DNA of 48,009 bases, taken from NCBI RefSeq assembly GCF_001887355.1, contig NZ_MPIN01000030.1, forward strand, positions 3,989 through 51,997. Direction: 5' to 3'. Of the stretch, positions 1 through 48,009 are shown piece after piece (position 1 is the stretch's first letter; each line of letters starts with the position of its first letter). The DNA is from Cystobacter ferrugineus. Its GTDB lineage: Bacteria > Myxococcota > Myxococcia > Myxococcales > Myxococcaceae. Under the pieces are notes generated by a model. The model was given only the letters and a program-made list of their open reading frames with translations, made no database searches and was not told the DNA's origin. A program made the translations under genes and the position numbers.

Positions 1-180
1 GGCCACCGAGCCGTACAGCTTCGCCTGCGTGCCGGAGAAGCGCACCACATAGGAGGAGCCCGTGGTGTTCGAGAAGTGGTCATCGCTCAGGAACTTGCCA
101 GTGCCGGTGCCCGCCTCCCAGGTGCCGGTGTACTCGAACTGCTCCTGGCCCGTGCCCACCACGCTGTCATTGAGCTGCAC
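1..180 (-). repeat. Second copy of near-identical module repeat in GH5 gene
   Basis: This 180-base stretch matches positions 688-867 with a single base difference (109 versus 796). It encodes the start of the repeated beta-sandwich module. The repeat continues off the left edge, so its true length is unknown. Confidence 0.95.
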
Positions 181-1944
181 CACCTCGGTCTGCTGAGAGG
201 CCGTCACCGTGACGGTGGCGCTCGTGCCCACGTTGCCGGCGGCATCCACCGCCTTGGCCACCAGCGCGTGCTGGCCCGCGGTGGCGCTCCAGGTGAAGGA
301 GTAGGGCGAGGAGTCATCCTCGGCCAGCTTCGCCCCGTCCACCCACAGCTCCACCTTCGCCACGCCCACGTTGTCGCTGGCGGAGGCCTGCACCGTCACG
401 CTGCCCACGGCCACGGTGCCACCGGTGGGCTGGGTGATGCTCACGCTGGGAGCGGTGGTATCGCCGCCCTGCGTCGCCCGCGTCAGGTCCACGCGGTCCG
501 CGGTGATGACGTATCCGGACGAGCTGGCGTTCTTGCGGCCGGAGACGGTGACCTTGAGGGTATGGGAGCCCGCGCTCAGCACGGGGCTGGTCCACAGCAG
601 CTTCTGCTCCTGGCGGGTGGCGGAGTAGAAGTCCACGTCCACCGCCGTGCCGTTGTCCACCGACACCGAGGCGATGCCGTGGTGCGGGGCCACCGAGCCG
701 TACAGCTTCGCCTGCGTGCCGGAGAAGCGCACCACATAGGAGGAGCCCGTGGTGTTCGAGAAGTGGTCATCGCTCAGGAACTTGCCAGTGCCGGTACCCG
801 CCTCCCAGGTGCCGGTGTACTCGAACTGCTCCTGGCCCGTGCCCACCACGCTGTCATTGAGCTGCACCGAGTCGCCCGTGGGGGGCGGCGGCACCGACGC
901 CAGCGGGTAGTCGCGGATCATCGGGAGCATCGGATCGTTCGGCCCGAAGTTGAGCTGGCAATCGGTGACGTTCGTCGCCTGCCACGTCCACACGAAGACG
1001 CCCGCCGCTCCGCCCGCGAGGTACTGCTGGAACTTCTGGCGCATGGCGTCCCGGCGCTGGGTGCGGTTCGTCCGGCAGCCGCTGTCGGCGGCGTTGATGC
1101 CCGTCTCTCCGATGATGAGTGGCTTGTTCAGCGCGTTCATCGCGTTGATGGCGGTCGAGAAGTGCGGCGAGACGATGGTGTTGCCGTTGTTGTAGTCGTA
1201 GTCGTACTCGTGGAGGCTGCCCACGTCCACGTTCGGCACGTCGTGGATGGACTGGAACCCGGACTGGCCTCCGTACGCCCACGGCGCCCACGAGCCCGAG
1301 CTGATCAGGTGGTTCGGATCGATCTGCTTGATGGTCGTGCTGACGTCGTTGAAGAAGGCCTTCAGGGTGGTGTTGTCGGTGTCACCCGGCTCGTTGATCA
1401 GCTCCCACATGCCCACGGAGGGTGAGTTCGCGAAGCGGGTGACGACCTGCTTCACCCAGGGCACATAGTTGGTCTTGTACCCGCTGGAGTACCACGAGCT
1501 CTGCTTGCCGCTGCCGTCCGAGCCGTTGTAGCCGTCCCACTCGCCGCAGTAGCTGCGCCCATCGGCCAGGGTGAGGATCAGCTTCTGGTTGTACTTCTCG
1601 GCCGCGGCCACCACCCGCTCCAGGTTCGCCAGGCCCTGAGGCTTGAACGCCCAGGCGCGGGTGAGCCCGTTGGGTCGCAGCCCGGCGAAGAACGCATCGA
1701 GCTGCGCGTCGTTGGGCGCCGCGCCGCAACCCGTCAGCGGGAAGGCGTTCACGCCCACCATCTGGTACGGCGCGCCATTCAGGTACAGCTGCTTGCCCTG
1801 GCGGTAGAGGAAGTTGGCCGGCGCCAGCGCGCTCGTGCCCGTGGAGGACCCCTCCTCGCTCCCCTCCAGGGGCGCGTTGCACGCGGCCAGGAGGGACAAC
1901 ACGAGGAGTCCAGTGAGTCGATGACGGATGGGAAGGGTGTGCAT
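1..1944 (-). CDS. GH5-family glycoside hydrolase lipoprotein, C-terminus beyond window
   Basis: Predicted secreted or surface endoglycanase (GH5-like cellulase/mannanase); the substrate cannot be fixed by eye. The protein starts with a lipoprotein signal whose lipobox LLAAC puts the lipidated Cys at about residue 22. A catalytic domain follows at about residues 40-340, with WELINEP (acid/base Glu185) and IIGETG (nucleophile Glu280). Next come a beta-sandwich, carbohydrate-binding-like module at about 355-480 and a bacterial Ig-like domain at about 485-580 containing DTTAPSVSITQP. A second copy of the beta-sandwich module is cut by the window edge. The reading frame is open throughout. The start chosen is the ATG directly preceding the signal peptide; a longer frame upstream has no signal peptide. 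Family and catalytic residues are seen in the sequence; substrate and localisation are inferred. Confidence 0.85.
   Translation of the reverse strand, partial: MHTLPIRHRLTGLLVLSLLAACNAPLEGSEEGSSTGTSALAPANFLYRQGKQLYLNGAPYQMVGVNAFPLTGCGAAPNDAQLDAFFAGLRPNGLTRAWAFKPQGLANLERVVAAAEKYNQKLILTLADGRSYCGEWDGYNGSDGSGKQSSWYSSGYKTNYVPWVKQVVTRFANSPSVGMWELINEPGDTDNTTLKAFFNDVSTTIKQIDPNHLISSGSWAPWAYGGQSGFQSIHDVPNVDVGSLHEYDYDYNNGNTIVSPHFSTAINAMNALNKPLIIGETGINAADSGCRTNRTQRRDAMRQKFQQYLAGGAAGVFVWTWQATNVTDCQLNFGPNDPMLPMIRDYPLASVPPPPTGDSVQLNDSVVGTGQEQFEYTGTWEAGTGTGKFLSDDHFSNTTGSSYVVRFSGTQAKLYGSVAPHHGIASVSVDNGTAVDVDFYSATRQEQKLLWTSPVLSAGSHTLKVTVSGRKNASSSGYVITADRVDLTRATQGGDTTAPSVSITQPTGGTVAVGSVTVQASASDNVGVAKVELWVDGAKLAEDDSSPYSFTWSATAGQHALVAKAVDAAGNVGTSATVTVTASQQTEVVQLNDSVVGTGQEQFEYTGTWEAGTGTGKFLSDDHFSNTTGSSYVVRFSGTQAKLYGSVA
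688..867 (-). repeat. First copy of near-identical module repeat in GH5 gene
   Basis: Partner of the repeat at 1-180, offset by 687 bases. Identity at DNA level, including third codon positions, means the duplication is recent or is kept uniform by gene conversion. Confidence 0.95.
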
Positions 1945-2059
1945 GCGTTGCTCTCGGATGAGGAAAAAGACCTCGCGGTCTCGCGCGGGCCTGGAGCAAC
2001 CGCAGTGCCATCTCCGCACCTCGGGAATTTCGAGGATTTATGGTGCTCCCTATTCGCTC

Positions 2060-2107
2060 CCTGTCCTCTCCTCAGGACAGGACCTGTTCACTCGAGTGGA
2101 CAGGTCC
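2060..2107. promoter_or_regulatory. Two overlapping inverted repeats upstream of GH5 gene
   Basis: Positions 2060-2081 form an 8-base-pair stem (CCTGTCCT / AGGACAGG). Positions 2080-2107 form a 28-base near-perfect palindrome around CACTCGAGTG. The two share bases 2080-2081, so both cannot be fully folded at once. They lie between the aldo/keto reductase stop and the GH5 start, 116 bases and more upstream of the latter. No T-run follows, so an operator for the GH5 gene or a Rho-independent-like stop for the reductase are both possible. Confidence 0.45.
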
Positions 2108-2170
2108 GTTCGAGAGCGTTCCCTCCCACGGCAGGTGTGAGCCTGGCCCCGGCGCAAGAGTGCATGCACC

Positions 2171-3289
2171 TCACGAACCACGGGTGTTGGCGCGGAACCA
2201 GCCCGGCTCCGCGCGCACCACGGTGTTGCTCGTGAACATGCCCCGGGTGAACACCGGCTCCTCGAAGAACACATAGGGGTGCACGAGCTCGGGCCGGCTC
2301 GCGGCCTCCAGCCTGGCCGAGAGCACCGGCGGCAGCGTGAAGTCGAGCGCTCGCAGGTTGCTCTCCAGTTGCTCCAGTCTGCTCGCACCGATGATGGTGG
2401 AGGCCACGGCAGGGCGCGTCGCCACCCAGTTGAGCGCCACCTGCGCGGGCGGACGCCCCACCTCCTTCGCCACGGCAACGAGTTGCTCGACGATGGCCCA
2501 CGCGCGGTCCTTCAAGAACTTGTCAGCGATGGGCAGACCGGTGGCCAGCAGCGCGTGGGCACGCCCCTCCCCTTTCAATTGCGACCCCTCGCGCGTGTAT
2601 TTGCCCGACAGGAGCCCACCGGCGAGCGGGCTCCAGGGCACGATGGCCGCACCCAGCTCGAGTGCCGCGGGGAGGTGCTCGCGCTCGATGTTGCGCTCGG
2701 CGAGCGAATACTCCAGTTGCAGCGCTGACACCCGCTCCCAGCCGTTGCGCTCGGCCAACGTCTGGGCACGCGCGAAGTACCAGGCCGGCACGTCGGAGAG
2801 ACCGATGTACCGGACCTTCCCCTCGCGCACGAGGTCCGTCAGGGTTCGCATCACCTCCTCCACGGGCGTCAGGCCATCCCAGGCGTGGAGCCAGTACAGG
2901 TCCACGTAGTCCGTCTTGAGGCGACGCAGCGAGCCTTCGAGCGCGCGGTAGATGTTCTTGCGCCCGTTGCCGCCGGAGTTGGGGTCTCCCGGAGAGGTGC
3001 CCATGGTGAACTTGGTGGCGATGACGGCCTGGTCTCGCTTGCCATGCTTCGCGAAGAAGTCGCCGATGATGCGCTCGCTAGAGCCGGCGGTGTACGCATC
3101 CGCGGTGTCGATGAAGTTGCCGCCCGCCTCCAGGTAGCGCGCCAGGATTTGATGGGCGGTGCTCTCGGGGTTGCCCCAGCCGAACTCGGTACCGAAGGTC
3201 ATGGTGCCCAGCGCCAGCGGGCTCACCCGGAGCCCCGAGCGACCAAGCAGGTGGTACTGCGTCAGGGAATCAATGTGCTGAGTAGACAT
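2171..3289 (-). CDS. Aldo/keto reductase
   Basis: NADPH-dependent oxidoreductase of the aldo/keto reductase superfamily (TIM barrel, cytosolic); substrate unknown. The usual tetrad is readable: Asp and Tyr in FIDTADAYTAGSSERIIG, Lys in IATKFT, His in YWLHAWDG. Late in the protein, TIIGASRLEQLESNL is the usual cofactor-binding segment. The product is 372 residues, longer than the typical 320-330, with a C-terminal tail of about 35 residues after the conserved domain. The start at MSTQHIDS is preferred over an ATG 24 bases upstream because GGAGAG lies 8 bases before it. No operon partner is evident: the upstream gap is 135 bases and the next gene has its own ribosome site. Confidence 0.88.
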   Translation of the reverse strand: MSTQHIDSLTQYHLLGRSGLRVSPLALGTMTFGTEFGWGNPESTAHQILARYLEAGGNFIDTADAYTAGSSERIIGDFFAKHGKRDQAVIATKFTMGTSPGDPNSGGNGRKNIYRALEGSLRRLKTDYVDLYWLHAWDGLTPVEEVMRTLTDLVREGKVRYIGLSDVPAWYFARAQTLAERNGWERVSALQLEYSLAERNIEREHLPAALELGAAIVPWSPLAGGLLSGKYTREGSQLKGEGRAHALLATGLPIADKFLKDRAWAIVEQLVAVAKEVGRPPAQVALNWVATRPAVASTIIGASRLEQLESNLRALDFTLPPVLSARLEAASRPELVHPYVFFEEPVFTRGMFTSNTVVRAEPGWFRANTRGS

Positions 3290-3424
3290 GAGGGTGCTCT
3301 CCATCCCTGGCAAGTTGTCTTGCCTTCGCGTTGTCGACAGGCCCTCTCATGGGCCCGTCTTGCCGCTACAGATAGGAGGAAGCACACCTGAGAGCGACCC
3401 GCTTCTTGCCCTGAATGCCACGAA

Positions 3425-4300
3425 CTATGGCACGACTCTCGACGCCTCGCCGACCTCGTCCTCCGCGCCGTAGCGCAGCGACTCCCACGCGAGCATCACC
3501 TTCTTGCGCGCGGGGCCCCAGCGGTAGTCGCCAAAGACGCCTGTCTTGCGCAGCACGCGGTGACAGGGGATGAGCAACGCCACGGGGTTGTCTCCCACCG
3601 CCGAGCCCACCGCTCGCACCGCATTCGGGTTGCCGATGCTTCGGGCGATGTCCTCGTACGTGGCCACGTGGCCCGGGGAGATGCGCAGCAGCGCCTGCCA
3701 CACCTGCACCTGGAAGGGCGTGCCCTTCACCAGCACGGAGAGCGGCGTGGGCTCGCGCGGGGGCCGCGAGGGGAAGATGCGCTCCGCCCACGCGGCGGTT
3801 GCCTCGCGAGACTCCATGAAGGTGGCACGCGGCCACTGCGCACGCAGCGACACCAGGGCCTCCTCCGCGGGCTCGTCGGAGAGAAAGTGCAGGCCGCAGA
3901 TGCCGCGCTCACAGACGGCGATGAGGCAGTCCCCAAAGGGCGACGGGTGGATGCCGTGGCGCACGGTGAGTCCCTCGCCGCCCAGCTTGAACTCGCCCGG
4001 TGTCATGGCGGTGAGGGTGACGAAGAGCTCGTGCAGCCGACCGCCACCGGACAGGCCCACGGCATAGGAGGTGTCCAGCACGCTGTGCCGCTCGGCCAGC
4101 AGGCGGCGGGCCGAGACGAGCGTGTGCACCTGGAGGAAGCGCTTCGGGCTGATGCCCGCCCAGCGCGTGAAGAGGCGCTGGAAGTGGAAGGGGCTCAGGC
4201 CCACGTGCGCGGCGACGTCGTCCAGGGAGGGCTGCTCGCGCGCATGAGCGTCAAGGTAGAGGATGGCCTGCTCGATTCGGGCGTAGTCGCTGATCGCCAT
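3425..4300 (-). CDS. AraC-type HTH / methylated-DNA-protein-cysteine methyltransferase
   Basis: Ada-like bifunctional protein that removes alkyl groups from O6-alkylguanine and probably activates its own repair genes. Residues 1-105 are an AraC helix-turn-helix domain ([20 protein letters not shown]). Residues 110-280 are the Ogt-type methyltransferase, with the acceptor Cys246 in IPCHRV. The N-terminal zinc domain of E. coli Ada, which accepts methyl groups from phosphotriesters, is absent, so this is the two-domain architecture common in many bacteria. The start has AGGAG 7 bases upstream. It is not visibly in an operon. Confidence 0.9.
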
Positions 4301-4426
4301 GCTCCGGCTCCTGGGATGGGTGTTCCTGTTCCCGGTATGGCCGCCGGGTCGCGCGGGAGCAACCCGGTTCTTGCGCTCCTTCGCGCCACCGAATGCCGCG
4401 AGGAACGGATGCTTCGCCCACGAGGC

Positions 4427-4590
4427 CTACAGCTCGAAGTTGAAGCCGGCCTTTTCTCGAGCAGGTCCATCGAGAGGATCTTCTTGCGGAAGTTCCGCTT
4501 GTCCAGCTCCCGCTCGAGGATCTTCTCGTACATGCGCTGGAGCTGCGTCAGGGTGAACTTGGGGGGCAGCAGCTCGAAGCCAATGGGCCT
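4427..4590 (-). pseudogene. C-terminal remnant of Nudix-type (NrtR-like) regulator
   Basis: The minus strand reads [18 protein letters not shown] followed by [20 protein letters not shown]. This is the winged-helix C-terminus of Nudix-domain transcription regulators and hydrolases of the NrtR type. After LLEK the frame shifts: a two-base excess in GAGAAAAGGCC moves the apparent ending GFNFEL into another frame. Upstream of about 4590 the family sequence is lost. No catalytic Nudix box is present, so this is a fragment. Confidence 0.6.
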
Positions 4591-4993
4591 TGGTCAGCCC
4601 CCCAAGGGCCTTGAGTGCCACAGCGCGTGCCTCGCGCTGGTGAGCCTGATCCGCACGAACGCCCAGTTCTCGAAGGCGCCAGCAGACGGGCACCAGGCCA
4701 TGAGCGGCACGCAGTGGGCCGCCGCGACGCGTGCACTCCTCGAGACGCGAGGGGCGCTCTATCCACGGCTGAGCCGCGTGCTCTCGGTAGCGCTCCCCCA
4801 AGCAGGTGAGGAGGCGAGCGTGGCGCTTGAACGTCCGAGCGTGGTGCCGGAGGGGTAGCCGGGATGCGTCAGGGGGATTGGGCCTGGCGGGCAATGCCTC
4901 GGCTCCCGTGGTGGCTGGACATGCACACGTCCGCTTCGATGTGGCCGATGGCGCCGGGGCGCTCCAGGTTTGAGGGGTCAAGAGGAGACCGCC
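4591..4993. other. Gene-free stretch next to Nudix remnant
   Basis: About 400 bases between the Nudix remnant and the YbaK-like gene. Minus-strand frames are open but have no recognisable domain and no ribosome site. It probably holds more decayed sequence. Confidence 0.5.
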
Positions 4994-5470
4994 ATGATCC
5001 CGGAATCCATCCAGCATTTCCTCCAGCAGCAGCATGTTCCCTTTTTGCGCCATGGGCATCCGCGTGCGGTGACAGCGCAGGAATTGGCGCAGTCGGTGCA
5101 CGTGACGGGCTACCGCGTGGCCAAGTCGGTCATCATCCAGGCGGAGCAGCACCTGTGGATCTGCCTGCTGCCTGCTTCGGAGACGTTGGATTTGAACAAG
5201 GTCCGGGAGGCCCTCGGAGCCCAGGAGGTTCGTCTGGCCACCGAGGCGGAGTTCTCGAATCGCTTTCCGGAATGCGAGCTGGGGGCGGAGCCTCCCTTCG
5301 GCACGCTGTATGGGTTACCGGTGCTGCTGGATGAGGGACTGAGGGGGGCGGAGGACATGCTGCTGCGCGCCGGCTCGCACGAGGAGGCCCTGTCGGTGAG
5401 CGTCGAGGATTTCCTGGCGCTCGAGTCGCCCCAGATAGCGTCCATCACCCACGAGCGCACGAGACACTGA
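4994..5470 (+). CDS. YbaK/ProX-type aminoacyl-tRNA deacylase
   Basis: Member of the YbaK/EbsC/ProX family, which hydrolyses mischarged aminoacyl-tRNA in trans in the cytosol. Its 158 residues match the single-domain size. The first segment ends in GYRVAKSVII, where the family's conserved Lys sits, and the central part (FGTLYGLPVLLDEGL) is the usual substrate-pocket strand. The preferred start is ATG with AGGAGA 5 bases upstream; an ATG 24 bases earlier has no ribosome site. The tRNA it edits cannot be told from sequence. Confidence 0.85.
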   Translation: MIPESIQHFLQQQHVPFLRHGHPRAVTAQELAQSVHVTGYRVAKSVIIQAEQHLWICLLPASETLDLNKVREALGAQEVRLATEAEFSNRFPECELGAEPPFGTLYGLPVLLDEGLRGAEDMLLRAGSHEEALSVSVEDFLALESPQIASITHERTRH

Positions 5471-5495
5471 CGGGACTCACGGACAGGAAGACTCC

Positions 5496-5726
5496 TCATA
5501 CAGGCCTTCGGATACGCTTGCAGTCCGTGAGGAACCGGCTGCCCGCCTCCGTCAGGAGCACGATGCGTGTCGTGCGATGAAGCAGGCGGGTGCCAATCCG
5601 CTCCTCGAGCGCGGCGATGGCCCTCGTCACGGCTGGCGGTGACATCGCGAGGCGCCGGGCCGCGGGCGCGAAGCCTTCTTCTTCCGCCACCGCGACGAAC
5701 ACGCGCATGGTCTCGAGTCGGTCCAC
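5496..5726 (-). pseudogene. LysR-type regulator, truncated after DNA-binding domain
   Basis: Only the helix-turn-helix portion of a LysR regulator remains: [17 protein letters not shown] through [17 protein letters not shown] to [11 protein letters not shown], then four unrelated residues and a stop. The effector-binding domain of about 220 residues is missing. The likely start is GTG at 5726 ([10 protein letters not shown]). It lies divergent from the glutathione S-transferase remnant and the flavin-binding gene, the normal position of the regulator of such a pair. Confidence 0.8.
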
Positions 5727-5827
5727 ACCATCATTCCGCGATGTGGAACGGCGCATTGTCAAGAACGCGCATTCCGCTCGCGGGCGGCAACGAGCATCTT
5801 TCCCTTCGAAAGCGAGGCTCATCGCCC

Positions 5828-6145
5828 ATGACCGTCCCCGTCCGTCCCCTCCGTCTCTATCGCCACGCCCTGTCCGGCCATTCGCACCGGGTCGAGCTGT
5901 TCCTGTCCCTGCTGAAGCTCCCGTCGGAGCTCATCGACGTCGATCTCGCCCTGGCCAACAGGAGCTTCCTCGTCGGGGAGGCAGCGACCCTCGCCGACGT
6001 GGCGCTCTACTCCTATACCGCCCACGCCCCCGAGGGTGGCGTGTCCCTCGAGCCCTACGGCAGCGTCCGGGCGTGGCTCGCGCGTATCGAGGCGTTGCCC
6101 GGCTTCGTGCCGATGCGGCGGACACCGACGCGGTTCGCGGCCTGA
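5828..6145 (+). pseudogene. Glutathione S-transferase with large internal deletion
   Basis: The first ~37 residues ([20 protein letters not shown]) are the beginning of a GST thioredoxin-fold domain. They join in frame to a GST C-terminal segment ([20 protein letters not shown], then [16 protein letters not shown]). The product is 105 residues where about 200 are expected, so roughly 100 residues covering most of the glutathione site and the helical domain are gone. The frame is intact, so a short protein could still be made, but it should not be a working transferase. Confidence 0.82.
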
Positions 6146-6160
6146 GCCCTCGAGCGTGCC

Positions 6161-7153
6161 ATGTCCCAGAGCACCCCACGGAACGTCCCCGGTGCACCGC
6201 TGCCGGGTTGGTCCCACGAGCGGTCGCCATTCCACGCCGGCGAGCAGGCCGTCCAGGAGCGGGTCGGGATGCGTGCCCGCCTCGAGCAGACCGGGCGCAA
6301 GGTCATCCGCTCGTTCATGCCGGAGCAGCATCGCGAGCTGTTCCGCGAGCTGCCCTTCCTGCTCGTGGGCAGTCTGGATGGTGAGCGGCGTCCATGGGCC
6401 TCCATCCTCGTGGGCCGGCCGGGCTTCGTGGCCTCGCCCGACTCGCGGACGCTCGTGGTCTCCGCGTTCCCCGGCTTCGGAGATGCCCTGGGCCAGAACC
6501 TCTTGCCGGGCGCGCCCCTGGGCCTGCTCGGTATCCAGCTCGAGACGCGCCGCCGCAACCGGATGAACGGAACGGTGGTGGAGCTCGGCGAGGGCCGATT
6601 CGTCGTCCGGGTCGAGCAGAGCTTCGGCAATTGCCCGCGGTACATCCAGGCACGGGAGCCCGTCTTCGTGGCCGAGCCCTCCCGTGTCACGGGGCCGCGA
6701 CCCGTGCGGAAGGAAGGCCCGCTGCTGTCCGGTGCGAGCGTCGAGCTCATCGATCGCGCGGATACGTTCTTCATCGCCACGGCGTCACCGGCCGCGCGCG
6801 GGGACGAGCCGGTCGAAGGTGTCGATGTCTCGCATCGCGGTGGCAAGCCCGGCTTCGTGCGAGTGACGGAGGAGGCCGGCCGCACCGTCCTGACGGCCCC
6901 GGACTTCAGCGGCAACTTTCATTTCAATACGTTTGGCAACCTGGTCCTCAACCCGCGTGCGGGTCTGTTGTTCGTCGACTTCGCCACCGGTGGGCTCCTC
7001 TCGCTGACCGGTGAGACCGAGATCGTCTGGGATGGGCCCGAGGTCGAGGCCTTCACGGGGGCGGAGCGGCTGCTGCGCTTCCGCGTCACGGAAGGCACGT
7101 GGCTCGAGGACGGCGTGCCGTTGCGATGGTCCGCGGCACAGCCCGCTGCGTAA
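6161..7153 (+). CDS. Pyridoxamine 5'-phosphate oxidase family flavin-binding protein
   Basis: A 330-residue member of the PNPOx-like split-barrel family (FMN binding). Recognition rests on the pattern FRELPFLLVGSLDGERRPW then VGRPGFVASPDSRTL, and on a second barrel-like half near RGGKPGFVRV and NFHFNTFGNLVLNPRAGLLF. Such proteins are commonly encoded behind a GST gene and divergent from a LysR gene, the order seen here, although both of those partners are broken. The start is 15 bases after the GST stop. No substrate can be assigned. Confidence 0.82.
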   Translation: MSQSTPRNVPGAPLPGWSHERSPFHAGEQAVQERVGMRARLEQTGRKVIRSFMPEQHRELFRELPFLLVGSLDGERRPWASILVGRPGFVASPDSRTLVVSAFPGFGDALGQNLLPGAPLGLLGIQLETRRRNRMNGTVVELGEGRFVVRVEQSFGNCPRYIQAREPVFVAEPSRVTGPRPVRKEGPLLSGASVELIDRADTFFIATASPAARGDEPVEGVDVSHRGGKPGFVRVTEEAGRTVLTAPDFSGNFHFNTFGNLVLNPRAGLLFVDFATGGLLSLTGETEIVWDGPEVEAFTGAERLLRFRVTEGTWLEDGVPLRWSAAQPAA

Positions 7154-7343
7154 CCCTGCTTGGGGGAGCGTTACGCTCCACCGGCGCCACGCACGGCCTT
7201 GCTGGCCCCAGCCGTCCATGGCTCCGTCCTACCCCGCCGGAACGGGACCGGCTGCTTTCTGGACCCCGGGCGCTGATTCAGGCATGCCGGAGGACTCCAC
7301 TCACCGGCTCCAGGGACGGGGCCCCACCCGGCGAAGGAAGTGC

Positions 7344-8510
7344 ATGCGAGCCTGTCCGTGCTGCATGGAGATGCTGACGCCCGGCATCCTGGGGTTCGGG
7401 GGCCGGCGCCTCGCCGGGCACTGCGAGGCCTGTGGCGACGCCGTCTGCCAGGCGTGCCTGGGCCTCCACGTGCTGGAGGCCGGCGTCTTCCGCAAGCGCG
7501 CGGGCATGTCCGGACAGGAGCGCGGGCACGTGAAGGGACGGGTGTGCCGCTCCTGTCTGTGGGAAGTCCTGACGGACCGGGGCGAGACGCCGCCCTTTCC
7601 GGCGCCTCGGGGACAACGCGAGCGCGCCGCTCGGGCCGCGCGGGAGGCCTGCGCCCACCCGGACGTGAAGCCGTGCATGGGCTTCTGCCCCGCCTGTGGT
7701 GACGAGGTCCCGTGGAAGGCCGAGCACGGCAACCCGTCCTGTGAGGCCTGCGGCGCGCCCTCGCATCAGCGCTTCAACTGCTGCTGGGCCTGCGGCGAGT
7801 CGTTCGACGAGGAGAACGAGCCCTACCCTGTCGCGCGGGGGTACCGGCTGGAGTTCGACTGTGACTCCAGCGAGTGCACGGGGAAGCTGGCGTGGCTCAT
7901 GCCGCACTGTCCCTGGTGTGGCGAGGCGAAGCGCTGGGAGCACGCGGAGGCTGGCGACCTGGAGTGCGTGGAGTGCGAGAGCCGCCTCGACCGGGCGTGG
8001 GCCTTCTGCGTGCGCTGTGGCGAGGAGGCACCGCTCCCCGACGACTGTCCCCGGTGTGGGTTGGGGCTGGACGAGGCCTCCTCCGCCGCCCGCTGCGAGC
8101 AGTGTCACCACCTCGTGTGCGGAGACTGCTATGACCTTCGCGCCGTCCCGGCGGAGTCTGGGGAGCGGCACGAGCGGCTGCTGTGCTCCGAGTGTGGAGC
8201 GGGCTTCGCGCCGGCCGACGAGGCGGATGACGAGGAGGTCGAGCCCGAGGTGGAGGCCGAGCCCGAGCCTGAGCCGCGCGAGGAGGCTCCGCCGGAAGCA
8301 CCACCGCCCTCGCCGTGGGAGGTGCTCGGCGTCGCGCCCGGAGCGCCGCTGGCGGAGGTGAAGCGGGCCTATCTGGCCCTGGTGGCGCAGTACCATCCCG
8401 ACAAGGTCGCTCAGCTCGGGCCCAAGCTGCAGGCGCTGGCCCAGGAGGAGACGCGCCGCATCATCGAGGCCTGGGAGCAGGTCCAGAAGCAGGCGCGGCC
8501 CGGAGCCTGA
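7344..8510 (+). CDS. Multi zinc-ribbon protein with C-terminal J domain
   Basis: A Cys-rich protein of about 388 residues. At least eight CxxC-type pairs (for example CPCC, CEACGDAVCQAC, CPACGDEV, CWACGES, CPWCGEAK, CVRCGEE, CPRCGLG, CSECGAG) suggest a row of zinc ribbons. An acidic, Pro/Glu-rich linker follows, then a J domain near the C-terminus (PWEVLGVAPGAPLAEVKRAY, HPD in YHPDKV). J domains stimulate Hsp70 ATPase, so this may be a DnaK co-chaperone whose zinc ribbons bind clients; that role is inferred. The start at 7344 has AAGGAAG just upstream; an ATG at 7284 would add 20 residues. Confidence 0.8.
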   Translation: MRACPCCMEMLTPGILGFGGRRLAGHCEACGDAVCQACLGLHVLEAGVFRKRAGMSGQERGHVKGRVCRSCLWEVLTDRGETPPFPAPRGQRERAARAAREACAHPDVKPCMGFCPACGDEVPWKAEHGNPSCEACGAPSHQRFNCCWACGESFDEENEPYPVARGYRLEFDCDSSECTGKLAWLMPHCPWCGEAKRWEHAEAGDLECVECESRLDRAWAFCVRCGEEAPLPDDCPRCGLGLDEASSAARCEQCHHLVCGDCYDLRAVPAESGERHERLLCSECGAGFAPADEADDEEVEPEVEAEPEPEPREEAPPEAPPPSPWEVLGVAPGAPLAEVKRAYLALVAQYHPDKVAQLGPKLQALAQEETRRIIEAWEQVQKQARPGA

Positions 8511-8608
8511 GGCAGAGAGGGTGTCCCAGAGAGGGTGTCAAAGAACTCGAGCGACGCGCTCTGGCACCACCCGCGGCGGGAAGGAGAAGGGCGGAAAGGG
8601 CGCTGAGC

Positions 8609-9955
8609 TCACCCATGGCAGCGTTTGAACTTACTCCCACTGCCGCAAGGGCACGGGTCGTTGCGGCCCGCCTTGCTGAAGGCCTCCCGCGAGCGCTCCG
8701 CGTCCTCTTGCGCGTAGAGCCGCATGAGCTCGGAGGGTGCCCGGTCGCGCTCGAGCAGCCCGGCCATGAGCCGCATCGGCCGATCCACGTGCGTGAAGAA
8801 CAGCTTGTAGCCCGCGCACAGATAGTTCAGCCCGGGCTCTCCGCCGGGTGTGGTGAGGAAGCGCTCGCGCGGGCAGCCCCCATTGCAGGCGAAGCGCACC
8901 GGGCACTCACGGCAGTAGCGCGGCAGCGTCTCCTGCTTGTCCCCGCCGAACCGGCGCTGCTTGTCAGAGGCCACCATCTCCACCAGGGACTTCTCCTGGA
9001 TGTTTCCCAACAAATAGTCCGGCTCCACATAGTGGTCACACGCGTAGAGGTCGCCGTTGTGCTCCAGCGCGAGCGCGTTGCCGCAGGTGGGCGAGAAGAT
9101 GCACAGGCTGTACTGGCCCACGTATGCCCCCAGCGTCGCATCGAACATCTGCACGTACACGGTGCCGATGTCGCGGCGTACCCACTCCTCGAAGAGGATG
9201 CACAGGAAACGGCCATACTGCTCCGGCTTCACGGAGCGGTCCGTGACCCTGTTCCCCGCCTGGGTGTACAGCGGGCGCTCCCCGCCCGGCCGCTCGCCCC
9301 AGCCCTGGTTGGCGACGGGCAGCAACTGCTCCGTCACGCGCTCGACGATGGGGATGAACTGGAGATGGCGCGCCCCCAGCTCATCCCGGAAGAAGCGATA
9401 CACCTCGAGCGGATGGTCCGCGTTGGCGGCGTGGACGGTGCACAGGACATTGAAGTCCACGCCGTGCTTCTTCAGGAGCGCCGCGCCTCGCATCACCTGG
9501 TCGAACGTGCCCGCGCCTCCCTTGTTGACGCGGTAGGCGTCGTGCAACTCGCGCGGGCCGTCCACGCTCAGGCCGATGAGGAAGCCGTGCTTCTTGAAGA
9601 ACTCGCACCACGCGTCGTCCAACCGCGTGCCATTCGTCTGCAAGGTGTACATCACCTGCTGGCCGGGCCGACGGTGCTTGTCCACGTACTCGATGGAGCG
9701 CTCGAAGAAGTCCAGCCCCATCAGGGTGGGCTCACCGCCCTGCCAGGCCACGGTGACCTCGGGCGTACGGTGGCTCTCGAGGAGCTGCTGGATGTAGCGC
9801 TCCAGCACCGCGTCGCTCATGCGGAAGTCGCTGCCCGGGTAAAGTCTGTCCTTGGACAGGAAGAAGCAGTACTTGCAGTCGAGGTTGCACACGGCGCCGG
9901 TCGGCTTGGCCAGCAGGTGGAAGGCAGGCGGTGCCTGGGGCGTCACGTCGGGCAT
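8609..9955 (-). CDS. Anaerobic sulfatase-maturating enzyme (radical SAM) with C-terminal SEC-C motif
   Basis: Radical-SAM enzyme that oxidises the active-site Cys (or Ser) of sulfatases to formylglycine. CxxxCxxC is at Cys23, 27 and 30 (CNLDCKYC), and the C-terminal half carries the extra cluster cysteines (SLCIFSPTCGN, YACDHYVEP, YCRECPVRFACNGGCPRERF) of a SPASM-type domain. The last residues, NDPCPCGSGSKFKRCHG, form a SEC-C zinc motif. The start chosen has GAAGAGG 7 bases upstream; a longer frame lacks a ribosome site. It lies 170 bases downstream of, and co-oriented with, an arylsulfatase bearing the Cys-type signature, its obvious client. Confidence 0.93.
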   Translation of the reverse strand: MPDVTPQAPPAFHLLAKPTGAVCNLDCKYCFFLSKDRLYPGSDFRMSDAVLERYIQQLLESHRTPEVTVAWQGGEPTLMGLDFFERSIEYVDKHRRPGQQVMYTLQTNGTRLDDAWCEFFKKHGFLIGLSVDGPRELHDAYRVNKGGAGTFDQVMRGAALLKKHGVDFNVLCTVHAANADHPLEVYRFFRDELGARHLQFIPIVERVTEQLLPVANQGWGERPGGERPLYTQAGNRVTDRSVKPEQYGRFLCILFEEWVRRDIGTVYVQMFDATLGAYVGQYSLCIFSPTCGNALALEHNGDLYACDHYVEPDYLLGNIQEKSLVEMVASDKQRRFGGDKQETLPRYCRECPVRFACNGGCPRERFLTTPGGEPGLNYLCAGYKLFFTHVDRPMRLMAGLLERDRAPSELMRLYAQEDAERSREAFSKAGRNDPCPCGSGSKFKRCHG

Positions 9956-10087
9956 GTGGGTTCCTCTTCCGAACGGAGTCCCTGGAAGGTAGTCCCCCCT
10001 TCTTCCCATCCCCATGAGACTCCGGACGTGGGTCTCCGTCCCGCAGTGGGTGGCGTGTGTCCGCCTCCCTCCCCCCGCGACCGTGTC

Positions 10088-10115
10088 ATACCGGCCGTTG
10101 GAGCCCGGCCGGTAT
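10088..10115. terminator. Perfect 9-bp hairpin between sulfatase and maturase genes
   Basis: ATACCGGCC at 10088 pairs with GGCCGGTAT ending at 10115 across a 10-base loop. No T-run follows on the minus strand, so it is more likely an intercistronic stem that separates expression of the two genes than a full terminator. Confidence 0.5.
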
Positions 10116-10124
10116 TGCCCTCCT

Positions 10125-12539
10125 CTACTGGCGCGCCATGGCGAGCCGCAGGCGCTCCTCCGGGCTGATGAAGTGGTCGAAGTCTTTCTTGCCCTTGTCG
10201 AGCTGCACCCACCTCACCCGGCCATTGAACACGCTGTCGCCGTTGGTGAAGCCCTCCGCCACGGGCGAGCCCATCTCGCGGCCCACGTCCGCCGTCTCCT
10301 CCATGGAGAGTGTGTTGGCCATGGTCTCATCCACCCGGCCCCCGCCCACCTTCTTGCCGTCGACGTACAGACTCACGCTTCCGCCCTTCCCCACGCCGCC
10401 CCCGTCATAGGCGAACTCCATACGGACCTGGTGGGTGCCCCCTCGGGGCAGCACTCTCCCAGCCTCGATGTAGAAACGGCGCAGCCCGGCGTAGTTGTAG
10501 CAGTAGGTGAGCCGGTTCTTGTACGCGTAGAGACACCAGCCGCCAAAGTGGCCTCCCTGGGTGATGATGACGCCATGCGCACCGCCTTCCGGCAACTCCA
10601 CCTCGGCGGTCACCGAGTGCGACTTGTTCTTGATGTTCAGCATCGAGTTCTCGCTGATCCGCGTCATGGTCCCGGAGAGAATCTGCGAGTCGCCCCGGAT
10701 GAGTTCGGGCCGGCCCGCGAGCTCCGAGTTGAAGCGCTCGACGCTGCGATCATCCAGCGGCAGCACGTAATACTTCGCGGCCTCGATGAGGAAGAGCTGC
10801 TGCAGTTCCCTCAGCTTCTCCGGGTGCTCGGCGGCCAGGTTCCTCGCCTGCGTCCAGTCCTTCGTCGTGTCGTAGAGCTCCCAGACGTCATTCTCGAAGC
10901 TCACCTCACTCTCGAACATCCAGGGCGTGCGGTGCTTCGTCACGGCCGTCCACCCCTGGTGGTAGATGCCACGGTTGCCGAACATCTCGAAGTATTGGGT
11001 CTCGTGCCGCTCCGGCGCCTTCGCATCGTCGAAGCTGTAGAGCATGCTCACCCCGTGCATGGGGGTCTGCTGTACGCCGTTGACCAGCACCGGTTGGGGC
11101 AGGTACGCGGCTTCCAGGAGGGTCGGCGTCACGTCGATGACGTGAGTGAACTGCTCACGAACCTCTCCCCTGGCACGGATGCCGTTGGGCCAGTGGACGA
11201 CGCAGCCGTTGCGGGTACCTCCGTAGTGGGAGGCCACCTGCTTGGTCCACTGGTAGGGCGTGTCCATGGCGTGTGCCCAGCCCACCGCGTAGTGGTTGAA
11301 AGCCTCCGGCGTGCCCAGCTTGTGCATGTTCTCGACGAGGTACTCGGGCGTCTCCACGCCGACGATGCCATTGAAGAGGAACCCCTCGTTCAGCGTGCCG
11401 TTGACCGTCCCCTCGGCGGAGGCGCCGTTGTCGCCGATGATGTAGTAGACGAGCGTGTCGTCCAGCGCGCCCATCTTCTCCAGCACCTCGATGAGTCGCC
11501 CCACGTGGTGGTCGGCGTACTCGAGGAATCCCGCATACACCTCCATCTGCCGCGTGAGGAAAGGCCGCAGCTTCTCCGGCATGTCCTTCCAGGCGGGAAT
11601 CTCATCGGGCCGAGGTGTGAGCTGGGCGTCCTGGGGGATGACGCCCAGCTTCTTCTGCCTCGCGAAGATCTCCTCACGCAACGAGTCCCAGCCGGCATCG
11701 AAGCGGCCCTTGTACCTGTCGGCCCACTCCCTGGGCACGTGGTGGGGGGCATGCGTGGCGCCCGGCGCGAAGTACATGAAGAAGGGCTTGTCCGGCGCGA
11801 GCGCCTTCTGCTGCTGCACCCAGTCGATGGCGCGGTCCGTCATGTCCTCCATGAAGTGATAGCCCTGCTCCGGCGTGCGATCCGGCTCGAGGGGCGTGGT
11901 GTTCTCGTAGAGCCTTGGATACCACTGGTTCGTCTCTCCGCCGACGAAGCCGAAGAAGTACTCGAAGCCCGAGCCGGTGGGCCACCGGTCGAACGGTCCC
12001 ACCGGGCTCGTCTCCCAGGCCGGTATCTCGTGGCACTTGCCGAACTGCGCGGTGCTGTAGCCGTTGAGCTTGAGGATCTCCGCCACCGATGCGCTGTGGT
12101 TGGGGCGGACACAGGTATAGCCCGGCGAGGAGGTGGCGATCTCCGTGATCGCTCCGAAGCCCACCGCGTGGTGGTTGCGGCCGGTGAGCAGCGCGGCGCG
12201 AGTGGGCGAGCAGAGCGCCGTGGTGTGGAAGCGGTTGTACTTGAGCCCGTTCTTCGCCAGGCGCTCCGCAGTGGGGGTGTGGATGATTCCACCGAAGGCA
12301 CTCGAGGCGCCGAACCCCACGTCGTCCAGGAGGATGACCAGGATGTTGGGGGCACCCTTCGGAGGCCTCAGCGGTTGGATGGGAGGGAACTTCGCGGCCG
12401 GATCCCTCGCACTGAACGGCCGAAGGCCCTGATAGGGCTGGTCCGGGATGGGAAGGACCTCTCGCTGGCGCGCATCCGTGGGTGCGGTGGAAGAACCGTT
12501 GCCTGCCTGCCCCCGAGTCCCCTTCTTCTTCATGCTCAT
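10125..12539 (-). CDS. Type I arylsulfatase (Cys-type)
   Basis: Hydrolyses sulfate esters; formylglycine-dependent alkaline-phosphatase fold. The signature CSPTRAALLTGR is at Cys110, the residue converted by the maturase encoded downstream. The metal site begins at NILVILLDDVGFGASS, and YIIGDNGASAEGT supplies further metal ligands. The 804 residues match the long subgroup with a C-terminal beta domain (from about residue 590). No signal peptide is visible: the N-terminus is MSMKKKGTRGQAGNG, so a cytosolic location is possible. GGAGG lies 5 bases before the first ATG; a second ATG 6 bases later is equally usable. Confidence 0.93.
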   Translation of the reverse strand: MSMKKKGTRGQAGNGSSTAPTDARQREVLPIPDQPYQGLRPFSARDPAAKFPPIQPLRPPKGAPNILVILLDDVGFGASSAFGGIIHTPTAERLAKNGLKYNRFHTTALCSPTRAALLTGRNHHAVGFGAITEIATSSPGYTCVRPNHSASVAEILKLNGYSTAQFGKCHEIPAWETSPVGPFDRWPTGSGFEYFFGFVGGETNQWYPRLYENTTPLEPDRTPEQGYHFMEDMTDRAIDWVQQQKALAPDKPFFMYFAPGATHAPHHVPREWADRYKGRFDAGWDSLREEIFARQKKLGVIPQDAQLTPRPDEIPAWKDMPEKLRPFLTRQMEVYAGFLEYADHHVGRLIEVLEKMGALDDTLVYYIIGDNGASAEGTVNGTLNEGFLFNGIVGVETPEYLVENMHKLGTPEAFNHYAVGWAHAMDTPYQWTKQVASHYGGTRNGCVVHWPNGIRARGEVREQFTHVIDVTPTLLEAAYLPQPVLVNGVQQTPMHGVSMLYSFDDAKAPERHETQYFEMFGNRGIYHQGWTAVTKHRTPWMFESEVSFENDVWELYDTTKDWTQARNLAAEHPEKLRELQQLFLIEAAKYYVLPLDDRSVERFNSELAGRPELIRGDSQILSGTMTRISENSMLNIKNKSHSVTAEVELPEGGAHGVIITQGGHFGGWCLYAYKNRLTYCYNYAGLRRFYIEAGRVLPRGGTHQVRMEFAYDGGGVGKGGSVSLYVDGKKVGGGRVDETMANTLSMEETADVGREMGSPVAEGFTNGDSVFNGRVRWVQLDKGKKDFDHFISPEERLRLAMARQ

Positions 12540-13120
12540 CCCCTCCTCCGGGCGCTCCCCGTCTGGCCAAAGTTAGGCGGGGTCACACTTCAAGCCATCG
12601 CACCCGGGGGATGAACAGGCACACGTGCGGCGCATAAGAAGGATAGGGGCAGTGTTGAAGGGAACGGGCGAGAGCAGAGAGGCAGAGGAGGGCTGCTGAC
12701 GAGTGCCGGAGAGCCCAAGGCCACGTCGGTGTGCCCACCGCGCAGCCCTAGAGGGTACACGCCTGCTCAGGCCGCCCTCCTTCTCGGCTGACACCCAGCC
12801 TGGGGCTCAATCACGCGGCCCACCTACTCGCTGTCTGCGCATCGCACCCGGCTCCACGCAAGACTCGCTTCCGGCTGGTGGCCTCCTTTGCCGGGCGGGG
12901 TTTGAACCCGCAGGGTCCCTTCGTGAAGTTTTTCCGCTCCTACATCGATTCCCCCTCACCCAGGCTTTGCCTGGCGCACTCGAGTCCTTTGACACCGTCT
13001 CCGACACCGTCTCCGGAGCTCCCTCCGAGGAAAACTTCGGCCCCTACTCCGGCTCCGCCGGGTTAGGGTCCGGCGCCCGTCGGCTTCGCCACCGGCCGAC
13101 ATCCCTCATGAGGAGCACGC
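12540..13120. other. Intergenic region between arylsulfatase and symporter genes
   Basis: About 580 bases without a convincing gene. It holds two direct copies of GACACCGTCTCC near 12990-13013, a short hairpin GTCGGC/GCCGAC near 13079-13101, and a tRNA T-arm-like stretch at 12889-12911 on the minus strand with no tRNA body. It must carry the promoters of both divergent genes, but no clear -35/-10 pair stands out. Confidence 0.5.
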
Positions 13121-14620
13121 ATGACCGACCTCATCCGACAGCTCAACGACATCGTCTGGAGCCGTCCGCTGATCTACCTGTGCCTGGGCGTGGGGCTGTA
13201 CTTCTCGCTCCGTACCCGATTCATGCAGGTGCGTGGTCTGGGCGAGATGGTGCGGCTGATGTTCAAGGGCCAGAAGTCGCAGGCCGGCGTGTCGTCGTTT
13301 CAGGCGCTCACCATGGCACTGGCTGGCCGCGTGGGCACCGGCAACATCGCGGGCGTGGCCACCGCCATCACCTTCGGTGGCCCTGGCGCCGTCTTCTGGA
13401 TGTGGATGACGGCCTTCCTCGGCGCCTCCACCGCCTACGTCGAGTCGACGCTGGCGCAGATCTACAAGGAGGTCGACGAGAAGGGCCAGTACCGCGGCGG
13501 CCCGGCCTACTACATCGAGAAGGCAATGGGGCAGAGGTGGTACGCGTGGATCTTCGCCGTCGCCACGGTGGTGGCCATGGGCCTGTTGCTCCCCGGCGTG
13601 CAGGCCAACGGCATCGCCGCCGCGGTAGAGAACGCCTGGAAGGTGCCCACCAGCGTCAGTGCAGCCGCCCTCGTGATGGCGCTCGGGTTCATCATTTTTG
13701 GTGGCGTCAAGCGCATTGCCCACTTCGCCGAGGTCGTGGTGCCGTTCATGGCGCTCGCCTACATCGTGGTGGCGCTGGTGGTCATGTTCCTCAACGCCGG
13801 CAAGATCCCCAGCATGATCGCGCTCATCTTCAAGAGCGCCTTCGGCATGGAGGCGGCGTTCGGTGCGGTGCTGGGCCTGGCGGTGGAGTGGGGAGTCAAG
13901 CGCGGCGTGTACTCCAACGAGGCCGGCCAGGGCAGTGGCCCGCATCCGGCGGCGGCCGCCGAGGTGTCACACCCGGCCAGCCAGGGCTACGTGCAGGCGT
14001 TCTCGGTCTACGTCGACACGCTCTTCGTGTGCTCGGCGACCGCCTTCCTGCTGCTGTCGACCGGCATGTACAACGTGGTGGATCCGGGCGGCAAAGCGCT
14101 CGTGGAGAACCTGCCTGGCGTCGGTGCGGGCCCCGCCTATGCGCAGGCTTCCTTCGAGCAGGTACTGCCCGGCTACGGTGCGAGCTTCGTGGCGCTGGCG
14201 CTGATGTTCTTCGCCTTCACCACCATCGTGGCCTACTACTACATGGCCGAGACCAACATCACCTACATCAACCGGAAGGCGCACCGGCCATGGATGTTCA
14301 TGGTGTTGCGCATCACCATGATGGCGTCAGTGGCCTACGGTTCGGTGAAGAGCGCGGGAGTTGCCTGGGACCTGGGTGACGTCGGCGTGGGTCTCATGGC
14401 CTGGCTCAACATCATCGCCATCCTCATCATCCAGAAGCCCGCGCTGGTGGCGCTGAAGGACTATGAGGCCCAGAGGAAGGCTGGGCTCGAGCCGGTGTTC
14501 GACCCCGACACGCTCGGCATCAAGAACGCTGGATTGTGGAAGCGCCCAGCTGAACAACGGCTTGGTGTCGATGAGCCCGCGCTGGACATCGCGGCCCACA
14601 CCGCCGCGAACCGAGAATAG
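13121..14620 (+). CDS. Alanine/glycine:cation symporter (AGCS family)
   Basis: Inner-membrane amino-acid carrier driven by sodium or protons. It is recognised by the AGCS signature AGRVGTGNIAGVATAITFGG at about residues 67-86 and by GPAYYIEKAMGQRWYAW, GVKRGVYSNEAGQGSGPHPA and the multiple long hydrophobic segments. The 499 residues are somewhat longer than the usual 440-480 because of a polar C-terminal tail. AGGAG lies 5 bases upstream of the ATG. It appears to be a single-gene unit, converging on the minus-strand gene at 14668. Confidence 0.93.
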   Translation: MTDLIRQLNDIVWSRPLIYLCLGVGLYFSLRTRFMQVRGLGEMVRLMFKGQKSQAGVSSFQALTMALAGRVGTGNIAGVATAITFGGPGAVFWMWMTAFLGASTAYVESTLAQIYKEVDEKGQYRGGPAYYIEKAMGQRWYAWIFAVATVVAMGLLLPGVQANGIAAAVENAWKVPTSVSAAALVMALGFIIFGGVKRIAHFAEVVVPFMALAYIVVALVVMFLNAGKIPSMIALIFKSAFGMEAAFGAVLGLAVEWGVKRGVYSNEAGQGSGPHPAAAAEVSHPASQGYVQAFSVYVDTLFVCSATAFLLLSTGMYNVVDPGGKALVENLPGVGAGPAYAQASFEQVLPGYGASFVALALMFFAFTTIVAYYYMAETNITYINRKAHRPWMFMVLRITMMASVAYGSVKSAGVAWDLGDVGVGLMAWLNIIAILIIQKPALVALKDYEAQRKAGLEPVFDPDTLGIKNAGLWKRPAEQRLGVDEPALDIAAHTAANRE

Positions 14621-14667
14621 CGCGAGGCCAAGCGGCGTGCGCAGGAGCGGGCGCGCGCGACGTACAT

Positions 14668-15363
14668 TCAAAGGCCCTTCTTCGCGCGCAGGGACTGCTC
14701 GACCTCGGGGAGGAACGGACTGCCGCCCCGCTCCGCGTGCTTCCTGGCCAGGTAGAGGTCGAGCATGCCGTTCTTGAGCACCTCGGGCACGAATGTCTGC
14801 TCGCCGTTCCCGGGCATGTTGGCGTCGATGTCGGGCACGAACTCCTGCCAGCCCCTGCCTCCGACGATGAGGGTGCGGAAGGCCTCGGGCACGGAGCGCG
14901 GCCCACCCGCGTTCGCCCAGATAGGGGTGTGCGGGTCGAGCAACAGCGCCCGCGCGGTCAGGACTCCACTGGTTCCAAGCACCGCGCCATCGCTTCCCCA
15001 GCTTCCAATGATGACCCCGGACGCCGTGATATCGCCATCCACCGCGACGCGCGCGCTGCCCCCATAGACGATGTTCCGTGCGCGGACGTTGCCCGTCACG
15101 ATGAGCGCGCAAGTGCCGGCACCCTCGGTCGTGAAGACGAGATCCCCAGTCGTCACGAGATCTCCGTCGATGATGAAGGCCCAGGGGCCGTCGCTGGTCC
15201 GCAGCTCGTGGGTGACGTCGAGGCCGCCTTCGATGATGCGGGGACGTGGCGCCTCGTCGTTGAGGTCGCGCGTTTCGAGGAACCAGTTCAGCGATTCATG
15301 GCCACGGTAGCGGGCCGAGATGTCCTCGAAGGACACCTCGCGGCCCATTTCATCGAGCATCAT
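14668..15363 (-). CDS. Unrecognised protein with beta-helix-like repeats
   Basis: A 231-residue protein not assigned to a known enzyme. The N-terminal 40 residues are polar. From about residue 45 to 140 there is a run of short beta-strand-like repeats (IIDGDLVTTGDLVFTT, ALIVTGNVRARNIVYGG, ARVAVDGDITASGVIIG), a pattern seen in polymer-forming and bactofilin-like beta-helix proteins. The C-terminus is charged, with no membrane segment or signal peptide. Two consecutive ATG codons begin the frame, and an IS-end-like sequence sits about 20 bases upstream, so its promoter may have been changed by an insertion. Function unknown. Confidence 0.7.
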   Translation of the reverse strand: MMLDEMGREVSFEDISARYRGHESLNWFLETRDLNDEAPRPRIIEGGLDVTHELRTSDGPWAFIIDGDLVTTGDLVFTTEGAGTCALIVTGNVRARNIVYGGSARVAVDGDITASGVIIGSWGSDGAVLGTSGVLTARALLLDPHTPIWANAGGPRSVPEAFRTLIVGGRGWQEFVPDIDANMPGNGEQTFVPEVLKNGMLDLYLARKHAERGGSPFLPEVEQSLRAKKGL

Positions 15364-15809
15364 ATAGTCGTCCTATACGCCAGCAGTCTGCTGAAAAAGT
15401 AGGGGGAAGAGGGCCGACGGGCCGAATGGGCGAGGTAACCGCTCGCGATGGCCGGAGTGCCCATACGTACAACATCACCAGGGAGGCCCAGTTTTTGAGC
15501 CCAGTCCAGCTCACGCCGCCAGGAGGTCTCTCCGTCAGCGGACCTCTCGGCTTCGGTCTTGGTCCATCCGATCGCCGCCACGGAGAGGAGCTTCTGCGTC
15601 CAATCCTCGAGACGGCCCGCCTCCACCGCGCGAGCCGCAACCCGGGCCAGCAACTCGCTCGCACTCTGGCTGAAGTAGCCTGATGGATGCTTCACCACGG
15701 CATCGACAGTCTGGAAGGCCTGAAGCACGGCCTCCCAGTCCTGACGGTCAGCCTCCGCAGCAAGCTTCGCCAGAACCTTCTCGCCCGCGACTTCACGCTC
15801 ATCAGTCAT
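15360..15809 (-). CDS. Hypothetical protein, possibly truncated
   Basis: Open frame of 149 residues. The first ~110 residues (for example EKVLAKLAAEADRQDWEAVL and SELLARVAARAVEAGRLEDW) look like a helical protein with normal codon use. The last ~30 residues are rich in Ser/Arg/Ala and run through an IS-end-like sequence, so the natural C-terminus was probably lost. No family recognised. The ribosome site is weak. Confidence 0.35.
   Translation of the reverse strand: MTDEREVAGEKVLAKLAAEADRQDWEAVLQAFQTVDAVVKHPSGYFSQSASELLARVAARAVEAGRLEDWTQKLLSVAAIGWTKTEAERSADGETSWRRELDWAQKLGLPGDVVRMGTPAIASGYLAHSARRPSSPYFFSRLLAYRTTI
15382..15401. mobile_element. Insertion-sequence end-like relic
   Basis: The minus strand reads ACTTTTTCAGCAGACTGCTG, which resembles the terminal inverted repeats of IS1182-type elements (TTTTTCAGCAGnCTG). 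No partner end or transposase is found nearby. It sits between a truncated hypothetical gene and the gene at 14668. Confidence 0.3.
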
Positions 15810-15836
15810 GAGCGCGGACCACCACTGGATTTCAGA

Positions 15837-15950
15837 TGGCCGCAGTTTGGCGCCTGGAGCGAAGACGCAGTGGAACCTCGTGAGGTTTGTCCCAGGTGGA
15901 GGTACCAGGGACACCACTCGCCGTAAAAGCTCCAGCCCAGTGAACCTCAT
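15837..15950 (-). pseudogene. IS91-family transposase fragment
   Basis: The 38-residue stretch includes GLELLRRVVSLVPPPGTN and LTRFHCVFAPGAKLRP, typical of the C-terminal part of IS91-type transposases (the usual form is LVPPPRxxLxRFHGVFAPxxKLR). The catalytic HUH/Tyr region is absent. It is a relic inside the gene-poor stretch 15364-16020. Confidence 0.6.
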
Positions 15951-16020
15951 GCTCCGTCGGCTCGCCTGATGACTCCTGATCAACGTCCTCTCAGCGGCAA
16001 TCGTGCTACACACGGGCACC

Positions 16021-18507
16021 ATGTCCACCGAGCGTCCCAAGTACGATCCCTCGGCCATCGAGCCCAAGTGGCAGACCCGTTGGGAGCAGGAGAAGACCTT
16101 CGAGGCCCGGCGTCATCCGGGCCGTCCCAAGGCGTACATCCTCGACATGTTTCCCTACCCGTCCGGCTCGGGGCTCCACGTGGGCCACCCGGAGGGCTAC
16201 ACGGCCACGGATATCGTGGCGCGCTACCAGCGCATGCGCGGCGTGGACGTGCTCCACCCCATGGGCTGGGACTCGTTCGGCCTTCCCGCCGAGCAGCACG
16301 CCATCGAGACGGGCACCCACCCCGCGCAGACGACGGCGAAGAACATCGCCACCTTCAAGCGGCAGCTCAAGTCGCTGGGCTTCTCGTATGACTGGTCGCG
16401 CGAGCTGGCGACGACGGACGAGGCCTACGTCCAGTGGACGCAGTGGATCTTCCTCAAGCTCTTCGAGCGCGGGCTGGCCTACCAGGCCGAGCTGCCGGTG
16501 AACTGGTGCCCGGCGCTGGGCACGGTGCTGGCCAACGAGGAGGTCATCGACGGCAAGAGCGAGCGCGGAGGCCACCCGGTGGTGCGCCTGCCGCTGCGCC
16601 AGTGGACGCTGCGCATCACCGCGTACGCGGATCGGCTGGCGCAGGAGCTCCAGGGGCTCGACTGGCCGGAGACGAAGGAGAAGCAGGTCCACTGGATCGG
16701 CCGCAGCGAGGGCGCCGAGGTGGACTTCGCCCTGGAGGGCCGGAGCGAGAAGCTGCGCATCTTCACCACGCGCCCGGACACCCTCTTCGGGGCCACGTAC
16801 ATGGTCATCGCCCCCGAGCACCCGCTGCTCGAGGCGCTCACCACCCCGGAGCACCGGCGGAAGGTGCTCGCCTACCGGGACTCGGTGGTGAGCAAGAGCG
16901 ACCTGGATCGCACGGCGCTCACCAAGACGAAGACGGGCGAGTTCACCGGCGCCCACGCGCTGCACCCCATCACCGGGGCGCGGCTGCCCATCTGGGTGGC
17001 GGACTTCGTGCTGGGCTCCTACGGCACGGGCGCCATCATGAGCGTGCCGGCGCACGACGAGCGCGACTTCGAGTTCGCCCGGGCCTTCGGGCTGCCGGTG
17101 GTGGAGGTCGTCTCGCCGGACGGCCAGCTCCACGACACCGCCGCCTGGACCGAGGCCTTCACCGCGGAGGGCGTGGCGGTGCGCTCGGGGTTCCTCGACG
17201 GCCAGCGCACGCCCGAGGCGAAGGCGGCGATGAGCGCCCACCTGGAGCAGAAGGGGCTGGGAACGCGCCGGGTGCAGTACCGTCTGCGCGACTGGGTCTT
17301 CTCCCGCCAGCGCTACTGGGGCGAGCCCATCCCCGTCTACTTCCCCGTGGACCTGCCGCCCGGCTCCACGGATCCGCGCAAGCATCCGCACACGGTGCGC
17401 TACAGCGAGCCCATCCCCGTGGCCGAGAGCGAGCTGCCCGTGCGCCTGCCCGAGTTGGAGGACTTCAAGCCCTCGGACGACCCCGCGGGCCCGCTGTCGC
17501 GCGCGCTCGACTGGCGCTTCTTCCAGAAGGACGGGAAGTGGTACGCGCGCGAGACGAACACCATGCCCCAGTGGGCGGGCTCGTGCTGGTACTACCTGCG
17601 ATTCATCGACCCGCACAACACCCAGGCCGCCTTCTCGAAGGAGGCCTATGACGCGTGGATGCCGGTGGACCTGTACGTCGGCGGCTCCGAGCATGCCGTG
17701 CTGCACCTGCTGTACGCGCGCTTCTGGCACAAGGTGCTCTTCGACTGCGGCGTCGTCTCGCACCCCGAGCCATTCGGCAAGCTCGTCCACCAGGGAATGA
17801 TTCTGGGGGAGAACAACGAGAAGATGTCCAAGTCGCGCGGCAACGTCGTCAACCCGGACGACGTCGTCCAGAAGCACGGCGCGGACGCGCTGCGCGTGTA
17901 CGAGATGTTCATGGGCCCGCTCGAGGCGGTGAAGCCCTGGCAGACCCAGGGTGTCACTGGCGTGCGGCGCTTCCTGGAGCGCGCCTGGAACACGCTGGCC
18001 TTCGTGCGTGAGGAGCCCGGGGCGGCGGAGGCCACGCTCGACGAGGAGTCGCTGCGCCTGCTGCACAAGACGGTGAAGAAGGTGGGCGAGGACATCGAGG
18101 CGCTGCGGCTCAACACCGCCGTGAGCGCGCTGATGATCCTCTCCAACCGGCTCGCCGACATTCCCCGCGTGCCGCTCCAGACGGCGAAGACGTTCGCGCT
18201 GCTGCTGTCGCCCTTCGCGCCGCACCTGGCCGAGGAGTTGTGGGAGCGGCTGGGCGGAACGAAGAGCCTGGCCCACGAGCCGTGGCCCACCTACGACCCG
18301 GCCCTCACGGTGGACGATGTCGTCGAGATGGGCGTGCAGGTGAACGGGAAGCTGCGCGGCAAGGTGAAGCTGCGCCGGGACGCCACCGAGGCGGAGGTGC
18401 GCGCCGCCATCGCCAACGACCCGGGCGTGCTGGCCCACACGCAGGGCAAGACGGAGAAGAAGTTCGTCTACGTGCCCGGCCGCATCATCAACCTCGTGGT
18501 CGGCTGA
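16021..18507 (+). CDS. leuS: Leucyl-tRNA synthetase
   Basis: Charges tRNA-Leu in the cytosol. Class I synthetase with the HIGH-type motif in [16 protein letters not shown] (about residues 43-58) and the KMSKS loop in [16 protein letters not shown]. The CP1 editing domain lies between them ([11 protein letters not shown]; the [19 protein letters not shown] segment is the editing site). The tRNA-binding C-terminal domain ends in [11 protein letters not shown]. The 828 residues are slightly under the usual ~860. The ATG at 16021 gives the normal N-terminus ([17 protein letters not shown]); no strong ribosome site precedes it. Confidence 0.98.
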
Positions 18508-18521
18508 GCACGGGCTGGGGT

Positions 18522-18537
18522 GGGGGCCTCGGCCCCC
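18522..18537 (+). terminator. GC-rich hairpin after leuS
   Basis: GGGGGC CTCG GCCCCC begins 15 bases after the leuS stop. There is no T-run, so termination here would be weak or need a partner factor. Confidence 0.5.
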
Positions 18538-18618
18538 GCCTCGAGGGTGTCAGACGACCGTGGTCGACTCCAAGGAGATTGCCGTTGCTTGGATGGGGGA
18601 TGCGTTGACAATACGCTC

Positions 18619-19023
18619 ATGAACACCGCTTCAACCGATTCGTTCGTGTGCACCCGTCCGAAACGTGGAGCGAGCCCTGGAGGCTCGTTTCCATGGGCGC
18701 TCCTGCTCGCGCTCGGTCTTCTTCCTTGGGACGCTCACGCAAGCGACCCGACCGCACTGGTTGGGGTTTTTCTCCTGCCTCCCACGTACCTGCTGATCAT
18801 CGTGGGACTGGTGGTGACATCGCAGGCCAACTCACGGCGGGTGGGGTGGGTATGGCTCGTGCTGCTGGGCCTCCCCGGCATTCCCCTGTTCGTGCTCTGC
18901 TCCGCGACAGCGCTTCAGCTCGAGTCCCTATCCCACTTCCCGAGAACCATCTTGGGCTCGATGGGCGGGGCCGCGGGGTTGCTATGGGTCGGTATCCGGC
19001 TCGTGCGGGCGGTCAGCAACTGA
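18619..19023 (+). CDS. Small membrane protein, unknown
   Basis: 134 residues. After a polar N-terminus of ~22 residues there is a hydrophobic segment (FPWALLLALGLLPWDAHA) that may be a signal peptide ending at AHA. Two or three further membrane segments follow (LLPPTYLLIIVGLVV, WLVLLGLPGIPLFVLC, GSMGGAAGLLWVGIRL). No family recognised. The start at 18619 is chosen because it precedes the hydrophobic leader directly; no good ribosome site is visible. Confidence 0.55.
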   Translation: MNTASTDSFVCTRPKRGASPGGSFPWALLLALGLLPWDAHASDPTALVGVFLLPPTYLLIIVGLVVTSQANSRRVGWVWLVLLGLPGIPLFVLCSATALQLESLSHFPRTILGSMGGAAGLLWVGIRLVRAVSN

Positions 19024-19297
19024 CCGCAACCGCGGACGGTTACCCGGTGGGGAAAGGACAGCGTCGCTCCCAGGCCGGGGCCAGCCTCCCTGGCCGTGTG
19101 GGTGGCTGCATGGGAGCGTCTCTCCTGCTGTCCGGTGAAACAGAGGAAGCCCAGGAGAGAGCAACCCATAGGTAGACCCGCTCGTTGAGCTTGCGGCCTG
19201 GGCTCGTGAGCCCCCGACGGGACCTGAACCCACGACGGCACATGCCGTTCGCCGAGGTGTGGCTCGTCACACTAACAATGTCCGGCTCTACCCTCTT

Positions 19298-20572
19298 ATG
19301 GAGAGGACGCACCGGAACCTGAAATTCTACGTGGGTGCGCGGACAGCGATGTCCGTGGCCACGCAGATGCAGTCTGTGGCCATCGCCTGGTTCATCTACG
19401 AGAGAACCGGCCGGCCACTCGACCTGGGGCTGGTGGGGCTGGCGCAGTTCCTCCCTCAATTCGTTCTGTCCCTGCCCGCGGGCCATATGGCGGACCGGTT
19501 CGACCGGCGCCGCATCATGCAGGTGTGCAACGCGGCGAGCGTGGTCTGCTCGCTGCTCTTCCTCGCAATCACCCGTTCGGAAGTGCGCGCGCTGTGGCCG
19601 CTCTACGCGGTCGTAATGCTCCTGTCGGCGGCGAGGGCGTTTTCCGGCCCCGCCAGTCAGGCGCTCCTGCCGAGCCTGGTGCCCACGCTCCACCCCCAGC
19701 GCGCCGTCGGTTGGAACTCGTTGGGCTCCCAGGCGGCGACCATCGCCGGCCCCGCGCTCGGAGGGGTGCTCTACAGCGTGAGCGGCTCCGCGGTAGCGGT
19801 GTTCACCGTGGGCGCGCTGCTGGGCATGCTCTCCCTGGCGTTGCTGTGGCCCATACGGCCGACACTCCAGGTGGTGGGGGGGCGCGGAGCCGCGTCCTGG
19901 ACCGAGTTGCTGGCGGGCCTCCGGTTCGTCTGGAGGGAGAAGCGCATCCTGGGCTGCATCTCGCTCGATCTCTTCGCCGTGCTGTTGGGGGGAGCGGAGG
20001 CGCTGCTGCCCATCTTCGCCCGGGACATCCTGCACGTCGGCCCCTGGGGCCTCGGCCTTCTGCGCAGTGCTCCGGCCATCGGCGCCTCTCTCGTGGGCGC
20101 CGCCCTGGTCAGCCGTCCGCTCCGGCGTGCGGGTGGCTCCACCCTGCTCGCCACCGTGGCCCTTTTCGGCGCCGCCACCCTCACCTTCGGGTTGTCCCGG
20201 AGCGTCCTCCTGTCACTGCTGGCGCTGCTGGTGCTCGGCGCCGCCGACATGGTCAGCATGATCCTCCGCGGCACCCTGCTGCAGTTCTCCACCCCGGCCC
20301 CCCTCCGAGGGCGTGTCAACGCGGTGAACCAACTGTTCGTCGGCACTTCCAACGAACTGGGTGCGATGGAGTCCGGTCTCATGGCCGCCTGGCTGGGCAT
20401 CGTGCCCGCGGTGGTGCTCGGCGGCGTGGGCACCTGCGCGATCGTCCTGCTGTGGGCCGTGCTCTTTCCCGAGCTGCGCAAACCGCGACCCCAGGCCGAG
20501 TCCGTCACCGTCGTGCCTGGCGCCTCCTGGCGAAGGCCGCGGGCCTCCGCCGCCAACCTCAGGGAGTCCTGA
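19298..20572 (+). CDS. MFS transporter, EntS/MFS_3-like exporter
   Basis: Twelve-segment major facilitator protein (about 424 residues) of the EntS-like subgroup, which exports siderophores or drugs. The loop GHMADRFDRRRIMQ between segments 2 and 3 is the MFS A-motif. FSGPASQALLPSLVP and the second-half TPAPLRGRVNAVNQLFVGTSNELGAMESG are typical of this subgroup. ATG at 19298 gives a short N-terminus directly before the first segment; a GTG at 19259 would add 13 residues and begins close to a tRNA-like remnant. There is no biosynthetic cluster nearby, so the substrate is unknown. Confidence 0.85.
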   Translation: MERTHRNLKFYVGARTAMSVATQMQSVAIAWFIYERTGRPLDLGLVGLAQFLPQFVLSLPAGHMADRFDRRRIMQVCNAASVVCSLLFLAITRSEVRALWPLYAVVMLLSAARAFSGPASQALLPSLVPTLHPQRAVGWNSLGSQAATIAGPALGGVLYSVSGSAVAVFTVGALLGMLSLALLWPIRPTLQVVGGRGAASWTELLAGLRFVWREKRILGCISLDLFAVLLGGAEALLPIFARDILHVGPWGLGLLRSAPAIGASLVGAALVSRPLRRAGGSTLLATVALFGAATLTFGLSRSVLLSLLALLVLGAADMVSMILRGTLLQFSTPAPLRGRVNAVNQLFVGTSNELGAMESGLMAAWLGIVPAVVLGGVGTCAIVLLWAVLFPELRKPRPQAESVTVVPGASWRRPRASAANLRES

Positions 20573-20622
20573 TGCTCGGCGGGCCTCCCTGATTTCCCCC
20601 AAACCCAAAGGATGAACCCCGT

Positions 20623-21603
20623 ATGCTCTTGATTGGCTCACGTTCCCTGTCGACCTGGCTTCCATTGCTCCCACAGCTCGATGATTGGGATCTGCTGATG
20701 ACCGAGGAAGAATTGGAGGGACTCCGGGCGGACCGGTACTTCGAATATTGCGGTGAGAGCCGCTACCGGACCGTGGTGGATCGCGAACGGATGGATGTGC
20801 GCGTCACCCACCCGGATATACCCAACGCCTGGCGGACGCTCTTCCGCATCGCAAAGGAGGAGCGATTCCCTCTCCTCGAAACACCGCTCGGCCCGGCACA
20901 CAACGCACCACCGGAGATGCACAAGCTCCTGCTGCTCGCGACGGAGGGGCTGCCATCACGGTACACCTCCGAGGTACGGGCGCAGTGCCTCCAGGAGGTG
21001 CAGCCCCGGTGGATGGAGGCATTGGAAGAACTGAGGGAACTCGCGGTCTCGCAGTCGATCCGGGAATCGTTCTTCGCCGGTTACAAGAAAGCCCGCTACG
21101 TCGACCACGACCGCATCCACGAATGGATTGCCCAGGGCCTGAGGCTCCCGGAGGGGCCGACTCCCTGGAAGCTCATCGTCAATTACACGGAGGTCAGCCA
21201 GGCGAGATTCCAGGCCCTCTCCCCCGAACAAAAACGCTCCAACCTCGTGGAGGAGGCCCTCGCGCTCGGCATCGAGCGGTATTTCATCGCAGGAGTTGCC
21301 ACGACCTCTCGTCCCCTCCAGCAATTGTGGGCGGAGTTCTGCAACCCCGAGAGGCCAGACAATGCCGCGACGTTCCGCCTGGGAGAGCTGTGCACGCCAG
21401 GGGCGATCGGGGACCACCCTCACTGGTTGGCGGAGTGGGGGCGTGAGCACCTGCCCGAGCTTCGGGCAGTCCTCACCCGGTACCTGACGCGGATGCGGCA
21501 TTCCATGTCGGACACCTTCTGGAATTACGCCCGCGGACTCCGTCGTGCCGAACAGCGGCGCCGGGAAGCCACGGCTCCGAGCCTTCTCGCGGAGGAAGCA
21601 TAG
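20623..21603 (+). CDS. Probable nucleotidyltransferase-like protein (DUF7275 type)
   Basis: A 326-residue protein. The beginning LLIGSRSLSTWLPLL followed by DDWDLLMTEEEL fits the G-S-R...D-x-D catalytic start of minimal nucleotidyltransferases. The rest is helical and polar, with conserved-looking aromatic/charged stretches (YFEYCGESRYRTVVD, PPEMHKLLLLATEG, GYKKARYVDHDRIHEWI). AAAGGA lies 11 bases upstream. Unlike toxin-type enzymes of this fold, no small partner gene sits next to it. The assignment rests on pattern, not alignment. Confidence 0.5.
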   Translation: MLLIGSRSLSTWLPLLPQLDDWDLLMTEEELEGLRADRYFEYCGESRYRTVVDRERMDVRVTHPDIPNAWRTLFRIAKEERFPLLETPLGPAHNAPPEMHKLLLLATEGLPSRYTSEVRAQCLQEVQPRWMEALEELRELAVSQSIRESFFAGYKKARYVDHDRIHEWIAQGLRLPEGPTPWKLIVNYTEVSQARFQALSPEQKRSNLVEEALALGIERYFIAGVATTSRPLQQLWAEFCNPERPDNAATFRLGELCTPGAIGDHPHWLAEWGREHLPELRAVLTRYLTRMRHSMSDTFWNYARGLRRAEQRRREATAPSLLAEEA

Positions 21604-21769
21604 GTACGTCCGCCAACGGGGCACGCCCAATGCCGCGCACGACCGCAGGCCTCGTACGGGCTCCAGGTCCTCCGCGTCCAGTACCTGCACCAGGAAGAGG
21701 GCCGCCGCTCCCCGTGCCTGCCGAGACACCAGCTCGGCCAGGGGTGCCTCGAAGAGCAAGCCGTGCCAC

Positions 21770-22124
21770 CTCCGCCTTGCCGCGCAGGATGCGCTGCGGC
21801 CCCAGCCCGGTGAGGAGGAGCAGCGCCCACGTCTCTCGTCCTCGCGCTCGCGCGCCAGGGAGCGGTAGACCCCGTAGGGCAGCAGGAAGCCGTGCACCAA
21901 GCCCAGGCAGAAGCAGAAGGACCGGAAGAAGTCGGGCCCGTGCGGCGCAGGGCGTCCTCGCGCGTGGTGGTGTACGCCGCCAGGGAGAGGACGAAGCAGA
22001 CGAGCAGGAGCAGGCTGAAGCTCACCCAGAAGGTCCGCGAGCGCAGCCCCTGCCGGACCTCCTTCACCACGAGGGGGTTGAGCCGCTCTCCCCAGCGCGC
22101 TCCCAGCCCCGTCAGCACCGCCAT
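21770..22124 (-). pseudogene. ABC-2 type permease, frameshifted N-terminal remnant
   Basis: Begins intact (LNPLVVKEVRQGLRSRTFWV then FSLLLLVCFVLSLAAY), an ABC-2 permease N-terminus common in myxobacteria. At about 21932-21938 one base is missing, and the frame moves to FRSFCFCLGLVHGFLLPYGV then YRSLAREREDE. At about 21849 two bases are extra, and the family sequence continues in the third frame (WALLLLTGLGPQRILRGKAE). After that the similarity fades. Confidence 0.7.
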
Positions 22125-22138
22125 GCAGTCCCTCCCCG

Positions 22139-22417
22139 GTGTCCCGTTCTACCCAGTATAGAAAGGAAGCCGCCATCCGCATCCACCGCGCGCCGTGGCC
22201 GGACGCGAGGACCTTTGAGGGCATCGAGAAGCCGGTCAACGCAGCCTCGATCCAGCTCGCTGAAGGGACACAGCAGGCGATCAACAAACGCAAGCGCAAG
22301 CCGAGCGCGGTGCGGGTGGAGAAGGTGGACTTGGCCGACGACACGTTCGAAATTATCGAGTTCGAACTAGCGCCCGCTGCGGAGAAGGAGAAGGCCCCGG
22401 ATCCCACCAAGGCCTGA
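22139..22417 (+). CDS. Hypothetical protein or gene 3' fragment
   Basis: A frame of up to 92 residues with strongly coding third positions from about 22180 to its stop (RKRKPSAVRVEKVDLADDTF, EIIEFELAPAAEKEKAPDP). No family recognised. The only possible start is a GTG at 22139 without ribosome site, and AAGGAAG lies just before an ATC at 22174. It may be the 3' part of a gene whose beginning was lost. It converges on the TIGR02270 gene. Confidence 0.4.
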   Translation: MSRSTQYRKEAAIRIHRAPWPDARTFEGIEKPVNAASIQLAEGTQQAINKRKRKPSAVRVEKVDLADDTFEIIEFELAPAAEKEKAPDPTKA

Positions 22418-22435
22418 TGGCTGCGGCGTTCCACC

Positions 22436-23710
22436 TCATGGAAGGGCAGCAAGCCACTGGCGCTGCCTGAAGCCAGGGGCTCCAACATCGAAGAGAGGCT
22501 GGCCAGGGTATCTCATTGCCAGTTCCAGGGCCGCGGACCTCCGCTCGCGCTGGCGACCAAGCCTGAGTCCTTCCCGGAGCGACTCCGGCGTCATGGGATG
22601 ACCAAGCAGGTAACGAACCTCGGAGTGGAAATCCTCCTTCCTCTCGGCCCACCAAGCCGCCACCACCTCTGGAGCAGGCCACGGCAACTCCGAGTCGGCA
22701 TCCATTTCGAGCACCTCGGCATCGGATTCCGCCTCGTCTCCAGCTCCCTCCAGGGCCGAGCCCTCGAGAGGACGCTCCGAGAGGTCAGCTCCTGTGATAA
22801 AGCGGAAGGACTCACCCGCTACGCGGCGGGTCCGCTCCGGCACGCGCATCATCCGCAGCAGCCAGGGAATAAAGAATGGGTCTCCTAGGGCCGCGCAGCC
22901 GGCCAGGGCGAGCCGGTGATGCTCAGGCTGTTCCGTGAATCCCATCAGCCACTTCCGGGCATCGCCTCGCTCCATCATCCGTACGACAAGCGAACCCGAC
23001 TCCACTGCATGGGGGCTCCCTTTCTCGGCCAGAGAACAGAGAATGGGAAGGGCTGCCCGCTCACCGAGCAGGGCACATGTTCTAGCGGCGAAGAATCTGC
23101 ACGCCTCGTCCTTGGAAGACAGGGCCTGTCTGGCAAGGGGTAGTAAATCTCGACGACCCAGTTCGCCCACGGACTGGAGCGCACGGGCGCGAAGCCCATC
23201 GTCTATACTGGAGAGTGCCCGGATGAGAGCCGTGCCAGGGTCTTGGCGATGTGCGACATATCCCGCCAGGAGGGCCACTTGGCGGAGTATTGGAGCCTCT
23301 TCGCCGGTGAGTTTTCCGAGCACCTCCGCCACCCGAGGCCATTACAGCCAGGAGAGCGCGGAGAGGAATGCCTCCAATCCAGACTCTGAGTCACGAGCGA
23401 GTTCCAGTACCGGCGCGAGGCAATCGGCGGAGCCCTTGTCGAATGCGAGAACGGTCGCGGCAAATATCTCCCCCCCTCCGGCCACGGACAGGGCCTCGTC
23501 AATGACGGCCTGAGCTGCCCCACCCGCAATGCGCAGCCCGTCCAGGTGGGCCTCGACACGTTCATCGAGCCGTTCCAGGTCCGTGAATGTGTAATGGGGG
23601 GCGTGAATCGCCCTGCGGCGAAGGGTCCAAAGGAAGGAGGCCTCTTCGAAGTGACGCGAGACGATCTCGGGCAGCGGATCGTTGGATGGTAGCGACATGG
23701 AATGACTCAT
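22436..23710 (-). pseudogene. TIGR02270-family T6SS-associated protein, in-frame stop
   Basis: HEAT-like helical protein of the TIGR02270 family, found in type VI secretion gene clusters and of unknown biochemical role. The frame is uninterrupted in register from 23710 to 22436 except for a TAA at 23342-23344 in LSALSWL-stop-WPRVAEVLGKL, where the family normally continues. The first 122 residues (LPEIVSRHFEEASFLWTLRR) and the remaining ~300 (ILRQVALLAGYVAHRQDPG) both look conserved, and the total of ~423 codons is full length. The ATG at 23710 overlaps the previous gene's TGA. Either the gene is dead, or the stop is a sequencing error or is read through. Confidence 0.8.
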
Positions 23711-24537
23711 TCCGGAATCCGGTGGCCGAAGAAGTAGCGCACGCCCTCCTCGTACCGGGCGGCCTCTGGGCTCTCCAGGAAGCCCTCGAGAATGGCGGCG
23801 GCAGTGAGCGGCTGGAAGTTGCGGTCCTTGTAGAAGCCCGAGCAGTCGATACCCGTACTCGCCTCGAAACGGCGCCGGTAGAAGGGCTGCATGGTCTTCT
23901 CGAAATAGCTGTCGCCCAGGCAGCGCAGCATCCGACGAGCCAGCGATACCACTCCAAAGCGCTCCCCATGCAGCAAGATGACCTTTTCCGTCCCAAATTT
24001 CTGCTTGAGCATCTCGTACCACTCCATCACCCGGTCCTCGTAGACAAGGAGGCCATCCTCCGTCGGCCGTTCCATCAATGGCCCCCACTCCATCTCCAGG
24101 AGAGTCGAAAGCTTGAGAGGTAGGCCCTCTATGTCCTGAAACCCGAAATATCTTTCATAGGACTGGAGAAGAGCCGGTACCGCGGACAGGCTTCCCCACG
24201 CCTCGAATGCATTACAAAATTTACCGGCCTTGTCAGGATCGAGTGCATCATCCAATTCCTGGGCCACGCGCTTGAAACAAGATGTCGTTCCGGCATCTCC
24301 GATGATCTGGACACATGACCAACGCAAGAGATCGGAACTCGTTTCGTCATAAATGCCCAGCAACCGATCAATCCTGCTGAAATCCCCCCCTCTGACTTGA
24401 GACAGAATCAACTGTGTCTCCAGCCAGAACGTACCGTTGGGATCTTTCTTCAAGTCCGGATCATCAGCGGGAGTAGATGGGGCGAAGTAGCCACTGCCCG
24501 ACCAGCTCAGTGATTTCCAATAAAATGACGAATTCAT
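23707..24537 (-). CDS. Presumed immunity protein for the DUF4150-HNH effector
   Basis: A 276-residue cytosolic-looking protein with no signal or membrane segment and no family recognised by eye. Position is the evidence: its ATG overlaps the toxin gene's TGA by four bases, the usual place for the cognate immunity gene. It is largely helical, with segments such as LLRWSCVQIIGDAGTT and LSAVPALLQSYERYFG that could be HEAT-like. The N-terminal third has lower GC than its surroundings, as does the adjacent toxin end. Function is inferred from context. Confidence 0.6.
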   Translation of the reverse strand: MNSSFYWKSLSWSGSGYFAPSTPADDPDLKKDPNGTFWLETQLILSQVRGGDFSRIDRLLGIYDETSSDLLRWSCVQIIGDAGTTSCFKRVAQELDDALDPDKAGKFCNAFEAWGSLSAVPALLQSYERYFGFQDIEGLPLKLSTLLEMEWGPLMERPTEDGLLVYEDRVMEWYEMLKQKFGTEKVILLHGERFGVVSLARRMLRCLGDSYFEKTMQPFYRRRFEASTGIDCSGFYKDRNFQPLTAAAILEGFLESPEAARYEEGVRYFFGHRIPE

Positions 24538-25643
24538 CCTTTTTTTCCCTGCAACTTATCCGTGAAGAACTGATCGATTTCCTGACAAACTTCGCACAAG
24601 GTCTGCTGCGGCTGGAGGTTTCCTGGATTATCCGGGCATCCTCCGGCCTCCTTGGGCACTATGTGATTAATCCGATCGAGTCTATCGGCCTTGATTTTCA
24701 GCGCCTTGTACTGCTCCCAGTCCTTCTTGAGTTGACTATTGCCAGGCAGGCTGAGATCACGCGTTGAAGCCTTGGCAGCCTTTCGCAGTACGGACTCTCG
24801 ACCGCTCTTGGCGAGTAAATCGTCCAGGAATTCTGTCGAGCGCTTGAGCCTCACCCCCGTCCTCCTCTCGTAATCCTCTCGATATGCGCTCTTAGTCCCC
24901 TCACTCTCCCATTTCCCCACGATTGCATCGTATCGACGCTCTTCCTTGTCCCGAAACACGTCGCATGGCGGCTCGGGGAAGACCCGGCCGGCGCAGGTGC
25001 AGAGCTTCTCCTTACACTCCCTGAGATATACGTACTGGTCTCGTCGGGGCCCGTTGGACTCGAGTCCGTAGAACTCCTCCATGTTCAGCGACTTATCCTC
25101 CGCCTTTTCCTCCTCCGTGAAAGCCGCTGGGCAGGAATCCTTTCCGCAGCAGGGACATTTCCCCTCGCTTATTCGCTGCTTGGCGAGATCCTGAGCCTGC
25201 TTTATCTCCGCCTCCGACAGATTGGAGATCGGTGGCGTCGCTCCTGGGTAACTCCCGTGGTTCGAAGTGGTCAAATCAATGTGCCGCACCACCCCCTTTC
25301 CCTCCACCTTCACGTCCATCGACCAAGAGGCGAAATACGTCTTCCCCGTGATCGTGTGCGTCACCACGCTTGCCCCGAAATTCCTTGTCGCCGCCTCGTT
25401 GCCCAGCGGCGACGACTGATAGTAGGACTCGTCTTGGAGCGCCACCTCCTTGCCCGCGATCTGCACCGTCCGGCTCCCAGCCCTCAGGTCTTTCGCGGAG
25501 GAGCTGTCCGGATATGGCACTGGAACAGGCCCCGCTGGCGGTGGAGGGGGGCTCATGCACACGTCCGGAAAGGCCGCCGTCACCTTCCCGTCGCCCCCCT
25601 TCCTCACCACCTCGTTACCATCCGCATACACCTTGCCACTCAT
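24534..25643 (-). CDS. DUF4150 (PAAR-like) effector with C-terminal HNH-like nuclease domain
   Basis: Candidate type VI secretion effector of 369 residues. Residues 1-128 are a DUF4150 PAAR-like domain, expected to cap the VgrG spike (GKVYADGNEVV, FPDVCMSPPPPPAGPVPVPY, YYQSSPLGNEAATRNFG, VTHTITGKTYFASWSMDVK). A linker contains the Cys cluster CPCCGKDSC (163-171). The C-terminus (about 262-369) has NHIVPKEAGGCPDNPGNLQ and TLCEVC, which fits an HNH-type nuclease core with His327 and Asn342. The start at 25643 is chosen because it overlaps the upstream stop (ATGA). DNA cleavage in a target cell is inferred. Confidence 0.82.
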   Translation of the reverse strand: MSGKVYADGNEVVRKGGDGKVTAAFPDVCMSPPPPPAGPVPVPYPDSSSAKDLRAGSRTVQIAGKEVALQDESYYQSSPLGNEAATRNFGASVVTHTITGKTYFASWSMDVKVEGKGVVRHIDLTTSNHGSYPGATPPISNLSEAEIKQAQDLAKQRISEGKCPCCGKDSCPAAFTEEEKAEDKSLNMEEFYGLESNGPRRDQYVYLRECKEKLCTCAGRVFPEPPCDVFRDKEERRYDAIVGKWESEGTKSAYREDYERRTGVRLKRSTEFLDDLLAKSGRESVLRKAAKASTRDLSLPGNSQLKKDWEQYKALKIKADRLDRINHIVPKEAGGCPDNPGNLQPQQTLCEVCQEIDQFFTDKLQGKKG

Positions 25644-26694
25644 CGGCATCCCTCCCCTCTTTGCTTCGGCCTTTGAACCACGGCCACCGCCCGCTCGCCC
25701 AAGACACTGCTGGCGAAACACATCGCACGCTCTCCGGGCGCGTAACCCCGCTGGTAGGCCTGCACCACCCTCACGAGCTGACAGATGCTCGCTGCGGCCC
25801 CTACCTCGCCAATGGAGCCAGCGCAGAGCCACAAGGGAAAGGTCTCACGCCTCACACGGAGCAAGCGTGTCAACGCCAGTGCCTGCTCCTTGAAGCCATA
25901 CAACTCCCCCGAGGCATCCGACAGGCGCAGATCCACGTCTTGCATCCGCAGCCCAGCCTCCTCCAAGGCGGCGCGCCCGGCGCCCACCAGCCCTTCGGCG
26001 CGCAGAGGCTCCTGGTTGAGGACCAAGGCTGGTTCCCGGGCGAAGCCCAGGCCCACGATCGTGGCCAACGCTCGCTCAGCCCCTGTGTGCAGCGCCACCC
26101 GTACGCACGCCGCCGCTTCTCCAGGAATGACACCATCCGCGTTGCGTTGGGTTTTCAGGCGTCCGTATTCCTCCAGCCAGAGTAGCGAGCGAGCGTTGAG
26201 AAAGGAATCCACCGCGCAGACGAGGCAGGAGGGAACCCGGCGCTCCCACATCAACTTTCGAGCGACCTCCAGAGCCTGGAAGCCAGCGGCGTTCCCTCCC
26301 GTCAGCACGCGTGAAAGGCGCGGGTGGAATTTGCGCTCGAGTCGACTCTCCACGCGGGCCACCAGCTCGCCCGCGAACTCCGCTCCGCCCCCGGGGCGCC
26401 CAGGTTTGGCCACCGCCACCAGCAGCGGAACCTGCTCGGATCTGGCCGCCTCTTCTCCACTCTGGGCATCCGAGATCGCCATCGCAAGCAGGTCCACCAG
26501 CCGTTCGTGGTGCCCCAGGTCGAGCGGCAGTACCGGAACTGGTGAGCCGGTGATGGGTTTTCGTGCATTGTCCCAATACGGGAGTTTCTCGAAGGCGGAC
26601 AGCTCCGCCCGCATGGCGGCGCAGGCCGAAGCTGCGTTCAACCCCACCGAGTCACCAGGCCAGTAGCCGTCACGTGTAGACGGATGGCGTTCAT
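25640..26694 (-). pseudogene. Ketosynthase-like T6SS accessory protein, frameshifted near start
   Basis: Thiolase-fold, beta-ketoacyl-synthase-like protein (~351 residues) of the kind found between DUF2169 and DUF4150 genes; its role in effector loading is unknown. The natural N-terminus is in another frame: MNAIRLHVTATGLVT begins at 26694, whereas SVGLNAASACAAMRAELSAF onward is in the main frame. One missing base near 26649-26653 separates them. The ATG at 26694 overlaps the DUF2169 stop by four bases, which confirms where the gene began. Downstream, LTGGNAAGFQALEVARKLMW and LCAGSIGEVGAAASICQLV are intact. The canonical ketosynthase Cys is not evident. Confidence 0.75.
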
Positions 26695-27803
26695 TGCAGG
26701 CCTTTCCGCTGGCTCCTCCGGTAGGTGGCCACCACCTCTGCGAGTGATTTGAAGTGACGCTTGCCTCCACCACGCCCTGGGGGCAGCCGGACGGGCTGAT
26801 GTCCCACCAGGATCTCCCGCAGCTTCCCAGGCTTCCTGCCCAATGGAACTGAGGCTCGCCACGTCAGCATCATCCGATGATGATCCGGCTCGACGAGTAG
26901 GGTGTCCAGAACAGGCTCTAGACTCTGGTCACGGTCATCAAACCGGAAAGTGATGGGAAACCGCAGCGTGGGTACACGCGCCACCAGCACACCGTTACGA
27001 GTCATACCCGTGCAACGGAAGGTCTCTCCTCCCTGAGGATAAGGAACCTGCTGGTCCACCGGGGCACAGAGGAAATACTGCGTATCGAAATCGCGTGGCA
27101 GAAAGGGGTAGTCCTCCTCCTGCCACCGCTGGTCATAGGTTCCGGCGTGGGCAATGCGTGGTTGCCAGCTCCGGCCGATCGGGCCGAATCCCATGGGCTG
27201 TGGAATGTCCTTCCAGCTGGAGAGGGGTTGACGGGGATCCTCCAAGTTCGGAAGAGGAGTTCCTTCTGTCGCCCGGGCATCGGGATTCTTGCGATAACCC
27301 ATCCCCACTGGGTTGCGAAGCTCGGCGCCCTGGTATCGCGGATCCGAATGGGTCAGATCCGTTCCCCCGAAGGCCCGCTCATAGACAAGGGGCATCTGGA
27401 CGAACGGTTCAGGTGGAGAGGGACTCAAGCCCAGCAAACCTCGCTCCCAGCGGCGATCTCCTGTAACCCGAATGGATTTGCGCAGCGCCTCGTACTCAAG
27501 CGTCACCACCCACGAATCGACAGGTCTGCCCGTGAGCGACACGGCCTGCCCCAAGACGAGGATGTCCGCTCGAGGTTTGAAAGGTGCGAAGTCACATTCG
27601 TATTGGAGGCTCGTCGTCCCGGGTTCACCCCGGTGGACGTCCGCGTAGACCAACGGGTCCTGCACCTCGGCCAGCCTCGCTCCTTCCCCGGTTCCGAGCG
27701 CGAATGTGCCTTTCACCACGACGACACACCTATCCTGGCCGAACTTGTCCGTGGCGACACAAAGGCCCGACGCCATCCCAGTCGTGTTGCTCCCTAACTG
27801 CAT
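26691..27803 (-). CDS. DUF2169 domain protein, T6SS effector adaptor candidate
   Basis: A 370-residue DUF2169 protein; such proteins are encoded beside DUF4150/PAAR-like effectors and are thought to help load them. Family segments are visible: VVVKGTFALGTGEGARLAEV near the N-terminus, then RPVDSWVVTLEYEALRKSI and MPLVYERAFGGTDLTHSDPR, and later GFGPIGRSWQPRIAHAGTYD. MQLGSNTTGMASG at 27803 is the natural start, with GGGGGGA just before it; a longer frame upstream is not coding-like. It is the first gene of the five-gene cassette. No VgrG or structural T6SS gene is in the window, so this is an orphan effector island. Confidence 0.88.
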   Translation of the reverse strand: MQLGSNTTGMASGLCVATDKFGQDRCVVVVKGTFALGTGEGARLAEVQDPLVYADVHRGEPGTTSLQYECDFAPFKPRADILVLGQAVSLTGRPVDSWVVTLEYEALRKSIRVTGDRRWERGLLGLSPSPPEPFVQMPLVYERAFGGTDLTHSDPRYQGAELRNPVGMGYRKNPDARATEGTPLPNLEDPRQPLSSWKDIPQPMGFGPIGRSWQPRIAHAGTYDQRWQEEDYPFLPRDFDTQYFLCAPVDQQVPYPQGGETFRCTGMTRNGVLVARVPTLRFPITFRFDDRDQSLEPVLDTLLVEPDHHRMMLTWRASVPLGRKPGKLREILVGHQPVRLPPGRGGGKRHFKSLAEVVATYRRSQRKGLQ

Positions 27804-27999
27804 GATTCCCCCCAGCGATGAAACGAGATGGCGGGAACAGCCTCCATCCCTCAGCGAGATGCTAACATGGAGCGCAAGTGCGCACTTCAACCAGCCACTG
27901 GTCGGAGGGAAGACGGCAGGACCTGCGGGGTGGGCAGGCAGCAGACGGGTGCTGGCGTATCTCACGATGTGAGGAGCCGGTCCGGTCCGGTCCGGCCAC

Positions 28000-28560
28000 C
28001 TATGGGAACGTCACGCCGTCGAGGGTCACACCCTCGTCTCCGACTTCTCCCGCCCACAGATTGTGCGTGAAGGTGCTTCGTGCCTCGCGCTCCGTCGCGA
28101 TCAGTTCGACCACGATGTGCCTCGACCTCCCTGGCGGGATGGGCTCCAGAGGGCCAGACCGTCAGCCCCTCGCGCCTCGCGCCCGCCAGGACCACCCCCG
28201 TGGGCGTCCAGGCCACCGTTCTCGCGTTGAACAGTTCCACCCCGTCCTCGTCCACCAGGACCAACAGTCCGGTAGCTGATGACCCTCCACGCGGGGAGGG
28301 AGTCTCCTGGACGTTGGATGACGCCCTCGAGCACCCGGGCAACAACGCCCGTCTCGCCGAGCCATCCGTTGACGATGAGGCCCGTGAGCCCACTGTGGCC
28401 GCTGCACTCGGCCTGAAGACGCGCCTTCTCCTCCCGGCATAGTTGGGCCGCGGCTCGCGACTGCTGCTCACCAAGCCGGAGGGAGTCCATGGTGCGCGCA
28501 TGGCGTAACACCTGCTCCCAGTACGGCGATTCGTGCCATGCCGGGTACCCTGCCCTGGCC
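28000..28560 (-). pseudogene. DUF2381-family gene, truncated and frameshifted
   Basis: Pieces of a DUF2381 (TIGR02268) protein, a family largely confined to myxobacteria and of unknown function, are found in order but in different frames: SGLTGLIVNGWLGETGVVAR, then LVDEDGVELFNARTVAWTP with TGVVLAGARREGLTVWPSG, then PIPPGRSRHIVVELIATERE with LDGVTFP and a stop at 28000. At least two frameshifts separate them (near 28268 and 28155). The N-terminal half with the signal peptide is missing. The fragment is wedged between the effector cassette and the end of cysI. Confidence 0.8.
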
Positions 28561-28566
28561 CGCGAC

Positions 28567-30246
28567 CTACCGGGAGGGGCTGGCGACGAGGCCCGAGCGC
28601 ACGGTGAAGTCACCGAAGCCTTCTCCCGGCTGCCTGTCCTTGGCGTACGCGGCGAACACCGGCTCGAGCGCCTCCAGCAGGCCCGCCTCGTCGATGTTCT
28701 CGCGGTACAGCCGGTTGAGGCGCTGCCCGCGCACGTCTCCGCCGAGGAAGAGGTTGTAGCGGCCCGGCGCCTTGCCCACGAGCGCGATCTCCGCGAGGTA
28801 GGGCCGGGCACACCCGTTCGGGCAGCCGGTGATGCGCAGGTGGATGTTGTCCTTCTCCAGCCCGTGCGCCGCCATGCGTACCTCCAGCAGGCCCACGAGG
28901 TCGGGCAGGTAGCGCTCGGCTTCCGCCATGGCCAGGGCGCACGTCGGCAGCGCCACGCAGGCGAGCGCGTTGCGGCGCAGGGGGCTCGCGCGCTGGTAGC
29001 CCGCGAGGCCATGCGCCTCCACCAGGGACTCGATGGCCGGCCGATCCTCGGAGGCGATGCCCGCGATGATGAGGTTCTGGTTGGGCGTGAGCCGGAAGTC
29101 ACCCCGGTGCACCCGGGCGATCTCCCGCAGGCCCGTCAGGTGCTTGCTCCCGTCGCGGTCCGCCACCCGGCCGCTCTCGATGAAGAGCGTGAGGTTCCAC
29201 TTGCCGTCGTACCCCTCCGTCCAGCCGAAGCGGTCCCCGTTGTGGTCGAACTTGAAGGGGCGCGCGGGCTCCAGCTTGAAGCCGAGCCGCTGCTCCAGCT
29301 CGCCCACGAACCAGGCGATGCCGCGATCCTCGATGGTGTACTTGAGTCGCGCGTGCTTGCGGTTGGTCCGGTCCCCGTAGTCACGCTGGACCTTCACCAC
29401 GTTCTCGGCCACCACGAGCAGGCGCTCGGGCGGGACGAAGCCAATCACGTCCGCGAGCCGGGGGAAGGTCGCGTTGTCGCCGTGCGTGGCGCCCATGCCG
29501 CCGCCCACCACGACGTTGAAGCCCACCAGCTCCCCGGCCTCCAGGATGGCGATGAAGCCCAGGTCCTGGGAGAAGACGTCCACGTCGTTGAGGGGCGGGA
29601 CCACGACGGCCGTCTTGAACTTGCGCGGCAGATAGGTCGAGCCGTAGATGGGCTCCTCCTCGCCGCCCGCGACCTTCTCCTCGTCCAGCCAGATCTCGTA
29701 GTAGGCGCGCGTCTTGGGCAGCATGTGCTCGGAGAGGCGCTGGGTCCACTGCTGCACCAGCGCGTGCGCGCGCGAGTCCACCGGATTGGGATTGCACATC
29801 ACGTTGCGGTTGACGTCGCCGCAGGCGGCGATGGTGTCGAGCAGCGTGGCTTTCATGGCCGCGATGGTGGGCTTGAGATCGCCCTTGAGCACGCCGTGGA
29901 GCTGGAACGCCTGACGCGTGGTCATCCGCAGCGTCCCGTTGGCATGGGTGCGCGCCAGCTCGTCCAGGACGAGCCACTGCTTGGGGGTGCACACCCCGCC
30001 GGGCAGTCGGGTGCGGAGCATGAAGCTGTAGGCGGGCTCCAGCTTCTGCTGCCGGCGCTCCTCGCGGATGTCCCGGTCGTCCTGCTGGTAGCTGCCGTGG
30101 AACTTGATGAGCTGGGTGTCGGCCGGAGCGATGGCACCGGTGAGCGGATCGGCCAGGCTCTCCGCCAGCGTGCCGCGCAGGTGGCGGCTGCGCGCCTTGA
30201 TGTGCTCCACCTCGCTCAGGGGAGCATTCGTCGGGTTCTTGCTCAT
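28567..30246 (-). CDS. cysI: Assimilatory sulfite reductase hemoprotein subunit
   Basis: Siroheme and [4Fe-4S] subunit that reduces sulfite to sulfide. Cluster/heme cysteines are at 430, 436, 475 and 479 in [19 protein letters not shown] and [20 protein letters not shown], close to their E. coli positions. The substrate-binding motif [10 protein letters not shown] is near residue 110 and [15 protein letters not shown] near 140-155. The 559 residues are near the normal ~570. It is the last gene of the sulfate-assimilation operon, 14 bases after cysJ, with GGGAAGG upstream of the ATG. Reduced flavoprotein CysJ, encoded upstream, is the electron donor. Confidence 0.97.
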
Positions 30247-30260
30247 GGGATGACCTTCCC

Positions 30261-32084
30261 TCAGTAGACGTCGCGCAGGTAGCGCTGCTGCTCGCGCAGG
30301 GTTTCGAGATGGGCCCGGGCTTCCTCGCGGCTCTTGCCGCCATGGGCCACGTAGATGTCGATCAACGCCTCATGGACGTCCGGGGCCATGCGCTGGGCCT
30401 CGCCGCAGACGTAGATCGAAGCGCCGCCTTCCAGCCAGGCATGGACGTCGCGCCCCTTCTCGCGCAGGCGGTGCTGGACGTAGACCTTCTGGCCCTGATC
30501 CCGCGAGAACGCCACGTCCAGGCGGTGCAGCACGCCCTTCTTCACCGCCTCCTGCCACTCCACCTGGTAGAGGAACTGGCTGCGGAAGTGCTGCTCGCCG
30601 AAGAAGAGCCAGTTGCGGCCGCTCGCTCCGGTCTCGGCCCGCTCCTGCACGAAGGCGCGGAACGGCGCCACGCCCGTGCCCGGGCCAATCATCAGGATGT
30701 CCCGCGAGGGATCCGCCGGCAGGCGGAAGCGCTCGTTGGACTCGATGAACACCTCCACCAGATCCTTCTCCGCCGTGCGCGTCGAGAGATAGGAGGAGGC
30801 GGCGCCGAAGTGCCGGGTGCCGAAGGCCTCGTAGTCCACCCGGGCCACCGTCAGGTGCACCTCGTCCCCCACCCGCTTCTGGCTGGAGGCGATGGAGTAG
30901 AGCCGCGGCGTCAGGCGGCGCAGCGCGCCCACCAGATCCTTCGCGCTCCACTCCGCGGGATGGGACCGGAGCAGATCGATCACCTGATGGCTGTCGAGCA
31001 ACTTCCGCAGGCCCGCGGCGTTCTCGGGGGCGATCAGCCGCTCGAGCTCCTTGTCTCCGGAGCGCGAGGCATGGCTCGTCAGGAAGGGCCGGCTCAGGCG
31101 GGTGATCTCCAGCCCCTCGGACAACCAGCGGTGCAGTGGCAGCACGCGGCCGTCACGCGACACCTCGGTGGCGCCGTCGAGCTTCAGCGTGGAGAGCACC
31201 GCGTCCACCAGCTCGGGGGGATTGCGCGGCACCACCCCGAGCGCGTCTCCTGGCTCGTAGCGCAGGCCCGAGCCCTCGAGCGACAGCTCCACGTGGCGCA
31301 CGTCCTTGAGGGCGTCGCGGCCGGTGATGCGCTGGTTGGCCAGCACCTGGGCGGGATAGGGATTCTCCCGGCTGAAGGTGGGCGCCACGGACGCGGTGGG
31401 CAGTTGCGTGACGGTGGCGACGGGAGAACCCAGCTCCGTGCGCGCGCGCTCCAGGGCCTGTCCCAGCCACGGCTCGGCCACCGGCTCGAAGTCCACGTCG
31501 CAGTCGGCGCGCGAGAACAGCCGCGCGGCGCCCAACTGCGCGAAGCGCTCGTCGAGCACGCGGCCGACCTCGCAGAACTTGGGGTAGCTCGAGTCCCCGA
31601 GCGACAGCACCGAGAACTGGAGCTGGTTGAGCGCCGGGGCGCGCTTGCTCAGCACGAACTCGAAGAAGCCGCGCGCGTCATCCGGGGGATCGCCATCCCC
31701 CTGGGTGCTGATGACCACGTACAACACCCGCTCGTTCTTCAGCTCGCGCGTGGGGTACTCCCCGGCGCGGAAGACACGCACGGCGACCCCGGCGGACTCC
31801 AGGCGCTGCTTGAGGCGCTCGGCCAGGAGCCGGCTGTTGCCCGTCTGGGTGCCGTAGACCACCGTCACCGGCGTCTGGGGCGTGGCCTGGGGCACGGCCG
31901 TCGGCTGGAACTGGGGCGCGGATACCGGCAGCGACCGGGCGGCGAGCCCGGCGAAGTACCCGCTCAACCAGTTGAGCGACGAGGCATCGAGCCCCTCGAC
32001 GAGGCGCTGGAGCTGCGCGCCCTTGTCCGCGCCCAGTGGCGTGGCCAGGACGGCGATGGAGGCTGCATTCACGGAGGCACTCAA
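30261..32084 (-). CDS. cysJ: Assimilatory sulfite reductase flavoprotein subunit, TTG start
   Basis: Transfers electrons from NADPH via FAD and FMN to CysI. An N-terminal segment of ~75 residues precedes the flavodoxin domain ([35 protein letters not shown]). The FAD domain ([20 protein letters not shown]) and NADPH domain ([40 protein letters not shown]) follow, ending in the conserved YLRDVY. The start is assigned to TTG at 32084: it overlaps the cysN stop as TTGA and has AGGAG 8 bases upstream; no ATG is available before the flavodoxin domain in a coding context. 607 residues, normal for the family. Confidence 0.94.
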
Positions 32085-33739
32085 GGCGTCTTCTCCTGCG
32101 CGTCGAGGACGCGCTTGACCTGCGTGTCCACGTCCTCCGAGGGCTCCAACTCGAGCCAGGGGACGCCGGCGCCACGAAGCTGTTCCCTCAAGACCAGACG
32201 CGCCTGGGGAACCGGGGTGTAGAGGATGGCGAGCAGGCCCGCCTCCGCCAGCGCGAGGGCGTTCTCCGCGTCCCCGCGCACGGTGGCGGCGTGCCGGCCC
32301 AGATCGAAGAGGGCACGCTCCAGACGGAGCGCGGCGTCCCGCACCTCGGGCGTGCCCGTGAGCAGCAGCACCGCTCCGGACTGGCCCAGACGCTCGCGAC
32401 GCTCGCTGGCGGTGACGAGGGAGCGCGCTTCCCCGGCCCCCTGCCCGCCCGCGCCGCCGAGGATCATCCCCGCGGCGACCGTGTCGTTGGTGAGCGGATC
32501 CACGACGATGAAGGCCCCGGTGCGGCGGTTGTCCCGGTAGGGATCGCACACCACCGGCCGCTTGCAGACGAGCCGCACCTTGGCGATGTCATTGAGCCCG
32601 AGCGTCGGAGCGGGCTGCTCGGACAGGTCCTCCAGCTCCTTGCGCCAGAGCACCTGCTCGATGTGGGCGGGGACGTACTTGGAGGTGTGCTTCACGAGGT
32701 AGCGGCGCGAGGTGTCCAGGCGCTCCTCGCCGAACCAGACCAGCATGGCCTCCATGTCCTGGAGCACCCGCGGTGGCTGCTCGGCGTGGGCGATCTGGTC
32801 TCCCCGGCTGATGTCCACCTCGTCCGTCAGGCGCAGCGTCACCGAGGCGGGCGCGCTGGCCTCCTCCAGGCGGCCGTCGAAGGTGTCGATGGACGCGATG
32901 TGCGTGCGCCGCTTCGAGGGATACACGACGACCTCGTCCCCCAGGCGCACCTTGCCGGAGACGATCTGCCCGGCGAAGCCGCGGTAGTCCAGGTCCGGCC
33001 GCAGCACGTACTGCACGGGGAAGCGGAAGGCCGCGTCCTCCTGCCGGCGCTCGTGCGGCAGCGTCTCCAGCCACCCGAGCAGCGTCTCGCCATCGTGCCA
33101 GGGGGTGCGGGCGCTCGGCTGGGTGATGTTGTCACCCGTGCGCGCGCTGATGGGGAAGAAGCGCACCTGCTCGAAGCCGAGCGTGCGGGCGAAGGCCTCG
33201 AACTCCGTGGACAGGCGCTCGTACACCGCCTGATCGAAGTCCATCAGGTCCATCTTGTTGATGGCCACCGCCAGGTAGGGAATGCCCAGCAGCGAGGCGA
33301 TGTACGCGTGCCGCCGCGTCTGCGGGAGGATGCCCAGGCGCGCGTCCACCAGGATGACGGCCGCGTCGGCCGTGGAGGCCCCGGTGGCCATGTTGCGCGT
33401 GTACTGGAGGTGTCCCGGCGTGTCCGCGACGATCACCTTGCGCCGCTTCGTGGAGAAGTAGCGATAGGCCACATCGATGGTGATGCCCTGCTCGCGCTCG
33501 GCGCGCAGGCCGTCGGTGAAGAGCGAGAAGTCGATCTCCCCACCCGCGCTCGCGCGCTTCACCGCCGCCACCTGATCCTCGAAGAGCCCGTTGCACTCGT
33601 AGAGCAGCCGGCCAATGAGCGTGGACTTGCCGTCGTCCACCGAGCCCACCACCGCCAGGCGCAACAATTCCTTCTCGGCGTGCTCGGCGAGGAAGCCCTG
33701 GACGTCCGTCCTACCTTGAACCTGCGTCTCGGCGGTCAT
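32081..33739 (-). CDS. cysN: Sulfate adenylyltransferase GTPase subunit with decayed APS-kinase domain
   Basis: With CysD makes adenosine 5'-phosphosulfate (APS) from ATP and sulfate, driven by GTP hydrolysis. The GTPase domain has Walker A GSVDDGKST (about 32-40), DTPGH and NKMD; two beta-barrel domains follow to ~430. Beyond them lies a 109-residue tail (444-552) that still reads like an APS kinase (RRERLGQSGAVLLLTG, LERALFDLGRHAATVRGD, AEAGLLAILYTPVPQARL). The P-loop position reads GTPEVRDAA instead of GLSGAGKST, and the domain is about 70 residues short. Kinase activity is therefore not expected. ATG follows the cysD stop by one base. Confidence 0.95.
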   Translation of the reverse strand: MTAETQVQGRTDVQGFLAEHAEKELLRLAVVGSVDDGKSTLIGRLLYECNGLFEDQVAAVKRASAGGEIDFSLFTDGLRAEREQGITIDVAYRYFSTKRRKVIVADTPGHLQYTRNMATGASTADAAVILVDARLGILPQTRRHAYIASLLGIPYLAVAINKMDLMDFDQAVYERLSTEFEAFARTLGFEQVRFFPISARTGDNITQPSARTPWHDGETLLGWLETLPHERRQEDAAFRFPVQYVLRPDLDYRGFAGQIVSGKVRLGDEVVVYPSKRRTHIASIDTFDGRLEEASAPASVTLRLTDEVDISRGDQIAHAEQPPRVLQDMEAMLVWFGEERLDTSRRYLVKHTSKYVPAHIEQVLWRKELEDLSEQPAPTLGLNDIAKVRLVCKRPVVCDPYRDNRRTGAFIVVDPLTNDTVAAGMILGGAGGQGAGEARSLVTASERRERLGQSGAVLLLTGTPEVRDAALRLERALFDLGRHAATVRGDAENALALAEAGLLAILYTPVPQARLVLREQLRGAGVPWLELEPSEDVDTQVKRVLDAQEKTP

Positions 33740-33740
33740 C

Positions 33741-34658
33741 TTAGAAATACCCCTCGCGCTTCTTGAGCTCCATCGAGCCTTCCTCGTCGTGATCGATGAG
33801 CCGGCCCTGCCGCTCGGACACGCGGGACTCCACCATCTCGGTGATGATGTCCTCGACGGACGCCGCCGAGGACTCCACGGCGCCGCTGAGCGGATAGCAG
33901 CCCAGGGTGCGGAAGCGCACCCGCTTGAGCACGGGCTTCTCGCCCGGCCGCAGCCGCATGCGCTCGTCATCGACCATGATCCACTGGCCGTTGCGGCTCA
34001 CCACCGGGCGCTCGGCGGCGAAGTACAGCGGCACCACGGGAATGCGCTCCTTGAGGATGTAGTGCCACACGTCCAGCTCGGTCCAGTTGGAGAGCGGGAA
34101 GACGCGCATGCTCTCACCCGCGTCGATGCGGCCGTTGTAGAGGTTCCACAGCTCGGGCCGCTGCTTGCGCGGCTCCCACTGCCCGTGCCGGTCACGGAAG
34201 GAATACACGCGCTCCTTGGCCCGGGACTTCTCCTCGTCGCGGCGGGCACCACCGAAGGCCGCGTCGAAGCCATGCAGCGCGAGCGCCTCGAGCAGCGACT
34301 GCGTCTTCATGGCGTGCGTGTACTTCTGGCTGCCATGGTCGAAGGGGTTGATGCCCTCGGCGAGCGCCTTCTTGTTCTGGTGCACCAGGAGGTTCAGCCC
34401 GTGGCGCGCCGTGAACTCGTCCCGGAACCTGTACATCTCCCGGAACTTCCACGTGGTGTCCACATGGAGCAGGGGAAACGGCAGGGGCGCCGGATGGAAC
34501 GCCTTGCGCGCCAGGTGCAGCAGCACCTGCGAGTCCTTGCCAATGCTGTAGAGCATCACCGGGCGGGCGAACTCCGCCGCCGTCTCCCGGAGGATGTGGA
34601 TGCTCTCCGCCTCGAGTACCGCGAGGTGCGAGTGCCTCGCCGCCAACGTCTCACTCAT
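33741..34658 (-). CDS. cysD: Sulfate adenylyltransferase subunit 2
   Basis: Catalytic ATP-sulfurylase subunit, partner of CysN. PP-loop ATP pyrophosphatase motif [18 protein letters not shown] begins at about residue 37. The middle holds [20 protein letters not shown], and [20 protein letters not shown] is the usual family block. The 305 residues match the family. The ATG lies within the last 8 bases of cobA, indicating translational coupling; it is one base from cysN downstream. Confidence 0.97.
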
Positions 34659-35451
34659 GTCCCGCCTCGACCTTGAGAAATTGCTCCGGCCCGGCCACGC
34701 CCGGCCGCGTCCTGGCCAGCGTGGGCAGTTGGGCCCGGAGGGAAACGACCTCGCCCACCACCAGCAGGGCGGGAGAACCCACGGCCTCCTCCCGGGCCCG
34801 CGCGGCGATGGACGCCAGCGGCGCCTCGATGACGCGCTGGTGCGCCCAGGTACCCGCCTCCACGATCGCCGCCGGGGTGGACGGAGCGCGGCCCGCGGCG
34901 ATGAGCGCGAGCGTCACCTCCTCCAGCCGGCGGCCCGCCATGAAGAGCACCAGCGTCTCCGCGCCCGCCAGGTGCGCCCAGTCCGGCGCCTGGCCCGTGC
35001 GGTGCGCGGTGGCGAACGTCACCGAGCCCGACACGCCCCGGTGGGTGACGGGAATCGCCGCCGCCGCCGGTGCCGCCAGGCCACTGGAGACTCCCGGGAC
35101 GACCTCATAGGCGATGCCCGCCGCCTCCAGCGCGAGCGCCTCCTCCCCACCCCGGCCGAACACGAAGGGGTCTCCCCCCTTGAGCCGCACCACCGTCCGG
35201 CCCAGCCGGGCCTGGGCGATGAGCAGCGTGTGGATCTCCTCCTGCGCCACCGACTCGCCCCCGCCCTCCTTGCCCACGAACACCAGCCGCGCGTGGGGCC
35301 GGGTATGCGTGAGGACCTCCGGGTGGATGAGGCGGTCGTACACCACCGTGTCCGCGCTCGCGAGCAGCCGGGCCGCGCGCAGCGTGAGCAGGCCGGGATC
35401 TCCCGGGCCCGCCCCCACCAGGTACACGATGCCCTCGACGTGTTGACTCAT
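34651..35451 (-). CDS. cobA: Uroporphyrinogen-III C-methyltransferase (SUMT)
   Basis: Adds two methyl groups to uroporphyrinogen III to give precorrin-2, the first step toward siroheme, which CysI needs. SAM-binding start [19 protein letters not shown], then [20 protein letters not shown] and [20 protein letters not shown], all family hallmarks; [10 protein letters not shown] and ETLVLFMAG complete the fold. About 266 residues, the normal single-domain size. The ATG overlaps the stop of the upstream gene by four bases (ATGA). It corresponds to the C-terminal half of CysG in enterobacteria. Confidence 0.95.
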
Positions 35452-36089
35452 GTCGTCTCTCCAAAAGTCTCGAGCGCGGCGCGAACCCGGGCCCAGGCTT
35501 CCCGGCTCCGTCCGCGCATCAACAACTCTCCCGCCTCGCCCTCCACCAGGTGCTTGAGCAGCCGCATCCGCGCGGGCCCCTGTGGCAGCCGCCTGCGCAG
35601 CCACCCCGTCAGCCGCGCGAGCCGCACGTGCCCGGGCTGCACCTGATCCAGGAACCGCTTGCGCAGCAGCCGCGCCAGCGCGGGCGCCTGGCCCGAGGTG
35701 GACACCGCCACGACGATGGGACCGCGCCGGCCCACCGATGGCAGCGTGAAGTCACACAGCTCCGGCACGTCCGCCGTGTTGAGCCACACGCCGCTCGCAC
35801 GGGCCTCCGCCGCCACCGCCTCGCTCACCCGCGAGTCATCCGTGGCCACGAACACCAGTTCCTGCCCCCGGGTGTCGCCGGGCCGCCAGACGCGCTCGAG
35901 CAACTCCAGACGGCCCGCGGCCGCGAGCTGGCGGATGCCGCTGCCCACCACCGGAGCCACCACGCGCAACCGGGCTCCCGCCTCCACGAGCTGCCGGCTC
36001 CGCTCCTCGGCGATGGTGCCGGCTCCGACCAGAAGCACCCGCCGGCCCTCCAGACGAAGGCAGACGGGAAAGTCCACGGGCGTGCTCAT
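35448..36089 (-). CDS. Precorrin-2 dehydrogenase / siroheme synthase N-terminal-type protein
   Basis: Converts precorrin-2 to sirohydrochlorin with NAD and may insert iron, finishing siroheme. Residues 1-110 form a Rossmann domain (FPVCLRLEGRRVLLVGAGTI with the nucleotide-binding GAG, then ELVFVATDDSRVSEAVAAEA). GVWLNTADVPELCDFTLPSV is the family's conserved catalytic block. The C-terminal ~70 residues (PALARLLRKRFLDQV onward) are the dimerisation part. The start at MSTPVDFPV is chosen over a 29-residue longer frame because it begins just before the Rossmann fold. It follows cysH by 35 bases and overlaps cobA. Confidence 0.92.
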   Translation of the reverse strand: MSTPVDFPVCLRLEGRRVLLVGAGTIAEERSRQLVEAGARLRVVAPVVGSGIRQLAAAGRLELLERVWRPGDTRGQELVFVATDDSRVSEAVAAEARASGVWLNTADVPELCDFTLPSVGRRGPIVVAVSTSGQAPALARLLRKRFLDQVQPGHVRLARLTGWLRRRLPQGPARMRLLKHLVEGEAGELLMRGRSREAWARVRAALETFGETT

Positions 36090-36124
36090 GAGACCATCAC
36101 TCGGAGCTGGATTCTGGAGTTCAT

Positions 36125-36862
36125 TCAGCGCTTCACGTGCAGACCGCACTCGCGGTTGTCGGGCGACTCCCACCACCAGCGGCCCGCACGCTCGTCCTCA
36201 TACGGCTTCACCGCGCGCGTACAGGGCGCGCAGCCGATGGAAGGGTAGCCGCGATCATGCAACGCGTTGTAGGGCACCCCATGGGCCTTGATGTACGCCC
36301 ACACTTCCCGGGACGTCCACCGAGCGAGCGGGTTCACCTTGAGCAGGCCATGCGTCACGTCCGCCTCGATCGCCTGGACCTCCGTGCGCGTGACGGACTG
36401 CTCGCGCCGCAACCCCGTCACCCACGCCTCCCGTCCCGCCAACGCGCGCTTGAGCGGCTCCACCTTGCGGATGCCGCAACACTCCTTGCGCTCCTCGATG
36501 CTCTGCTTGAACGAGAAGTACCCCTTGGTGGACTCCAGCGCCTCCACCCGCGCGCGCTCGGGGAAGAACGTCTCGATCTCCACGCCATAGCGGCGGCGCA
36601 CCACGTCCATCACCTCGTAGGTCTCCGGCGGCAGCCGTCCCGTATCCAGCGAGAACAGGCGCACGCTCGGTGCGTGGGCACGCGCCAGATCGATGAGGAC
36701 CATGTCCTCCGCGCCAAAGCTCGAGGCAATGGCCGCGCGAGCACCGAACCGCCGCTCCACCCACGCGAGTACCCGCTCGGCGGGGGCGTCGAGCAACTCC
36801 TCGGAGGTGGCGCGCAGTTCCTCGGGCGAGAACGCGGGCGATGACAAGGAAGACGCGGACAT
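36125..36862 (-). CDS. cysH: Fe-S type adenylylsulfate (APS/PAPS) reductase
   Basis: Reduces activated sulfate to sulfite using thioredoxin. The PP-loop-like N-terminal region has SSFGAEDMVLIDLARAHAP and LFSLDTGRLPPETYEVMD. Cys128-Cys129 (KECCGIRKVEPLKRAL) and Cys211/Cys214 (GCAPCTRAV) are the four [4Fe-4S] ligands that mark APS reductases, as opposed to cluster-free PAPS reductases. The catalytic Cys239 is in ECGLH near the C-terminus. 245 residues. It is the first gene of the operon, preceded by a leader whose intrinsic terminator ends about 15 bases before the ATG. Confidence 0.96.
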   Translation of the reverse strand: MSASSLSSPAFSPEELRATSEELLDAPAERVLAWVERRFGARAAIASSFGAEDMVLIDLARAHAPSVRLFSLDTGRLPPETYEVMDVVRRRYGVEIETFFPERARVEALESTKGYFSFKQSIEERKECCGIRKVEPLKRALAGREAWVTGLRREQSVTRTEVQAIEADVTHGLLKVNPLARWTSREVWAYIKAHGVPYNALHDRGYPSIGCAPCTRAVKPYEDERAGRWWWESPDNRECGLHVKR

Positions 36863-36877
36863 GGCAGACCCCGACGG

Positions 36878-36916
36878 AAAAAAGAACGGCCCGCCCCTCG
36901 AGCGAGGCCGGGCCGT
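36878..36916 (-). terminator. Intrinsic terminator in the cysH leader (attenuator candidate)
   Basis: On the minus strand an 8-bp perfect stem (ACGGCCCG / CGGGCCGT) is extended by an inner CCUC/GAGG stem and is followed by TTCTTTTTT. It stands ~100 bases after the predicted transcription start and ~15 bases before the cysH start codon, so it would stop transcription before the operon. Its 5' arm could instead pair with the GGGGGCCG stretch upstream (near 36929-36938), giving an antiterminated form. Confidence 0.75.
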
Positions 36917-37025
36917 ACGTGTCGCCGGACAGCGGCCCCCGTGGACCGATGCCCTCGGCGAGATTCCTCACCCGCGCCCCTGGTCCTCGGCGGCCAGCGA
37001 AGCGCGCTACAGCGTGAGAGAGCGG

Positions 37026-37054
37026 TAATTACCGCCCGGCCCTTTCTCCGTCAA
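37026..37054 (-). promoter_or_regulatory. Sigma70-like promoter of the cys operon
   Basis: On the minus strand TTGACG, 17 bases, then TAATTA. Spacing is optimal and the -35 matches five of six consensus bases. Predicted start of transcription is near 37018, giving a leader of about 155 bases before cysH. Confidence 0.6.
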
Positions 37055-37152
37055 GGTGGACGAAACGCCAATATGACGGACAGGCGCCTCCTGCCTTCCT
37101 GGAGGGGAGGCGCCCAGGTGCGCCTGGGCGTGAAATCAGGCACAAAGAACAG

Positions 37153-37959
37153 GTGCCTACACTCTCCTCCCTGTCCATCTACCCGCTCAAGTCCTGTGCG
37201 GAGCTGCCGCTGACCCACGCCACGGTGGAGCCCCTCGGGCTGCAACATGATCGCCGCTGGATGGCGGTGCGGTCGGACGGCACCTGCATGACGGGCCGCG
37301 AGCTGCCCGGCTTCGTGCACCTGCGGGCCGTGCCGGTGCCCGAGGGACTCCACCTGTCGGCGCCCGGTATGCCCGAGCTCGTGGTCCCCGTACCTCCGGC
37401 CGACGCGCCCCGCCTCGACGTCAACGTTTGGAACGATATCTGCTCGGCCGCCCGGGCCGGGGACGATGCGGACCGGTGGCTCTCCACGTACCTGCGCGAG
37501 CCCGCGCGGCTGGTGTACGTGGACGCGCGCATGCAGCGCCCCGTGGATCCCAAGCACGCCGCGCCCGAGGACCGGGTCGGCTTCGCCGACGCCTATCCGC
37601 TCCTGCTCATCTCCGAGGCCTCGCTCGCCGACCTCAATACGCGCCTGCCCCAGCCCGTGGAGATGAACCGCTTCCGCCCCAACCTCGTGGTGAGCGGCTG
37701 CGAGCCCTTCGCCGAGGACCGCTGGAAGCGGCTGCGCATCGGCGAGGTGGAGCTGACGCTCGTCAAGCCGTGCGCCCGCTGCGCCTTCATCAACGTGGAT
37801 ACGCGCACCGCCCGCCCCGACTCCGCCCAGCAGCCCCTGCGCACCCTCGCCACGTACCGCAACCGCGACAACAAGGTGATGTTCGGCCAGAACGTCATCG
37901 CGCGCCGCACGGGGGTGTTGCGCGTGGGGGATCCGGTCGAAGTGTTGGAAGAGGTCTGA
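37153..37959 (+). CDS. MOSC domain protein (YcbX/mARC-like)
   Basis: Molybdenum-cofactor-binding protein of the MOSC superfamily; relatives reduce N-hydroxylated compounds. The N-terminal MOSC beta-barrel domain (LSSLSIYPLKSCAELPLTHA, GLQHDRRWMAVRSDG) spans residues 1-~120. The C-terminal MOSC core has NRFRPNLVVSG and VELTLVKPCARCAFINVDT, in which the Cys of PCARC is the likely Mo ligand. 268 residues, start GTG. No ferredoxin domain is attached, unlike YcbX, so it would need a separate electron donor. It is divergent from the cys operon and shares its ~290-base upstream region. Confidence 0.88.
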   Translation: MPTLSSLSIYPLKSCAELPLTHATVEPLGLQHDRRWMAVRSDGTCMTGRELPGFVHLRAVPVPEGLHLSAPGMPELVVPVPPADAPRLDVNVWNDICSAARAGDDADRWLSTYLREPARLVYVDARMQRPVDPKHAAPEDRVGFADAYPLLLISEASLADLNTRLPQPVEMNRFRPNLVVSGCEPFAEDRWKRLRIGEVELTLVKPCARCAFINVDTRTARPDSAQQPLRTLATYRNRDNKVMFGQNVIARRTGVLRVGDPVEVLEEV

Positions 37960-38073
37960 AAGAATTACGGCTTCGCGTGGGAGTCCTCGGACCTGGGGAC
38001 GGGCGTTCCCCTCGGAAGCGAGGCCCGGGTCGGCCCGCCGGGCATTGGCACACGATGTGCTGAACACTCGGGC

Positions 38074-38997
38074 ATGACGATCGCGCGTCGCGCCCGGAAG
38101 ATCTTCAAGCTCGCCAGGCAGGCGGTGTCGGAGTGGAGCGAGGACAACGCTCCGATGTTCGCCGCCTCGCTCTCCTACTACACCCTCTTCTCCATCGCCC
38201 CGGTGCTGGTCATCGCCGTGAGCGTGGCGGGCATGGTGTTCGGCGAGGAAGCGGCGCGGGGACAGATCCAGGCGCAGCTCGAGGAGCTGGTGGGCCGCGG
38301 CAGCGCCGAGATCATCGGGCAGATGATGATCAGCGCGCGCAAGCCGGAAGCGGGCATCCTCGCCACCACCATTGGCCTCGTCGCCCTCATCTTCGGCGCC
38401 ACGGGCGTGTTCGTGCAGTTGCAGGACTCGCTCAACCACATCTGGGACGTGAAGCCCAAGCCGCGCAACGGCGTGATCGCCTTCCTGCGCAGCCGCTTCC
38501 TGTCCTTCGCCATGGTGCTGGTGATTGGCTTCCTGCTGCTGGTGTCGCTGGTGGTGAGCGCCTTGCTGGCGGCGCTGGGCGCATGGTTCTCGAACCTGAT
38601 ACCGGGCTGGACGGTGATGTGGCAGGGAGTGAACCTGCTCATCTCCTTCAGCGTCATCACCGTGCTCTTCGCGATGATGTACAAGATCCTCCCGGACACC
38701 CACGTGTCCTGGCGGGACGTGTGGCTGGGCGCCGCCGTGACGTCGCTGCTCTTCAGCCTGGGCAAGTTCCTCATCGGGCTGTACCTGGGACGCAGTGCCG
38801 TGGCGTCGAGCTACGGCGCGGCGGGCTCGCTGGCGGTGGTGCTGCTCTGGGTCTACTACTCCGCGCAGATCCTCTTCCTCGGGGCCGAGTTCACCCAGGT
38901 CTACGCCCGCGGCCACGGCAGCCACAGCCACCCGACACCGGCACGCCCCCCTCGTCCCGAGGCCCGGGCCCCAGGCGCGGAGGCCCACTCCATCTGA
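38074..38997 (+). CDS. YihY/virulence-factor BrkB family inner-membrane protein
   Basis: Inner-membrane protein of the YihY family, often labelled ribonuclease BN or BrkB; the molecular role is not established. An N-terminal amphipathic part precedes MFAASLSYYTLFSIAPVLVI, the family's first segment. About six membrane segments follow (ILATTIGLVALIFGATGVFV, LVIGFLLLVSLVVSALLAAL, LLISFSVITVLFAMMYKILP, LGAAVTSLLFSLGKFLIGLY, AGSLAVVLLWVYYSAQILFL), then the conserved GAEFTQVYA. The C-terminal tail is Pro/Arg rich. 307 residues, normal length. Confidence 0.92.
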   Translation: MTIARRARKIFKLARQAVSEWSEDNAPMFAASLSYYTLFSIAPVLVIAVSVAGMVFGEEAARGQIQAQLEELVGRGSAEIIGQMMISARKPEAGILATTIGLVALIFGATGVFVQLQDSLNHIWDVKPKPRNGVIAFLRSRFLSFAMVLVIGFLLLVSLVVSALLAALGAWFSNLIPGWTVMWQGVNLLISFSVITVLFAMMYKILPDTHVSWRDVWLGAAVTSLLFSLGKFLIGLYLGRSAVASSYGAAGSLAVVLLWVYYSAQILFLGAEFTQVYARGHGSHSHPTPARPPRPEARAPGAEAHSI

Positions 38998-39400
38998 CAC
39001 GCCCCCTCTCGCCCTCCCGGCGAGCAAGGTGGAAAAGCCGACGCCAGCGCCCTCGTGAATCGTCCTGCCTCGGACGCCGCGGTCTCCCTGGAGGGTGTTC
39101 ATCCTCCGAGAGACTGCACACCCTCCGCCCGGACGGCGAGAGACCAGGACGTGGAGGCGGACATGGCGAACAGTGAGGGCCGAGCGCCTCGGGGGATGGT
39201 ACGGCCTGACGTCCGATATCGACCCTGTGCACGGCCATGAATCACCTCCAGCTCGACTGTGAAGCGCTTCACGTCTGGCAGGTGCGCCTGGTCACAGCCT
39301 TCATTCCGTGCACCCGTCAGTATGCCTACCGACGCATAAATCCACCTCGTCGTGGACCCGGCCGCCGTTCCATCCAGACCGGGCTGACCCAGGAGATGCC
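38998..39400. other. Intergenic region upstream of the P450 gene
   Basis: About 400 bases with no supported gene. Only short out-of-register frames occur and no strong promoter or hairpin is visible. Confidence 0.6.
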
Positions 39401-40663
39401 ATGAGTACCCACTCGTCCCCATATCCAGACGCCTCGGTCACATCCGGCTGCCCTTTCTCGGGCAGGTCCTTCAATCCCTTGGCGCCCCCCCTGCACGAGC
39501 ACATCCAGGCCCTCTTCACCCAGGCCCGGCGCGAGCAGTCCGTCTTCTACAGCGAGGCGATGGGCGCCTGGGTGGTGACGCGCCACGAGGAGATCTGCGC
39601 CATCCTGAGGGACCCGCGGAGATTCTCCTCGCACATGGAATCGCAGATTCTCCAGTCGCTCTTGCCGGAGCCCCGGGCGTACCTGGTGAACGCGGGCTAC
39701 CGCAGCATTCCCCTGCTCTACGATGACCCACCCGAGCACACGCGCTCCCGGCGGATCCTCGCCCGGCTCTTCTCCAAGGACACCCTCGCCTCGCTCGAGC
39801 CCCTCGTGCGCACCCTCACCGAGAAGCTGGTGGACGGGTTCGTCCAGGACCGGCAGGTGGAGCTGGTCAGCCGCCTGGCCTACCCGCTGCCCATCCAGGT
39901 CATCTTCGAGTGGATGGGCCTGCCGCCGGAGATGATGGACACGTTCAAGAAGTGGGCCCACCATCTCACCCTGATGCTGTCGCTCCAGGCCCGGACGCTG
40001 GAGATGCAGAACGAGTGCGTCCGCGGGGTGACGGACATGCAGCACTACGTGGCGGGGCTCATCTCCGAGCGAGTGGAGCTCCCGCGCGAGGATGGCCTGA
40101 GCGTGCTGGCCCAGTGGCTGGTAGAGGAAACCACCCTGGACGCGATGGAGCTGGCGGCCATGGTGATGGTGCTGATCTCCGCCGGCCACGAGACCACCTC
40201 CAGCCTGCTGGGAATGGCGGTACGGGTCCTGCTGGAGCAGCCCGAGCGCTGGCGGCGGATGCTCGAGGAGCCGCACTCCATTCCCCAGGTGGTCGAGGAG
40301 GTGCTGCGCTACGAGACGCCAGTGATCACCGTGGCCCGGAATACCACCACGCAGGTCGAGGTGGGCGGGGTGACGATCCCCGCCGGCGCGCGGGTGGTGC
40401 TGGCGGTGCTCTCGGGCAACCGGGACGAGCGGCGCTTCACCGAGCCGGAGGACTTCGACCCCGAGCGGCCCCTCTTGGGGCAACACCTGGCCTTCGGCCG
40501 GGGCATCCACGTCTGTGTGGGAGCGGGCCTGGCCCGGCTGGAGGCGCGGGTGATGCTGGAAGTGCTCGCCCGCAGGCTGCCCGGGCTCCGGCTGGTGGAG
40601 CCTCCCCAGTTGGTTTCAGGCCCGGTGCGCCACCACGAGCGGCTCCTGCTCGCCTGGGACTGA
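39401..40663 (+). CDS. Cytochrome P450
   Basis: Heme monooxygenase of the soluble bacterial type, 420 residues. The oxygen-binding I-helix motif AGHETTSS is at 261-268, the K-helix ExxR is E300-R303 (EVLRYETP), and the heme loop LAFGRGIHVCVGAGLARLEA carries the ligand Cys372. The start at 39401 has AGGAGA 4 bases upstream; a longer frame is not coding-like. No ferredoxin or reductase gene and no biosynthetic cluster is adjacent, so substrate and partners are unknown. It converges on the dienelactone hydrolase gene, with a long hairpin between. Confidence 0.95.
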   Translation: MSTHSSPYPDASVTSGCPFSGRSFNPLAPPLHEHIQALFTQARREQSVFYSEAMGAWVVTRHEEICAILRDPRRFSSHMESQILQSLLPEPRAYLVNAGYRSIPLLYDDPPEHTRSRRILARLFSKDTLASLEPLVRTLTEKLVDGFVQDRQVELVSRLAYPLPIQVIFEWMGLPPEMMDTFKKWAHHLTLMLSLQARTLEMQNECVRGVTDMQHYVAGLISERVELPREDGLSVLAQWLVEETTLDAMELAAMVMVLISAGHETTSSLLGMAVRVLLEQPERWRRMLEEPHSIPQVVEEVLRYETPVITVARNTTTQVEVGGVTIPAGARVVLAVLSGNRDERRFTEPEDFDPERPLLGQHLAFGRGIHVCVGAGLARLEARVMLEVLARRLPGLRLVEPPQLVSGPVRHHERLLLAWD

Positions 40664-40675
40664 GCGGCCTCCGCT

Positions 40676-40721
40676 CGGGGCGCTCGGCACGCGAGGCCGC
40701 CAACGCGGCCCGAGCGCCCCG
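40676..40721. terminator. 12-bp perfect stem between convergent P450 and hydrolase genes
   Basis: CGGGGCGCTCGG at 40676 pairs perfectly with CCGAGCGCCCCG ending at 40721. It begins 13 bases after the P450 stop and ends 24 bases before the stop of the opposite gene. It probably ends transcription in both directions although there is no T-run. Confidence 0.6.
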
Positions 40722-40745
40722 GGTCAGGGCGGCGGGGTGAAGCGC

Positions 40746-41492
40746 TCAGCGCTTGAGCGTCCGGCCGAACAAGTCGAGCAGCGTCTGCCAGTGCCGCTCG
40801 GAGGCATCCTTGTCGTAGACGGACGAGCCCTCCACCGCGAAGCCATGGCGGGCGCCGACGTAGATCTCGGATTGGTGTTTGATGCCCGCCGACTTCAGGG
40901 CCGCCTCCAGCCGCGCGATGGCCTCGGCGGGCATGAAGAAGTCCTGATCGGCATGGCCGAAATACAGCTCGCCCTTGAGCTTGCTGGCGAGGAGGTGGGG
41001 GCTGGAGGGCTCATCCGTGGCCAGCCGCCCACCATGGTACGAGGCCGCCGCGACGATCCGGTCCGGGAAGTCAGCCATCATGCGCATGGCGATGGAGCCG
41101 CTCATGCAGTAGCCCACCACGCCCACGCGAGGCCCTTTCACCTGGGGCTGTCCGGCGAGGAAGTCGAGCAGCGCGGCGGCATCCGTCTTGATGCGCTCGG
41201 GGGTGAGCGAGGCGATGAGCCCGAAGATGCGCTTGCGGAACGCCTCGTCCTCGAACGAGCCCTCCGTCAGGCCGGGCAGCGGCGCGCGGCCTTCCCGGTA
41301 GTAGACGTTGGGCAGCAACACGACGTAGCCCGCCGCCATCAGCCGGTTCGCCATGGCCTCGAACGCGGGACGGATGCCCATGGCGTCCGTGAGCAAGAGC
41401 ACCGCCGGCCACTGTCCCTCTCCGTCAGGATGGTACAGCCTGGCGTCCAGCGTTCCCTCAGGGGTCTTGATGTCGACAGCTTGCACGGCCAT
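40746..41492 (-). CDS. Dienelactone hydrolase family protein
   Basis: Alpha/beta hydrolase of the dienelactone hydrolase type, which opens lactone or ester bonds. The nucleophile is Cys129 in VGYCMSGSIAMR; Asp182 or Asp184 (GHADQDFFMP) and His216 (ARHGF) complete the triad. 248 residues, normal. The ATG at 41492 has GGAGG 6 bases upstream. No aromatic-degradation genes are nearby, so the natural substrate is open. Confidence 0.93.
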   Translation of the reverse strand: MAVQAVDIKTPEGTLDARLYHPDGEGQWPAVLLLTDAMGIRPAFEAMANRLMAAGYVVLLPNVYYREGRAPLPGLTEGSFEDEAFRKRIFGLIASLTPERIKTDAAALLDFLAGQPQVKGPRVGVVGYCMSGSIAMRMMADFPDRIVAAASYHGGRLATDEPSSPHLLASKLKGELYFGHADQDFFMPAEAIARLEAALKSAGIKHQSEIYVGARHGFAVEGSSVYDKDASERHWQTLLDLFGRTLKR

Positions 41493-41549
41493 GCGCCACC
41501 TCCGATTCGAGCCGGAGGTGTCTAGCGCATCGGAACGGGCCTTCAACAG

Positions 41550-41735
41550 AATCCACGGGGCAAGGGGATGCTGGAGGCGGCCGTGGCGGAGAAGCGCTGG
41601 GTGGTCATCCCCCTCTGGCACCCGCAGTTCCTCCACCACCGTTACACGATTCGCGCGCTGGCGGAGCCCAAGGGCCTGCTCGGCGGAGTCGATCAGGCGA
41701 CACTGGTCATTCGCCGCGACGGAGGCCTTGTCTAG
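41550..41735 (+). pseudogene. C-terminal remnant of glycine-betaine ABC substrate-binding protein
   Basis: Reading from about 41550, the frame gives GKGMLEAAVAEKRW, then VVIPLWHPQFLHHRYTIRA and EPKGLLGGVDQATLVIR and a stop at 41733. This is the C-terminal end of OpuAC-type betaine/proline-binding proteins. The first ~230 residues are absent and a stop precedes the fragment. It has no ribosome site. Confidence 0.75.
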
Positions 41736-41782
41736 ACTCCGCCGCGCGCGGCGGACCCGCCGCCCACGTGCCGGAGTCGAAC

Positions 41783-42724
41783 ATGACCATCGAAGACTGC
41801 TTGCCCGCGGACCTCAGAGGACCCACCACCACCCTCACGCGGATCGCCGCGGGGCTCTCGGGCGCCGCCGTCTACCGTGTCGAGGCCGCCGGTCAGTCAT
41901 TCGTGCTCAAGATCGCCGGCGAGACCGAGAACCACGCCGACTGGCGCGGCGCGCTCCCCATCCAGCGGCTCGCCGCCGACGCGGGTCTCGCACCTCGCAT
42001 CGTCCACGTCGATGAGGCGCGACGCGCGGTCCTGACCGCTTTCGTCACCGATCGCTCGTTCAAGACCTTCTACGGGGACCCGCGCACCCACGAAGCCGCG
42101 CTCACCCAGCTCGGCCGCACCGTGCGCCGCATCCACGCGCTCCCTCCCCCCGCCGACGCGCCCATGCGCGATCCCCGCGGCCTGCTCGCCCAGGTCAAGC
42201 ACGGCCTCCTGGGCAGCTTCGCCCTCCCGGGCTTCGCGGGCGACGTGGTGCGGCGCGTGCTCGCCGAGGACCCACTGACCCACGAACGCGTCCTGGTCCT
42301 CGGCCACAACGATCTCAACCCCACCAACCTCATCTACGACGGTGAGGCGATCCTGATCCTCGACTGGGCCACCGCCGGGCCGATGGACGCCTTCTACGAT
42401 CTCGCGGTGCTCTCCGTCTTCCTGCGCATGAACGAAGGCACCAGCCTGCGCCTGCTCTCGGCCTATGAAGACGAGCAGCTCGTCGAGCTGCCCAAGCGCT
42501 TCCTCTACACCCGCCGGCTGGCGGCGGCGCTCGCCGGAGCGTTCCAGCTCTACTTCGCCCGCCAGATGAAACACGCGGGGGCCACCGGCACGGAGACGCC
42601 CGACTCCACGCCCTCGCTCGGCGAGTTCTATCAGCGGATGCAGGCCGGAGAGCTGAAGCTCGGCACGCCGGACGGCCACTGGGGGTTCGGTCTCGCCCTG
42701 CTCAAGGAGAGCCTCGCGATGTGA
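41783..42724 (+). CDS. Phosphotransferase enzyme family protein (choline/aminoglycoside kinase-like)
   Basis: Kinase of the APH/choline-kinase fold, 313 residues. Glycine-rich start AAGLSGAAVYRVEAAGQSFV with Lys in LKIAG, the catalytic loop LGHNDLNPTNLIYDG (Asp and Asn) and the metal motif LILDWATAG are all present. TLTRI...LSGAAV is closer to choline/ethanolamine kinases than to aminoglycoside resistance enzymes. ATG at 41783 is chosen; a GTG at 41768 would add five residues. The next gene starts inside its stop codon (GTGA), so the two are probably translated together. Confidence 0.85.
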   Translation: MTIEDCLPADLRGPTTTLTRIAAGLSGAAVYRVEAAGQSFVLKIAGETENHADWRGALPIQRLAADAGLAPRIVHVDEARRAVLTAFVTDRSFKTFYGDPRTHEAALTQLGRTVRRIHALPPPADAPMRDPRGLLAQVKHGLLGSFALPGFAGDVVRRVLAEDPLTHERVLVLGHNDLNPTNLIYDGEAILILDWATAGPMDAFYDLAVLSVFLRMNEGTSLRLLSAYEDEQLVELPKRFLYTRRLAAALAGAFQLYFARQMKHAGATGTETPDSTPSLGEFYQRMQAGELKLGTPDGHWGFGLALLKESLAM

Positions 42725-43506
42725 GCCCGCGAGCACCCTTCCACATGATGCCCATTCCGCCGAAGCAGAAAGCCAGCATCCAGGGGCAGACCCTCGAGTA
42801 CATCATCGCGGGGAAGGGCTCCCCCACCCTCGTGCTCATCAATGGTGCCGGTGGCCCCATCGAGGGCTGGTACAAGGTGATGGAGCCGCTGTCCGCGCTG
42901 GGGACCGTCTTCGCCTACAACCGCCCAGGCATTGGCGGCAGCGGGAAGCCGGTTGTCCCGCAGACCGGGGAGGTCATCGTCGAGTCGCTTCGTGCGCTCC
43001 TGCTTCACGCCCACCTGTCTCCGCCCTACCTCCTGGTGGGCCATTCGCTCGGTGGCCTCGCCGTCAACCTCTTCGCCCGAACATTCCCAGAGGAGGTTTC
43101 AGGCGTGGTGCTGCTCGATGCCACCGCGCCCGAGGACGTCAGCGTCATGGCCAGACATCAAGGCGGCTTTCAGCGTTTCGCCCAGCGCACGCTCGATGCG
43201 ATCTTCGGAAAGGATGAGTTCGGAGAGACGGAACACGTTTCACACACCGTCGACCTCTTCCAGCACGCGGGCCCCTTCCCAGACATCCCACTCGTCGTCG
43301 TGACGGGCGGTAGACCCGCCATGGCATGGGCGACCCCGGCGCAAGCCCTCGCCGCACGAGCGGAACACCAGCGGGGCCTGGCCGCACTGTCGCCCCAGGG
43401 AAAGCAGATCATCGCCAGCCAGAGCGGACACTTCCCGCAGCTCACGGAGCCAGAAGTCGTGGTGGATGCCGTGCGCCTCGTCAGTGCTCGCCGGCCCCTG
43501 TCTTGA
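42721..43506 (+). CDS. Alpha/beta hydrolase
   Basis: Serine hydrolase of the alpha/beta fold, 261 residues if read from GTG. Oxyanion region VLINGAGGPIEGW, nucleophile elbow VGHSLGGLAVNLFA, and the catalytic His in SQSGHFPQLTEPEVV. The GTG start overlaps the stop of the preceding kinase gene by four bases; ATG codons at 42745 and 42748 are alternatives. Substrate unknown; a kinase/hydrolase pair suggests joint metabolism of a small molecule, but nothing more can be said. Confidence 0.85.
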   Translation: MSPRAPFHMMPIPPKQKASIQGQTLEYIIAGKGSPTLVLINGAGGPIEGWYKVMEPLSALGTVFAYNRPGIGGSGKPVVPQTGEVIVESLRALLLHAHLSPPYLLVGHSLGGLAVNLFARTFPEEVSGVVLLDATAPEDVSVMARHQGGFQRFAQRTLDAIFGKDEFGETEHVSHTVDLFQHAGPFPDIPLVVVTGGRPAMAWATPAQALAARAEHQRGLAALSPQGKQIIASQSGHFPQLTEPEVVVDAVRLVSARRPLS

Positions 43507-43560
43507 CGAGCAGAACGAAGCCGTGAGCCCTCCAGCTCTCCGCGATGTATCGCAAGGTGC

Positions 43561-44508
43561 TCAGCCCACTCCGCCCGCGAACGGCTTCGTCCTCCAGAGC
43601 GCAAGGGGCTGTGCGAGCCACTCGGCCAACCGGGGCAACTGGGGCACCAGGGCGTAGCTCGCCACCATCCGCAGTGAGCCCGCCGCGTCCATGACGCGCA
43701 GCACCGCCGGGTCGAGCGGCCGCACGCCCACCTTCGCCGCCCTCGCGTCGTAGACGGCGGCCCCCTCCGCGCCCAGGAAGGCCAGGTCCCACTCCACCGG
43801 GCCCAGGTTCACGTCCTCGAAGTCCGCGTAGCGCACCCCCGCGGCCGTCCGGATGACGTTGTACGAGGGCGCGTCCCCATGAATGGGCTGGAGGCTGGCC
43901 TGGGGGAACACCCGGGCGAAGCCCTCGCGCGACGAGAGCACGGGCGCGAGAACGGTCCACTCCGCCCGCAGCCGCTCGAGGTCGGCGGGGGCCAACAGTC
44001 CGGGGTTCTCCTCCAATAGTGCCAGGCACGTGGGAACCGTCTCGGAGAGGGGCGAGAGGAAGGGCAGCTCGCCCGGGTAGTCGCGCAACGCCGCGTGCAG
44101 GTCGGCCGCGAGCGCCGCGTCGGCGATGTAGTCCGGCTGGCGCGAGGCATCGACGTCCACGTACTCCCAGAACGTCATCGAGAAGCCATCCCGCCGCACG
44201 GGCTCGCGGGGGACGAGGGGGCTTGGGCGCACGACCGGAAGCCCCCGGTCCGCCAGCCACGCGACCACGGCCAGCTCGCGCACCTGACGCGCCGTCTGCG
44301 GCGCCCCGTCAAGCCCTGGAGGCAGTGCAACGGGGATCCGCACCACCACCGGTGAGGGAGCCAGGTGCACGACGACGGAGAACTGATCGTGCAGGACCCT
44401 GGGGTCCGCCACGTCGAATCCAAGCGCGCGGCCCGCGCTCGTCGCCGCGGCCACGGCCCGCGCCGTGCGGGCCTCGAGATCGGAGGGGGTCAAGTGCACG
44501 ATGGGCAT
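43561..44508 (-). CDS. Phosphotransferase enzyme family protein
   Basis: APH-fold kinase of about 315 residues. The catalytic loop is IHGDAPSYNV with Asp, and the metal motif is ADFEDVNLGPVEWDLA. The N-terminal lobe has FSVVVHLAPSPVVVRIP. The start is placed at 44508 (MPIVHLTPSD); the 20 residues further upstream in frame (beginning EAAGIEPVA) are only the translation of a tRNA/tmRNA-like 3' end and are rejected. It lies next to the mobile-element boundary and could be either host or island DNA. No resistance phenotype can be inferred. Confidence 0.82.
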   Translation of the reverse strand: MPIVHLTPSDLEARTARAVAAATSAGRALGFDVADPRVLHDQFSVVVHLAPSPVVVRIPVALPPGLDGAPQTARQVRELAVVAWLADRGLPVVRPSPLVPREPVRRDGFSMTFWEYVDVDASRQPDYIADAALAADLHAALRDYPGELPFLSPLSETVPTCLALLEENPGLLAPADLERLRAEWTVLAPVLSSREGFARVFPQASLQPIHGDAPSYNVIRTAAGVRYADFEDVNLGPVEWDLAFLGAEGAAVYDARAAKVGVRPLDPAVLRVMDAAGSLRMVASYALVPQLPRLAEWLAQPLALWRTKPFAGGVG

Positions 44509-44540
44509 CCGCTCATCCTGCCAGGCAGGGCTACCCACGG

Positions 44541-44574
44541 CCACGGGTTCGATTCCCGCCGCCTCCACTTTTTT
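44541..44574 (+). other. tRNA/tmRNA 3'-end fragment, probable attachment site
   Basis: CCACGGGTTCGATTCCCGCC followed by GCCTCCA and a T-run forms a T-arm (loop TTCGATT) plus the 3' side of an acceptor stem. No matching 5' part (about GGGGGCG or GGAGGCG) is found upstream. The ending CCGCCTCCA is what a bacterial tmRNA (ssrA) 3' end looks like, a known integration target. The integrase stop codon is 13 bases away. It is a direct-repeat half-site without its gene in this window. Confidence 0.6.
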
Positions 44575-44583
44575 ACGCCGTGC

Positions 44584-45804
44584 TTACGGGTGGTTGGCAG
44601 CGTCCTCCATCCGTGTTGCACGTATGTCGCACGCGGGCGCAGAGGGCCGGTCGAAAACCCCGACCGCCTCTCTGCGCGTGTCCGGGCTCAGGTGGGCGTA
44701 GCGCTCCGTCATGTCGATGGCCGCGTGCCCCATCAGCTCCTTGATGACCGTCAGCGGAATCCCCCTCATGGCGAGGTGGCTGCCGTAGGTGTGCCGCAGG
44801 TCGTGCCAGCCGATGCGGCCCTGCTCGCGCGTGATGCCCGCCCGCTGGAGGGCCCGGCGCAGCGGCAGCTTGAGCAGCCCGTCAGTCAGCGGCCGACCGT
44901 CCTCCTGGCAGAACACGTAAGGGCCGCGCAGGTGCCGGTGTCCCTTGAGCGCGTCCACTGCCGAGCCCGGCAGCTCCACCGTCCTCTCGCGTCCGCCCTT
45001 GGGCAAGCCCGAGACACCGCGCCAGATGGTACGGCGGACGTGCAGCTTGCCGCACTGGAAGTCCACGTCGCTCCACTGGAGCCCGATCAGCTCCCCTTGC
45101 CGCAGCCCCGCCTTGAGCGCCACCAGCAGCAGCGCTCGCCATTCCGGCTCGGCGGCGTTGAGCAGGCGCTCTGCCTCCTCGAAGGTGAGGAAATCAAAGG
45201 GCGGCTTCGGCAGCTTCGCGAAGAGCCTCACACGCGGCGCCTGCTCGATGACCCGCTGCTCTTCCGCGACCGCCAGCAGCTTGCTCAGCACCGTCAACAC
45301 GTTGTTGATGGTTTTGAGGCTCAGTGGCTTCGGTTCCTCGCCGCTGCGCTTGCGGAGGGCTGCCCGCGTGGGGGCCTCCTTCCGGGCGCGCGCTGCCGAC
45401 TTCTTCTTGCGCATGACAGCCTTGAAATCCTCTATCTCAGCCGGGCCAATGGCAGCCAGAGCCATTCCACCGAAAAACGACAGGATGTGAGCCTCTAGGA
45501 TTTGGCTCTTGCTGACGACGCTGGAGTGCTTGTTGTTGTTCTCGCTGTAGGTAAGGAAGCGCGGGGCAAACTCCGCCAATGTCATAGGGCGCTCCCCGGT
45601 GTTGTTCTCCTTTCCAAAGGTTCCATTAAGGAGGGAGGCGCGCAATTCGCGCTCATACTGCTCGGCACCCCGGCGCGTCTGCACAGGCGAGAACTTCACG
45701 ACTCGCTGTCGCCGTCCGTCCGGGTGGTGGAACACGAAGTCCACTTGCCAAGCCTCCTCGACCTTTCCTGCCTTGTTCTGCCACTTCCGCAATCTGATGC
45801 TCAT
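44584..45804 (-). CDS. Tyrosine-recombinase integrase
   Basis: Phage/island integrase of 406 residues. The N-terminal arm-binding part carries IRLRKWQNKAGKVEEAWQVD. The core-binding SAM-like domain is around residues 85-200. The catalytic domain has Arg in KAGLRQGELIGLQWSDV, HxxR in WHDLRHTYGSHLAMRG, then LMGHAAIDMTERYAHL with the second His and the nucleophile Tyr. All catalytic residues are present, so it may be active. Its stop lies 13 bases from the tRNA/tmRNA fragment, and its ATG overlaps the upstream excisionase-like gene by four bases. Confidence 0.95.
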   Translation of the reverse strand: MSIRLRKWQNKAGKVEEAWQVDFVFHHPDGRRQRVVKFSPVQTRRGAEQYERELRASLLNGTFGKENNTGERPMTLAEFAPRFLTYSENNNKHSSVVSKSQILEAHILSFFGGMALAAIGPAEIEDFKAVMRKKKSAARARKEAPTRAALRKRSGEEPKPLSLKTINNVLTVLSKLLAVAEEQRVIEQAPRVRLFAKLPKPPFDFLTFEEAERLLNAAEPEWRALLLVALKAGLRQGELIGLQWSDVDFQCGKLHVRRTIWRGVSGLPKGGRERTVELPGSAVDALKGHRHLRGPYVFCQEDGRPLTDGLLKLPLRRALQRAGITREQGRIGWHDLRHTYGSHLAMRGIPLTVIKELMGHAAIDMTERYAHLSPDTRREAVGVFDRPSAPACDIRATRMEDAANHP

Positions 45805-46025
45805 TTCCGACTTCCGAGCGCAGAATCACGGCCCTTACCGGCTGTCCACTCTAGCAGGGCAGCGCGGCGGATGCGGAGAGTTTTCCCGATGCGAGCGACG
45901 CCGGGAACCTGCTCAAGCCGGATCGCTTCGTAGAGCGTCTTCCTGTTCACGCGCAGTATTTCGGCGGCTTCCTCCACCGTGAGAAACGCGGGCGCGGCGT
46001 CAGCAGCAACGGGGGGCGTGCTCAT
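45801..46025 (-). CDS. Excisionase-type helix-turn-helix protein
   Basis: A 74-residue protein with a MerR/excisionase HTH_17 domain: FLTVEEAAEILRVNRKTLYE, then EQVPGVARIGKTLRIRRAAL. Such proteins direct excision together with the integrase or regulate it. AGGAGGGG lies 8 bases before the ATG. Its stop overlaps the integrase start (ATGA), so the two are translated together. Confidence 0.88.
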   Translation of the reverse strand: MSTPPVAADAAPAFLTVEEAAEILRVNRKTLYEAIRLEQVPGVARIGKTLRIRRAALLEWTAGKGRDSALGSRK

Positions 46026-46303
46026 GGCTGGCTCCCCTCCTGCACTGGCGTTGCCCTCCGGGTTGGAGAACGGGCCGCACTCCAGAGAATGCCGCGCCAC
46101 TGGTGCATGGACGCGCGAGCTTCCCGCCGGTCCCCAGCGCTGGCCTTTCGGCAAGTAACCACAGGCGCGGCCTGGAGTGACCACAGGCGCGGCCTGGAGT
46201 GACTACCGGCGTTTTCCCCGGCGTCCTCTCCTGCCAGCCAACAACGGCGCACGAATGCGCCACACACGGAGGGTTTCCCCTCCAGGGATTCGATCTTGTT
46301 CAT
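46022..46303 (-). CDS. Possible small protein upstream of excisionase gene
   Basis: A 93-residue frame beginning MNKIESLEGKP, whose stop overlaps the excisionase ATG by four bases, as the other junctions of this operon do. The first ~30 codons have coding-like third positions, the later part less so, and it contains a non-triplet 22-base tandem repeat. No family recognised. May not be a gene. Confidence 0.28.
   Translation of the reverse strand: MNKIESLEGKPSVCGAFVRRCWLAGEDAGENAGSHSRPRLWSLQAAPVVTCRKASAGDRREARASMHQWRGILWSAARSPTRRATPVQEGSQP
46158..46201. repeat. 22-bp tandem repeat near excisionase gene
   Basis: Two head-to-tail perfect copies of ACCACAGGCGCGGCCTGGAG plus TG (46158-46179 and 46180-46201), with a third partial match not seen. 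Contiguous 22-base direct repeats upstream of an excisionase/integrase pair could be binding sites for the excisionase or for integrase arms. Confidence 0.7.
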
Positions 46304-47120
46304 CACCTACCCGCCCTGAACGACACGCCCAACAACCCAAGAACTACCCCGGCCAGCAGTGACACAGCGCAAAGCTGCGTGTCCAGGCCACGAACAAAGC
46401 GCGAGGGGTGATCGGCAAGGGTGCAGCCGGGCAACCAAGGGCCGCACACGCGAGCGAATGGAGCACGGCCCATATCGACCGCGACCACGAAGCGCGCGGC
46501 AAATGGCCGTCTGGCGTGCCTGGATGCTCGCCACAAGGCCGCGTCGACGAGGCCTCCTGTCCGGGCCCGCATGGACGAGCCAAAGCACAGTGCGCATCCC
46601 GACGGGCAGGCAAGGGAGGCGGGTAGCCACAGCGTGGCCACCACCGGGCCCACCAACGCCACCACTCAGAGCCACCAGCGGCGCCACCACGCGGCCACCA
46701 ACGCCACCGCTCAGAGCCACCACGCGCCACCACCGCAGCCACCACGCGGCCACCAACGCCACCGCTCAGAGCCACCAGCGGCGCCACCACCAAGGCCACC
46801 ACGCGCCACCACCGGGCCCCGTTACTCGTAGAACCGGCCCGGTAATGACGGGCCATGCCGAACCGTCGCGCGTGAGTGCACAACAAGCCCGCGCCTTGCC
46901 GGGTCATGCAAGGGCACACGCCGCGCGCCACCGGACGGAGCTAACACATACATGTGGGGAACAAATCTGTACTGATTTCCCCGATTCGGGCCTAAACGCG
47001 CAATCTCTGCAATATTTGTTTCGCACTTCTTTGGTAGTCCCGGGCTTCCCACACTCGCATGGCTGTGTTACCTATCCTGCCGCTTCACCTTCTTACCAAC
47101 GTCTGCACTGGAGGTACCCC
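46304..47120. other. Gene-free part of the mobile element
   Basis: About 800 bases with no supported gene. 46651-46820 is repetitive. 46930-47110 is distinctly AT-richer, with a GGGGAA/TTCCCC inverted repeat at about 46953-46981 and a plausible promoter zone for the lipoprotein gene. Long frames on both strands here reflect the repeats. Confidence 0.55.
46649..46820. repeat. Imperfect tandem repeats rich in CCACCA
   Basis: The core CACCAACGCCACC followed by RCTCAGAGCCACCA occurs three times, starting at 46651, 46696 and 46751, spaced 45 and 55 bases apart. Between the cores are variants of GCGGCGCCACCACGCGGC. The spacing is not constant and units are not separated by unique spacers, so it is not a CRISPR array. 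Confidence 0.8.
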
Positions 47121-47720
47121 ATGCCGAGCGAACGGGTTTCGCGTCGGAGGTGGATTCGTGTTGCCTGCTTTTCGGCTCATGCGCCGCAGAGCTTGCTTGT
47201 GCTGCTGGCGGTGCTCGCGTCCTGCCCGGTCGCGTGCGCGAGCCATCCTCCCCCGGATGTGCTCGCCGCTACCCGTGACGTGCTGGCGGGTCTGGACGAG
47301 TTCGGCGCGCTGCTGCTGGGGGCCGGGCTGCCCGTCGAAGCCATCCCCCAGGGGCACAGCGTGTCGCCTGTGCAGGCCGAGCGGCTGCGGCGCTATTTCG
47401 CAATCCGCCCCTATCTCCCCCAGCAGTACGCGCCTCGCTTCGTTGCCGACGAGCTGCTGCGCTATGTCGAGCAGCACGGGCAAGAGGTGTCGCGCTGGGA
47501 CCTGGGCCGGATGGTTCAGGCGTACTGCAACCTGTTCCTTCTCCGGCAGGATGGATACCTCGCGGCAGCGCTTACCGGCGAGCCCGCGCAGTGTGTTGGC
47601 CCGGTGGAGGTGCGCGACGACGGGGCGGGCGCGGGTGCGTTTGAAATCGGCGAGTTCTACACGCGCGGCGACGGCGAGAGCTGGCGGCGTACAGACCGCC
47701 CCAATCTCGACAAGCTGTAG
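47121..47720 (+). CDS. Putative lipoprotein or secreted protein, unknown
   Basis: 199 residues. A basic N-terminus (SERVSRRRWIRV) leads into a hydrophobic segment (SLLVLLAVLASCPVACAS), with a lipobox-like Cys in LASC or VAC. The mature part is helical and acidic (PDVLAATRDVLAGLDEFGAL, PYLPQQYAPRFVADELLRYV) with a C-terminal IGEFYTRGDGESWRRTDRP. The ATG is supported by GGAGG 6 bases upstream; the frame stays open far upstream but that part is repeat-derived. Family not recognised; carried as cargo of the mobile element. Confidence 0.7.
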   Translation: MPSERVSRRRWIRVACFSAHAPQSLLVLLAVLASCPVACASHPPPDVLAATRDVLAGLDEFGALLLGAGLPVEAIPQGHSVSPVQAERLRRYFAIRPYLPQQYAPRFVADELLRYVEQHGQEVSRWDLGRMVQAYCNLFLLRQDGYLAAALTGEPAQCVGPVEVRDDGAGAGAFEIGEFYTRGDGESWRRTDRPNLDKL

Positions 47721-47742
47721 GGCTTCGTGAGGAGAACGCACC

Positions 47743-47793
47743 ATGACTGACAGCCCCGGCCCGCGCCTTAGGCATTGGAAAAGTATAAGTTGA
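47743..47793 (+). pseudogene. Gene start apparently cut by insertion sequence
   Basis: GAGGAGAACGCACC then ATG opens a frame (MTDSPGPRLRHWKSIS) that stops after 16 residues, 22 bases downstream of the lipoprotein gene. The good ribosome site and operon-like spacing suggest a real gene whose rest was displaced by the ISAzo13-type element that follows at once. Confidence 0.45.
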
Positions 47794-47799
47794 CCAACT

Positions 47800-48009
47800 T
47801 CACTTGGCGCGACGCGGCTCCAAGCAATAATTCCAGTCGCCATGGAACTCATCCTTGCGCAGCGCCAATCGCTTCATTTCCGCCTTCGTGATCTCGATGC
47901 CCGTCGGATACTTCTTCTTGTCCAAGCGCGCCCTGACGCGCAGACCCTTTTTAGTTTGCGTTCTGCCGATGAGGTTGACGACTGTCTCAAAACTGGTCAG
48001 TGGCTTGCC
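47800..48009 (-). mobile_element. ISAzo13-family transposase, C-terminal end only
   Basis: The minus strand is open from the window edge to a TGA at 47800. It encodes PLTSFETVVNLIGRTQTKKG, then LRVRARLDKKKYPTGIEIT and DEFHGDWNYCLEPRRAK. This matches the C-terminus of ISAzo13 (Rhodopirellula-type DDE) transposases. The catalytic part lies beyond the window. No terminal inverted repeat could be delimited. Confidence 0.75.

Follow-up and report, generated by a model that had tools for sequence, protein, structure and literature searches.

The cysH operon of the DNA analysed here (the window, 48,009 nucleotides) is preceded by a leader that ends in an intrinsic terminator, and the question is what this leader senses, if it still senses anything. 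The initial annotation had called it attenuator-like and possibly a new riboswitch. Having compared it with the leaders of related genomes, we consider it probable, at about 0.75, that it is a decayed copy of a ribosome-mediated cysteine attenuator, one of a family that controls sulfur-assimilation genes. The features of the locus are as follows.

37066..37080, minus strand: TCCGTCATATTGGCG, palindrome-like putative regulator site upstream of the −35 box (regex match across genera)
37026..37054, minus strand: predicted promoter TTGACG-17-TAATTA (sequence; conserved in three species; nothing from a generic scan)
37022..37035, minus strand: GCGGTAATTACCGC, palindrome over the cysH −10 box, possible operator (recurrence of the core CGGTAATTACCG)
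36876..37035, minus strand: stretch matching covariance model R2 (28.2 bits, E 1.9e-4 in 104 kb)
37007..37015, minus strand: ACG CTG TAG, apparent wreck of a leader-peptide start (alignment of three species)
36970..36980, minus strand: GGGGCGCGGGT, predicted antiterminator 5' arm (region 2), pairing with the terminator 5' arm GCCCGGCCTC
36933..36940, minus strand: GGGGGCCG, weaker competitor (fragment at −18.2 kcal/mol with the terminator 5' arm)
36878..36916, minus strand: intrinsic terminator and U tract (terminator scan; 35-36 of 36 bases identical among three species)
36125..36862, minus strand: cysH, APS reductase type (PF01507; TIGR02055 270.6 bits, cut-off 235.3)
32081..36176, minus strand: siroheme synthase N-terminal-domain protein, uroporphyrinogen-III C-methyltransferase, cysD and cysN, the next same-strand genes after cysH

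The promoter comprises a −35 box TTGACG (37054-37049), a spacer of 17 bases and a −10 box TAATTA (37031-37026). A generic sigma-70 scan did not report it, because that scan requires a −10 ending in T and this one ends in A. The call rests on comparison between species: 22-23 of the 23 bases of spacer and −10 are identical across three members of the genus, and in other genera TTGAC followed by a −10-like hexamer was seen by eye at a comparable place. Promoter, leader and terminator all lie on the minus strand from 37054 down to 36878, ahead of the cysH start at 36862, and a MOSC-domain gene lies upstream of cysH in divergent orientation. The order promoter, leader and intrinsic terminator before cysH, as first described, is borne out by the sequence, the species comparison and the terminator scan.

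The terminator hairpin (36916-36886, followed by TTCTTTTTT) has a predicted energy of −23.7 kcal/mol, equal in the window and two sister species, and a terminator scan of 2 kb returned 2 overlapping matches against 0.5 expected in shuffles. The segment GGGGGCCG had been proposed to compete with the 5' arm of this hairpin. It does pair with that arm, but the best-folding competitor is the arm at 36980-36970, further upstream, and in the alignment GGGGGCCG has one G fewer in both sister species. The GGGGCGCGGGT/GCCCGGCCTC antiterminator folds at −43.8 kcal/mol (z −2.65; −2.53 and −2.21 in the sister species); the fold of the whole leader is not more stable than that of shuffles (z 0.11). Folding of the nascent window leader gave an antiterminator probability of 0.05 with no bases masked and of 0.79 once the first 36 were masked, with values of 0.02-0.44 in between. 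The antiterminator is thus improbable in the unmasked leader, which should therefore mostly terminate when no ribosome is present. In the folding model, the window itself has the terminator and competing antiterminator of a cysteine attenuator.

No Cys-rich frame lies between the promoter and the terminator of the window (Cys score 0), as had been observed at first reading; in place of a translated leader frame with Cys codons the sequence reads ACG CTG TAG. A frame containing 3 Cys codons spans the promoter and sequence upstream of it. The earlier remark that no known riboswitch signature is evident also agrees with an Rfam search, in which the riboswitch and T-box families gave 0 matches at gathering thresholds in the window and 9 related loci. 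Relaxed thresholds gave three chance-level matches (E 0.46-4.6).

We then turn to the relatives. A cysH match at E<=1e-40 was present in 51 of 96 family genomes, and 50 of the 51 loci were examined (G043 was left out; the sequence upstream of cysH in L008 amounts to 30 bases only). A Cys-rich peptide frame precedes the terminator at 32 of the 50 loci, and at 30 of these two units stand in tandem. The tandem leaders are those of genera g19 (27/27), g5 (2/2) and g20 (1/1), and single ones were found at 2 of the 5 readable g3 loci. The frames of L013, for example, are MTHSHTPTAAPFASRCCPSCTCCRQPDLGC and then ...CCLCRACPECPPAGGCRASRSV, each ending in a stop. The leader of L012 (1692-1837, minus strand) holds 12 consecutive Cys codons, mostly as a TGC repeat, and slippage may have raised the length of this trinucleotide run. 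In L006 and L012, the 420-base stretch preceding cysH exactly matches that of Archangium lansinium (L032) and an Archangium sp. MAG (L033); Archangium is a myxobacterium.

In g19, 34 of 37 scored copies carry 5 or more Cys within 14 codons, a level reached by 3 of 2040 dinucleotide shuffles and by 0.6% of 4988 random positions in the analysed loci (the score omits the second terminator of L007). The 27 leader-2 frames of g19 all stop at TAG and share one codon position that encodes Cys throughout, spelled TGT in 20 and TGC in 7. In the intact relatives the first short frame, with at least 4 Cys codons, begins about 10 bases after the −10 box and would therefore be nearly or fully leaderless; for leader 2 no obvious Shine-Dalgarno was seen by eye. 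The relatives thus appear to have short frames that are rich in codons for the product of the pathway and end before a terminator. By eye, the cysH leaders of L098, L029, L024, L028 (g7) and L026 (g8) are possibly half decayed, with few Cys codons (FCPFCPSPWTSAKGCPG in L098), and some such g7/g8 leaders have no ATG. Among 63 loci of other groups, Cys-rich frames up to 700 bases before cysH reached 4-5 Cys in 14 codons at 13 loci and never more, and were taken as chance. None of the 16 genomes of genus g6 in the family yielded a cysH match at E<=1e-40; perhaps they draw on different sulfur sources or use another enzyme.

The Cys run of g19 is followed by CCGCC, by GGCGGGTGCCGAGC or a close variant, by the stop codon and then by GCTCGYGCGGCCCGCC, the end of which is the terminator 5' arm. 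When the RNA of the 53 Cys-leader copies was cut at the end of that arm, a long antiterminator was predicted (−30 to −47 kcal/mol). In 43 of the 53, at most 10 of 200 shuffles surpassed the stability of the antiterminator using this arm; the exceptions were seven g19 copies (six T1, one T2), L192 and both g3 copies, for which 12 and 46 of the 200 shuffles folded at least as well. In a MAFFT alignment unfitted to structure (A1; the T2 copy of L019 left out) covariation was not above shuffles, the antiterminator arms were nearly invariant, 9 of 13 terminator pairs were fully invariant in 32 copies, and RNAalifold returned the terminator and short helices but not the antiterminator. In an alignment fitted to covariance model R1 (A3), which takes in the cysK, cysI and transporter copies described below, 12 of 22 antiterminator pairs show changes in both partners; shuffles gave 5.0 +/- 1.5, and not one of the 500 reached 12. 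Equilibrium folding at different ribosome positions favored the terminator nearly everywhere, also where the antiterminator arm was left free; some copies showed dips around −72 to −60. Since the terminator wins at equilibrium in most copies, switching would have to be kinetic.

A mechanism for the intact leaders can be proposed from sequence, in which stalling, termination and a response to cysteine would be linked as follows. With ample Cys-tRNA the ribosome would proceed to the stop codon and cover the GGCGGGTGCCGAGC arm, and the terminator would form. When Cys is short, the ribosome would stall at the Cys codons and cover only the preceding CCGCC segment. The GGCGGGTGCCGAGC arm would then be left free to pair with the terminator 5' arm, and transcription would enter the operon. 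Two such units would work in tandem in 30 of the 32 intact cysH leaders. In the lineage of the window the start codon and the Cys codons are missing, and a terminator and a rewritten antiterminator arm remain.

In trp/his-type attenuators a leader peptide is followed by alternative 1:2, 2:3 (antiterminator) and 3:4 (terminator) pairings. The present leaders resemble them in both respects and differ in that Cys would be sensed, the units are in tandem and the start is near-leaderless. Leader peptides are discussed in PMC2965389. In mycobacteria, Cys-rich leaderless small ORFs are described upstream of cysteine-related genes (excerpts of Shell 2015, PMC4633059). Later experimental work on this system is cited as showing an action on translation (passages of PMC9031893 and PMC13236596), and the study of Canestrari 2020 is referred to here as cited in PMC9031893, PMC13236596 and PMC9094748. 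As these passages describe them, the mycobacterial small ORFs likewise have a short near-leaderless Cys-codon frame thought to sense cysteine by the progress of the ribosome; they act on translation, whereas here, comparing by description, an intrinsic terminator and an antiterminator follow the Cys frame, mostly in tandem. The mycobacterial type is described there as having no intrinsic terminator, whereas the Cys frames of the relatives precede one, and the present leaders belong to a different bacterial group. For Actinobacteria, candidate cys leader peptides with Cys-codon runs before cys operons and cbs have been proposed (Seliverstov 2005, PMC1262725), and in the excerpted text those authors report no conserved terminator hairpins. 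The Cys-codon runs before cys operons are shared; conserved terminators set the present leaders apart, with 9 of 13 terminator pairs invariant in 32 copies. In the literature found, cysteine-directed attenuation is described for Actinobacteria only, and our search, which missed most subscription papers, found no myxobacterial counterpart. A classical, terminator-coupled and doubled version elsewhere would provide an independent example, open to direct test, of ribosome stalling as a cysteine sensor.

Covariance models R1 and R2 were built from the Cys-attenuator copies of the relatives. R1 found the element before cysK in 7 g19 genomes, with one frame each (e.g. MSLPLPTTGAQCCCCRVACACCCLAGPEHWESA and a stop; Pfam PALP), and before cysI-cysH in G047 (Pfam NIR_SIR). 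In another family of the order (G155) the element lies before cysI-cysH and before a Sulf_transp gene, and R2 found it before cysH in a third family (G114, G117). Outside the family cysH loci it was thus present at cysK in 7 genomes, cysI-cysH in 2, cysH in 2 and a sulfur-transport gene in 1. At E<=0.003, R2 matched 39 of 195 phylum genomes, and its matches include leaders without a Cys run (G032, G006). By eye, the R1 matches in G011, G095 and G086 were judged chance or terminator-only, and the R2 match in G101 terminator-only. Our own terminator filter kept T1 in 11 of 27 g19 loci, and R2 reported T1 in 17 of the 27, two of them R2 training sequences. A cysI protein match at E<=1e-100 was found in only 2 of 96 family genomes; in G049 a short, weaker frame with 3 Cys codons, MVRVDALAYPAAAQRCRCACRQGAAPEFAAS and a stop, lies before cysI (L116:465-560, plus strand). 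It was left out of the counts, and G049 had no R1 match at E<=0.01.

The leader of the window resembles this element. When R2 was run over the 48 kb window the cysH leader ranked first at 28.2 bits, a score of which the terminator supplies part, and the next best match had 13.3 bits; whole-genome searches with R1 and R2 did not report the leader. Where the frame would start, the three species that keep the terminator read ATG CTG TGT (L004), CTG CTG TAG (L003) and ACG CTG TAG (window), so that the peptide frame is broken in 2 of the 3. In L004 there is still a short frame, which has a single Cys codon and extends into the antiterminator arm, where it ends; by eye no start codon and frame is common to all three. 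The terminator and the rewritten antiterminator, altered relative to that of the intact relatives, are kept in 3 of 4 genus species; the fourth (L011) has lost both leader and terminator. Pairwise identity between the species is 96-97% over the 92 bases from the antiterminator arm to the terminator, compared with 88% for the 4-fold sites of cysH (one-sided p 0.015-0.032; the pairs are not independent, and this test compares three close species with segment bounds that we set). The 50 bases of the 5' leader diverge at the 4-fold rate in the three species. Searching the genome of the window with a Cys-codon DNA pattern was uninformative (126 matches against 84 in the reversed control).

These findings uphold the term attenuator-like, given the terminator, the competing antiterminator and the likeness to the attenuator family. 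The CysH tree places the genus of the window in a clade with g20 and g3 (support 100/99), some of which keep Cys leaders, although several deeper forks lack resolution. Because of this placement and the intact leaders in other families, loss would be simpler than independent gains, which suggests decay rather than a separate origin. Since the leader of the window is untranslated and its terminator kept, it should mostly terminate, and control of cysH in this lineage probably rests on the promoter.

Two palindromes at the promoter are candidates for such control. The pattern TCCGNN[AT]TANN[AG]G, which was chosen after inspection of the sequences, occurs upstream of cysH at 17 of 18 loci of g1, g3, g4, g7 and g8, the 18th having no sequence there. 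It occurs at none of the 30 cysH loci with tandem Cys leaders (g5, g19, g20) and at neither of the 2 in g13 and g15. The pattern TCCGYNATATYRGCG was found once per genome in 4/4 members of the genus (reversed control, 0); 3 of the 4 species have the core CGGTAATTACCG at a single place in the genome. The promoter palindrome may have a regulatory role, and a putative DNA-binding regulator has perhaps taken over cysH control in the lineage of the window. Of the 12 Cys-leader loci outside family cysH, L173, one of the 7 cysK loci whose Cys leader is intact, carries the palindrome, and the remaining 11 lack it. Two g3 cysH loci also hold both the site and a Cys leader; together with L173 this speaks against a swap of regulators and indicates that the two modes of control are not exclusive.

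Other explanations of the leader have to be weighed. It could still be a working attenuator, with a non-ATG frame, an RNA-binding protein or a tRNA as sensor. The conservation of both RNA halves above 4-fold sites in three species, their folding better than most shuffles and the short one-Cys frame of L004 ending in the antiterminator arm all speak for this, but the lack of a start codon and frame common to the three species (by eye), the absence of Rfam matches and a fourth genus member without leader and terminator make it rather unlikely. Conversely, that complete loss in L011, the divergence of the 5' leader at the 4-fold rate and the palindrome at 17 of 18 loci of g1, g3, g4, g7 and g8 would suit a passive leftover, a hairpin that only lowers basal transcription without switching while regulation lies at the promoter. 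A leftover of this kind is hard to reconcile with an antiterminator-to-terminator segment more conserved than 4-fold sites, and we regard it as improbable.

The small-molecule riboswitch first suggested, for APS, O-acetylserine, SAM or siroheme, draws on the GC-rich leader with a terminator and a competing segment before a sulfur operon. Cys-rich peptide frames occupy this very place in relatives, Rfam gave no match and the whole leader has a fold z of 0.11. The sensor of the relatives looks like a translated run of Cys codons, of which the window leader looks like a decayed copy, and a riboswitch is very improbable.

Returning to the decayed cysteine attenuator, our leaning for the myxobacterial order as a whole, held with somewhat less confidence, is that a cysteine regulon (the cysH operon, cysK, cysI-cysH and a sulfur transporter) would be under near-leaderless poly-Cys leaders with intrinsic terminators, in tandem before cysH. 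The genus of the window would represent the state after replacement by a putative DNA-binding regulator reading TCCGNNATANNGG, with the two g3 loci holding both. Leaders that are intact, mixed and decayed can be lined up among the relatives, and a change of regulator could be traced along this series. The cysK genes of the genus have no Cys leader (4/4). At 3 of the 4 (L178-L181), CTGATATGGCGGATA lies just upstream and by eye resembles part of the cysH promoter palindrome. At the cysK locus L173, with its intact poly-Cys leader, TCCGTTATAACGG lies beside the −35 box, about 90 bases before the element.
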